NCBI GenBank assembly: GCA_032164245.1
Contig: JAVMKO010000001.1
Coordinates: forward strand, 65,640,892 to 65,704,891
DNA length: 64,000 bases
Reading direction: 5' to 3'
From: Sternotherus odoratus
Taxonomy: Eukaryota > Chordata > Testudines > Kinosternidae
The notes below the pieces were generated by a model. That model was not told the origin of the DNA and did not search any database. It worked only from the letters and a program-made list of their open reading frames with translations. The position numbers and the translations under genes are program-made. Positions 1 to 64,000 of the stretch are shown here, piece by piece; the first letter of the stretch is position 1; every line of letters starts with the position of its first letter.

Positions 1-628
1 TGCATCTTATCTCAAGCAGGCAACAGGGATGCTACTTCTAGGGCCAGACAATAATTCAGTTTCTCTTGCTATTCAAACATTGTCCTCTCTTCTGTAACTG
101 TCAATAGAATTGTCAGTTGTGATGGGTACACCTGTCCCCTAGGAACTGAACTGAGAGCACCAACTGATTTAATATTGGACAACACAGAGCTGTCAGGTGG
201 TATTGATGTTCTGTCACTAATAATCTAGACTGAATTAGAATTAGTTATGTATAGGTGGAAGACTCCATATTCCATTGCCAATCTCTTGAGCCATCCAGTC
301 CCATTACTCTTAAGCATAACACGGCTTTGTTTTAATTCAATAGAACTGACTCTGTTGAGATAATAAACAGCCTCTTCCTTGGGATCTCATATCGAGATAT
401 TCTGAACACCCTCAACTCATTTCTCAATATCATACTGTCAGTTTTAATAACTCACCTAATAAAATGAACACTGGATTTAGAATGGTAACATGCAGTGTCC
501 TCTTATATATTATTCACATATATATTTTTAAAAGAATATAAATTAAATGTATTATTTTTAGTATATTTCATTCCATGAGATCCCATAATGATGCAACAAT
601 TTAAAATGAAATACTAATTTTATGGTAT
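1..628. other. AT-rich sequence, no feature seen
   Basis: No open frame, RNA gene or recognisable repeat was found here. The stretch is AT-rich and ends at the target-site duplication of the 5S-headed insertion. Confidence 0.5.
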
Positions 629-918
629 CATTAAAGAATCATTTATATGGCTAAGCCACCCTGAACACACCCGATCCTGTCTGATCTTGGAAGCTAAGCA
701 GGGTTGGGCCTGACTAGTACTTGGATGGGAGACCTCCTGGGAATACCAGGTGCTGTAGGCTTAACACCTGGCAGTCGGTATAAAATGCCTCCAACGACAG
801 AGGGAATGACGCATCGGTTGGAGTATACCCCAGTCGTATCACTGGTTGTGTCCAGTCTAAGTGGACCCTGCCATAGTGTGGGAATAACACTAGGAAAAAC
901 ACATTAAAGAATCATTTA
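629..918 (+). mobile_element. 5S rRNA-headed SINE-like insertion with 17-bp TSD
   Basis: A 256-bp insert (646-901) is flanked by a perfect 17-bp direct repeat, cattaaagaatcattta, at 629-645 and 902-918. The insert begins with a near-complete 5S rRNA sequence and continues with about 139 bp that I cannot assign to 5S, tRNA or a LINE tail. The long exact duplication indicates insertion by target-primed reverse transcription, and its lack of decay suggests a fairly recent event. A SINE3-type (5S-derived) element fits; a retroposed 5S read-through transcript is the alternative. There is no long poly(A), only a short A-rich end near 894-901. Confidence 0.8.
648..762 (+). pseudogene. 5S rRNA-derived sequence (internal Pol III promoter region)
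   Basis: Long blocks of vertebrate 5S rRNA are visible: ccaccctgaac, gaagctaagcaggg, tagtacttggatgggagacc, and the 3' end ggtgctgtaggctt. The 5' first several bases diverge from 5S. The internal control region (A box, intermediate element, C box) is largely kept, so Pol III transcription is possible. It is the head of the insertion above and lies outside any 5S tandem array, so it is not called a functional rRNA gene. Confidence 0.85.
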
Positions 919-1526
919 AACTTCCCCCGAAGACACAGCCACTCCTGGGGTGAAATGGTGAAAGGTACTTAGAAATACTATAAAGGGAGAGATTAGATTA
1001 AAGTTTTTGATAGCCAAGGGTTAAGAGTGCCTCATGGTCAAGGATGGGTGTGGGTTTAAGAATCTTTAGCTGAGGACAGCAGCATTCAGGAGGCCTTGAT
1101 TCTGGACAGCAAGATGTGGAGCCCTAAATTAAGGATGTCTGGGTTTGGAAGCCTTTGCTTATTTATTATTTGATTAAATATTCTTTCACACACAATGTAA
1201 TATATTCTGGATGTTTGGAGATTAGAGACTGTATACATGTGTAGCAACCTGTACCTCTGTGTGTAATACACACACACACAAATATGAAAATCACTCTTAG
1301 CAAAACTAAAACAGACTTAGCATCATACTACAGATAAATAATAAAGAGATAGTGAATACTATTAAATACCTGTTCTTGCTCCCATAAGCCAATGGAAATT
1401 CTCCCATGTATTTCCATTCAACAAGGTCTGGGCTTTATGATTTTGCATATAAAGGGTTAACAGTTAACCAACAACAAACTAACTACATCCCTAGTAGTTT
1501 TACTTAGTTAAAATATGTCATTGACC
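919..1526. other. AT-rich intergenic sequence
   Basis: Nothing supportable except a short CA run near 1267-1281. There is no gene or named repeat. Confidence 0.45.
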
Positions 1527-1873
1527 CATATTCTCATTCAAGAATCAGAGAGATAGCCATATTAGTCTGGATTTGCAGAAGCGACAGAGTCCTGTGGCAC
1601 CTTAAAGACTAACAAAAGTATTGAAGCATAAGCTTTTGTGGGCTAGTTCCCACTTCATCGGATACATGTATCTGATGAAGTGGGAACTAGCCCACAAAAG
1701 CTTATGCTTCAATACTTTTGTTAGTCTTTAAGGTGCCACAGGGCTCTTTGTATCCGACGAAGTGGGTACTAGCCCACATCCGACAAAGTGGGTACTACCC
1801 CATGAAAGCTTATGCTTCAATACTTTTGTTGGTGTTTAAGGTGCCACAGGACTCTTTGTCATATTCTCATTCA
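1527..1873. mobile_element. Penelope-like terminal-repeat palindrome with 14-bp TSD
   Basis: The insert 1541-1859 is flanked by the perfect 14-bp repeat catattctcattca (1527-1540 and 1860-1873). Inside, 1593-1659 and 1674-1740 form a perfect 67-bp inverted repeat around a 14-bp loop. Two further direct copies of the same module follow, at about 1754-1780 and 1788-1858. Each module carries a hammerhead-ribozyme-like core. Terminal repeats in mixed inverted and direct arrangement, plus variable-length TSDs, are known for Penelope-like retroelements. No reverse transcriptase remains. An unrelated foldback MITE is the alternative. Confidence 0.7.
1672..1713 (+). ncRNA. Hammerhead-ribozyme-like core, mutated (Penelope repeat)
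   Basis: CTGATGA at 1672-1678 is followed by a GTGGG/CCCAC helix II. The GAAA box has become AAAA. A short AGC/GCT helix III follows. The other palindrome arm (minus strand, 1624-1662) carries the same mutation, as expected of an inverted copy. The G-to-A change at the conserved G12 position should abolish cleavage. Another module nearby keeps GAAA (1804-1807), but its CUGANGA box reads CCGACAA. Confidence 0.5.
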
Positions 1874-3220
1874 GTTTGCATTTCTTATCTGGCAAAATCC
1901 ACAGTGACTTAATTGTGTTTTCCCTAAGTAATTACAGCAGGATTTAGTCCACATGGACTGTTTTGATCAGACTGTTTCTGTAAGTACACAAGAATGGCAC
2001 AAATATAAGATCATCCACTTGGGTACCTAAGGATGCCAGATAAAACACTGTGTGACATTATACTATATTATTTGTGAAACGGTATGTTATTATACAATTA
2101 ATAACAGCATCGTAATGCATATGGACAAGGGAGGAAAATTAAAGTTGTGTGTTCAAACTTTGTTTTTTCCTGACTTTTAATACTTAGTCACATGATCTTA
2201 ATTTAGCATTAACCTTTTTTTCTGTTTAATTAGCCTGAACCATCACCACTGGAAACACTGTACTGTTCTTTTGTTTGGTGGGTGGAGGGGGTGGGTGGGA
2301 ATCTGCTGACAGCCCTGCCTAATTAGTTGTAAAGTGGTTAAGAAGATGAGAATGTATTACAGCAAATTGAAATTATTTCTAACTCTACTTTGAAAGATTA
2401 ACAGTGGCATCTCAATGTGAGAAAAACAATCCAGTATGAGACAAGCCCTGGAGAGCTCTTGAATACCTAAAAAGACAGGAAATCAATAAGGGCCATAATT
2501 ATTGGCACAGAGATGTAATGAAGTGTAAAAACTTTGGTGTAACAACAAATTAAAACTCCATTAGTGTCCTGGGGTAACAGAGGAACAAAAAAATGATTCG
2601 TAAAGATTACAATAATCTGTCCCTTCCCCTCTCCCCACGCATATCCTGCTGTTAATTCAACTAGCCTTCTTTATGTAAGAAATAGATGAGGAAGTCTTTT
2701 AACAGTAATTTTAATGTGGAGTTAAGACTTATTGCATAGCAAACCTAACTTTTTAATACTGTCCATCTTGAAACAATATTTTAAATTAGTAACAAATATC
2801 ATTTAAAGAATTTGGGAGTTGATATGGGAGAATGTTACTGGCAGGTTAATTGGGTTCATATTTTGAAAGGTTTGCTCTAAATTGGCTAGTCTCTCTCTCT
2901 TCCCCCCCCTCCCCCGCCAGAGCTAGTCTTTGAAGCTATTGACATTGGGCCTGATCCTGAGAGGTGGAAAATATCTTCAGCTCCGAATGACAGTAATGAG
3001 CATTGTAGGTCTTCTCAAAACCAGGGTCAGTAGTTAAACCTGTCAAGATATTCGTAATCTACCTAAAATGAATAACATGGGCCTGGCAAAGATTGCTACC
3101 TCTGCCAGTGAAATTATCGTGCCTCTTGTCTTACTCAACATGCATACTTGTAGAGGCAACTTTGCAATTTATTATTGTCTTTTTTGTTCTCATGTAAATT
3201 GAGCTTCTGACTGTGTCAGT
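1874..3220. other. AT-rich intergenic sequence, no gene
   Basis: There are only short low-complexity tracts here: T-rich near 2160-2225, and a CT/C run near 2891-2918. No open frame or repeat could be recognised. Confidence 0.45.
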
Positions 3221-3628
3221 ATTGTTTGCAGGGACAGCGACAGGGGTACTATGGGTAGAGCTGTACCGGGCCCCAGACTTTAGGGGGGCCCCGGTACACA
3301 GCAGTACCCGTAGTCATCCCCCCTTGTCGCCGGGCCTGGAGAGCGGGGAAGGGGCGGGGAGGCGGCGCGGCTCTCCTCCGGAGCGGACGAGCGCGCGTGT
3401 CCCCGGCAGGAGCAGTGAGCCCAGCTGGCGACAGCGGCGCAGTCCGGGGGAGAAAGTGCGTGGCGGGGGGGGGGGGGGGGAGCAGCAAGGTCGGCTCGTG
3501 CCGCCGCCAGCCGCTGTCAGCTGGGGGGGGAGCGCCGGCTGGGCTGGGGGGGGGCTGGCTGGGCTGGGGGGGCCCAAATGATCAGAGTAGGGGGCCCCCA
3601 AATTTCTGTCGCCAGCCCTGATTGTTTG
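3221..3628. mobile_element. Non-autonomous hAT-type transposon, GC-rich interior, exact 8-bp TSD
   Basis: The element 3229-3620 starts with cagggacagcgacag and ends with ctgtcgccagccctg, imperfect terminal inverted repeats of about 15 bp. It is flanked by the exact 8-bp duplication attgtttg (3221-3228 and 3621-3628), diagnostic of hAT-type insertion. The interior is strongly G+C and CpG rich, with a 13-G run near 3468, and encodes no transposase. Open frames in it are GC-rich chance frames. The 3' terminal block (3583-3620) recurs at 28351-28390. Confidence 0.85.
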
Positions 3629-4315
3629 CTATGACATTGTTGCATATATATTTTCCTTGTCCTCCACGGGTATAGAGAATGTATTTTTTTAATAATTAAT
3701 TTATTCTGATGCCTGTTACCACAACTATACTACAGAAGCTAATGACCTGAAGTGGAAGATCAGTGACAACACGCTCACTCTATGCGCCTTGACTACAGGA
3801 ACAATCTATATAGTCATATAATGAGTCCTAAACATTGAAGCCTTTTATTAGATGTACACAGGGATAGGCTTACCAAAGCACTTTCATTTGAGACAATAGT
3901 ATGGCACCAACAACAAGGTAAACATACAATCATTGCATTAGGTAAATTACCACCCTGGGAAAGTAGGAACCACATTACTTTCCCAAGGTATAGCTCTTTG
4001 CTAATAATATGCTGTTAGAATAAAATAAGAAAAACAAAGTAAAAAAAAACCAAGAGTGCAGTGTTTAAATCAGCATTTTTGGAGAGAAAGATTAGGGACA
4101 TTGCATAGGAGAGTTGCCTCTAAGTAATCAGTTTTAAGAGCACAGGTCAGTAGTGGACAAAATGTATCAGCTGATGGCTGTTTGGGGGAGCATATGAAAT
4201 GAGTTGGGGTTCTTAGTTCAGTTTACTGATGGATGTGTCCACAGCACCAAAAAGAGCATTGGAATTAGTAACCTAATGTCTATACTATATCTTTCCTGGG
4301 AATAAACATTCTATT

Positions 4316-4690
4316 TTATAGAGCAGGGATGGCCAAATTTATTGACTCCCTGAGCTGCATACGACAATCTTCAGAAGTCTGAGAGCTGGGCCACGTTTGC
4401 TGGGGCGCGGGGCTTCAGCATTGCGGGAGGTGCCTGCCAGGGCTCGGGGCTTCAGCCCTGCTCCTGCTGAAGCCCCGAGCCATGCCAGATGTACCCCGCT
4501 GGGAAGAAACCCCGAGATCCCCCTCCCTGCTGGGCAGAAGCCTCTATCCCACACCGCTGCAAGGCAGAGGACCCAAGTTCCCCCACCCTCAGTCTGGGAG
4601 GTGGGGGAGGGGGCTCTGCAAGCCACATTTTAACAATAAAACAGCGGCATGTGACTCACAAGCCACAGTTTGGCCTCCCCTGTTATATAG
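4316..4690. mobile_element. Non-autonomous hAT-type transposon, 359 bp
   Basis: The left end cagggatggccaaattta (4324) and the right end tttggcctcccctg (ending 4682) are inverted repeats of the common CAGGGG...GGCCAAA class. The flanks ttatagag (4316-4323) and ttatatag (4683-4690) match at 7 of 8 bases, consistent with an aged 8-bp TSD. The interior is GC-rich, with a local palindrome around cggggcttcagcc (4443-4486), and has no transposase. Confidence 0.75.
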
Positions 4691-6285
4691 GTTCATATAT
4701 CACCCTTATCACTGTAGTGACCAGACACTTTTCAGCTGTGCCACGGCTAACATTTGTTACATGTGGTTCATTTTGTATCTTGTATCTCCTCCTCATTTCT
4801 GGGGGAGAATTGTGTCTGCGGTGCAGTATTTTATCTTGGTAACCTTCGGTTTGGATAAGATTTGTGGGGTTGTCGTTGTTGCTGTTTTTAAATGTACACA
4901 CAAATATTATTGTTAGTGGTGGCAGGTCATAGAAGAGAACCTTGGTGAGGTGTGTGATTGTCCTTAGTCCCCATGGGAGGTCAGTCCACAGTCTTGGGCC
5001 ATCCCTGGAGAAAGCTCATCTCCTGCACAGACGAGCTCTACATGGGTGGTACAAATTTCAATTGTGCCAGAGGAGCAGAGATGGCCACCATGGCCCTCAT
5101 CCCAGATCTTGAGGTGATCTTTTAGGTATCCTGGGCACCTTGAAGATAAGGTCTGAGATCCCTTTGTATCCCTTTCTGCTAATACAGCATCATTTCTGGA
5201 TACTTTACATTTATAAAAACAAACAGGGTCTTCTCTATACATCTTTGAAATAGATGCACCTACTACCCAGGAGAAAGTGAGAGGGGATTGCAAGGAGGGA
5301 TTGTGCTGCATAGAAACTGTACTATTTTTCCTAACATTTAGTGAGAAATTACAGTAATAAGAAAGTGAGCATTTTAGAATTTGGGGATCATGAAACCCTT
5401 TAGAGCCCACCACCACTAGCTATATTTATGCCTGTAAAAGTCAGAAATGTATAACTTATAAGTATCTGTAAAACTAGGTAGAGAACACAGACTATTATTA
5501 AGATTTCTTGTTTTTGATGGATTCTAGTGGCATGAACATGGATGTAAGGCCTTTTGTGGTGGAAAGGAGGTGATTGTGGCAGGGCAATGCAACAGCAGCC
5601 TCCACTCCAATGGGGATCCCAAAGGTAGCCTGTCAGTGGGGTTTGCTAGGGAGGGTCCTGGACAGTGTGTCTGGGGTGCAATTATTCAAATAGTTGCTTT
5701 CTCAATGCACCCACTCCTATGCAAGCTTCTATGGGAGCCAAAGTGGAATTTGAAGCTAACAGTCCCTGGCAGAAACCTAAGGGAGAGCAATGATAGGAAA
5801 TTAAGCCTGCCCTCCGCTTGGAGTGAATTGCTTCATTATCTCAATCTAGCCCAGTGGAAAACCTGCCCTCTTCTTTCAAGCATACTCTTTCTGATGGAAA
5901 TTTCCTAGCCAACAGTGCGTAAAACCTCAAGTTACACTGTGTAATTCCTGATCTATAATAAGAGTGGGGTCTTCTTTTTGAACTTGTTTAGGTGGAAAAG
6001 TGAACAGTAGACCAAAAGCTACCACTTTTCTCAAGCCTTTTCCTCCTAACCTAATATTGGATGATACCAGATGCCCTGCTCTATGGTAGATCTTTAAGTA
6101 TAACTTAACTGAAGTTGATTTCATAGTACAGGAATAGTAAGAGAAAGCTTGCATTTAGGCCACATTTCATCCTTCCTAATATAGAGTCTCCTGCCAGTGA
6201 TAGTTATAGGAAAATGTTAATTCTGAAATAGTTAATGTAACCAATGGACACAGATTAACCATTATCTAGAGAGGATGAATGGAAT
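4691..6285. other. Intergenic sequence, no gene
   Basis: The minus-strand frame at 4964-5416 (150 codons) and the plus-strand frame at 5570-5908 show no recognisable domain, splice structure or neighbours, so they are not called. No named repeat was seen. Confidence 0.4.
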
Positions 6286-6289
6286 GGTG

Positions 6290-6385
6290 GGCCAGATCCT
6301 CACTTGCTTTAAATCAGCACAGCTGCACTGGTCAGTGGAGCTACACTGATTTACATCAGTTGAAAATCTGACCCTGCACATTCAA
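6290..6385. repeat. Old palindromic interspersed repeat ('gccagatcctcac...')
   Basis: gggccagatcctcact...tgatttacatcagttgaaaatctgaccc forms an imperfect palindrome centred near 6335. The same family recurs at 14943-15045. It looks like an old foldback MITE of amniote genomes; the family name is not known to me. Confidence 0.5.
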
Positions 6386-6660
6386 ATTTGAAGTATTAAG
6401 TAAAATCAGACTATTCAGGATCTATCAATTGATTTCTTCATAATGGATTATCAAAATCAACTACTAGGGCGATCAGTCTTGAAGTCCTTAACCAGTCCTG
6501 CTTCAGAAGTCCTAGCAAAATTAAGGGGAGTTGAATATGACTAAGGAGTAAGAAATTCAAAATTCAAACTAAAATAGAACTGTGCAAGATCAGCAGAGAC
6601 CTGAATGGGCTATGGTCACCTGGCCTGGATTTGGATCTTCGGTTTAGCCTTGCATTTTAA

Positions 6661-6770
6661 GAGCATAAGAACATAGTAATTAGCACAGTGGATCAGAATG
6701 AAACTCCATGTAGTCTAGTTTCCTGTCTTCAACAATGGCCAATACCAGATACTTGAGAAGAAGGGATAAG
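6661..6770 (-). mobile_element. CR1 LINE 3'-end fragment
   Basis: The sequence resembles the reverse complement of the CR1 3' untranslated region common in turtles and crocodilians: agcataagaacatagtaat, then gatcagaatgaaactccatg, then cctgtcttcaacaatggcc. The orientation is minus, so the LINE 3' terminus is on the left. It is diverged, 5'-truncated and non-coding. Confidence 0.65.
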
Positions 6771-7139
6771 ATGTACACAGTATAAACAGTAGGCCTATAT
6801 AGGATAATCTTCCTCCCCACTCGTCCCAACCCCTCACTCGCAAACACACACAATCTCATCCTGATTTCTAATAGTTAGAGATTGGTTTAAACCTGGAGCT
6901 GTGAGCTGTAAATCCTTCCCAAAATGTTATCATCACTAATTAAGACTCTAAGTATTCTTATCCATATAATACACACACATACAGATATCCAGGTTACAGA
7001 TCTACCTTTGAGAAACATGATCTTCTTACCAGTTTTAAATAGAGCAAAGAAGGAAGGAGGAGCAAAGAGGCTATATGGAAGTGGACAGTAAAGAGGTAGT
7101 AAAAGAGTTGCAAAGGTATTAACGTCATCCCCATTGATT

Positions 7140-7368
7140 GCCCCGGTCATGTTCCTTGCTGCTGGGACCCGGGCGGGCGGGTTGACGGCTCCCGACTGCC
7201 GTGATAAGTAAAACATCGATATAACGGACTAATTCGGGCAAGGGGGTGTCCGTTAAAGCCGAAAGTCCTGTTATTTAATAATTTTAAAAAATTATTAAAT
7301 AACGGACTTTCGACTTTAACGGACACCCCCTTGCCCGAATTAGTCCGTTATATCGAGGTTTTACTGTA
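7140..7368. mobile_element. Tigger/pogo-like foldback MITE with GC-rich flank
   Basis: 7207-7365 is an almost complete palindrome with arms of about 80 bp. The arms contain ataacggactaattcggg and tgtccgttaaag, and the ends read agtaaaac...gttttactgta. CAGTAAAACC-type ends with TA duplications are typical of pogo/Tigger non-autonomous elements. A GC-rich stretch (7140-7203, containing gctgctgggacccgggcggg) directly abuts the left end. Comparable GC-rich stretches lie next to the related copies at 28391 and 51226, so this seems to be family architecture rather than chance. Confidence 0.7.
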
Positions 7369-7799
7369 CTGTGACTGATACATAGGCCTCATTTACATCA
7401 TCTAGGCATGTGCAAAGCCTTGTTACCCCCTTGTTGAGCTCCAGAAGATTCCTGGGTTTTGCAGAGGGTCAATTTCCTTGGAAGAGCAATTGGTGATCCC
7501 AGGCTCAGGATAGCTTTTACTTTAATGTTTTTATTTATGTAATGTAAATGAATCCTGTTCACTTTGAGCAGAGATTGAGGCAATAGCAGTAAAGCAGAAT
7601 GCCACTGGCAGAAAACCCAGCTAAGTCCATGTTTATGCTAGAAAACTGTAACCAATTAAATTGATGACCCCGGAGCGTTCACCTGGGAACTCTTCACCCA
7701 AAATTCACATGGCCTTCACTGCTCTGAGTAGAATAATGGGCTATTTCAGGTGGGCCTGGCCAACCCTTCTGCTCCTTAATACATAAGGATTCTTCAGAC

Positions 7800-7965
7800 A
7801 CCAGTATCTAGGTTAGTCTCCATCAAAACTAGAGCGTGTTCCAGTTGATGGACTTGAAGAAAAGCTCTGTGCAAGCTCGAAAGCATGTCTCTTTCAAGAA
7901 CAGAAGTTGGTCCAATAAAAGATATTACCTCACTTGCCTTTTTTTTCTGCATTTCTATGGAGGTG
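7800..7965 (+). repeat. Interspersed repeat containing 'gaagttggtccaataaaaga'
   Basis: The block agctctgtgcaagctcgaaag followed by cagaagttggtccaataaaa and gatattacctcact is a repeat motif I recall from several vertebrate genomes. A partial hammerhead-like pattern is present (TTGAAGA at 7854-7860, AGCT/AGCT stem, GAAA at 7879-7882), but C3 is mutated and helix III is poor. Family unassigned. Confidence 0.45.
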
Positions 7966-9316
7966 AGATTCACACTGTTCCTATTTATAATTTGTATCAT
8001 GAATTCCATTGTCACCTTTGTCATGACATGCCACTAATGTCTAATTTCAGCCTCTTTGATGCATGATTCTGATTAGGGAAACAGTTCTGATGTCCATGCA
8101 TCTGAAAATGATACTTCTGGCTGCAGTTTTGAAAGGCCAAACCCTGCAGGCCTATTGATGGCTTTCCAAGGCAATGAGCTAAAAGGGAGTTTTGCCTGAA
8201 CAAGGCATGCAGGATATAACTCCTAGTAAACAAGCTTTCTTGCAGGATTTACCAGCTGAGGAAGCTTACTAGGTAAACAGCAGTACATTTGCCCTGTAAT
8301 GATCACAGATCTAGACATACTTTTTTTTCCTTTCCCAGAGTTGAAATTTATGGCTCACCACCTGTCAAGTTATAACTACTCTCAAAATACCATACATGTA
8401 AAATGTCCATTCCCCAGACACAATATATGCTAATTTTGACCTGCTCTTGGGCAGATCATACCAAGTTTCTTTCAATTAAAATGTTCCAAGATTTCCCTTC
8501 TTCCTGTATTTCCTAGGTAATGGTACATTTCCCCCAGTGACAGCAAAACTGCAGTGTCAAAGGTTCTTTTTCTACAGATGAGCCTAGCACTACTAGATTT
8601 CTCATCGTTACTTTCTCTACACAGCAATGTATTTAAACAAATAAAAATGCGTCTTCACTGGCTGAATATTCCCTGGGTTCTTACTCTGAGATAGTTTGAC
8701 ATCCATGACTTACCTTGTGGCACCATTTCATCACAGTCCCTTGAGTATATTAGCATCTTAATGCTATCCCTCCAAAATAATAAAGACACACACTTCAGGA
8801 TGAGCCAAACTTGCTGTCTTTATCTGAAAAGTGTAGAGTCTGTAGAAAGGAACATCAAAAAACTAACCTCAATCTTTCCAGGACCCCATCAAACTACTAC
8901 TCTAGGAACCTGTCAATTATTTGTCTTATGATTTAAAGGTAGGGTTTTATTAATATACAATATATTGCATATTTTCTTCTATTTTCTGCAATACCTCTAT
9001 ATTTTGGACTACTGCATTCATGGAACACACCAGAAATAAAATCAAAGAGAATATAAACATTCTCATAATTTGCCAATACATTATCTAGTTTGTGAGATAA
9101 ATGGCAAGATCCCTCATTGGGGGAAAAGCAGTCAGAGTGATGGGATTTAAAATATATATTTTTTACTCTGGGTTCAGTTCCCTATCATGAATGCTGTAGC
9201 TTGCTAAGGGCTAGTCTGTGACTACAGGCATAGCCTTTAAAAGGATTAATATTTAAATTTCACAACTGAGGAGTAAACATGGAAGCACTGGGCCTCAGAG
9301 ACACACCTCAGGAGTA
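7966..9316. other. AT-rich intergenic sequence, no gene
   Basis: The short frames here are not supported by any family resemblance. No repeat was recognised. Confidence 0.4.
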
Positions 9317-9472
9317 CAATCTTTTTCTTGAATCAGAGAGGTAGCCGTGTTAGTCTGGGTTTGCAGAAGCGACAAAGAGTCCTGTGGCACCTTAAAGACT
9401 AACAAAAGTATTGAAGCATAAGCTTTCGTGGGCTAGTACCCACTTCGTTGGATGCATGCAATCTTTCCCTTG
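9317..9472 (-). mobile_element. Penelope-like terminal-repeat fragment with degenerate 14-bp TSD
   Basis: The insert 9331-9458 is flanked by caatctttttcttg (9317-9330) and caatctttcccttg (9459-9472), 12 of 14 bases identical. It carries the module seen at 1541-1859 in single copy: cagagaggtagccgtgttag, then gtcctgtggcaccttaaag, then the hammerhead-like segment on the minus strand. There GAAA is intact but the CUGANGA box reads CCAACGA. No coding sequence. Confidence 0.65.
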
Positions 9473-11577
9473 TTGTCTCCTCAATCAATAGGTGTAGAAG
9501 TTTGCTGTTGGCCTCTGCCAGAAATAAATTACTAAACACTTCTCTGGTGCTACCACAACTTTGACTAGTGCGTTCTGGGGATAGAGCCAGGTGCCAGCCA
9601 TTCATGACACTCCTCTCCCCAATGCCTAGGCAGGAATAAGCAAATACTAAGCCCAGTATACTCCTGCACACCCAGACCTAAGGTCCAGGAATCCAACAGA
9701 GGAATAAAATGGGAGTTCTTACCCTCATCTTGTACACTTGCATGAGCACATAACATAGGTTCATAATAGATTTCAGTCCATCATGACCTGTTCCTGAGAA
9801 CTATGAGACAATTCGTTTAGACTAGTAATTTTCATTTAATGCAAGTTCTATGATGCTTTTAGAAAAAAAGGTGATGTGTCTGTGTAGATTGACATTTCAC
9901 TGTTTCAACAGACTTCACAGACATGGCATTGTTTTGCATATTTGGTGGTCACTTTGTGAGTTGTGTTGCATTGTACAAACATTTTTCTATGTTCTTAAAA
10001 AGAGTGAAAATTCTTCCTACCGATATGAAGGGAACTTTTAACCTTATTTGAAATCCACAAAGAGACAAAATAATTCTCTTATCTTTACATGAGGAGTATT
10101 TTTCACAGATATTCACTTTGGGAAAATTTATAATGAGTAACTTCTTGTAATCATCCTTACATACCGACACTTTAGAAGATGCATGACAATGACCAACTTC
10201 CTGCATTCATGCTTACATGCAAACAGATAGATCTTTAAAAAAAAATACAATAATGGTTCAAAGTGTATTTCAGACTTCCATCCAATAAACAAACAAATAA
10301 ATAAATTTAAAACTCATCTCGAGTTTCATCTACTTACTATTATTATTTTATGGAACTAATTTACCGTTGGTTCCATTTTAGCATTAAGCTTTTCCAAAGA
10401 GCTGAAAAAACATTTATTAAAAATCATCTACTTGAACTTCCTTGGTCACAAACAGCATATGAAACAAAGAAAATATTTTTTACCTTCTATGCACGGCAAG
10501 AGGAGAATATTCCCTGAAGTTTCATTCTCAGATCCTTGTATGAAAGCCTGATAAACAGGTTTAACTCTGATGGCTATAGTTTTTTCACCCACGCCTCTGC
10601 TTGAACACTTGCAAAGGTACTGCATGTACATTAAAAACCGAAAATCATAGAATCATAATAAAAGCCAGAGACAAATGGAATGCAGAATATCTATTAAATA
10701 CTCCTCTAATCACTACTGAATGGTAATGATAGCCAACTGGGGCTAAATAGCTATTACCATTCAATCATGTTTATAAATGTTTGGTTTTTCCCCCTTAAAT
10801 GTGAGATCCCTCAAAGTTTGGTTATTACAAACATATTTCAACACCACCAAACTAATTTCTATAGTGTTATTTAGTCATGAATCAGAATCAGACACAAATA
10901 CTACTCCAAACATAAAGGAAAATAAGTTACAGTAAAGATGTTATTTTACAGCCAATTTGTATTTTTCTTTTAATTCTCATGTGGTGTTAACCTATTTCAA
11001 TTTTATTCTGGAGCACATGCCCCTAGATCGAATGAAAGATAGATGTGTGAAATTATGAATATATTTAAACGCTCTAAGTAGATCTGTTGATAAGGAAAAA
11101 CACTTATTTAAAGGTAACTGCATATTTAAGTGAGTCCTCCACTGTCTTACAGCTACACAAAATGAGTGCAAATGGCATGTGAAATGCTACCACATCTGAA
11201 ACAGAAGATACTCCTTTCTGATGTAACATTTTGGGCTAAAAGTCCTGTTGCGATAACTCACAAAGGCTCCCAGTGTAGTCATTGTGTCAAACTGCATGAA
11301 AAGTCATGAGCAGGATTTAGCCCTTTTTTTTAGTAAAACCTGCAGACAGTAATTTGGATAGGAATGCTACTTATGATGTTTTATTTATTCATACAGACGC
11401 TAAGTTTGTATCTTTGCCAGTGATCTTTAGAATGCCTACCTCTTTCAGGGTTCTGTAGTGGAGAAAATATAGTACACATGTTTAGAATACAAAATGAAAT
11501 TGAACCCGTACCCTCTTAAAAAGAAATATTAATAAGATGAATCATCTCATGGGCATCTTTTGTTGTGATATCTATCC
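9473..11577. other. AT-rich intergenic sequence, no gene
   Basis: No supportable gene, RNA or repeat was seen. The frames at 9399-10631 are short and AT-rich with no resemblance to known proteins. Confidence 0.4.
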
Positions 11578-11585
11578 TTCTATTG

Positions 11586-12780
11586 CAGGGGTGGGCAAAC
11601 TACAGCCCACAATCTGGATCCGGCTCATCGGGGCTTTGGATCTGGCCCATGGGATTGCCACCCCCGTGATGCTGTGGGGCTAAGACAGGCTCCCTGCCTG
11701 CCCTGGCACCGCGCTGCTCCCAGAAGTGGCCAGCATCACATCCTGTGGCCCCTGGGGGAAAGGGAGGTGGGGGGGGGAAGAGGGCTCTGTGCACTGCCCT
11801 TGCCTGCAGGCACTGCTCCCCGCAGCTCGCATTGGCCAGGAATGGGGTACCACGGCCAATAGCTTTGGGGAGCCTGCACTCCAAACCAGATAATTGTGCG
11901 GCTCCTCCCCTGGCCCCAGGACATGGACTCAGTGGTGAGTCTGCACCCAACCCTGACACAGAGCAAGGACCGGGCCTGCCCCAGAAACACCCCAGAGCCC
12001 TGATCCTCCATACCAGGTGCACCAGGTGCAGGCAGGCAGGCTCAGCAAGGCAGGATCCAAGAGCATAGGGGCTTAGTGTGTGGGTTCTGTGTGGGGCAAT
12101 ATGGATGTGGGCAGCTCAGTGGGGAATGTGGGGGCAGGGAGGATCTGGATCCACAGAGGTTCTGGGTATAACGGTAATGGTACTCTGCATGGTGGTCTAG
12201 GTGAATGTGTTTGGGGATCAGCAGGAGGGTTGTGAGTGTGTGTGGGGGGAGATAGAGCTCAGCAGGAGGTATGGGTGTGGTGGGCTCAATAAAAACTCAG
12301 ATGCTGGGGCAGTCAGTCTCAGTAGGGTGAGGATCCAGGTGCAGCTGGTTAGGGCTCAGTGAGGTGGGGATCCATGTCTGGGTGGCTTATCAGCGTGGTC
12401 CAGGTGCAGGGGGAGTGGGAATCATCAAGGGGGATTCTGAATGTGGGGCAGAGGGGGTTAGGCTTGGCAGGAGTGTCTGAGTATGAGTGGGTCAGGATGC
12501 ACAGGGATTGGGTGGATGTGGGGAGCAGCTCCCTGAGGAGTGCAGGAAGCACAGGGAGGGAGGTAGATTTCATAGCTTCCTGTGGATGGGAGAGAAATCT
12601 GGGGGTAGGTCTGACCCGGTCCGGATGCTGTGCAGGGGAAAAGGAAGTCCCATCCTCTCCATGTCCAGCCTGGACTAACAGCTGCGCACAGAGAAGGGTA
12701 GGAGCCACCATCTGAGTCCTCCCCAGTCCCTGGTCCTGCCCCACAGTGATTAACCTTGCTTCCGGCTGCCCTGGGCCCCC
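11586..12780. mobile_element. hAT-like GC-rich repeat block, left end only
   Basis: caggggtgggcaaacta at 11586 is a typical hAT left end of turtle genomes. The block continues with GC-rich sequence, including gtggcccctgggggaaag, and from about 12060 to 12560 with a degenerate G-rich minisatellite-like stretch of 'ggctcagt-ggtggggatcc-gg-tg' phrases. No matching right inverted repeat or TSD (ttctattg would be expected) was found, so the right boundary is approximate and the copy is probably truncated. The overlapping frames of 91-208 codons are composition-driven and are not called. Confidence 0.55.
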
Positions 12781-14190
12781 AAAAATATAATGCTGGCAAG
12801 GGTTGCATGACAATTCTTGTGGTTTCACTTTGCTTCCCTATCAGAAAGTCATTTTTCTGCAGGGAAACAAAGAAATCTGTGGGGGACATAAATTCTGTAC
12901 ATGCACAGTGGCTCAGAACTCCTCCAGGCATAATTAACTGTAACCTTATTGAATTAATTTTAACATTGTTTGAGTTTATTGAATTAAAATACAATTGTGT
13001 ATTTGCTCTTGTGTATTTGCTCTTATATATTTTCATATATTTCCATGGGAAGGGTAACGGAACTAGCAAGAGGTGATTAGGCAAATTAACTCAGGTTGTA
13101 ACATCACCAGAGAAGGCATCTCCCTGGAAAGGTATGGATATGCTAGTTCAAACTGGATTCTCTAGGGACCAATTGACAAAGAAAGGAGTTTTGGATAGAT
13201 AGTCTAGTTTTAAATTGGCTCAAGTCCTTCTTCCAGATTCAGCAAACAGACGGGATCCCTTGTTCATGGAGGCCCCAGTCCTTAAGGTAAGCTTGGAAGG
13301 AGTTAGCCTATCAAGGAGCTCATAAATATAGGAGCTTGTTCTGAGCTAAAGTTGTGAAAAACTTGTAACCGCAAGGAATCCCTTTGGGAAGGGGTTTGAA
13401 GGCCTACTCCTGCCAGAATCCACGTCAGCACTGGGGTTAATACTGTTAAGCATAGTAGCATGCATATAGGCCATTTTATTCCTTTCAATATGTTTTTTTC
13501 TGTAATGCTTTTTACTTTAAGAATAAAATAGGCTTTCAGAGGAAGTCATAAATAGTTATTTTATTACTAAAACATGATCTTTGTGGATACTGTCAGATAA
13601 TTCCCTTTTCCAATAAAAAATCTGCTAAGTAGTTCATGTACAATAATAGAAAAAAACCCCACCATTCTCTACTTTTCTTTTCAAAGTCCTTTGGGAATAA
13701 TGTCAAAGGGCATTACCATTTGATTAATGTCACCAGAACAATATTGCTCTTTTCTGACAGCGTTTTATGATTCAGGTCACTTGTCTGAACTATACGGAAT
13801 GGCTTTGTCAAGTGCACAAAACATTTTTAAGACTATAGAAATGTGGGCTTTTTTTTAAGTGAATCATCCTCAAATGTTTATTTTCACTCTTTCTTCAAGT
13901 GCATGTGGAAACAGTTTAAACCTATAGGAATCAATTCAAACTTGAATGATGTAGTAGTATTCATAAATATTCCATAAAGGAAACATGTAAATAATGCATT
14001 TGGAGGCATATAAAGATGCCATCAGAAAAAGCAAATGGATTTACTTCAAATCCTTTATGCACTTTTTTTTATTGAAGCTGCTTGTTAAATAATTGAAAGC
14101 AAAGCAAAAACAATCATAAATGAAAATCTACAAATGCTATTATAATTGTAGTCAGCAAAGTATAAAATGATTGTTTACAGCTAGTAGAAA
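12781..14190. other. AT-rich intergenic sequence, no gene
   Basis: Nothing recognisable. The stretch sits between two GC-rich repeat blocks. Confidence 0.4.
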
Positions 14191-14601
14191 GTCTTCTCCC
14201 CACGCCCCAGTGCCTGACTCAGCCCCGGCCCCGCTGCGCCGGGCTCTCCCCGGCCACTCATGTCTGGCACGCAGGCCCCGGCCCTCCCTCCGCCACAGCC
14301 CGCTGGCTCCCCCGCTCCATTCATCCAGCCTCCCCCCCCCTCCCCCCGGTCGGTCTCCCGCTGCTCGCACCCTGCCCCGCACGGGCCTACGTGGGGCGTC
14401 CACTGGGTCCCGCTGCTCCAGACGCGACTCCTGGGAGGGCAAGGTGGAGCGACTCGCCCCCAGCCCTCAGGGAGACGCTCTGGGGCAGCACCGCACCTGC
14501 GCACTCCCACTGCCACGTTGGTCCAGCCCGCAGATTTTCGAGACCCGCCTGCGGGCCGGACGGAATGATTTGGCCCGCAGGCCGGAGGTTCCCCACCCCT
14601 G
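14191..14601. mobile_element. hAT-like GC-rich repeat, right end only
   Basis: The right end ggaggttccccacccctg (ending 14601) is a typical hAT terminus (CAGGGGTGGGGAACC in reverse). The interior is C-rich and CpG-rich. The left terminus is not evident, so the start is approximate and the copy is probably 5'-truncated. The 152-codon frame inside is proline- and arginine-rich by composition and is not called as a gene. Confidence 0.55.
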
Positions 14602-14604
14602 GCT

Positions 14605-14727
14605 TAGGGTGACCAGACAGCAAATGTGAAAAATTGGGACGGGGGTGGGAGGTAATAGGAACCTATATAAGAAAAAGACCCAAAAATCGGGAATGTCCCT
14701 ATAAAATTGGGACATCTGGTCACCCTA
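14605..14727. mobile_element. Short MITE 'gggtgaccagac', TA target site
   Basis: 14607-14725 begins gggtgaccagacag and ends tctggtcaccc, a clear terminal inverted repeat, with TA on both sides (14605-14606 and 14726-14727). It is 119 bp and non-coding. The TA duplication points to the Tc1/mariner superfamily. It abuts the hAT end at 14601. A degraded piece of the Penelope module (gtgggctagaacctacttc, from 14729) follows it. Confidence 0.75.
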
Positions 14728-14942
14728 TGTGGGCTAGAACCTACTTCATCATATGCATTTTAGCATTTAAGGAAGAATAAAGAAGTGTATCTTTATATGT
14801 GTCATTTACAGTACTCTAGAAAAAAAAACAAGTTACTGTTAGATGTTTTTGTCTTATGTGTCCTTGGATTAATTAATGTATCATCTAATCAGGGAGCTTT
14901 TTCAACTTCCTAGAACACAGAGACAATAAACAAGAAGTCTTG

Positions 14943-15045
14943 TAGTATCTCTGGGCCAGATCTTCATCTGGCGTAAATCATTGTAGCTTTACTGAAGTCA
15001 ATGGAGCTATGTGTATTTACATCAGCTAACAATCTGGCCGAACTG
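14943..15045. repeat. Old palindromic interspersed repeat, second copy
   Basis: gggccagatcttcatctggc...catcagctaacaatctggcc is an imperfect palindrome around gaagtcaatggagc. It is the same family as 6290-6385. Confidence 0.5.
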
Positions 15046-18000
15046 GCCTTCTCTTCTTTCAGATTTCAATGCAAAATTCACTTCTTCCTCTTTAATTACA
15101 AGGAATGTGTTAAACTTCCCACACAAGCCAAAAAGTAAAATTATATCCCAGCAGAACCCCAAAGTTGTGCATGTAGGAAAACTGAATGGCCTTTTAAGTA
15201 TGTTATGATTGTAGCCCTTATCCTTCCTCACCACATTCCTCTACATTATTTGTCCAAGTCTTACTATATTACATTTTAAGTCATAATAAAAGCTCTTTGG
15301 AACAGGAGCCCTGTTTTTATATTTGTATTGTAAAATGCCTAGCACACTTTTGGTGACTATGAATTAACAGCAAGAAGACATGCAACTACTACCAAAAATC
15401 ATTATTTATATTAATATATGCATATACATGAATACACATGAGTGCTAGAGTGTGCCTTTACATTTAGTCTTGAACAACAATTATGCATAATCTACATGAC
15501 CCTAGAAGTAGTCAGGGGATAAGCATTTGTAAGGCACAGTTCCTTCTGCTTCTCCCGGAAACATGACAGTACTACAGGCACCACCTCAACTCAGCTGTGT
15601 TAGCCACTGCACCATGGGAAAGGCAAAGCCAGGAATCTTCCTATTTCATGTTCCTTCACATATACTTGTTCTTGGAGCTGGGGATAGAGGGAAGGAAGGA
15701 GTGACTGTACAGCTTACAGTGGTCAGATAGCCAGAGCAGCAGAGTAAGAAGAGAAGAAGGGAGCATCTTACTGTCACTTACCCTTCTGCTTGGAGACTAC
15801 ATTTCCATATCATAATCTAGCCCTATTGACCCTATCCTGCAATGTATAGCATATGCAGCAGTCTGCCCAAACACTGTACATTGTAGAATCAAAACTTTAG
15901 ACTCTAAACTCCTTAGGCAGGGTTCTTGATTTTACATTTATACAGTAAAGTGTCTAACATGCTTTCAGGAGTTTCAGAAGAATAGCAAATACAGCTACTA
16001 TTAATTATTATACAAATGCACACATTATTACCAATAGTAGCATATAATGTATGCAACTAAAGCAATACTTTGTAGTTAAAAATATATGGAAGGCTAAACA
16101 AAATTCAGATTCAGCCAAACTACATTTGTTTTCTTAATTTTAAAATTATTTTGCAGGCAGCTTCCATAAAAATGCATTACAACATCACACACAAAGATCA
16201 ATGTAACACATTTGCATTGATGATGCACTTATTTCAGAGAAACATGTCATTGCCTGTAGCTAACTTGACTAGAATTATCATTTAGTTTTTCATCATTTAA
16301 AATGTGTCCATCACAATGCCTCTTGGAGCATAATATGCAAACAGAAAATTAATAAAGCAAATAATAAATATAATACTCACTTGTAAAATATGAGAGCAGA
16401 AATATATGAATCTGGATAAGACGTAATTCTAACAGAAAAATCTATTGATGGTCATTTTAATCACTAAAACATGGTTTAAACTATAAAAGGTAAAATTAAA
16501 GCTCTGACCAGCAAGACCACAAAATGGAATTTCACATTGTACGACTAGTTCTAATCTGCACTTATTGACATCAGTGGCAGGACTGTCACTGACATCAATA
16601 GAAGAATGACATGGCACTAAAAGCTGAATTTGCTCTTTAGTTCCTTTCAGCACATGTGATATGCAGTAGCTCCTTCTTGTTCAAATCCTTGGCCGTCATA
16701 AGTCTGCTTTCTGCCACTTGAGCAAATAGTTAAAGAGCCCCCTTCACTAGGGGAATCCTCCAGAAGTCTTCCCTATACCCTCCTTCCAGGGAAAAAAAAA
16801 GACCACATTAGATTCTGTGGCACAGGAGCATGGCCAGATAACTCTGCTGAATTTTGGTGCACCCTAGTTGCTGAAATGGCCCCTTTTGGGCCATTACAGC
16901 TGGGCACAACTGAGAATACCCCTGAGGCAGGTCAAGAAATGTTGGACGCTGAATCAGCTCCTAGTCCGCTTCAGAGCCTGTCCAGAGCAGAACTTGTTTA
17001 GCCCCTGGCATGGGAATGTGATAAGGATGAAGTTTCAGTTTAAATGCTGAATTGTCTTATACTTCTAAGTTAGGGGTTTTGTGAAACAAGAGGGAAAGGA
17101 CCTCCACAGGTGGTCAACTGACTCTCAGCTCTTCACCCACCCCCTTCTCCCCTCATAGGACTGATCACCCAGAAAACCCATCAGCCATGGGGTGAACCCC
17201 ATAGATCCCATCTCCAAAGCTGGAGAAGTGCTGGGTGAGAAATAGTATTTCAATCCCCAGCAGCCGAGGTCTTCCACCAATACTTTATTTGATTGCCAGT
17301 TGGTCCATGTTGGCATGTTTAAGGTCAATAAGGTTGTTCTGAGCCTCCAGGGATTCCTTGAGCTATGTCTGACTCCCAATCTGAGTCAGGAAAAAATATT
17401 TTCCCCCTGCCTCAGGTTCATAGGGGCAGCTAGAATTTTTGCCCTTCTCCTGACCATCCAGCCAATCAGGCTTTAAGGCATATATATGTGGCAGGCTTAA
17501 TTTCTACCAATACCAAGTGTAATTCACTGGTCAGTGCATTTTATGCGTTTCTGTTCTCAAATGACAAAGGATATGAGTGTTACATCCCCGAGCTTCTGAG
17601 TCTGGCTCTCAGGCTGAAGACACTACTGCTGCTAGCTTTGAAGATCCCTAATTCAATCCCAGTGTGATAGCCAAGATGGTGGCTGTCACCAAGCAAGGAT
17701 TATGTGAAAGCCAGAATTTGATATGACTATTGGTATGGGAGTGTTTAGCTTCATACTGAGCACAGATTAAGGCACCCTTCATTAGTGCTCACATTCTTTA
17801 TGTGAGGAAAGAGCAGAATGTGAATTTTCTGTCTGTGGCTAAATTCCAGTATTTGAATGCACCTGGTCAGATAATTGGATTTTCCCCCATTATGGACATA
17901 GACCACTTATAGCTGCTAAGTAATTAAGAAGTACCACATTGGACAAACTGCTGTCAGGTAATTAATAGCATTATTAGTAAGAAATGTTTCCACTCAAAAT

Positions 18001-20341
18001 GTTTATAGACTTAAGTAAAGTTCAGATCTAATTGATCTAATGAAGGTGTGACTATCTGTTTAAACCATAAGCATCATTTTTCATTTGATATAATTTCAGC
18101 TGATAAGAATAAAAAGGAAAGTTCCACTGCTATGTTACACTAATTCTCCATTTTCTTTCATCAGTATTATATAACTAGGCCAATAAAATGTAGATTTTAT
18201 TGTAAAAATGTCATTTGTGACCAATTTATTTTTTAGATGACTAAGTCTGGGCCTGCAGTTTTATGGGTACAAATAATGGTAGATGCAAATAATAGTATTT
18301 ATATTCCTAACCATCTGACTGAACTTGTAAATTAAGTAGCTATCTTCCATATGCATGTACTTGGGCTGGAATTATTTGTAGCCACAGCACTGTGCTATAT
18401 TGACTATGACAGCAATATTGACCACAAGTGCAAAATTGGAGCATAGGGAGTGTCCCCCTTTAAAAATTGGTCTTTAATGTAATCTGATTCTTAATATGCA
18501 TTTGCAGAATATAGAGTAATGAGTTCTCTAGAGCTCTTATGTATGATGCGAATACATAACATCAGTAACACACATTGCTTAGTATAACTCCAGAATACCC
18601 ACAGTGGTTTAAAATTCCTATTGATTAGAAGGTAGTGATTTGCAGGGAATGTGCAGTAGCTACTTTTTTAAATGTCTCAGCATTTTGTTTTCATATTACA
18701 AAACTCAGTAATCCAATTCATGATTTAATCCTACAAGAGTTAACTTTAAGGAAAGCAATCACATTTAAAATTGAAAACCATATAAATGCACCCTAAACAG
18801 TAATTTTTTTTGTCTGACTTTAAGGCAATATCATTGGCAACATGATTTATTTTTAAATTCACTATTTTCCCAAAACAATTGGTGTTCAGACAGATCACCT
18901 ATTAAACAGCATGTCCTGATTTTTTAAAATGCTTCCACACCCATTGTTGTAAGGCATTTTTGCTCACGTCGAGATTTTAAAAGGGTTTTTGTAAAGCCCA
19001 GAGAGCATCAGCACCAAAAATACTCATGCCCAGCTCTCTTCCTGTTTTCTTCTCTTGGCAAACATCTGTATTATGACTCTTCAGGTTCAGTTTTGCAGGT
19101 AAACATACTCTTGCAGAGTCTGCCATCAAAATGTTTTGTTTCAGTTTATTTACCAAATCTGAAACACTTAATTTCAATTCCTTTCAATATTTTCCCATAT
19201 GGGTACATTGCCTTGTTCGAGTTCTAGTTCTGAAGTCCAATACCACTTTTCTCCCCTATTGGCCAGGGCCCATGGATGTACTATGTCTCCCATAAGACAC
19301 ACAGAGTCACATGCAATGCTTTGTGGGGCACCCAGCACTGAGAGTCAGCTTGTAACCAACTGCCTCCAGCAAAAGGGAGTCTTGCCTAAACTCTCTGGGT
19401 CCCTAGCACAGCCAACCTGTCAGCCGCACAAGCTTTGTCCTCTGGGCTATACCAGCCCTGCCTTTGTCTTGCCAGTTGACAACAGAGGCATCCAAGCGCC
19501 TGAGTCCCTTCAAAATGTCATCCTGAGGTATCCAGTCCTTGATCCCTGGATACCCACAGAAATCCCAGATTCTCTGTTCCCCCAAAAATAGTGTACAACA
19601 GTTAACCAGTTTTACCTTAGCCCACCATTTCTTTCATTATGCCCAGCAGTTGAGTTCAATTATCAAACAATTTTTTTTTATATTTTTTTTAATTAAAATA
19701 AATAAATAATGTAACTAAAATAATATTTAAAAAAGAATATTGAAATAAAAACCACTAGGCAAGATGGGAACAAATGATAGATATAAAACAACATAACTCA
19801 CTTTTTAGAAATAAACTAACAAGGTATTCCCATACCTCTTTCAAAATAGTTCTTTCCCCAGCATTGTCAACCAATTTGACTCAAACCCACTGGCAGCCTC
19901 TCCTCACAGAGTGAAGGAATGTCAGGGTGTCTTTCTGCTCCCCCACATGTACCTGACTAGATCTTTGATGTTCACCTCAAGATAGTGTCCCCCTGTCCCT
20001 GCTGTTTACTTCTTCCTGAAGACACCAGCTTTTCATTAGCATCTGACTTAGAAGGCTATTAGAATCCTATTGTATGACACACAATACCCATTAGTCCACC
20101 ATGCAGATAAGTGTCTCCCACCATCGTGCCTGGAGAAGTTTGTCTCAAAACCCACTACTTTTGAGTTACCTGCTTTTAACTACAAACTTAGAGAACATTT
20201 TAAATATATACAAATAATTCCTTATATATTTTCCTCATAATCAATGATTATAATGATCAGTGTAAGACAGGCTTTCATTAGAAACTTTACGTGATACTAT
20301 TTTGGTGAATCTATGGGATCTTTATACCTATATATGCCCCA
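15046..20341. other. AT-rich intergenic DNA with traces of old repeats
   Basis: No gene. The pieces at 15288-15360 and 15890-15990 share a degenerate phrase (ctc-tt-ggcaggg...ttttatatttgtat...cctagcac) that looks like an old interspersed repeat. The minus-strand frame at 17125-17379 and the plus-strand frame at 19199-19591 have no recognisable domain. An A/T-only tract lies near 19670-19740. Confidence 0.35.
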
Positions 20342-20700
20342 GTGCCCTCTATTAGTTGGAATCAAGAGGATCTTGGATCACATCATGTGACACCAATGAT
20401 GCACTACAGAAGTGAAAATCCACATTTTATTGTGAGAGAGGTAATCCTCCAGCCCATAAGAGAGAATAGGAACCTTAACCACAACTTTCCTAAGATGATG
20501 CACCACAAGGGAACTACAGTTTAATGTTTTATAAAACTGATTAAAAAACATTTCAAGTCAGCTAAAAAATGAAATAGTCTGATGAGTCAAAATACCCTGA
20601 CATGAAATTTCATTTTGATTTTCCCAAAGGAAAATTGAAAAATGTTGGCAAAATTTTGAGGAAAACTTTGTTTTCCATTGGAAAATCTGCTAATTAGGGG
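20342..20700 (+). repeat. Degenerate interspersed repeat, copy 1
   Basis: Shares a phrase order with 47190-47590 in the same orientation: gagagaatagg, then a tttcc stretch, gatg-caccaca, cagtttaatg, ctgatt-aaaa, and a final gaaa/ttttgg-rich AT tract. Alignment was by eye. Family unknown, non-coding. Confidence 0.4.
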
Positions 20701-21849
20701 CATTAATATTGAAAGATCTAACAGTTGCTCAGGATTCAAATATGAGTTCACAAATATTCCCTTGCATATTCAATCACTTCTGTTTTTAATGTACAATTCC
20801 ATAGGCTCCATTATAATAACTGAAACATTTTATTAAGAGAAAAAGAATACTACGGTTATAGACCATAATACTACTTTCCAGACTTTATTCCAGACTTTCT
20901 ATTCTAACCACAGATGTACAAAAGAGAATCACTTTCTCATTTAAAAGAATTTTAGTGATTTTATTTTTTTCCTTCTTTATTTTATTCAACCACAACTCAC
21001 TTACAAGTTGTGTTTCTACCTTATGCTTTTAACACATTTGATGAATAACAGTGGCATTCATATGAGATCTCCGATTCACAAAAGACTAAATTCCATAAAG
21101 GTTACCTTTTAAGTGATAAAATATCTGCCTACAGTCCACTAAGCTCAATGATAAAAGCTAACCCTCCCCAATGAAAAGATTATACTGCTCCTTTTTTTCC
21201 TGGCATATGTTGCAGCTATAATAACCAGTAACTACTGAGAAATAATTGGTGAGGGGGGGAGAACAATGCTTGCTTTTAGGCTTGCATGGAAGACACCCTT
21301 TTATTGTACAGCAAAGAGAATAGTTGCTTTCGGAGCTTATAAACTGCCTCATCAACAACCGTCTTCCCACTATCAAGTTTGCTTACAATTCATCTACCTA
21401 GGGATTAATTTCCTTGACATAAAGTTTAGCTCCAGTGGGCAGATAGTGAAGTCTTGATCTACTGAATAAAAAAGAAGACAAATTGTGGTTGCAGAAAAAA
21501 ATCAATGAATAATGTTTTAGAAAAACACTATAATGAACCAACTGGATACCTTATCCTTCAGTCAGATGCAAAGTAAGTTTTTCATTTTATTTTAACAGCT
21601 GCATTGATATAACAATCTTGAGCCCAACACACTCATACACACTCAGCTTGATTTGCCCAGTCTAGAGAAGGGATGGGAACTTACATTTCCCTGACCACGT
21701 GGTGCCGTCTACTGTAGGACAATGGGAAGGGAGGCATCTGTGATGATGGTATCTGCCATCAGTGCTTCTGCTAGAGGGAAACAACTTTATAATCTGACGG
21801 TGGCTTTTTAGGAGTTTTCTGAGACGATACCATTGGGCTAAGTCATTAG

Positions 21850-22150
21850 CTAAGATTTTCAAAAGTGCCTCAGGGCCAGTTTTTCAGAGGTGTTTAGGCT
21901 CTTAATGATGCAGATAAGCACATAATGTGATTTTTAAAATTCCTAAGGGGATAGGCAACTTTGGAAAATCCCAGTGGGTGCCTATCTGCATCTTTGGGTG
22001 CCCATATAGCACTGAAAATCTAGACCTAAATGATTTAGTCTACATTCTATTCCCAAAGTAACAGGCACGTAGGCTCATATATTCCACAGACTTCCAGTGA
22101 GAATTAGGCTCTTCGGAATCTTAAGTTCCTTTTGAAAATGGGACTTAGGA
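21850..22150. repeat. Degenerate repeat with 'ttttgaaaatgggacttagg' core
   Basis: The left part gattttcaaaagtgcctcag and the right part ccttttgaaaatgggactta are inverted versions of each other, with related phrases (gtgcctatctgcat, ggctcttcggaat) between. This matches a common old palindromic repeat of amniotes. A related trace occurs at 46430-46520. Confidence 0.4.
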
Positions 22151-22159
22151 AGGATATTT

Positions 22160-25100
22160 TATCAATTGCCACTCAAGTTCTTGACACAACTAGTCATCTA
22201 TGTCCCCCTCCTGTAGAAGGAGCACTTAAGGCTACTTTCTGTGAATGCCAGAATGAATTTAACCAAATCCTCTGGGTATTACTGTTCATTTAATATGCAC
22301 TTAAGCAATTTTAGGGTCATCTGAATAATATTACAAGATACCATTGTATAAAATGTTAGATGAACTAGCTAGATAAGTATGAATAACATGTACACAGTTG
22401 TTGCATTTTAATAATCAACATGTAGAAATACAAACCACAGATTGTTGGTTTTGTTTTATTTTAAGTGTATGGGAAATGGTCAGAACTCAGATACTACTGT
22501 TTGGTCATTATAGGTAAATGCCAAGTTTACAATACTGACCACACTAAGGACCCGGAAAAAAGAAAGGTAGGGTTGGTGCTGCCATCAGCAACAACAATCA
22601 TAACTGTTAGCCTCAGGGCCTCTGAATATTCATGCATCCAGTTTATCTGAATCAGGCATATTGAATGAATGACATTGCATCCCTCTGTAAAGTTGACATG
22701 CAAATTTATTATATAAAGACTAGGTGACCACTTTTCAAATAAAGCAAGAGCTGTCTTGACCCTTTAAAAAACCTTGAACTAACCCTGACCTATTGGGATT
22801 TGAAAGAGTTTGGCTCACTTGTTCTCCTCATTTCTGGGCTGGACTTTGGGCTTGTTCCATTGGACCAACAAACTCCAGCCTTAGTTGTGTGAATTTCTGA
22901 AGACAAAGATACAACCATGGAATTCAGAATAAAGTATTTTCAAAATGGAAGGCAATTTCTTACTTGGACTGGGACTGCACTCTTGATCTTCCAGTCACAA
23001 TTTTAGGCATAGTTCCTAAAAGTAAATTTTTCACACCTGGTAATTTATTCACACCAATTCAAATTGAAATAGATCATTTGAACATGTACAGTTACATTCT
23101 ATAGTCTTGCCTGAAGTATGGGCCTGAATAATGACTAGAACACCATTGCAATAGAGATAGACAAACATAACAATGGAGTAATGCAGTAATATCAGGACCT
23201 TTCGCAGTTTTTGGTTTTTATACACTCACACAAAGTTAAGCTGTTACACTGAAATACACATTTACCTCCCATTGGGAGCTGCTGGGTGCACAACACTTTT
23301 GAAATTCAGCCATTTGTACACCTAAATATGATTTTAGGATCTTCATTTTTAGGCACTAACTTTGAGAATCTTGGCCCGTATGTTTAAGCCACTATAGCGC
23401 ACAATTAAATAAACTGAACTGAGTGTTTATCTACTTTCTGTGCCTTATTCTCAATCTGAAGCCCAATTATCTGTTAATAGACATAATCATGTACACAACC
23501 ACTAAGTGTGATGTCATGGAGAGTTATAATCTCAAATAAACTACAAACAGCAGGTGAAAATGAGTGCTTATAAAATGTCCCCTCTCCCCCCAAAAGTAAA
23601 AATAAAACCCAAATATCTTCTTTTGTGAGTGTCTCCTTAATAATTAACAGGTGAAGATAAGCAGAATTGTCTATTAATAGAACATTTCCTCTAAGTTTTC
23701 TATAAAAATAATACATATCACTTATATATGGCCTTACACATTCAAAGTGCTGCACAATCATGAATTAGTTAGTTCATGGATCAGTAGGCTTTGAGTCAGT
23801 GGCATGATGCTGCAAAGCTGACCACTGAGCACCTTATTGAACAGCAGTTTCTGATCTCCTTCCTCCCCCCACCCCATAAAGCAGAGCTGCTCTTTCTGGG
23901 TAAGCCCAAACAAACTCTGCACCACCTTAGATGTGGTGCAGTCATCTTCTGCAAGGTGCAGTGTAGAGAGGAGCAAATGACTGTCACTAAGGGCTACAGT
24001 GTGCTTTAATATTCAGCTTTGAGTCATAGATAATTTGCAGTTGATTGCCCTAGGAAGGAATTGTAGCTCAGAGAGTTACAAATTTCCCACTGTTTTCCTT
24101 TTGCTCCAGGATGGAAGTAAACTATTGCAAAGTGCAGATTACTTCCACACTCTTGTCAGGCAAGTTATTCCATCCAGACAGTGGTGAGGAGGTGGGAAGA
24201 TGATAAGGCTCTTGCTCACTCTTTCTCCCTCACCCCTGACTCACTAACTGACTGGGAGGAGAGCGGAGCTACACTGCACACCAGACCTAGGACCCAAAAT
24301 CCGGATAGGGTAAGCAAGGGAGATGAGGGTTGTGTGCCTTAGTCCCTCTCCTAACAAAAAGCACAATATATCCCAAAGTTGGAATCAAATTTCCAGTTTT
24401 CCCTAAAAATACTTAGGTTCCTTCATTGAGAAGATAGCAAAGATCCTTGAAAGTTCCCACTCATGTAGATTTCAAGATTACTTCCCCTCACACTAATCCC
24501 AATGAGCTTTTGGGAGAGGACAATCTTGTTCATATACGCCTGAGACTCTTCTCTTTAACTATACTTTCAGCCTGTATTTTCAATGGCAAAACTGAACAAT
24601 TGCACATTGACCATACGATGTGAAGGGGTGAAAGGATGTCAGTGCTCTGTGGCCTGTTGTAGCTTTTCTCAAGGGTGTTCCAACTTTTTCAATACTGCTT
24701 GCTGCCAAAAAGTCCTCCGCTTTTTTCTTTCAAAAACTGATGTTCCTAGTTAGATTAGTTTAAAGATCATATTGGTTTTAGAGCAGAAGCCTCTACAGTA
24801 CAATACACCTTCTAAGGTCATCTGTGTCAGATTTATACTTAGTTTTGTCACTGAAGAAATGTGAAAATAAGACATTTTCTTTATGAACCAAAATATGTGC
24901 CTTACTCTTGTTGCTGGACTCTTTTTGGAACCAAGCTTCATGTATGTTCTTATAGCTTTTTTTTTAATTGCCCTTTTTTCGGAAAAAAATTTCAGGTACA
25001 AATGAATATAGGTTTCTTAAAATGGGTCAGATAAATCATCTTGCTATGGCAAAATGAGAGATGCTGCAAAACCACTGCACTATCACTTTTTGAGGAGAAT

Positions 25101-25287
25101 ATGTGCATTTGACATTTTGTACCTCCCATATGGCTTATCCTGAACCAACTCTCTTTAAATTACATTACATTTTTCAGTGCAAGATGTCTGGCTGGGCATA
25201 TAGATGTACATCACTTATTTCATATATCATTTTTCAATATGATTACATATCTGTAAGAGTGGGTACTCCAGTCTCTGTGCTCTTGAG
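22160..25287. other. AT-rich intergenic DNA, no gene
   Basis: Short frames at 23474-24009 and 24750-25001 have no recognisable similarity. No element ends or RNA genes were seen. Confidence 0.4.
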
Positions 25288-25674
25288 CAGTGCTCCCCAA
25301 CCTTTTGTCACCTCGGCACACCATAGCCTCTCCCAAAATTCCACGGCACACCACATACAAAAATTGGATAAAAAACAAATATAATCTTCAAAATATCGTT
25401 TTGAAGAGTATAATAGTATAGGAATGTCAAACTGGACATAACAGAATTACTTGATTTAATATTTTATTTGATAATTAGGTAGGTACTTGTAACACATCCA
25501 TCAATTCATAACTCTATATTCTAACTGTTCTCTAACAACTTATAACTAATGCGACACCTGCGCTTGTTTTAATGAACACAGAGATTTGATGTTCGGTTTA
25601 ATACTGGACAGAGCAACCCGAAGTTCTTGATCAATGCCCTTCAAGCATGACCGCTTGTCATTTTTTATTTAGAC
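25288..25674 (+). mobile_element. hAT-like left-end fragment ('cagtgctccccaacc')
   Basis: cagtgctccccaaccttttg at 25288, followed by cacctcggcacacc, is a typical hAT/Charlie-like terminus. The matching right end was not found. It may be interrupted by the next element at 25675 or truncated. Confidence 0.55.
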
Positions 25675-25782
25675 CAGGGGTCGGGAACCTTTTTGACTCA
25701 GAGAGCCATGAAAGCAAAATACTTGGAAATTTATTTCAGTAAGAGCCATATAATATATTTTAAGACTGAATTCAACTCCCAC

Positions 25783-26127
25783 CCCCCCACCCCCCCCAAC
25801 TGACCCACTCAGCCCGGTCTCTCCCCCCAAAACCTCCTTCCCTCCCACCCCCCCCAACTGACCCACTCAGCCCGGTCTCTCCCCCCAAAACCTCCTTCCC
25901 TCCCACCCACCCTCCAAATGACCCACCCAGCCCGGTCTCTCCCCCCCCAAACCTCCTTCCCTCCCACCCACCCTCCAAATGACCCACCCAGCCCGGTCTC
26001 TCCCCCCCCAAACCTCCTTTCCTCCAACCCCCCAACTGACCCACCCAGCCAGGTCTCTCCCCCCCAAACCTCCTTTCCTCCAACCCCCCCCCAACTGACT
26101 CACCCAGCCCGGTCTCTCCCCCACACC
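25783..26127. repeat. C-rich minisatellite, about 57-61 bp period, six copies
   Basis: The unit contains ccaactgacccac, agcccggtctctcccccc and aaacctcctt. The phrase cccggtct (one copy ccaggtct) starts at 25813, 25871, 25931, 25992, 26049 and 26108, giving spacings of 58, 60, 61, 57 and 59. Variation lies mainly in C-run length, consistent with replication slippage. Confidence 0.9.
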
Positions 26128-26336
26128 GCTTACCCCCGCTCCCAGCCCAGCCTTCCCCCAACACCCCCTTGCACACTGCTTACCCCCGCTCCCAGCCCAG
26201 CCTCCCCCCAACGCCCCCTTGCACACTGCTTACCCCCGCTCCCAGCCCAGCCTCCCCCCAACACCCCCTTGCACACTGCTTACCCCCGCTCCCAGCCCAG
26301 CCTCCCCCCAACACCCCCTTGCACACCGCTTCCCCC
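26128..26336. repeat. Minisatellite, exact 50-bp period, four copies plus partial
   Basis: gcttacccccgctcccagcc starts at 26128, 26178, 26228 and 26278, with a partial copy from 26328. The period is exactly 50 bp and the units are nearly identical, so this array is younger or better homogenised than the adjoining one. Confidence 0.93.
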
Positions 26337-26345
26337 CCCCCGCGC

Positions 26346-27440
26346 TTACTTGTTCGCTGGGTCACGCTGCTGTGACCCGACTCCAGCAAGGGAAGGAGAT
26401 GGCTGTTCTTGGGGGTCACACAACATTCTGCTCCTTACTCTGGGCTCATGACAAAACCACAGTTGAGACCTCGTTCAATGTTGTTTTTTTTCAGGTTTTA
26501 CAAAAGCGATATGATTCCTTTTACAGAAGAATAATGACAAAATAAAAAGTGGGAACAAGTGTGCTAATCCAATTCACTGGTTCATCTTCTTTTTTCATGT
26601 CACATTTCACAGAGCTTATATCAAAAGATCAAACACAGCATGAAATGTTAATCTTACTTTGATAGTCATTCAGTGTCCTAACCATTTTGTTGCCATTTTG
26701 TGAAAAGAAAAGAAAACTAAAGCACTGTTCTACAATACTGGTAATGTTAAAGACAGACCTTGATGGCCTTATCCCTAGCAGCTTCAGACACTGCTCCATT
26801 GGTCTCCTAAAATGCTGAGCAGTTGTTTTCTAAGACAAATTCTTTGGGCATGTTCTCTCCCTCTACATACAATAGAGGGGTTCTAACCAGATTCACGCTG
26901 GGACACAGCTACTTTTGGATTTTGGCCCAGGTGTCTGCTGAGGTATCTGTATATGCTGACCTGCCATCGAGGCAGGTCAGTGAAATATCTTGCCTGAGTG
27001 GCAAGTCATGAGGACTACTGCTTTCCCGGGAGGTAAAGTACAAGATTTTACATAACTGTAAGGGACATCTTTATTGATGACCTGCCTCCAGGGCTGGTTT
27101 ATATAATTATCTGTCTGGAAGGTAGCGACACACTGACCTGCCTCCTGGGCAGAAATGAATATAGTGAAACCCATCTGAGGTGATCAAAGGAAGAATTAAA
27201 AACAATTCCTAGTAGAGATGGCTTTTAACTAAAGGTCAGGCACAAATATAGTTTCAAATTAATTAAGACCAAAGATTGCCTCTGACAGGGTGTCCTTGGA
27301 AAAGTTTGGACTACAGTTTACCTAGGTACCGAGATACAAAGCAAGCCTTTGGTTTTAGAATCACTTGTATAAGCAGCCGGACCAGGATTTCACCCCTTCT
27401 CTACAATGTCCTCTACAAAAATCTGTTTCCAAAGCTTCCC
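26346..27440. other. Intergenic sequence, no gene
   Basis: Contains phrases related to 'gacctgcc...gaggcaggtcagtga' near 26960-27170 but no recognisable element or gene. Confidence 0.35.
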
Positions 27441-27447
27441 ACACTTT

Positions 27448-27754
27448 GACCTGGTCTACACTGGGGGGGGGGGTGGGGGAGGGAGGTCGACCTAAGATAT
27501 GCAACTTCAGCTACGAGAATAGCATAGCTGAAGTTGATGTATCTTGGGTCGACTTACCTTGCATCCTCATGGCACAGAGTTGACTGCCACCGCTCCCCCA
27601 TCAACTCCGCTTTCGCCTCTTGTCTTGGTGGATTACAGGAGTCGAAGGCAGAGCGATCAGGGATCAATTTATTGTGTCTACACTAGTTGCGATAAATCGA
27701 TCCCTGATAGATCAATCACTATCCGCCATTCCAGCAGGTAGTGAAGACGTACCC
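27448..27754 (+). mobile_element. Harbinger-like MITE, copy 1
   Basis: Begins gacctggtctacactggg and ends agtgaagacgtaccc. Inside are gcaacttcagctacg...catagctgaagtt (a small palindrome), gtcgacttacct and gatcaatttattgtgtctac. Three further copies lie at 29420, 36796 and 48178, all in the same orientation. Two of them have clear TTA target duplications, which supports PIF/Harbinger. No transposase. Confidence 0.7.
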
Positions 27755-28350
27755 TTTGAGACTAATGCTTAGGTTTGGTTAGCATCCCTGCCTCCCACAG
27801 AAGCCAATGAACAGCATCAACTCTCAGGATCAGTCCTTTTAAGGCCCCATCCTCTTTTTGGAGGGAGAAAGCATATCTTCTTTAAATATAAATAGCAAGA
27901 AAATCCTGCTTTTTATTTAAATGAGCCTGGTCCAAATGTCCTAAGGGAAATAAAACCCTGTACGTCTATTTATTGGGATTGGGGCAATGACAGATTCAGA
28001 ACACTAAACTTGAACCAACTAAAAAATAAATTCAACAGAAACTCAGCAAGCATTTTTGTTTCTAACAATAGACATGCCTGAAATATTATCATAATAAAAT
28101 AACGCCAGTATTACTAATACGGTAGTCCTGTGATTCCAGATTTACAGTTCTACCAAGCATGAATCTAGAGTTCAGTACTATCATGAATAGTCTAGGGAGT
28201 ACGAACCTGTGACTTCTTCAGGTGCACATGCACTTGCTTTGGCCCCATTTCTACCCTTCTAACAGAGACTGAAAGAGCTCTGCTATCACCCTCAGATTAT
28301 CCTCTTCACCCAGTGAAACAAGGTGTCTTGGTAGAGGATGGTTTGCAACT

Positions 28351-28390
28351 ATCAGAGTAGGTGGCCCCCAAATTTATGTCGCCAGCCCTG
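28351..28390. mobile_element. hAT terminal remnant (same family as 3229-3620)
   Basis: atcagagtaggtggccccca through gccagccctg matches the last 40 bp of the hAT at 3229-3620 with few changes. No left half is present. It is joined directly to the Tigger-type GC-rich segment that follows. Confidence 0.7.
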
Positions 28391-28658
28391 GTCCCAGCAG
28401 CCGGGACCCAGGCAGGCTGGCTGACGGATCCCGGCTGCCACCCGTGTCCCAGCAGCCGGGACTCCGGCGGGCTTGCTGCCGGCTCCTGGCTGCCACCCGG
28501 GTCCCGACAGTGGGTGGGCTGCGGAGTTGCCGCCCCAACCCTGTGGCGGTCGGGCTGCTGCTCCGACAGCTCGTTTTTTTATTATTAGATAACGGACTTT
28601 TTCATTTAACGGACACCTCCTCGCCCGAATTAGTCCGTTAAATGGAGGTTTTACTGTA
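28391..28658 (+). mobile_element. Tigger/pogo-like element, right half with GC-rich interior
   Basis: The right end carries ataacggactttttcattta, gaattagtccgtt and gaggttttactgta (TIR end about 28656), matching the right arm of the palindromes at 7207-7365 and 51278-51438. The GC-rich portion (28391-28560) repeats phrases such as cccagcagccgggac and ggctgccacccg. The left arm of the palindrome is missing. Confidence 0.65.
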
Positions 28659-29419
28659 CCTATAAACTTGATTAAAGAGGTTTTACCATTATTAGCGATC
28701 AAACTACACTTTGTGATAGCACCTACCTGCTAGTGAATCTTGGCACTATTGCTAATTCTGCCTCTCCAGCAGAGCTGATATAGAGGAGCAGGAGAAAGGT
28801 TTCAATAAGGAAGGGAGATGGTAGTGCCATGGATAACATTAGTAGTTTTAAATAGCTTTCAGAAACACTGCACTGTAGGTAATTCCATGGCAGACAAGTG
28901 AAGATAGCACTGAGAACTGACATCATCATCCTACCAGAAATATAGGTTTTTCTTCAAATTATATACTACGGTGCAAATATTGCATAGGTCAATGGTAGGT
29001 CATATCTCAGGCTTTCATAAACATACGGGCTTTCAATTTAACTGCTTTTGTCCATTGAGAAGATGTGTCCTCTCCTCAGTGATAAGTGAGAGGAAAAAAC
29101 AAACACATAATAGTAATACTTGCTAGCTGGAAATCAATGTCAAATGGGCACTTTAAGACTACAGCTGTTTGCCCCTGTCAAATATAAAAGCCTAGGTATA
29201 AGAAAAGAATGTTGGGAAAAGTTCTTATAAAAGGGTGTTTTATGGGAGTTTCAGTTGTGAACAGGCAGTAATAAAGGAGTGATGGATATCAAGCTCCTAT
29301 AATAAAACCTTAGATCATTCTGATATCACTCAATACTGCATTTAATGTACCAGCACTTCATCATGTTTTGCAAATATTTTGTTTATTAATATTCTCCATT
29401 AAAAAGAAAGATATCATAG

Positions 29420-29707
29420 GGCTGGTCTACACTGGGACAGTGGGGGGAAGGGGCGGATTGTCCAAAGATACGCAACTTCAGCTACGTGGATAACATAGCT
29501 GAAGTCGGCATATCTTCGGTCGACTTACCTGCCATCCTCATGGTGGCGGTGGGTGGCGGCGCGCTCCCCCGTTGACTCCAACTTGCACCTCACGGCGAGC
29601 TGGAGTTCTGGAGTCAACAGGGGAGCCTCTTAACAAGACACGATAAATCGATCACCAAAAGATCGATTGCTACTTGCCGATCCGGCAGGTAGTGAAGACA
29701 TACCCAA
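29420..29707 (+). mobile_element. Harbinger-like MITE, copy 2
   Basis: ggctggtctacactgggaca...acgcaacttcagctacgtgg...acatagctgaagtcgg...tcgacttacctgccatcctc...ataaatcgatcacc...ggcaggtagtgaagacatacccc-like end. Same family and orientation as 27448. TSD not evident. Confidence 0.7.
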
Positions 29708-29711
29708 AGTG

Positions 29712-32700
29712 ATGGGTATTTCTATGGTACCGGTAGCTGCATCTAGTAGAAGAAGATTATTTTACTGTTTCATATCTAAAAAAATCACCCAGGAAATGAT
29801 GGTATGTATGTTTTTGTAGGGTTTTTCACAGATTTTTTAGGGGAAAAAGTCCAATGTGAAGATAGTGACCTAGGCACTCGCATCAAGAAAGTTAAGAATT
29901 TTTAGCAATGCTGAGATCTACATTACAATTCTTAATATATAACTTCACAGCTCTGCTCAGCAAGACCTAAGCTGACCCAGCACAATGGAAATATTTACTG
30001 TTTTCTCTTGCAAGAAAAATATCACTTTAAGTAAGGATATCTATAGCGTTTAATCAGAAAGTCATACATTAACTATGAATTCTTATTTAATGAATCTTCA
30101 CAGAAAATTAATTATAAAATAGTCAAAGTGTGTACTGTGGGTTGCAATCTGGTACAGTACTTAGAACTTTGAATTACTTGCCTAGGATATTTTGCCTGTT
30201 TCTGCCACTGATCTGTAGCACGACATTGAGCAAGTCACAAACTCCTTGATGCTGCTCGTTCCATATGGGGTACATGTGCACATTTTGGACCAGCCGTGGG
30301 GTTGCCACAAAATCCTATTTATGATCTGTGGGCCAATGTGGAGGGTGGCATGACCAGCCCTTATAAGTGGCCCACTTTTGAATATCCTGCTAACTGGTGG
30401 GGGTCAAGAGCAAGCAGTTCCATATAACACTGGGACTGCCTCGTATATAACCACACAAGAGCGGAGAAGCTTCTTGCATAACCAGCATGCAGACGGACAC
30501 AATTTTAATATCAAATATAAAGTTAGCAATTCTATCAATTTAACCATGGAAACAGTACTTTTCAATTATATTTTTACATGACGTAATCAATTTAGCATAT
30601 AGGCTGAAAACCTTTCAAAGTTTTCCTGGGTTCTTTAAGGGCCTTGAATGAAAAAAAAATGATGTGTCTCTCATGATGGACTTTTACGCCAATTAGCGTT
30701 TATAAATTCAACTGAAGGCTGATAAAAGGCTTTCGAAAACCTAGAAATTTCTGATATCTGACATGAATGAAACCTATTGTTCTGTTTCCTCCTATTTCAC
30801 CTACATAATGAAACTGGTAATAGTTTTGGACCCCATGCCACTTTGTCATATAGTTACAGCTTGTCCTTTCACAAAAGAAAATTAGAAAACTGCTGAGTGT
30901 TATAGATATTAATGGTTGTTAGAAAAGAGTAATAAAGGGCTCCTTTTCTAAAGCCCTGCCAAGCTTACATGTCATTATTCATGAATGACTAATATATTCA
31001 AAGGAGAAGAGTGCTGATCTCCAAGGAAGCAGTGATGAGCAGCAAGAAGGAAGGGCCGAAAGAGAAAGCAGTTTGTCATGCAAGGTCCTAATAGCGGGCT
31101 GTGTCTAATGGGTCATCTTAGCTGAAGTAAAAATTATTTTTTTTCTTGCATGTGATGGGCAGCTTATCCCTCTAATCCACAAGGCTGTAGGGATAGCTGG
31201 GCAGTCCTGAACAAAATAAACAAAATCCAGTAAAATCTTGATATGCTAAAATTTGCTAATCTGCATATGTTATATTTTTCACAAGAAATGGGAGGGCTCT
31301 CCCATTTTCTCAGCATAGACTTAAAAGCAGAGTCTTTAAGAGTAAGGCCTCATAGTAGCAAAACTACATTCCTTTTACAAAGTAATGGTAATATATTTAC
31401 AAATAGGAAATCTTACCATCATAATTAAAATAAAATACAATTATCCAAATAAAATATATTTTGTGCTTTACTTTATTTGTGCTGTGCTGTGTTTTGTTGT
31501 TTTTGTTTAGTTATTATATAACTCATCAAACACATTAATCTGAAAATTTGAGACCTAATCATTAGTATGAAAAAATAGGATCTGCTGTTAAAATAAAAGG
31601 GTAATTCTGTAACAGTTATTTTTGTACTCAGTTGCTCTAATGACAGTGACTTATTGTTTGTTTGTGATCTTCCAACTTCTATACTTGTTTGTTTAACATA
31701 ACAGCATTAGTGGATTGATCCAGAGCCCATCATGGTCAATGGGAGACTTTTCTCTGACTTCAAAGTAATTTGGATTAGATTCTTTATAACAAAAAGATGC
31801 CAATCTAGGTAAGCCTTCAGTCCTTTGCAATGTTAATAGTACTAGATATTTGTAAGAGATATGTCCCACTTGAACTCTATTGTAAGGGACTAGATGTGAT
31901 TTAAGTAGATCACAGGCCATGTGCTGGCCTTCTCACAGGAATTTCACCTATAGAAAATAAACAGAGCACATCTTTAGTGTATCTTAAAAAGGGGTACTGA
32001 AGCTATATGAAGTCGAATGTATATATTTGATATAAACATCAGATGAGTGGGGGTACACCTATTTTTGTATTTGATGAACTAAGCATGGCTTAATATAACA
32101 ACTCAAAAAAAACAGGTACTTAGGAAAATATACTATTCACTCGTCTATTAAACTGTAATGGCTTCTTTTAGATGATCCTGTTCTCCTTTTGGCTTTCACT
32201 TTCCCTTAATGGAAAGCTGTCCATTACAGGCAAAGAGAAAGGAAAGGGTTTATACAACTGAAATTGAGTTGCCAGGGGCTAGATATATGATTCTTTTATT
32301 TAGTCTGACTTTTTCTTGTGCTATCAGAACTCAGGTTTGGCCTAACTGTTTATTACATACAGGTATAAAAATGATTAAATACTAACAACAGTATAATGTC
32401 CCTTCTGAGATTAAATTAGATGTTATTTTTCCTGCCTCTGTTTTTGAGGTAAAAATTCAACAGTAATTAAAAATCAAAAGAAAAATGTTCAATTCAAAAT
32501 GGTCTGTCTGCTGTCATGCTATCCAGACATGTTTATTTCTTTCCCCAACACTCTTTACACACACATGTATATATTTATAGAAATGTGACAAATAGGAAAC
32601 ACCAGGAGTGCTTTAGTCAAAATGTGTCTGAGTTAATGAATCCCAAGGGGCAGATTTTCAAGAAGGTGCATTAGAGTTATAAACACAAATTATAAAATGC

Positions 32701-33215
32701 ACCAGTTTGAAAAGTTTATGGATTAAAACTACAGATGAATACAATAACTGGGGAAAAGTTCCATGGAGAAAATTCACACTAAAACACACATGTTTATGTA
32801 TCTATATTTAGTCGGTAAACAATCGTGCATTACACATGATGTACTGTGCATTAGTATCATTGTCTGGAAAAATGTGGTAGCTAAAATGGAATAGGAATAG
32901 AATCACACAGTGACTATGGACTTAAAATAGATGAAAGCTAAAATTAGTCACTGGAGAAATAGCTGGTTTCAGACTCTTCCATCTTCAGCTCAGACAATCA
33001 ATATTTCCACATGAACTAGGACTAGGTATCTCTACATCACTATGGCTATTATCAGCTCAAACTGACAATCAGAATTAAGACTTAAAGGAATCTGTTTTAA
33101 ACTGAACTTCTTTTATTAACTGGGCAGAAAAAAATTTGGTTATTCCTTTACTGAAAAAGGAAAGGGAAAAAATGCCATTAATGCAGTCACAGAAGGCAAA
33201 CAAGCCTGTTACAAA
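29712..33215. other. AT-rich intergenic DNA with one possible MIR trace
   Basis: A weak MIR-like phrase (tgccactgatctgtagca...gagcaagtcacaaactcc) lies at about 30190-30255. No gene was found, and the frames at 30378-31920 are short and unrecognised. Confidence 0.4.
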
Positions 33216-33219
33216 TATA

Positions 33220-33343
33220 CGTAAGAGCAAGTTAGACAAACACCATCAGGGATGGTCTAGATAATATTTAATCCTTCCATGAGTGCAGGGGACTGCACTA
33301 GATGACCTCCTGAGGTCCCTTCTAGTCCTATGATTATATGATA
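33220..33343 (+). mobile_element. CR1 LINE 3' end
   Basis: ggatggtctagataatattt...gcaggggactgcactagatg, then acctcctgaggtcccttcta and gtcctatgattatatg. This is the standard turtle/archosaur CR1 3' terminus, which ends in short tandem octamer-like repeats. 5'-truncated and non-coding. Confidence 0.85.
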
Positions 33344-36300
33344 ATAATGAAGTTGGCACATTTTGCCAAATTCATATACATACATGGAAAAGGTGTTTAA
33401 AGAAGTCTTTCAGATATGATACATAATAAAACAGGATTAGCCAAAGGTTAATAAAGTTGAATAAGAAGATCCAAAAATGCCACTAATATTATACAAAAAA
33501 GGTCAATAATATTAGTTTGAGATTTTAAATTTATTCGGCTGGAGTAGGCATTCATCCATGAGGCGGGCAAATGGTGGTAGGAGCACCACAAAGGGGGGAT
33601 AAATTTATTTTATGGACAGCCCCATTGCCAGAGGCTCCGCAGGAAATTCTCTGAATAAATGCATCTTCCAATTGGTTTTGCACGTCCTGGTTTGTGGATG
33701 ACCTACCTACTCTGTGGACTTTATCAGCTGACTCCTCACTCCTGATGGAGTAGAAGTTGTGAGTGGCTTCTGCCACTGCACCCTTGCTCCCTTCCATTCC
33801 TGAGATTCACAACCCTCTGTACAAATTGGGTCCACCTCCATCAGAAATTTTGATCAGGCCTAGTTATACCCTCTGTTGCTGAGCTCAATGCTGAGTTCAT
33901 CTTTAGAGTGGGAGCAAGCCTCAAACAAAGCTGGGCCATTTAGTACATTTATCGAAGAATAATGGACAGAACAAGATAATGAATTAAAAGGAAGTCTAGA
34001 TGTATTAATTAAATAGGAGGATGACAACCAGGATTAGAGCTGGAGGTCCTGAGCTGTGAGTAACTGGAGGATTCTGTTCATTTTGATTAATGTAAAAGAC
34101 GACTGAAGTTTAAAATGAGTTTGAAGTAGCAAACAAATAGTGAACCAAGGGGAAATGACTTTGTATGAAATGAGATAACAGAGATTTAGAATAGCAACAG
34201 AGAAGCAGAAACACTGACACAGAACAGAAGGCAATTTGGGAACGTCATTAATGATTGGGGTTTTGGTTTTTTTTTTTTAAAGCTTATTTTGCTAGTAGAT
34301 ATCTGCATTTGGACTAATGGAGCATTTGTACTTACATAATTTACAATCCTGTTGATAGTATAATTGACTGGTTTATGTTACAGTTTTATTTGTCACCTAA
34401 TCTCTGTCACACCAAGAGCAGATTAAGATCACCAGTATATTTAGACTCCAGTATGTGAATTATTTCCTTAACCAGAGAAGCCCCTGCATAACAGAAGCCC
34501 TGGTGGTACTATTTAGAGAAGCCACACTGATGGTTAGAGCCAGAAGTGCAGGTATTATGCCTATTTACTACATAAAACTGACAATCATTACATTATCGTT
34601 AATATCGGTGAATACTACATATGTTTGGTCAGAATGGGATTATGATAGTGATTTATTACACATCACCACAAGGCTGTCACATGAATGATTGTATAACCCT
34701 AAAAGCTGCTGCTCTGATGAAGTATAATACTACATGCCATCACTCCAGGGATCTATTTCATCATGGCACTAAAACCTAAACTAAAATACATCAGAGCAGT
34801 TGCAAGTGTAATAACAGAAAGCATTATCTATTATGTTATATCCTCCAAGCAAGAGTCCTCCATAATAGTTCACTCTGTGTGTTCCTATAATTAGGATTGA
34901 ATTTCCCTACTTTCCTGATATGAACATTTGCTCTGAGGTTGCTCCTACTACCTCTGATTTCAAATAAGAACATATGATTAACTCAAGTGCTGATCTAAAA
35001 TGTCTGTTTTGGGCCAAACTATGTTCTTTTTCCAGCTTCTTCATCACTTATACAGGAGGGAAGAGGAAGTCAAACAGATCAAAGGTTAAGCATGATGGCT
35101 GTTGTCAGTTCCTCAGTTATTTACACCCAGTCCCAGCAAACAGATCTACTCCCTTCCCAGGTCATATATGGCCATGCCCGTGGGCTTCAAAGTGGGCTAA
35201 CTAGTATGGTAAATAGGAGCCAGTGATGTAAGACTAAAATAACCCAAACGTTAAAACCTCTTGCTCAGTTGTGGAGATGAGATGAGAAACAAAGTTATAC
35301 AAATGAGTTCTCTAGCTTTTGAACTTTACAGTTCGCGACTGTAGATTCATCCATGTACTACATCCTGCTGTAGCTGCCCAGGTCATGAGAGCTGTTTCAG
35401 CTTGGGAATCTTTGTGACTCTAAGATCAGCCTCTAGTTGAAAGGCAGATTGATGCCATAGCCAGTTGATGCTTGAGTTAGGTAAAACTTTGTAAAAAGGT
35501 GATATGGCAGATTGTGCATGTATGATGCAAGATTTGAGGAGTGAAAGAAATGGGGAGAGACACATCTGCCTTGCAGAGGGATGTGAAGCATTCTGATGTC
35601 TGAGCAAGAGGACTTTCATTCATGACCATTCTGCTGCTTGAGCTATTCTTCTCCCACTTAACCCAATTCACTGATAGATTCTCCTTTCTGAAACTACAGA
35701 GATGGAGTAGGAGATGCCCGTCTCCTCTTCTTCATCTTCTTGCCTGTCCTCAGAATGAAGCAGCTTCTCAGAGGGAGACCCCTTTAGGCAAGACATACTT
35801 TAAAAGGTTTTGCTGACAAACTGGCATCAAGGGAAAACCCTCCCCCGCTGTGTGACTCATTGACTATACAGTATTCTTAATTCCCAAACTCTTTCCAAAA
35901 GCTTTGTAAAAAAAGCCACAGATTTCATTCCTGTGAAAGAGGCATATCTAACATGGCATTTGCGACTGCCAAAGAATTCCTTCTTTGCATACAAAACAGT
36001 ATCCACAGCTGCTGAACCTGTTCCTGTTCTGTTTTGGACTGGGCCTTCCATTTAACTCACATTCCACAGGATTCAGATTTGAAGAAATGATTGGTTAGAG
36101 ACTGGGGCATTGGCAGTCATGCCTAGAGGTTAAAGCCGGAGCCACTAGCCAGGAATCAAAGACAAGGGTCAGAATCAGAGTCAGATAGCAGAGCCAAGTG
36201 TCCAAGCCAGGTTACCTGGAATGAGGCAAGGCAGGGGCAAAACAGGCTGCAAGGCTGGGAATCGGCACAAAGTTATAGGAGCCAACAGCAAATATTTTGA

Positions 36301-36790
36301 ATAGCCACTGAATTGGTGCTGATTTTGGGTTTAAGAGCTGATGTGCTGATTCTTCCAAAAAATCAGGTGGTGTAGCCAGTTAGGCAGCCTACAACAGGCC
36401 AGCTGCACTCATTAGGTTGCCAGAGATTGGCTCTGCTGCAGGCTGTTTTCTTACAGATTTTGGGGTACTATAGTTACTGGAAATAGAAAATAATCATTGA
36501 GAACCGGAAAGGCAACACATGTCTAGTTTAAAAAGAGAAGTATCTTTAACAATTCCAGCACGATCACAACTAAAGATGTAGTTCTGTGTGGAGTGTTCCC
36601 TGAAGACCATGAACTACATCATGGACTGAAATGTCAGGAAACAAAATGTTTGTGTAGAACTCTGTAGGAATACCTGAAAATGATAGAGGAGTCATCTACT
36701 GTGATATTTGCTGATTTGTGATCATGGTGTGGTTTTTATCGTACAATGGTTGCCACCAAAATTGAGTACATTATTGTGGAAGTAGTGTTA
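33344..36790. other. Intergenic DNA, no supported gene
   Basis: The minus-strand frame at 33552-33797 (81 codons) has a protein-like composition, but I recognise no family and it is reported only as an observation. A purine-rich degenerate stretch of 'gccagg-aatcagagtcaga' phrases lies at about 36120-36290. Nothing else could be supported. Confidence 0.35.
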
Positions 36791-36792
36791 TC

Positions 36793-37084
36793 TTAGCCCT
36801 GGTCTACACTGGGGAGGGGGGCATCTACCTAACATATGCAACTTCAGCTACATGAATAGAGTAGCTGAAGTCGACGTATTCAGGTTGACTTACCTCGGCA
36901 TCTTCATAGCACTGAGTCAACTGCTGCTGCTCCTCTGTCAACTCCTCCTGCATCTCTCAGCATGGTGTAGTTTTGGAGTTGACAGGAGAGAACTCGGGGA
37001 TCGATTTATTATATCTAGACGAGACGTAATAAATTGATCCCGATAGCTCGATCTCTACCTGCCAATCCGGTAGATCTGGCCTTA
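36793..37084 (+). mobile_element. Harbinger-like MITE, copy 3, with TTA TSD
   Basis: The element 36796-37081 starts gccctggtctacactggg and ends ccggtagatctggcc, with TTA on both sides (36793-36795 and 37082-37084). The inner phrases gcaacttcagctacatg, gtagctgaagtcgacg and ggatcgatttatt match the other copies. Confidence 0.78.
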
Positions 37085-37289
37085 GAAGCAAAAGAGATGG
37101 AGAATACATACTATAGAGGGATACCCAATGGACAGATAAGTTCCATTGGGGGCAACCATATTTCTAATGAGGAAAGAATAAAATTGCTAAATGTGTGTAA
37201 CTTAGCTTAGCAATGATCTGGGTATGTATGAGCTATAACCAGAGTAATGTGATGAACCTGAGAAAGGGAAGATTAGAGATACAAAGGGA

Positions 37290-37465
37290 AAAAATAAAAT
37301 CCTGACAGTGGGTTGTATTAGTCTGTGGAAGAGTCTCCCATTGAAATTGGTAAAAGCCCCATTGCTTGGGACATTTGAAAACAGATTGGAAAAAAAGACA
37401 TTTGAAAATGTACATACTCTAGGAAACATTCCTGCATTGATGGTGAGATGGTCTGGAGAATCTAA
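37290..37465 (+). mobile_element. Diverged CR1-like 3' fragment
   Basis: ggaagagtctcccattgaaa...aagccccattgcttgggaca...aaaacagattggaaaaaaga...ctctaggaaacattcctgca resembles the CR1 tail segment preceding the 'actagatgacct' terminus. It is strongly diverged and lacks that terminus. Confidence 0.5.
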
Positions 37466-38359
37466 CAGTTATTTTAGATTTGTAAATTCTATGGTAAGAT
37501 TTTAATGACAATTTTTTAAAGAATCCCTCTACAACGCTTTAAAAATAGTAAAAGTATTTTTTCTCTCTTTCTTTAAATACAATGACACTTAGAAAAAAAT
37601 CAAATGAATTATTTTTCATTATTATGGAAAAAACATACTGTCGGGAATAAACTTGCAATGGCAGGGAGAGTGGATTAAATTACCTAACTTTATTTCTGCA
37701 ATTCATCAAGCTATGTTTTGCTGATATTTGCTCAAAGAAAGATGGCTATATCTAGGGTTTGGAGTCAAAGAGTGGTTTAAAAGAGTGAAATGAAAGAACA
37801 CTGGAGAGTTGCTCAGAAAATGAAAACATTTTAGTAAAAATATTTAAAACCTTGTTTAAAGTGCCAAATACCCACAGCAGAATAGCAGTTTGTGGGAAAT
37901 AAACACACACACGCACAAACCCCCCACCAATTTAAACTGTGATATTGAAGAAATAGACTACTGCATGTCATCAGTGATTTTTAACATTTAAGGTATTTAT
38001 TTTGCTGATAATCCATCACAACTTGTCAAAACAGAAATTATTCATATTAATATAATTATTTCTAATTATATTTTTATTGTCTCACATGATGTGTATTTAA
38101 CTCATTACAATGAAAAATTGTCTTTAAACTTTACACGGTAATAGTGGATTTTCATGCATTATTAGCAAGTGTATTAGAGCAGTGCATAAAAAATGAAAAT
38201 CTAACAGAATCATATATTTTCAATGGGTGATATTAACCTCATTCTATATTATATCATATTTAAATGTGAGTTTATTAACAAAATTGTCAACTGATGCAAA
38301 AAAGCTTCATATTACAACATGCAAGGCTGGAAGGGTCTAACACAAGAAAAATCAGTAAT

Positions 38360-38601
38360 ATAATTAAATATGACAAAGAATCCTGTGACACCTTAGAGAC
38401 TAACTAAAGTATTGAAGCATAAGCTTTCACGGGCTAATAGCCACTTCGTCGGATGAATGCAGTGGAGCCATCCGACGAAGTGGGTATTAGTCCATGAAAG
38501 CTTATGCTTCAATACTTTTGTTAGTCTTTAAGGTGCCACAGGACTCTTTGTCACTTCTGCAATTCCAGACTAACATGGCCAACTCTCTGATAATTAAATA
38601 T
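38360..38601. mobile_element. Penelope-like terminal-repeat palindrome with 12-bp TSD
   Basis: The insert 38372-38589 is flanked by the exact 12-bp repeat ataattaaatat (38360-38371 and 38590-38601). The left arm (tcctgtgacaccttagagac...cacttcgtcgg) and right arm (ccgacgaagtggg...aaggtgccacagga) are inverted repeats around gatgaatgcagtggagccat. It lacks any reverse transcriptase. Confidence 0.75.
38472..38510 (+). ncRNA. Hammerhead-ribozyme-like core (Penelope repeat)
   Basis: CCGACGA (38472-38478), a helix II of GTGG/CCAT type with loop gtattagt, GAAA (38496-38499) and helix III AGC-TTAT-GCT. The only deviation from CUGANGA is C at the U4 position. Helix I partners are not evident in this copy, so activity is doubtful. 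Confidence 0.5.
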
Positions 38602-39216
38602 TTTACTCTTAAATAGTTTTGTATTTTGCAGGATCCATTGAATACTTGCAGCCAATTTGGTGAATGTGGCTGCAAGTGTTCAGTGGCACTCTCCACTGCC
38701 ATTCACTTCACAGTACGTGCCTGGCACTTTCCAGGATCGGTGACCATGGAGCATATACTATGGAATGTGTGGCATCTATAATACTTCTATTACCCCCACA
38801 CCCCAGCCAATATTGTAGTCTATAACTAGATCTTCCTTCTATAACTGTGAGCAGAATATAATGTATTTGTCCCAGTGATCTTACCATTAACAGAAAATGT
38901 TGCATAAGGATATTACTGACTGCTTTAAAGGCGAACACATATCTCTTGTTATGTCCAACATCTCTGCTAACTTGTAATTCCAGTTTTACACTTTTATTAG
39001 TCAGAGCCAGTTGTCTCCTATAAATTGGTTTCTACCAATAACCTGACTGTGCTGAACTCTCTAATCTAACTTCGGTGCACTTACTAACTTTTATACCCTG
39101 ATCTTTCCTGCAAAAGTGAGAATTGTAAGATTTTATTTTGATATACTTTTGACCAGTGACCTTCTGCCATGGGATTAACAGCTAACAAGAGCTAAGCTCA
39201 AATAGTTACAGGTTCC

Positions 39217-39413
39217 TCTTAAAACTAAAGAAAGTGAGGAATACTTGTAGCACCTTAGAGACTAACTAGTTTATTTCAGCATAAGCATAGCAGGGCTAGC
39301 CCATAACAGCTTATGCTGAAATAAACCAGTTAGTCTCTAAGGTGCTACAAGTATTCCTCGCTTTCTTTACGGATACAGACTAACACGGCTGCTAGTCTTG
39401 ATCTTAAAACTAA
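39217..39413. mobile_element. Penelope-like palindrome, second subfamily, 12-bp TSD
   Basis: The insert 39229-39401 is flanked by tcttaaaactaa (39217-39228 and 39402-39413). The arms aatacttgtagcaccttaga...tttatttcagcataagc and gcttatgctgaaataaacca...ggtgctacaagtattcc are inverted. The right edge reads ggatacagactaacacggct. The hammerhead-like segment in the centre is decayed (ccataacagc in place of ccacgaaagc). Confidence 0.72.
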
Positions 39414-39779
39414 GAAACTGATTTGGGTCCCCACCCAGAAATCTGGGAATCCCCTTGTCCTCCCCCAGCACACTGAATAAGCAAAACTACTTCTCTTACA
39501 AGCATTGAGTCTGTATGAACAAATGAAAACTTTAGTGGCGGAAAAGGGAATAACACAGCATTAACTTGAAAAAATACAGCAACAATACATCTAATGGATC
39601 ATGCAGTAATTTTGGCAGTAGACCATTGACTCATTTCTTCACCTGCCAGAGTGAATATCCAAAAGGCAAATGTCCCTTTCCCACATCACTTCACTCTTCT
39701 CCATCCTAAACCCCACTCACAGTTGGCTGTTGGTGGGTAATCCTAGAGTCTTGAAGTGCACTCAGGCAAGCCTGTCTCT

Positions 39780-40397
39780 AGTCCTTTAGGACTAGCCCTA
39801 AGCACTGCCCAAAGCACGCACCCTCACCCCTTCCTGCATCACAACCACCTGCCCCAGCCCTAAGCCTCCAGCCTGCATCCTGCACCTCCTCATGTACCCC
39901 ACACCCTATCCCAGCTTTGAGCCCCATCACACAGCCAAACTCCCTCCTGGAGCCCAGACCCTAAACTCTCTCCTATGCTCCAACCCCCTGCCCCAGCTTG
40001 GAAATCCCTCCCACACTCGAAAGCCCTTGGATCAGCCCAGAGTCCCCTCCTGCACCCCAAGCCCCTTATCCCCAGACCCACTTCAGAGCCCACACCTCCA
40101 CTCAGAGCTCTCACACCCCCCCTCTAACACCCTGCCCCAGCCTGAAGCCCCCTCCTGCACTCTAAATCCCTCATTTCTAGCCCCACCCCTGAGCCTGCAG
40201 CCCCAACCAGGAGCCGGTATCCCCTCCCACACCCCAACTCCCTGCCCTAGTCTGGTGAAAATGAGTGAGTGGGTGTTGGGGAGAGCGAGCGACGGAGGGA
40301 GAGGGGATGGAGTGAGAAGGGGGCGGGGCAGAGGTGCTGCAGGGGGCAGGGCACGGGTGTTCGGTTTTGTGTGATTTGAAAGTTGGCAACTCTACCT
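39780..40397. mobile_element. hAT-like C-rich repeat with right terminus
   Basis: A degenerate C-rich minisatellite-like interior ('ccctgccccagcctgaagcccc' phrases, 39790-40250) is followed by gagcgagcgacggagggaga, gtgttcggttttgtgtgatt and gaaagttggcaactctacctg. The last part is a hAT-type terminus (CAGGGTTGCCAACTTTC in reverse). The left terminus is not seen. The frames of 74 and 160 codons here are compositional. Confidence 0.5.
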
Positions 40398-40450
40398 GCA
40401 GCTCTTAATACTGCCTATCACAATGGGATAGGCATCGGTTGGGGCCTCAA

Positions 40451-40677
40451 AGGTATGTCTACCCGGCCCATGGAGGTGAGCCTCCCAGCCTGTATTGATG
40501 TATTTGGGCTAGCAGGGCTCTCACTAGCATTCTAAAGAGCCCACCCCCATCCCGGGGCTTTAGAACCTGAGCTCTAGCCTGAATTGTAATTTCAAGGTGC
40601 TGTCTATATAGCTTTTTTTAGAGCAGTCGCCCAAACCAATCTGGGAGACTGGCTTCCACTGTTTGTGTAGACATACT
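40451..40677. mobile_element. MITE with 'aggtatgtctac' ends
   Basis: Starts aggtatgtctacccggccc and ends gtgtagacatact, an inverted repeat of about 12 bp. The interior contains ggtgagcctcccagcctgta and cccggggctttagaacctga. Probably PIF/Harbinger class by its ends; a target duplication was not confirmed. Confidence 0.5.
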
Positions 40678-43600
40678 GTAAGTGCTACTGTACTGCAGTT
40701 AACTATCATCACCATACCTTGGGCTTAACACTTTTGATTAATTTAGTCATTAGACAATGCGTTTATGTTTAAAATATTGTAAGGTATTAGAGTAATTGGG
40801 AAACTCCTAGGGATGGGGGATTTCTGTGGGGGACCAGGGGAGGAGGTAACATGGGCCAGGGGTGGGGGAGTCTGGTGGGACTGGTGTAGTATAGGAAACT
40901 GCTCCATGTAGGAATGTGCTATCTGTAGCAGTTACTCATATGCAGTAGATTGTAAAAAAAAACTGCTATTGTAAAAAACTGCTATGTGATGTAACTACTC
41001 CCTACAGATTGCAATTTTATCATAAAGTTTGTGAAACTGCTATCTCTAGGAATTTGCTACCTGGAGCAGCGAGAGGTAGCAAATTGTTATCTGTAGGCGT
41101 TACTGATACTTATGGTTGTTCTTATTTGCTGACTTGTCCTACTTTGCTAAAACTTGACAATGGTGTGAAAAGGAAGCATAATGTCTTCAGCTTCCAAATG
41201 GCCCTGCCTGGATTCATTGTAGGGGACTTGGGACATGTGGAGGATAATTTAAACTCTTAATTTCCTTAGAGTTTGCTTTCAGTATACTTCTATGCTGGTG
41301 CAATCTCTGATCATTAGAGTTTATCAACTAATCAGGCAGGTAAAGGCAGCAATGCACTTGTCCTGTTGCCTTGACTGAGAAGGGTTTCTGATCAAAGCGA
41401 GCGTAGATTCCAACAAGGTCCTGAGTTAATATCTCATTGGAGATGAAAGGGCTTGTTCAGAAATAGATGTTGAAGTGTGTAGGGTAAAGGTGAGCCACAT
41501 GGGTTTGTCTCCACACACGTATATTTTATTCTCTGGGGGCTGGATAGAAAGGAGAGAGAAGACTTTTGCATTTCCTATTTCAGTTTACTGAGGACCTCAA
41601 TTTCTTCCTGCCAGAAGCAGTTCCTATCTATTTATTACAGGGTCAAAATATGGCTGCCATTACACGGAGGCATTAGAGGTGATCCTTTTCTTCCCTCAAA
41701 CACTCCCATGCAAATGGAAGCCATAAAGTTGCTGCTGACTAAATAGCCTGATGGCAAATGGGTGGGGGCAGAAGGCAGTGCCAGCTGTACTGAGCACCCC
41801 AGAGGAGCCATGCATTGTGTGGAACGTATGCCGCTACACCTATTCGGTACTGATGAGGGCAAACCCAACACTCACTCCCCAGTGCTCCTGGTGGCCCTGG
41901 CTTCCACCGGCATAAACACCCCTCCTACAACCATTCCTTGAAGATGTATCACCTTCTCCTCCTACACACTATTGCTTTAGAGCCATTACTGAGCCTGCAG
42001 TTGGCAAAGTGCTCATGATCTCTATAAAACCTGACATAGGATGATTATAGCTGTTGCTACTGAGGATCTCAAACTCAGACAAACTTTAGTGGGGCGGTAA
42101 AGAGTTCTATTGAAAAACTGACATGGTATTTTTTGGTGAGGTGAATGGCTCTTTAAAGGTTCAGGCTTCACCCACGAATGAACAAACGAGCCAGGGAAGC
42201 AGCCTAGCAAAATAAATAAACCTACCTGGCTATTTACACTAGGGAGGATAAATGATGCTGAGTCCTGCAGCTGATGGAAGATGATATAAACCAGTCTCAC
42301 ACAGATCTCTCTCGTTCCCACAGCTTTTGGCTCAGCTCTGAGCATGCCCGACCCAGTCACACTCCCTACTTCCATCTGGCTTCTCTCACTCAGCACAAAA
42401 CCAAATGCACACAAGATGGCATTTAGAAAGGTGAGCGTTTCACTTGATGAACCTGCGAGTTAATAGATGCTGCTTCTGGAAATACAGCAGGGGAGTATAC
42501 TAGACAGACTCATCAGGCCTTTGGAGAATTTACAAGAGGAATCCAGAAAAGTTTATAAATTGGGATTCTGCAGTGATGTACTGAGAGCCAGGATTTCCAC
42601 TGACTTGCTGTGTAACCTTGGGCAACTCACATCACCTTGTGTGCCTCCAGTTTCTCCTCTCAACTTCCCCCCTCTTCTGATCTGCTATGAATGTGACAGG
42701 GCATCAACCCCAGAGCAGACATGAGAAAGTTCAGAGGTAGAAAGCTTTATGGATGACTAATGCCCTGTCACAATTTGTTACCATTGTGAAATTGCCATTG
42801 TAAATGTGGATACAACTATAGAGTGCAATTTTTCAAAATATAAACCCTTTACTATTGTAACAAGATATCTAAACAAGAACAGTTTAGTTTTTGTTTCAAT
42901 CGTTTTTTTAAAAAAAACAAGCATCTGGACATATTTATAGATACAGTTATTAACACATTTTTCTCTCTTGACTACCGGTACTACCTGCCCTGAATCCTGG
43001 TGAATATCACCATAACCTTTAAATTGTGCTCCCTTACTATCAGCAGTTATCAGTCGCCTACACCATTAGCAATACTTGCAACACCCCGTAGACTCAGGAA
43101 AGTGGTGTGGTCAGAAAAAACAAAAACAAGGCTAAAAATGTACTCCTTTTAAATATATAAAGCTATATAATTAACCATAAAAAGGATATGCTGTAGCTAG
43201 GTGAGAGAATATTTTCTGCTTTAAAATATTTGAAATCAATTAAATATTGTTGACAAACAGGAATAAAGCTAATAGGTAATTAAATATAAAATGTAAAAAA
43301 AAATTACTAACAAGGAGCACAGAATATATTCTGTAAAATTAGAAAAAACAAGATAGGACATGCTGGTAAATCTGATATTTTAACCAGAGCAATTTAAGAA
43401 GAATGCACAAGAGAATAAAATGATAAATAGTCACTAATGTTTTACTATTATACAGAAGTCATATAACAGTCTAACATTTTTAATATAGAATGCAGGTAGT
43501 TATATTATTAACTGTAATGACTTCTGTAAAAGGAAGACAAACTCACAGGCTTGAGACAGGAATGAGATGAACGTGCAGTCTAATCCAGTTGCATACAAAT

Positions 43601-44320
43601 GATCTCATCTGAATAAAATTAATGTTTGCATTTTATAAAACTCTGAAAACACTGCAATTTCCACTGTCTTTCTGGAGTTTCTTAAATTTTCTTGAAAACC
43701 AGAAAACATATTAGAGAGAGAGAGAAAGAGATATCTAACCTTCTGGCTAATATAGTTAGAGATCACTGAAAACTCTTGCAGTACCTTGGATTTTAAATTC
43801 TCATTTCAGTTTTATAATTCAGGTTTATATTAGATTACAGCAAAAATAATTTGTTTGAGATGATTTATGTCATATTGGCAATTTTAATAAAGTGAAAAAA
43901 GTTGATTACAAATGTGTTTTATTTAAAATGTACTCATGCATTTCAAAAGAATAATGAGATGCCAAGGTCTCACATTAAGATGGATAATATATTAACGTCT
44001 TTAATTACATTTTACATCTACAAAGTAAACTTTTTAAAATGTTAATTGTACATTTGTGTTGTTTTTCTGCATTTCACCATTAAGGGAATAAAGTATCTTT
44101 GATTATATGTATTTTGTTTTTTTCATTTGGATTTATTTCCAAAAGCTGATGTTTTTGATTTATTTAATGAATGAGCACCTCAGAGTTAAGTACTATATTT
44201 TTCTAAAGCTTCTCTTCAGCTATTAAGTACAAAAAATAAATAAGTCAAGAAATATCTATTCTTAAGATGGTCTGACAGCCAGACAAATTTTTCTTCACAG
44301 TATGTTAAATAATGCAATGC
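40678..44320. other. Intergenic DNA with one MIR trace
   Basis: A MIR-like core (ttgctgtgtaaccttgggca...actcacatcaccttgtgtgc...ctccagtttctcct) lies at about 42600-42660. A GA-rich microsatellite lies at 43713-43730. The frames at 41009-41260, 41635-41871, 42022-42414 and 42467-42724 show no recognisable domains. No gene. Confidence 0.4.
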
Positions 44321-44324
44321 ACTG

Positions 44325-44450
44325 AGCAATCTGGCTCCAATCTAGCAAAGCATTTAAGCATAAGAGTAGCTTGACTTGAAATCAGTGGAACTACTCACAT
44401 GCTTAAGATTAAACAGAGGAAGTTTTTTGATGGATTGGAGCCAGATTCCT
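44325..44450. repeat. Palindromic interspersed repeat ('ggctccaatctagcaaagca')
   Basis: tctggctccaatctagcaaa...catttaagcataagagtagc...ggaactactcacatgcttaa...gatggattggagccaga is an imperfect inverted repeat of about 120 bp. It belongs to the old 'tgatcctgcaaag...cacatgctta' repeat class of amniotes. Confidence 0.5.
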
Positions 44451-45489
44451 CATCATCTTGCAGAACGGAGTCTAATATGAACTCAAAATAAGTATAATTT
44501 AAAACATAAAGTGCTTTAAAATAAAATTAGGACAACCTGGCTTGTAGAGCATGAAGCTTGGTGAGAAGGTGCATAGAGCTTCCCTTGCCCCTCATATGCC
44601 TGCATAAGAGTCAAACAGGATAGGGAACTAGTATTCCCTTAAGCCCCAGGTGTTCACAGCCTTAAGGAATCTGGGGGTGTGGCCATGCCCTCAGGCCCAT
44701 GTGCATATGCTGCTTTGGCAGCAGCCTCTGGACATGTGGGTGGGAAATGCCTACGGTTTCTTTCTGAAGCAACAATAAGGAGCTCTGTGAAGCATGGTGC
44801 CTGGAGCCCATCCTGTCCCACACTGCCAACAAGACTCAGAGACCCTCTATCCTGCCCCTCCCACCCTCCCTGAATCTCAAAGTTGTAAAGTCAAAATGTA
44901 CATATACTGGGACAACTGCATTTTAGTAGAAGTTGGATTAAGGTAGTAAATTGCATTGGAGAAAGGAAAATTAAGTTAATTTTGTTTTTAAATATAACAA
45001 TTATAAAATTAAATGAAATAAAAAGCCTACACAGAAACAAACAAGAGAAGTAATTAGGAGAAAGGAAATTATGAAATTAATAAATAATTCCGCAGGCCTG
45101 AGTGAGCTTTCACCTAACCTTTCAAGATATGAAAAAGGAACTACAGCCCTGTATATTAACTGCAAAATCCAAAAGACAGATAATGTGTGAGGCAAATGTG
45201 AGAAGAAGGGTCTTGTCATCTCAATTGTGTTCAGATCCCTTACTCTCCTCTGAGTGGTGGAAGAGAACAAGAAAGGAAATGAAAGAAACATACACAGAGA
45301 GAGAAAAAATAAATGTCACTACGTAAAATATTGAAGAAATGAAGAACTGAATAATTAAATACTAAATAATGAGGAATGGTAGAATGAACCCCCCGACCAC
45401 ACATTTCCATCATAAATAAGTAGTAACCAAACCACAGTTCCTATTCTTTAGTGTAATTTAAGTTCTAAGGAAATTTGGGGGGAGGGGGC

Positions 45490-45665
45490 GGTTGAGAGTC
45501 AAGAGAACCTACATTTAAAACCCTGCTGTAACAGTGACTCATTGTGTCACTTCACCGTTCTGTCTCCGTTTCTTCATCTATAAAACAGGAATAATAATGT
45601 TTACTCACCTATTTCACAGCAAAGGTGGTGTAAGGATTAGTTAAGTCTGTGCAGTATTTTGAACA
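45490..45665 (+). mobile_element. MIR SINE
   Basis: attgtgtcacttcaccgttc...tctccgtttcttcatctata...aaacaggaataataatg...ctatttcacagcaaagg...taaggattagttaa matches the MIR core and LINE2-type 3' segment in order. It is an ancient, non-coding insertion. Confidence 0.75.
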
Positions 45666-46429
45666 TGTAAACTATGATGATAATTACAAAGCTGTCCTAA
45701 GAAGAAAGTTGTTCTGTTGTGCCATTCACACCCTGAGGATTCCACATAAGGATTTTAATGATCTAATGATCACTGGAGCACAAATTCCATAAAATACATA
45801 AACACACTTAAGTTATTGTTCCACCCATTGTAAAAAAATATAAACAAAAACAAAAAACAAACAAAAAAGTAGTACAGATAAAGTGCACTGTGGCCATTGT
45901 AAGATCAGAGCGTTCAGCACCTCTTATGGTCATGCCTAATGGGAGGAAATACAGCACTTGCTCATATCCATTTTAAATCAGAGCGATAATACAGTTATTA
46001 TTTAGTTATATTTTAACTGGTGTGATGATTAAACACTTACAATGTGTTCAGTGTAAAGAATAAAAATTATCATGACTAAGTAACAAAACTCTCAAAGGAT
46101 GTTGTCTATTTCATTTAATAACTAATTCAATTAATTATGTTCTTTCCATTGATTCTGAATCATTCACTTCTGGCTATTGTTCAGTTTGGAATTATATCAG
46201 GGGAGGGAAAGAGATAGATATGGGAACTGCGCAATGACAGATGGAGCTGGGCAGAAGGCAGTGGTACAAAGCTATTTTAGGTTTCTTCAAGTCATGTGGT
46301 GTTGAAAGACATCAGACAACCGGAACAAATTATTCTTGATGGGACAACATAAGCCACGAAGTGTAGATGATAATGAAAGGCAGTTGTAATAACTAGTGTC
46401 ACACTGGGCAGCTGATGAAATTTAAAGCC

Positions 46430-46525
46430 AAAGTTTTCAAAAGTAATCACAGATTGAGGACAAATTGAGATACCCAGAGCCTGATTTTTCAAAGGGGCTG
46501 AGAACCAGATGTCCACTTAAAATCA
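46430..46525. repeat. Degenerate 'ttttcaaa-gg' interspersed repeat
   Basis: aagttttcaaaagtaatcac...gagcctgatttttcaaaggg...gctgagaaccagatgtccac...ttaaaatcaatgggatct is a phrase set of a common old amniote repeat related to the one at 21850-22150. Confidence 0.4.
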
Positions 46526-46714
46526 ATGGGATCTGTGGGCGATGTTGTTTTTCCACAATTTCTGCCTGTGCACGTCGGCGGAAGCATTCTATGTATAGGT
46601 CCAGACTGTCATTTCGACCCTCAGGAGGAGTCCATGTGGAGTTCTTCTTCTTGTGCTGCTGGTGGGATGGTGTCTGTGTATCAGTGTGCTGTTCCATGTT
46701 GTCTTGAAATTACA

Positions 46715-47117
46715 GATTTAAAAGTCACCGTATTGCATCAAAAAAACTTCAAGACCAGACTGCAAAGAGAAACTGCAGAGCTGCAATTCATTTGCAAATT
46801 TGACACAATCAATCTGGGATTGAACAAAGATCTTGAATGGCTTGCTAATTACAAAAACAGCTTCTCCTCTCTCCGAGTTCACACCTCCAATTCAGCTGCT
46901 AGAGGAATACCTCACCCTCCCTGATTTGAGATAACAAGCTGGTTCAGGCTGATTGAACTAACCTTGTTACCTCCTACCTGGTTCTTGCCTACTTATCTAT
47001 ACCTGCCCCTGGACACTTCCACTGCTTGCATCTGATGAAGTGGGTATTAGCCCATGAAAGCTTATGCTTGAAAACTTTAGTTAGTCTTTAAGGTGCCACA
47101 GGACTCTTTGTTACCTG
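46715..47117 (+). pseudogene. Penelope-like element C-terminal coding remnant plus 3' repeat
   Basis: One frame from about 46715 to 46920 reads KVTVLHQKNFKTRLQRETAE, then a block at 46799-46852 that reads FDTINLGLNKDLEWLANY. From memory this resembles the C-terminal tail of Penelope/Neptune-type retroelement proteins, following the GIY-YIG endonuclease. A non-coding stretch follows, then the same terminal-repeat module found elsewhere in the window (47032-47117). No upstream reverse transcriptase is visible, so the copy is 5'-truncated. The Penelope assignment is inference; a profile search would settle it. Confidence 0.6.
47032..47069 (+). ncRNA. Hammerhead-ribozyme-like core, best-preserved copy
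   Basis: CTGATGA (47032-47038), helix II GTGGG/CCCAT with loop tattag, GAAA (47056-47059), then helix III AGC-TTAT-GCT and a T at the H17 cleavage position. All invariant core residues of the hammerhead consensus are present in order. Hammerhead motifs are known in the terminal repeats of Penelope-like elements. The helix I strands next to the core do not pair clearly here, so self-cleavage of this copy is uncertain. Confidence 0.6.
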
Positions 47118-47189
47118 TGCCGTGGTGAGTTATTGAAATTGTCATTCTGGTACCTGATGACCCCCTTCTCTTTCATGGGCCAAGCTTCC

Positions 47190-47590
47190 TGGTGGAACTA
47201 AAGCTCTTATGATATGCCCATAGCCATATGACTCTCATGATGCACCACACTGCTTGGCTGGGGGAACCATGTTGCATCTTAGAATCAGAGATAGTCCAGT
47301 CAGGGAGTCTGACCCCTAGAGAGAATAGGGAATGGGATGCCCAAACTACAATTTCCATGAGGCAATGTGTCACCACAGGAAAATGCAGTTTAATGCTGAC
47401 CTGATTGAAAATGAAATATTTTGGGTCAGTTCAACAAACTGTAATATGTTGATTCAGCTCTAGCAAAACTGAAACAAAATTGAAATATTTTGGCAAAACT
47501 GACATAAAAAATTCTGAGTTTGCAGAAAGTGTGTTTTCCACAATGAAAATGTCATTAGAAATTTCCTGACCAGCTCTTGGTAGAACACCA
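47190..47590 (+). repeat. Degenerate interspersed repeat, copy 2
   Basis: Shares ordered phrases with 20342-20700 (agagagaatagggaa, caatttccatgaggc, gtcaccacaggaaaatgcag, tttaatgctgacctgattga) and ends in an AT-rich tttggcaaaactgac...cctgaccagctctt segment. Family not identified. Confidence 0.4.
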
Positions 47591-48174
47591 TGAATTAGAT
47601 CTTCAGACAACATACATACAAACATATATCATCAGAGGATCTGGTTGACCAAGGATACCAAAATGTGACCCTAGAATGCTAACTTTCCTAATTCCCTCAC
47701 CTTTTCACCTTTTTTTAATTAAATGGACTCATAAATTCTGTTACAAAGAGTGAAAGACATTGGACTCTATGTATGCAGTCTCTAGTGATACTCTCCCAAT
47801 ACTCTCATAACTTATGAAAGTGTTTTAGCTTCAAATATCATGTGCCTGTGTATATGGTTTGGGAAATATTAGTACATTTCACTTTTATAAGAAAATTTAA
47901 CTGGAGAAAGGATTGTATCAGTGTTGTAAACTCTTGTAATTTTTTCATGGGTGTTATGATTTTTTCAAAAGCCTCAGCTCCCAGACTTTCTTGATTATAT
48001 GAAAATCCCAGCTTTCATTTAAAATTAAATTCCTAGCCTTTGTGGTTGCAGAGAAAAGCTTGCAAATGGTAAACTTCAAGACTCCAAAAGCAAAAGACAA
48101 ATAAAAAAGACCCCAACAGTTATTTTTTAAATTATGCTTTTAATCCAGTTTTATGATTTTTAGAGGACTGACTC

Positions 48175-48474
48175 TTAGTCCAGGTCTACAATGGGAGCAG
48201 GGATCGACCTAAGACATGGAACTTCAGCTACAGGAATAGTGCCGCTTAAGTTGACATGTCATAGGCTGACTTACCTCGGCATCCTCATGGCAGCGAGTTG
48301 ACTGTTGCCACTCCCCTGTCAACTTTGCTTCCACCTCTCGCGTTGGTGGAGTGCTGGAGGCGATGGGGAGAGTGCTTCAGGATCGATTTATCATATCTAC
48401 AGTAGATGTAATCAATCGACCCTGAGAGATTGATCGCTACCCACTGATCCAGCGGGTAATGTAGACCTGCCTTA
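48175..48474 (+). mobile_element. Harbinger-like MITE, copy 4, with TTA TSD
   Basis: The element 48178-48471 starts gtccaggtctaca and ends tgtagacctgcc, with TTA at 48175-48177 and 48472-48474. The inner phrases aacttcagctacagg, cggcatcctcatggc and ggatcgatttatc match the other three copies. Confidence 0.8.
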
Positions 48475-49384
48475 ATTTTTGAATACTTGAGGGTGGCAAT
48501 TCTGTGGTAATTAAACTAACCATACACAGGAGAATGCTTCTATCACAGTGTGTCAACAGAAAATCTGGAACCTCTCAGCAGAACTGGTATGTTACTCTGG
48601 CATATAAATGGCAGACCTTTCATAATAAATGCTTGTGTTTATTCATAGCTCATTTGAAGTAGTATGTTAGGATCTCTGATATTACTTTTGTAGGCATTGT
48701 TTTGGAGTAGCATTCTAAAATTGCTACTTGGTTATTTATCTAACTTTTTGTGGTATAAAATCCATTCAACAATGGTAGGAAATTGAATCCATACCAACTA
48801 GAATGGATAGGCAGAAGTATCCAATGTTAATGCTATCATAACAGAAAACTTTAACAACTGTGTCATTTAGAGTGCAGGAAAAGATTAGCAATGTTGTTCC
48901 AAGGATATGTTTGACTTTATAATAGCAATGATAAAGACAGCTTTGCAGAAAACTAATAACTTTATCTGACAATTCTAGGATAAAAGTCAACAAGAATATC
49001 AAGGAAGTGAGGACATAAGTGTGGTTGACCAGGCAAGCCAACGCTTTTTCAGTAAGCATAAGAAACTTTTTATGAAAATGGTACCAACAGTATGACAAGT
49101 CAATTTCTTATATAGACACATGCAAAGAATTCTATCTATAAACCAAACCATATAATGGAAATATATGCTTTGCAGAATGGGCGGGGGGGGGGGGGGGGGA
49201 GGAGCACAATGGCTGGCAGTCCTTAGTCTGGAAAAATAAGTGGTTCAAAATGTGTGCTAAACTTTGACCCAACTTGTGTCAGTGCCACATCACAGTATCC
49301 TGCTTTATCCTTCTTTAGTGCCCTGATCAGATATCAAAGCTAGCATTTAAATGTTCGATATTTACCAACAGACACAACACTCTT
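48475..49384. other. AT-rich intergenic DNA with a G17 tract
   Basis: A run of 17 G (49183-49199) is the only notable item. The minus-strand frame at 48766-49098 is AT-rich and unrecognised. Confidence 0.45.
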
Positions 49385-49693
49385 CAGGAGTTGGCAACCT
49401 TTCAGAAGTGGTGTGCCGAGTTTTCATTTATTCACTCTAATTTAAGGTTTCACATGCCAGTAATACATTTTAATGTTTTTAGAAGGTCTCTTTCTATGTC
49501 TTTAATATATAACTAAACTATTGTTGTATGTAAAGTAAATATGGTTTTTTAAATGTTTAAGAAGCTTCATTTAAAATTAAATTAAAATGCAGAGCTACTT
49601 GGATCGGTGGCCAGGACCTGGGCAGTTTGAGTGCCACTGAAAATTAGCTTGCATGCCGCCTTTGGCACTCGTGCCATAGGTTGCCTACCCCTG
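49385..49693 (-). mobile_element. Non-autonomous hAT-type transposon, 309 bp
   Basis: The ends are caggagttggcaacct (49385) and aggttgcctacccctg (ending 49693), inverted repeats of the CAGGGGTAGGCAACC class. The interior (gtggtgtgccgagt, ttcactctaatttaaggt, aatgcagagctacttg, gagtgccactgaaaa) matches a widespread reptile hAT family in reverse orientation. The expected 8-bp TSD is no longer recognisable (acactctt versus ctctatgt). Confidence 0.8.
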
Positions 49694-50644
49694 CTCTATG
49701 TCGTGATTTTATGTGTGGCAAGTAAGGGTATGAAAGAAAGCACACTAGCCTGCAAGTCAATAAGTCACACTGTGCCCCCACTACTGTGCACTAAGTATTC
49801 TGTGGGGTGCTTTATCCTACTGCTGTTTAAGTGCACTATGGAATGTTTAGTGCATGGTAGGAGGGGCCACATGGTAACTTAATGTATAGTAGGCAAATGT
49901 GCTTTATATTTACATCGGGTTTGCAATGCACTAAGTCACTGTTCAGACAAGCCCTAAGAAAGAAGGATCATGATATCTCATGTACTGCTTTATGGTGGAC
50001 TTTGACAGATGTTACCTTTATTAGAAGGACTGCAGTATCTTGTTTTTATGCATGCCATGTTGTACTGGAATTTCACTGGTTATACTCATTAGATATTACA
50101 AAATATCCATTGTATCGCATCTTGATCTTTGCTACAGCTCCTCCTTTTTCAAACTCTCTGCTTCCTTATAAGCACAACATAAACTTTATAGACAGTCGAC
50201 AATCCCAGTGAAATGAGAAGAGAAGCAGTCAAATTAGTATTTACAAATCAAACTTATAGGAATATTATTCTGATAATGCCAGCTAATGGGACACAAAACT
50301 TTTTGTGCTTTTGCATACCTCCAGTCCCTAAATTAACAGAAAACAATTGCTATAGTATAATCTCTGGATATACAGTAAACCCTCGATTTAACGGACCCCG
50401 ATTTAACGGACTTCGGATGCAACGGACAAAATTTCCGATGCATCCGAAATCCGTTATTAGGGGGCTGCCGGCGGGGGAGCCGGTCGGGAACTGTCACCTC
50501 CTCCCCCGCCCGGCTCCCCGCAGCGGGGAGCCGGGCGGGTGGGCTGACAGGGGCTGACAGGGAGCCGGGCGGGTGGGCTGACAGGGGGCGGGCGGGGAGC
50601 CGCGCCGGGCGGAGGCAGCGGCGAGAGCAGCCGGCGGGGCGAGG

Positions 50645-50840
50645 ATGGTGCGGCGGCTGCTCTGGCTGCTGCGGCGGCTGCTCTGGCTGCTGCTGGCCGG
50701 GCAGGCGCGGCGGGCTCGGCGGGGGCAGTGCTGAGCGCCGAGCTGCGCGGCGAGCCGGCGCGGGAGGTGAGCCCGGCTTTCCTCTCCCTCACCATCGACG
50801 CCAACCTGGCCGCGGACCCCCGCTTCATCGCCGTGCTGGG
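50645..50840 (+). pseudogene. HPSE: Heparanase (HPSE)-like exon 1, frameshifted
   Basis: ATG at 50645 opens a leucine- and arginine-rich signal-peptide-like stretch ([19 protein letters not shown]) that hits a stop at 50732-50734. In a different frame, from about 50728 to 50840, the sequence encodes VLSAELRGE and then [20 protein letters not shown] (50767-50826), ending IAVLG. This closely matches the N-terminus of vertebrate heparanase, the endo-beta-glucuronidase that cleaves heparan sulfate, and fits HPSE better than HPSE2. It is followed at 50841 by a GTGAGT donor. A single indel between signal and mature parts breaks the frame. No further heparanase exon was recognised by eye in the window. 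Confidence 0.72.
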
Positions 50841-50846
50841 GTGAGT
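50841..50846 (+). other. Splice donor site GTGAGT after heparanase-like exon
   Basis: GG|GTGAGT matches the vertebrate U1 donor consensus, exactly where heparanase similarity ends. Retention of the donor and of intron-like sequence beyond it shows the copy came from genomic DNA, not from spliced mRNA. Confidence 0.65.
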
Positions 50847-51034
50847 GACCGGCCGCCCCGCGTCTCCCTCCCCCGTCGCTGGAAGACGGGGCCAGCTAAG
50901 GGGGGGAGCGGCTGTGACCCTCCCCTTGTGTAGCCGCCGACCCGGCCAGGTCAGAGGGGAGCTAGAGTCCGTCCACGCCCCCCCCCTCTAAGCAACCTCC
51001 CGAGTCCCGCCAGCCCCATGGAAAGTGTGTCTGT

Positions 51035-51035
<1 letters not shown>

Positions 51036-51115
<80 letters not shown>
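51036..51115. repeat. (AC)n microsatellite, about 40 units
   Basis: Uninterrupted AC dinucleotide array of 80 bp within the intron-like part of the heparanase-carrying element. Expected to be highly length-variable. Confidence 0.98.
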
Positions 51116-51118
<3 letters not shown>

Positions 51119-51277
51119 CGTCCCAGCCGGGGGACCCTGCCCTGCTCTCTGCAGTCTTGGACTTGCAGGCTGCCCAGCTCCCTGCGATCGCCCCAGTCTG
51201 CCCGCTGACCATGCCTGTGCTTCACTTTCCCGCTGCGGGGAGCCGGCGGGGGGGCTGACAGCTCGCTCCCGGCCGAT

Positions 51278-51438
51278 CAGTAAAACCTCTATATAACGGA
51301 CTAATTCGGGTGAGGGGGGTGTCCTTTAAAGCCAAAAGTCCGTTATTTAATTATTTAAAAAAATTATTAAATAACGGACTTTTGGCTTTAACGGACACCC
51401 CCTCGCCCGAATTAGTCCGTTAAATCGAGGTTTCACTG
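51278..51438. repeat. Tigger-type foldback unit inside the composite element
   Basis: Starts cagtaaaacctctatataac and ends gaggtttcactg. The two halves (about 75-80 bp) are inverted repeats with ggactaattcggg...gtccgttatttaat and its complement. Equivalent to 7207-7365. The left edge is not preceded by TA, unlike the outer ends of the composite. Confidence 0.8.
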
Positions 51439-51750
51439 TATATAAGATCTGTAGCTAAAATGTAGGAACATTTTTGGTCTCACATTTTGTTTAAATTAAT
51501 GAAACAAAACACATCTTAAAACTAAAAAATTTCAGCAACATAGTGTAGATTTTGGTTCAAACTAAGAAACAAGTTTTATTTGAAGACTGTAACAGTGGTG
51601 AATTTCAACCAATAAGTATGCATGTTTTAGATTGTTTCCCCAAAAATATTAGTTTGTATTTTCTCAAGTAGAATTGTATTTTATTATTTTATGCTTAGTT
51701 TTAACCACTTGATAATGTTTTATATTATTTCTTTGCTCTCACTCGAAGGG

Positions 51751-51920
51751 GGAGGGATAGCTCAGTGGTTTGAGAATTGCCCTCCTAAACCCAGGGTTGT
51801 GAGTTTAATCCTTGAGGGGGGCATTTAGGGATATGGAGCAAAAATAGGGATTGGTCCTGCTTTGAGCAGGGGGATGGACTAGATGATCTTCTGAGGTCCC
51901 TTCCAACTCTGAGATTCTAG
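51751..51920 (+). mobile_element. Turtle tRNA-derived SINE (Cry/Pol III SINE)
   Basis: A tRNA-like head, ggagggatagctcagtggtt (box A tagctcagtgg), leads to ggttgtgagtttaatcc (box B). The body is ggggcatttagggatatgg...attggtcctgctttgagcag, and the CR1-like tail is ggactagatgatcttctgag...gtcccttccaactctgagat. This is the diagnostic SINE layout of cryptodiran turtles, mobilised by CR1-type LINEs. No TSD, as usual for CR1-driven SINEs. Confidence 0.9.
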
Positions 51921-52069
51921 GGTGTGTCCAGCCTTTACCCTTAAAGGACCTGACTGTGAGAGAGGTAGATTTGTGATGTGCTGTGCATCCTTACCTCCAA
52001 CTGATTAGAGTGCTGTGCACCCTGGCAGTTGTGGGTGTGTAACACCTCACTGAATCAGCTTCTATATTA

Positions 52070-52991
52070 GGTTAGATCAGGGGTCTCAAACTCAAATGAC
52101 CATGAGGGCCACATGAGGATTAGCCCGAGGGCTGAATCGCTGACATCTTGCCCCCGGCCCCACCCCCCTTTCCATGAGGCCCTGCCCCTACCCCGTCTCT
52201 CTTCCCAGTCCCCATTCCAACCCCTTCCATGAAACCCCCACTCCAACTCCTCCCCCTCCCTACCCACAGGGAGTGCAGGAGGGGTGTGGGTTGTGGCAGG
52301 GGTTCAGGGCAGGGAGTTGATGTGCAGGATGTGGCAGGGGGCTCAAGGCAGGGAATTGGGATGCAGGAGGGTTATGGGGTGTGGCAGGGGCTCAGGGCAG
52401 GGAGTTGGAGTGTGGGGTTCAGGAGGGTTGAGGGGTGCATCAGGGGGCGCAGGGCAGGGGGTTGGGGAGCACGAGGGGCCATAGGGTTACCATTTGTGTC
52501 TGGGAGGAATTTTTAAATATGTAAAAACCAGGATTTTAATCATTCAAAACAGTGAATGGTGGGACTTACCCCACTGCAGCCTGCTGCTGCTAAATCTGAA
52601 TGCGCTGAGGCTAGAGCTGCCCCCAGAGCTGCTGCCTGTGATGGCAGCAGCGCAGGCTCCACACCGGGACAGCCCTGCCCTCAGCAGTGCTCTTGCTGAA
52701 AGCGGTCGGGGGAAGAGGGGTTGCAGCAGCAACCCTGGGGAGCTGCCCACCCACATGCATCACCCGCATGCATCGCCCCACAACCAAGTCCCTCCAGTCA
52801 CCGCAGGACGGAAAGCTGCGGCAGGGGATTGCAGGCCTTGGAGCAGGGGGTCGCTCGCTCCCGCCCAAGCCTGATGAGCCAGCCAGAGATGCAGTGGGGG
52901 GGAGCCACAGGGAGTGTGGTGGACCGCAGAAAAGAGCCTCATGGGCCGCATGGGGCCCCCGGGCCACGTGTTTGAGACCCCTGGGTTAGGT
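52070..52991. mobile_element. Non-autonomous hAT-type transposon, 906 bp
   Basis: The element 52078-52983 starts caggggtctcaaactc and ends gtttgagacccctg. The flanks ggttagat (52070-52077) and ggttaggt (52984-52991) match at 7 of 8 bases. The interior is GC-rich, with a G-rich degenerate minisatellite of 'gtggcaggggctcagggcagg' type at 52266-52470. The frames of 60-126 codons lie in this composition and have no transposase signature. Confidence 0.85.
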
Positions 52992-55760
52992 TCTGAACAA
53001 CTGGGCCTAAGCAGAATTTAAGTGGTACAGAGAATCTTGTGCAGACTCTCTGACAGGGGTGAAATTCAAACTTAAAGAATCTCTCACATGTAAAATCAGC
53101 CAAGTTTGGGGGAAGGAGAATCAGAAGTTCAGCCAGAGGTAAAAATCAAGAAAAATCCACCTTGAAGCAATAATTTAACTGTTTAATAGTTAACAAAGCA
53201 GAGTTATGACTAACTTATGTCCTTTTTTTCTCAGTTCATATTTTCCTTGTATGAGTCTATGAATCCTGTTGGTAGGCCAAATTAGTTGCAACTGTAATTT
53301 CTTTAATTAGCTCATTCAAGTACTAACATTTTTTTTTCAACACAGCAACTGCTACCTGGAGTTCAAATGTGGCTAAAAATCCAATTCGTTCAAATAGCAT
53401 GTCCCTCATTCCCGGGACAACACTGATGCCTGACCAATTGCTTGAAAAAGTCCAAGTAGAAAAAGGTTTCAATCTTCAGTGGTCACAAAAGGCTGAAAAT
53501 GCAACACAGCATTGTTAATCTGATAAATTTATTTTTTCTTGAATAAAATAAATATTTGTAGTGTACAAACCTCATGAGTGTGAGAGACCTTAAACTAGCT
53601 GAAATACACAGCCCACAGAGACAGTTTATTCCACTCATGTCTGTAGTTTATGCAATGACAACATTAATGCAGAAAAGGTGAAAAACCCCAATCTCAGCAT
53701 TGACAGAATGCATTGTTCTGGTCAGGATTAACCACTGTTGCATGACAATCTTCCAACAGTATGTAAAGTGAATTCAAATACCACAATAGCAACAGAGGTA
53801 GGTACAAAGCTAATCTTGTGCAATGTACTGAAAGACTGCAGATAGCATAAACCAGTGACCCAGTACAGTAGCCATCACCATCCAGACAATGGTTGCATTG
53901 TATTTTTCATGGTTTGACAAGTCCTTAAAGTCCTGGAGGCCATCTTGTTTTTTTAATGTTACAGCTTTCTAAGTTTAGTACTATTAGCCACTCTCAGGTA
54001 TGTGAACCCTGAAGTTTCTCACAGAGCATGACTTTACAAGGCTCATTTTCACAAGGCTGCTGAAAATTGAGTGTTCATTTCCCCTATGGTTATGGAGCAA
54101 CACCAAAGCATTGTCAGAGAATGAACAAGTCGCTCATGTTCTATTCATAGCCCCATTGTGCTATAATCTACTATGGCACAATGGAACCCATCTCCCAGGG
54201 GAAAATACTAAACATTATCGTCAGGTTGTCCATTTATTTCTTAAAAAAATAAACTAACCAATTGCACTTTGGGGAAGGGTGAACTGTGAAAAATACAAAT
54301 ACTATCACCAATGCTGCAGAATATTAAATTAACAGTTGGTTAAGCATAAAAGGTTAAAGCTCAGTTCCAAAAAGCATCTTAATAGTTCTGATGCTTATTC
54401 AAATCTGTAAAACTGGGCTGGAAATCTCATGAATAAAGCATTCTTCACAGCGCTTCAAGCAATTATTCTTCCTTTCAACCCTACCAGAACTGATCCTATT
54501 GCATTGTTTTATCACTTCTCTTTCCAGTTGCAGCTAAAAATCAGAAATGGAAAAAATATTTAGCGTTTGTCCAAGTTCTACGGCAGTTCTATGACAACTG
54601 AAGGAGGGGATGCAGCCTAGTTTATACAGCTTTTGTGCAGCTGTCCTGATGAGGCTGTCATATGGCTTTAGTTATCTTCAGAATGCAATATCTCATATTA
54701 TATCTATCTATATCTACAGCTACATCTTTAAACCAGTTATATAATATAGGATTCCTTCTATGTAGAGGCAATCAGGATTCCACATCTCACCTCTTCACGC
54801 CTATCTCTGATGCAAATGACATTAGACTAGAGGTCTATATAATAACATCAACAATTAAAGTAAAATACCACTACTACTCAACTCTTACATTGACTAGGTA
54901 GTGGTCTTCTTTAGCTGGGTACCTCTGTCATGATACATCCTCTCAGAGTGCAAATGCTATGCCTAAAGCTAGAACTAGATTTTGGAGTCACAAAAGGTGA
55001 GCATCTTGGACCTACAGACAAATTTCAAAAGTAGAGAATATAAAACACCAAAACAAATACAAAACTTTTGGACTAATAATATAACAATAAAAAGTTTACT
55101 TAATTGTGATTCTTGCACTCTCTGAGCTACTGGGAAGATAAAAGAGATTCATGTCATTAAATTTCCTGGGTATGGAAAAGTAGATGCTACCCCCTGTGGA
55201 CCACTGAACTCTGGATAAAATATTCATAAAACGTAAGGTGTTGTTATTAATAATTCTTCTGCTTACCATAGAAATGAGGCACAGGGTTAGTTATACTATT
55301 CTGTAGGTTCTAAACCCTCCCTTTCCCCCCTCTCTTGCAAACTTGTTTTTGAAAATGGAATTTTAATGACTAGTATGCTGCACTGGAGCTGTATTTCCAT
55401 GTGGCAAATTCATATTATTTTATAATCTGATCCTATCAAATTTAAATACGTAAAAGGCTGATTTAGCAAACGAAAAGCAAAACCATCTAAAATGACACAT
55501 CAAAGGGTCTGTTCTAGCAAGGTGCAAGTTAACTTAATGAGACTGCGCACATACCTAACATTGAGATTGTGGTTAGATGCTTTACTGCATCATGGTCACA
55601 GTTCTCAGTTTGCATGATTGATACCCAGGTGATTAATTTATATAAAACACAATACTGCTGCTGATGAGACTGATAGAACCCTGATTCAAAGCCCATTGAA
55701 GTCCATGGGCTTGGGTTCAAGCCTTTAAGGAATAGGGTGATGCAATCTTAAGCACTGTAG
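52992..55760. other. AT-rich intergenic DNA, no gene
   Basis: No supportable feature was found. The frame at 54662-54901 is AT-rich and unrecognised. Confidence 0.4.
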
Positions 55761-55767
55761 AACATAA

Positions 55768-56024
55768 CAGGGTTTGAAAACGGACTAGATAAGTTCATGG
55801 AGGATAGGTCTATCAATAGCTATTAGCCAGAATGGGCAGGAATGGTGTCCCTAGGCTCTGTTTGCCAGAAGCTGCGAATGAGCGACAGGGGATAGATCAC
55901 TTGAGGATTACCTGTTCTGTTCATTCCCTCTGGGGCACCTGACAATTGGCCACTGTTGCAATATAGGATACTTGGCTAGATGGACCTTTGGTCTGACCCA
56001 CAAGGGCCATCCTTATGTAAGTAC
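55768..56024 (+). mobile_element. CR1 LINE 3' end, second subfamily
   Basis: gtttgaaaacggactagata...aatggtgtccctaggctctg...tttgccagaagctgcgaatg...cctgttctgttcattccctc...tactggctagatgg-type phrase (acttggctagatggaccttt)...ggtctgacccacaagggcc, ending in ccttatgtaag. This is a common turtle and crocodilian CR1 3' region, 5'-truncated and non-coding. Confidence 0.85.
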
Positions 56025-56329
56025 GGACATTGAAAAGATTATAAAGGATATAGATTTGGACACAGACATCACAGCTTGGTTTTTCCAAGGCAATATCCCC
56101 ATCCAGGAAACTGTAAAGTTTTTCTTCTAACAGGGCTTCAAGTAACTGTTGTAGCTTTCAGTTATTAACTTAAAATTGCAACAACTCATGATACAGTAAG
56201 ATCCTGTTTATATTTCACATGTGTCATGATGTTGGAAACAATGTTCTGCAACTATAGTAACAAGTAGCCTTGCGTTATTTCCTGATCATGCTATTAACAT
56301 ACCTCAGACGTGTACACTAAGTGCATAGG

Positions 56330-56400
56330 GTGAAATCCTGGCCCCAACTTCCAACTTCCCATTAACTTCATTGGGGCCAGGATTTCACTCAAGAAGTTTT
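56330..56400. repeat. Short palindromic repeat ('gtgaaatcctggcccca')
   Basis: ggtgaaatcctggccccaac and tggggccaggatttcact form an inverted repeat around a short centre. Old amniote foldback repeat, name unknown. Confidence 0.5.
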
Positions 56401-56627
56401 AAACTAGAAAAGCAAATGGTGTATTTCAAAATTAAAGTGTTTGAATCAATAGAGTTATTTTTCCCAAACATAACAACAGACCACAGATATAAGGACTCTA
56501 ATGCTAAAATAACTGAGATATACTAGTTTCCATTACTTTAACATGGAATAAGCATGAAACATCTTAATAAGCAAACAGCAGAAAGGTCATATAAACTAAA
56601 ATCTCAATAATTTGAGTACTTAAATTG

Positions 56628-56796
56628 CTTCATACCTTGTCAAGAATCAGAGAGGCAGCCATGTTAGTCTGGATCTGCAGAAGCAACAAAGAGTGCATCC
56701 GACAAAGTGGGTACTAGCCCACAAAAGCTTATGCTTCAATACTTTTGTTAGTCTTTAAGGTGCCACAGGACTCTTTGTTGCTTCTTCATACCTTGT
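56628..56796 (+). mobile_element. Penelope-like terminal-repeat fragment with 13-bp TSD
   Basis: The insert 56641-56783 is flanked by cttcataccttgt (56628-56640 and 56784-56796). It carries the left module (aagaatcagagaggcagcca...gttagtctggatctgcagaa) fused to the hammerhead-like module (catccgacaaagtgggtact...aaggtgccacaggactc). The core is decayed (CCGACAA, and AAAA in place of GAAA). Confidence 0.75.
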
Positions 56797-59406
56797 GAAT
56801 ATTGATTAGTTTATAAATTTTCACTTTAATCCATTATTCAAAGTTTCTACAGGATTTTTTAAAAAACAACCTTCCTCTGTTTTTACCTTTTATTTCTAAG
56901 AAGGCTGGTTGCTGAATGTGAGATACTGTCTGCCTAGATACCACTTAGTATTTTTTTTAAAAAAATTACGATTTTAAGAGATCAGTAAAATACTGGTTCC
57001 CTGGGGCCAAATCATCTTCTCCCACCTTAAAGCCAGCGGTGGTGGGCTCTGTAGGAGGGGATCTCCATCAAAATTCCCTCCTGAGATCCCTCTCCCACCT
57101 CAGGGAGGCAGTTTTTTGTCACTGCAGAAAGTCCATTTACAAATCTGAAGGCTCCATGGGAATGTGAATAAACCATATCCTTTTCCACAAGCATCTCCCC
57201 CTACCTCTTAGCAGTTCAGCTTTATTGGAACCTTTCTATCAGAGATTTGCCCCATCTGGGACTGTATTATCTTTTCCAGAAAATCTGTATGCGACTGAAG
57301 GGAGGAGATGTGCTCCCAACCCCATCTATAGCCTACTCACTTCTCCCAGATCCCTCTAATCTCTACTTTCTCCCCCAACATGAACCCTAGACCCACAAAG
57401 AATGTACCACAGGCATGTGTGGAGAGGAGGGGAAGTGATACTACAGATAAGCATGGCCTTTCCACATGAGATCCACCCATAGATAAGGCCCCTTCTGGGT
57501 ACAGTTGTCAGGCAGATGAGCCAAGCCTTCATTTGTATCAGCATTTCCTAGGTTCACAGTAACTTAGTTAAGGATTGCTCTCAATTTTAAATCATAAACT
57601 AAATTCAATTAATCAGGAAAGAGTTCAAATTCAGTTCAACATATATCAACAAGACCACATGCCGGGAAAGAAACAAGGATTAGACTTGTAAACTCAACTA
57701 AGTCCTCTAAGTGTATAAAAACAACCTTTCACAACATAGAAGTCTCAAATGATGTAACGGTCACAATTAATAGCACTTTGGAAAAGTGGTTTTTATTATT
57801 ATTATTCATTAAAAATTAAGCTGAAAAAAGTGTGTTATAAAAATGTTTGTACCCAGAACTATCATACAATAAACTGTATCTTCTCTGATAGCTTCAACAC
57901 TATATTATTTAATATAATAACAGACCAGACACGTAACAAACAGAATTATCTTGATGACCAGGGAAGTGTGCTTCACAAAGTAATTAATCCTCTGTAAAAA
58001 GGATTTATTTTAAAAGCCTGTGATTATAGCCTCTTTGAACATATAGGAAATTTTTGTAGTTTTAGGTTTTTTAAAATTTTCTTCATTCTGTTAATCGTAT
58101 CTAAATCTCACTCTGCAATTTTCCTAATCAAAAAAGATGCTTAATACACTGGGATTAGCGCATTCGATGGTGATTTATAATTTATTTTCTGTGAAAGAGT
58201 TCCATGCTGTTCTAAACAGTTATCTCCTTTATTATATTTCCAGTGTATGCTAATAACATAGGAGTGAGAGTATTTATTCTTATCACTGAATAAAAGCATC
58301 ATATTGGTTCATGAAAGGGAAATGTGCATTTCAAATGTGATATAGAGGGAAACTGTGAGCAGAGGTATACAGACCACTCAGAGGTAGCACATTAAAAAGA
58401 CCTGTGAAAGATTGACAAAAACTTCACAATGAACAAGCTTGATTGGGTTCCAAAAGCATACCAAGATTCTGCATTTAGCCTAATTAAAATCATACTGTTA
58501 ATTTCTTTTCATTCTCTTATTTGTGACAGCCATTCAGGGAAGGACATTCTTTCTCTTTCGATTCTTTATTTTTTTCCATTTATGGAAACTGTTTTCCTCC
58601 TTTCTTTACATTGGAGTAGAATATGTAACATAGTTTTGTTGCTCTGTCTTGTTGACTTCCTTCATATAATCATCCTTTATGTCTCATACACAAAAATCTT
58701 GTTTTGCTTTACACAGCCAAACATGTGAATCTTTTAGGATGCACCTGTCATTTTAGTGAATGATATCAGCAATAGTTTTCAACCCTTTAATGGTGCATTC
58801 AAAGCCAGATCCAAAGCTTGTGCACATCAACAGAAGTCTTTACACTGACTTTCATGGACTTTGGGTCATGCTTTCAGTTCATGGAAAGGGGGTATTTCTT
58901 GTTTGCGTGCACTGGCAGCTAATATTAATCTCATGCTGTGCTCTGCAAGATGTTCACTCAATGGACCGCTCTTATGTGACAGTCAACAAAAGAAAATCTT
59001 CACCATTTTATGCTGCTATAACCACATTTTTATTGACTTTCCAGAACGTGAATAGTTTAAGAGAAGTAGGATTTATTGTGAGTTCAGGAAAATATGACTT
59101 CTCAATCATTTTTATTTTTCATTATATTTGACTCCTGAATGAGTATTTGCCAAGAACAGACTAGTAGTCTTAGCTGGCCATCTAACCTAATGATATTTTA
59201 CAACAAAATGTTGTTTTATTCAACCACAGCCAAGAAATTTCAAATGTTATCTCTTCAAAACCTACCAAAACCCTTGCTAACAACATATGGGCCAATTTAG
59301 ATCACTTCTTTTACAGTCAAATTACTCCAACAGCCAAGTATTGATGCTAAGAACTTGTTCCAATCAGTACATTTCCCAGGAATTCTTTGGACCTGTTTAT
59401 CAGAAT
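56797..59406. other. AT-rich intergenic DNA, no gene
   Basis: The frames at 58429-58728 and 58760-59131 are hydrophobic because of T-rich composition and show no family resemblance. No other feature. Confidence 0.4.
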
Positions 59407-59952
59407 TATACTGTAGTGAGCGGAAGATTACTGTGACGGCAATCGGTAGGGAGCGCAGTTACGCTTCTAAGTCGTCTCCAGGGTAACGTATAATTAAGGT
59501 TATCAGCATGGGAATGGCCTTGTGTTTCTGTTATCTCGTGTGTGTGTCTGAGAACAGCTTCTTAGCTGTGTGAGTTGTTTACCCCGTCTGTGTGAGAATG
59601 TGTGTGTGTGAAACTAGATGCAATGCAAAACAAGTGCAGAACAGCGTGTAACCAATAAATGCTGGACAACGTGTAATCAGCCAATAGGTGCTTGCCTGCT
59701 TGCTATTCATGAGATATGTTTATGTATGAGATGTAAATGTGTAAGTGTATTTAAGCCCACGTTTGTGTTCCCCCTGTGGGCTTCTTCCCTGGGCATTGCT
59801 CCAATGTGCCAGGTCCCCCGTTCTGCGGTCACGCTGAGAGGAGCCCCCAGCGCCAAAGGACCGGGACCTTCAATAAACTCACCACTTTCCATCTAGCCAC
59901 TGTGTGTGAGCCTCATTTCTATGGGATTCTTAAGGTACCCTGCAACATATAC
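59407..59952 (+). mobile_element. Solo LTR of an endogenous retrovirus, 5-bp TSD
   Basis: The 536-bp segment 59412-59947 starts TGTAGTGAG and ends TGCAACA (TG...CA). It is flanked by the exact 5-bp repeat tatac (59407-59411 and 59948-59952). A TATA-like gtatttaag occurs near 59747 and a polyadenylation signal aataaa at 59872-59877, in the order expected for U3-R-U5. No proviral coding sequence is visible on either side, so this is most likely a solo LTR left by LTR-LTR recombination. The TSD length fits several retroviral groups, and the family is not assigned. Confidence 0.75.
59872..59877 (+). promoter_or_regulatory. LTR polyadenylation signal AATAAA
   Basis: Lies about 70 bp before the LTR end, where the R region of a retroviral LTR would be expected to carry it. 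Confidence 0.6.
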
Positions 59953-62900
59953 CTCACCCATTCACTGGCTGACCCTGTACAGGATTTCACAAAGATTAAG
60001 TGGGAGAGTAGAAGATCTGTACTACAAGATGACATAGCAGGTGTGTAAAGAAAACTCCACATCCTGCATTGGTTTGATGACCATGTTCTCACTCCTTCAT
60101 ATTCTCTGTCATTGCAATTAGGAGATTAGAATGGAAAGGGGATGTGTTTGGGAAAGGGAATGTATCTGGCACGGAGAAAATGGTCTTCAAAATCGGCACA
60201 AACAGAACAGCAATAATCTTCTATGTAAATTCCTGTCATGAATTTGAGTAGGAATATGACCACTGCAGGCTTATAGATTCATGTGAATGGTATTCTTGCT
60301 GTAGTAACTGACAATGGGATAGCTACTGGCAACAGGCCCAATGCTTCTCAAGCTGATTTGTGGATTTGCTGAGGTTTATTAGGCCAATATTTTTTGTATA
60401 CCTTGGTAATGCTGGAAAGTGGCTAACTGAATAATCCAGTGTGAATTTTGGCAACACAAGTTGCTGGAATACTTATATTTTCCAATCTTGAGGGCAGGAT
60501 TTTGTGTGCTTCTGTGTGCACATGGGCAATGTTGAAGGTGGAATTTGCATACTTTTATTACTCATACTGATTATTTTATATTGTTGCTGGACTATAAGAA
60601 GAGTTGGAATGATTTGAGATTTTTTTAATAATTAAAGATTATTAATTTAGAATAATTCTGGCACAGTTGGGAGAACTTGGAAAGTATAAAATACACCGTA
60701 TTCCTATAGTCCATGATTCCAAAAGAAAAGCTAAGTTTTTACAGGCTTATAAAGTGTATTAGTTATATATTTTCTGTATTTTAGGTTCTACATAGGTTGA
60801 CATATGGTCATAAGGAAATGTGGTTTTACAAAGAAAGTAGGATACAAATAGTCCCAACATATATTTTAACTCCCTGAATTCCCCCCCTCCCCATTGAGGC
60901 TTTGTGACATAGTCAAATTACACAAAAGAGTGACCTGATATGAGTGCTTCATGGCCACTTGCTTGGATAACTTCTGTATTTTTTGCTGTCTTTGCCAAGA
61001 AAGAGTTGTGTTCTCATTCTATACTCACTGTGCTTAAAGCTTTATGCCACACCATCATGTATTCGCCCTCACACTGTATATACATGCACATGCCTAATAA
61101 TACAGCTTCCAGTCCTTCAGTCTGGGGTAACAGCTGGGATTCTGCTTCTGTCTTATTTACTAGTGGTTGAATCTTTCAAACAATTAGTTGCAAATTCACT
61201 CAATATTCACAGGCATAAAGGTGGGGTTATTTTTCCTGTGATCTCTATTAAAATGTGCAACATGCTAAGATTTTTAAATAATGCATATAAACACAGGTGG
61301 GTGTTTGCAAGAAGTGGCTAATTTAATTCTTCATCTGAAACATTTGGATTTTCAGACATTTAATATTCTTATTGTACATTTCTAAACATCCCATTTTTTC
61401 ATAGAAGAAAGTCTGGGATTAAATAAGAAAAAGTCACAGAATGCCAATCTTTGGATTCCATTTTTATTTTAGTTGGTTATAAATATAACTAAGGTTGAGA
61501 AAACATTCAGGAAGAAAATGGGATAAATTTATTTCAACTGTCCCCTTGCAAACACCAGGTCCCTTCTCTGCAAAACTGAGCTGGAGAAAGAACTTCAGGG
61601 CAGAGGGCAACTCTCATTTAGCAGATCTGTGAAACAGACAGAAATTGGGTTGAACAGATGAATTAATAAAGATTTCAAACTGTAAATTATTAAGGAGGAC
61701 TCCAGTTTATTGGATGAGACATCGAAAACAATTTAAAGCAAGGTCTGAATTAATATAGAACAGAGAGAATAACACCATTTATCTTTTAAAATTATTTATG
61801 AGGAGAAAATGAAAGCAAAGGGGTGTTCCCTTAGGTAATATTTGGCAATCTCAATTTAGAATTTATTTCACAGATAAAATGGTACTGTACACACATTTTT
61901 TACAATATGGCAGCTTGTTGTCTTTATAATGTTCAATATCTTTAGTAGAAGAGAAGACTCCAACATCAGTATCCTCAAAAGCCCAAATAACTTATTAAAT
62001 TAGGTCCACTCAAAATCTGCAGAAAATTTGGTCAAATGCTAGAGAATTTTTAGGAAATTCTGAAATGTGTTTTAAAATCAAATGATCTCAGAACTGAAAA
62101 CACTATTATGTTGTCTCTTTTTTTGTACTTTTACTAATAGCTGTAAATAAAATTACTTCTTTTGTTTATTTTTTCCCAAAAATTGTCCCTAACCCTAAGA
62201 GATATTTAATTACCCCTTAAAGTCTTCACAAATTTGTACTGCTTTTGTCCCTTTCTTCCCTTAGTCTAAGATGACGACACAAAGCATTAAATAGGATAAG
62301 CCACTGAATCATTTCCAATTTGGAACCTTATTCCTACAGACTGTCCTTCTACATTAATATAGCTACACTAGATAAAGAAGTTTCTGGATATTTCTATCTA
62401 TGCTATTTGCTGTGGAATAACTAGTAGTGAAACCTCTCTGATATATTGTTTTGGTTTCTCTGTAGGTGAGGAATGTCCATAGCAGATCACTGTTCCTAGT
62501 AGGAATGAAGCCAAGCTTCACTGAGGGAAAATGGTGGCTCCCAGTTTGCTGGAAAACAGAGAGGAGCCACTGTGAGGAGGAGAAGATTAATAAAGATAGT
62601 GCACGTTTTTGTTAAGGGCAGCCCATGGCCCCAGTCTTATTGAGAACACTGGGAGATGGCGACCATTTTGAAAAAGAGGGTAATTCTTCTTGAATTTTTC
62701 CAAAAGAGTCTATTCTTCCCCCACTTTTACTGAAGGAGAAATTTTCAATAATGAAGTATGATGGGGAAAATGACTATTAACATTCAACATTTCATACAAA
62801 AAATTACTCGCTGTACCACATATACTCAAGTCAATGCCTGAGCTGAGATCATTTGGACCAAAAAAAGGACTGGGCTAAATTTCTTAACATGGGTCTTATA

Positions 62901-63084
62901 AATCAATTACATTAACAAAGTTACCTTTAAGTTTTCAGAAAACTCATTCTGTACTCCAAGGGTAAGTACTTTAATTTTGGGGTGGATAGGCTGTATTCTT
63001 CATACATAAAATGATTAAATTCCTACTTTAAGTTCAAAACTCAACTCAGTTTCAGCTATGTCACTGTTACCAACACCTTCATAA
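59953..63084. other. AT-rich intergenic DNA, no gene
   Basis: No supportable gene or repeat. The frames at 60940-61321 are unrecognised. Confidence 0.4.
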
Positions 63085-63300
63085 TCTATATATATAAAAG
63101 TCAAGTGGTGTATGTATGTATGTATGACAGCGAACTCCTCCCGCACCGTTTGAGCCAGAGACTTGAAATTTGGTACAGTGAGGAGTCTTGGGGTCTAGAT
63201 GCTGGTAAGGGTCGAAAAATTTTCAGATCTCACCTCTGACTTCCCCCAGGGGTGAAAGTCTTTCAGGGCCAATCACATCGGCTGGGCGGTTAGGTGGTGA
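63085..63300 (+). mobile_element. Helitron-like 5' terminal region (tentative)
   Basis: tctatatatataaaagtcaa after an A (63084), then a GTAT microsatellite and gcgaactcctcccgcaccgt, gagccagagacttgaaattt and ggtac. The TC start with an A/T insertion context, and the 'gaaatttggtac' phrase, resemble the 5' region of some animal Helitrons. No Rep/helicase or CTRR end is visible in the window, so the call is weak. Confidence 0.35.
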
Positions 63301-63354
63301 TGATGTCATAATACCCCCTCCAACAGACACCACACTCGCTCAGCTCGCCCCTCC

Positions 63355-63510
63355 CTCCTCCAACGGAACCCCGGAGATCCCTGAGTTCTCTGCCCCTCCC
63401 CCCTCCCAATGGAACCCCGGAGATCCCTCAGTTCTCTGCCCCTCCCACCTGCGAAGGTCCCCGGAATCCCTCAGCTCTGGGCCCCCTCCCCGCCTGCGAC
63501 GGATCCCAGT
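63355..63510. repeat. C-rich tandem repeat, about 44-46 bp period
   Basis: ggaaccccggagatccctga starts at 63365 and 63411 (spacing 46), followed by a diverged copy near 63453 (gaaggtccccggaatccctc). The unit includes gttctctgcccctccc. Confidence 0.7.
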
Positions 63511-63524
63511 TGGGTTTGGTGGGA

Positions 63525-64000
63525 CGGTAAGTGAGGTGAGGGTGTCGGGTTCGGTCAGGGGGTGAGGTGGGAGTGTCGGGTTTGCTTGGGGGGGTCAGGT
63601 GGGGGTGTCGGGTTTGGTCGGGGGGGTACGTGAGCCGGGGGGTGTCGGGGTTGGTCTGGGGGGGTGGGAAGGTGTTGGGGTGGGTGAGGGGTGAGGTGTG
63701 GGTGTTGGGTTTGGTCTGGGGGGGGGAAGGTGTCGGGGTGGGTGCCCAGACCAAACCCGACACACCCCCGGCTCACTTACCCCCCGACCAAACCCGACAC
63801 CCCCACCTCACCCCCCCACCAACCGCAAAACCCCCTGACCAACCCCAACACCCACACCTCACCCCTCACCCACCCCGACAACTTCCCACCCCCCCAGACC
63901 AAACCCAACACCCGCCCGGCTCACGGTGCACTGTGTAGCACACAGATTATTAAATACACTGTTCGGTCGGCGGGTGAGGTGGGGGTGTCGGGTTTGCTCA
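63525..64000. repeat. G-rich/C-rich minisatellite in inverted arrangement
   Basis: From 63525 to about 63746 the plus strand carries 'ggtgtcgggtttggtcgggg' units about 31-37 bp apart (gtgtcggg at 63542, 63573, 63605, 63642). From 63747 to about 63925 the same unit appears as its complement. From 63960 the G-rich orientation returns and runs off the window. The frames through it are repeat translations. Confidence 0.85.

Follow-up and report, generated by a model that had tools for sequence, protein, structure and literature searches.

How did the first exon of heparanase (HPSE) come to lie between the inverted ends of a DNA transposon in the turtle Sternotherus odoratus? We analysed a window of 64,000 nucleotides, i.e. 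the whole stretch from 65,640,892 to 65,704,891 of contig JAVMKO010000001.1 (assembly GCA_032164245.1), in which this arrangement occupies positions 50373-51438 (element A). A first-pass annotation had described inverted ends with TA on both sides, an exon with the N-terminus of the heparanase family, a GTGAGT donor followed by intron-like DNA, and matching GC-rich phrases on either side of the exon. All these observations hold on closer analysis. We conclude, with a probability of about 85%, that a Tigger/pogo-like element captured HPSE exon 1 and that the exon is cargo in one non-autonomous element.

Ends, inner blocks and relatives of the element

Element A is 1,066 bp long. Its left end is CAGTAAACCCTCGATTTAACGGAC and its right end the inverted counterpart, and the outermost 24 nt of the two ends agree at 22 positions in inverted orientation. 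A TA lies directly outside each end, the left one (50371-50372) forming a target-site duplication with the right one (51439-51440). A 2-bp site of this kind carries little weight by itself, and the sequence around the element is TA-rich. The 22-nt pattern of the terminal inverted repeat (TIR), CAGTRAAMCCTCGATTTAACGG, has six matches with at most three mismatches in the 64-kb window, against a mean of 0.00 over 100 shuffles. The two exact matches are the ends of element A, at 50373-50394 on the plus strand and at 51417-51438 on the minus strand. The other four correspond to the inner arm of its right palindrome (51278), to both arms of a related copy B (7206 and 7366) and to the right end of a related copy C (28656). 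In collections of viral and prokaryotic contigs the TIR pattern had no match, a result that has no bearing on turtles.

Between these ends the parts follow each other in a simple order. The left TIR with its subterminal hairpin (50373-50459, plus strand; arms 50404-50426 and 50434-50456) leads into a left GC-rich block (50460-50527, minus strand), which by alignment is an inverted copy of the right one. Direct GC-rich units, about 2.3 copies of 34 bp detected by TRF, occupy 50523-50602 on the plus strand, in the orientation of the right block, which the shuffle test supports. The HPSE part, also on the plus strand, comprises a presumed 5' UTR (50603-50644), the coding exon 1 (50645-50840) and the start of intron 1 (50841-51228). 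The UTR is placed in the interval between the last 34-bp unit and the ATG, and its junction with the GC units is approximate; the identity of the intron follows from the position of the donor. The right GC-rich block (51229-51277, plus strand) resembles both the left block and copy B (7158-7206). It is followed by the right 161 bp of the element (51278-51438, plus strand), a near-palindrome whose arms share 72 of 79 aligned positions and which contains the outer TIR (51415-51438). Part of the left GC block (50479-50527) pairs with the right one (51229-51273) as an inverted repeat of 79.6% identity over 49 bp, which is the pattern expected if HPSE lies within a single fold-back element.

The two related copies, both on the plus strand, lack HPSE. 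Copy B (7150-7366) consists of a GC unit and the palindrome, which matches that of element A at 146 of 159 aligned positions. Copy C (28389-28656, start approximate) has several GC units and the right terminal 76 bp, of which 69 match element A. Each has a TA outside its right end. A scan of the window found no TIR to the left of their GC units. Hence, these copies represent the right half of the family only, and the whole empty element is not among the copies of the window. Since both carry a GC unit with the right end and without the exon, the GC-rich blocks on either side of the exon are, by their sequence, part of the transposon. We also considered these repeats as part of a captured HPSE CpG island, and rejected this because they recur in the exon-less copies. 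The stretch abutting the GC units of copy C (28363-28390) has 27 of 28 bp in common with 3593-3620 (GGCCCCCAAATTT.TGTCGCCAGCCCTG), and resembles the terminus of a different GC-rich element (near 3230-3621).

We used dinucleotide shuffles to evaluate the similarity between GC-rich parts. The alignment of the right and left blocks scored 51, and the best of 500 shuffles scored 37 (0/500 reach the observed value). None of 500 shuffles reached the scores of the right block against copy B, of the left block against copy B, or of the left block against copy C, and 28 of 500 reached that of the right block against copy C, which is not significant. The controls gave mixed results. The score of the captured segment was reached by 0/200 shuffles against copy B, where a short GC stretch within the codons of the signal peptide accounts for the match, and by 75/200 against copy C. 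Two unrelated GC-rich stretches compared with the right block had their scores reached in 135/200 and 2/200 shuffles (the latter for 52100-52980). GC-rich DNA alone thus yields some high scores, so the case rests more on the shared junctions and on the order of the parts. For the captured segment, the repeat comparison disregarded matches below 90% identity and below 40 bp.

The tentative family assignment is based on the 24-nt outer TIR, the TA target site and the CAG ends, which we take to be of the pogo type. The TA site is common to Tc1/mariner elements in general. We saw no transposase in element A, and a Pfam search of 10 of the 47 window open reading frames of at least 110 aa gave no match. 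Tigger/pogo elements are described as having short TIRs (at most 40 bp in most families) and TA target sites (PMC7386202), and Tigger has been recorded from turtles (PMC9219625).

Other repeats lie close to element A. About 310 bp beyond it starts a tRNA-type SINE (GGGAGGGATAGCTCAGTGGTTTGAG..., about 51750-51920), presumably a turtle SINE, which, like the HPSE matches, agrees with a turtle source. A 906-bp hAT-like non-autonomous element (52078-52983) has 14-nt inverted ends (CAGGGGTCTCAAAC), an 8-bp target site matching at 7 of 8 positions (GGTTAGAT/GGTTAGGT) and a low CpG observed/expected ratio (0.27). Towards the right, behind a TCTATATATATAAAAG stretch, tandem GC-rich DNA at 63080-64000 repeats GTGTCGGGTTTGGTC-like units in both orientations; it is cut by the end of the window and is possibly a Helitron-like repeat. 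Around two further GC-rich stretches (3198-3700 and 14166-14629) there are no inverted repeats of at least 18 nt except a pair of G/C runs (2902-2919/3461-3478).

Identity and state of the heparanase exon

In the captured segment of about 626 bp, the first exon is followed by the donor and some 390 bp of intron-like sequence. The 38-aa peptide of 50728-50841 is identical to hawksbill HPSE at 36 of 38 positions (94.7%; tblastn, E = 2e-16). Across six turtle HPSE proteins, identity with the conserved frame ranges from 86.8 to 94.7% over these 38 aa, hawksbill and Pangshura being the best. The similarity extends to human HPSE, of which residues 47-76 are 70% identical to the exon peptide over 30 aa, and all six PDB sequences that match the peptide are heparanases. 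The exon frame alone has no Pfam match; the Pfam match in hawksbill HPSE begins only at residue 148. The peptide ends at the G before SPKLRTL, with which turtle HPSE continues at the point where the GTGAGT donor (50841-50846) starts. We take SPKLRTL to be the start of exon 2, by the boundary in the human HPSE gene, and the position of the donor fits this. The segment has both features of heparanase exon 1, the conserved N-terminal peptide and a donor at the presumed exon 1/2 boundary. A perfect (AC)40 lies in the intron-like stretch (51036-51115). A retrocopy was rejected because the donor and the intron-like DNA follow the exon.

No further part of the gene was found in the window. We searched the 64 kb by tblastn with human and six turtle HPSE proteins and found no other HPSE exon (remaining listed matches at E of at least 0.079), and the exon 2 motif LARGLSPAYLRFGG, with up to six substitutions in six frames, is absent as well. 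We then compared the exon with known proteins. None of the 2427 candidates of about 37-117 aa shares the 67-aa exon frame at E ≤ 0.001. Among 833 candidates of about 293-933 aa, six carry the exon, and these are six turtle heparanases, each with PF03662. Within the lengths searched, the exon was found in no protein other than HPSE. In a search with the human HPSE protein, the named proteins among the best 120 of 1330 matches were from mammals.

The exon copy looks dead as coding DNA. The peptide that starts at the HPSE start codon (50645) matches the start of hawksbill HPSE except for one residue and a 7-residue duplication, which corresponds to a tandem duplication of 21 bp within 50649-50693. 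This frame ends at a TGA after 29 codons, and the frame that follows (15 residues) is close to a stretch of Pangshura HPSE. Relative to turtle HPSE, there is a net loss of 1 bp (or a gain of 2 bp) between about 50705 and 50727. Because of the duplication and the net 1-bp loss, the start codon and the conserved part of the exon, which begins at 50728, are in different frames. Followed upstream, the conserved frame reaches a stop at 50545 with no ATG in between, so the start codon in frame that a working HPSE first exon has is missing. The first-pass annotation had proposed that, if other copies carry the exon, the element could have spread a promoter, signal peptide and donor. The signal-peptide part of this proposal fails for element A: its signal peptide is frameshifted, and as the sequence stands it cannot provide a normal HPSE leader or hand on one in frame. 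The frameshift could be an assembly or sequencing error in a GC-rich stretch.

Capture and its alternatives

The simplest alternative is that the exon never moved. It would be the genuine HPSE exon 1, or an HPSE pseudogene in place, and two pieces of the same transposon family would have inserted independently on each side. The exon, the donor and the start of the intron do resemble a real gene, and HPSE intron 1 could exceed the 13 kb left in the window. The right 161 bp may also be a small complete palindromic element, given that the TIR pattern occurs on its inner arm at 51278, as it does in copy B at 7206. However, there is no TA just outside the inner end of this palindrome, in element A or in copy B, and the junction between GC block and palindrome is common to both. 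The left end lacks a second terminus of its own; the sequences that pair with it in inverted orientation are found on the far side of the exon. Also against a gene in place, the GC blocks on the two sides of the exon are alike, the HPSE frame is broken, and the searches found no further HPSE exon in the window. We regard independent insertions around a resident exon as very unlikely.

Composite transposition would also place one family on both sides of the exon. Here, two neighbouring copies would have flanked the parental HPSE exon 1, and their outer ends would have moved all that lay between them. An end-bypass model with transposable elements linked to the parental copy is named by Tan et al. 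(PMC8277862). Yet each flank of the exon is half an element, so this route needs two matching truncations as well, whereas one element opened mid-way explains the structure in a single event. We scored it separately from the previous alternative, because its end product is the same captured unit, and we find it unlikely.

There is good support for capture by a single element, and with it for the proposal of the first-pass annotation that genomic DNA of a host gene was carried within a TIR element, from the two ends, the GC blocks in common, the exon-less relatives B and C and the lack of other HPSE exons in the window. The sequence of events would be as follows. A non-autonomous Tigger/pogo-like TIR transposon with inverted GC-rich inner blocks would have taken up about 626 bp of host HPSE, from the end of the 5' UTR through coding exon 1 and its donor into intron 1. 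We infer that the uptake most likely occurred through template switching into a palindrome-rich element that had broken or stalled, i.e. by gap filling or FoSTeS-like repair. The structure shows the chimera placed between TA target sites, as in a normal element. It probably transposed after the capture, since the parental exon 1 is absent within 50 kb to the left and 12.5 kb to the right of element A. Among Pack-TIRs, i.e. TIR elements carrying host DNA, 160 of 281 (56.9%) are reported within 15 kb of the parent, and multicopy ones far from it (PMC8277862); this pattern makes a later jump of the HPSE chimera likely without being a proof. The exon would now be decaying cargo. The CpG-rich upstream part and the donor would be the sole parts possibly still relevant, speculatively by giving a downstream gene an alternative first exon.

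Known gene-capturing elements and a possible promoter role

Captures of this type have been described in animals before. Among 100 animals, 55 had Pack-TIRs, 370 in all (Tan et al. 2021, PMC8277862). Of these elements, 115 are TcMariner and 38 come from the American alligator, and the authors show a gibbon Pack-Tigger1. The remark in the first-pass annotation that such elements are rarely described in vertebrates was thus overstated. The word 'turtle' is absent from the main text of that article, and a turtle, or this very case, may be among the 370. Our literature search returned no turtle Pack-TIR or pogo gene capture. For heparanase and transposons in turtles, the matches listed were, by title, papers on cell therapy, and neither the TIR letters nor turtle names had a match in PMC7325037.

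Element A can be compared with the published definition. The criteria of Tan et al. 2021 require that the parental copy be unique, lie elsewhere, share at least 90% identity and have no transposable elements beside it. They also include two ends of the same element around 100-5000 bp, which here enclose about 626 bp ('same element' resting on the window copies), and a captured segment other than an intronless retrocopy of a multi-exon gene, in agreement with the donor and intron-like DNA. As in other animal Pack-TIRs, host DNA lies between two ends of one TIR element, but the median captured length is 224 bp in the former (PMC8277862), and the turtle element is known here from one locus, set against HPSE proteins only. 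Exonic captures are enriched among animal Pack-TIRs, and the multicopy ones tend toward GC-rich captures, far from the parent (PMC8277862). Plant Pack-MULEs, as described in the same article, also have gene fragments between TIRs. They are Mutator-like, and a fly Pack-MULE has target sites of 9-10 bp and long TIRs (PMC8277862), in contrast to the 2-bp TA and CAG ends found here.

The closest parallel for the cargo is found among Helitrons. HelibatN3 elements of bats carry the NUBPL promoter, six N-terminal codons and a splice donor (PMC4778049). The type of cargo is alike, i.e. a host upstream region, a coding start and a splice donor. However, HelibatN3 is a rolling-circle Helitron subfamily with many copies and chimeric transcripts (PMC4778049), whereas the turtle element is known from the sequence of one locus and its leader is out of frame. 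From its sequence, element A would be classed as a Pack-TIR by structure and as HelibatN3-like by cargo.

Capture is compatible with a further possibility, that a multicopy Pack-Tigger family works as an exon trap, spreading the CpG-rich upstream region of HPSE together with exon 1 and the donor. The CpG observed/expected ratio is 0.95 in the presumed 5' UTR and exon (50603-50842) and 0.26 in the whole window, GGGCGG occurs five times in 50460-50644, and the donor is intact; bat HelibatN3 operates in a similar way (PMC4778049). Against this, the leader is out of frame in element A, the exon is missing from copies B and C, and the protein lengths searched gave the exon in heparanases only. An exon trap at work thus seems unlikely. 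The CpG values themselves vary across the window. They are low in other repeats (0.27 in 52100-52980 and 0.39 in 63300-63900) and raised in the GC-rich stretches 3198-3700 (0.68) and 14166-14629 (0.67). The ratios are 0.63 and 0.44 for the captured intron and 0.64-2.13 for those parts of element A and copies B and C that belong to the transposon itself. The high CpG may reflect only a young family or unmethylated DNA. A promoter role of the captured upstream part, putative as it is, is possible from its sequence. A scan of this part for bacterial promoters and terminators found none, a result of no weight for a eukaryote. It is doubtful, on our analysis, that a multicopy turtle family would act as the cut-and-paste counterpart of HelibatN3, seeding HPSE promoter DNA, first exon and donor genome-wide and supplying alternative first exons.

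The locus provides a clean one-locus case of a vertebrate TIR transposon that carries a host first exon and its donor, with two exon-less relatives for comparison. If the chimera is single-copy, it is one more Pack-TIR. If it has many copies, the family would test whether cut-and-paste elements, beyond Helitrons, distribute promoters and first exons in vertebrates.
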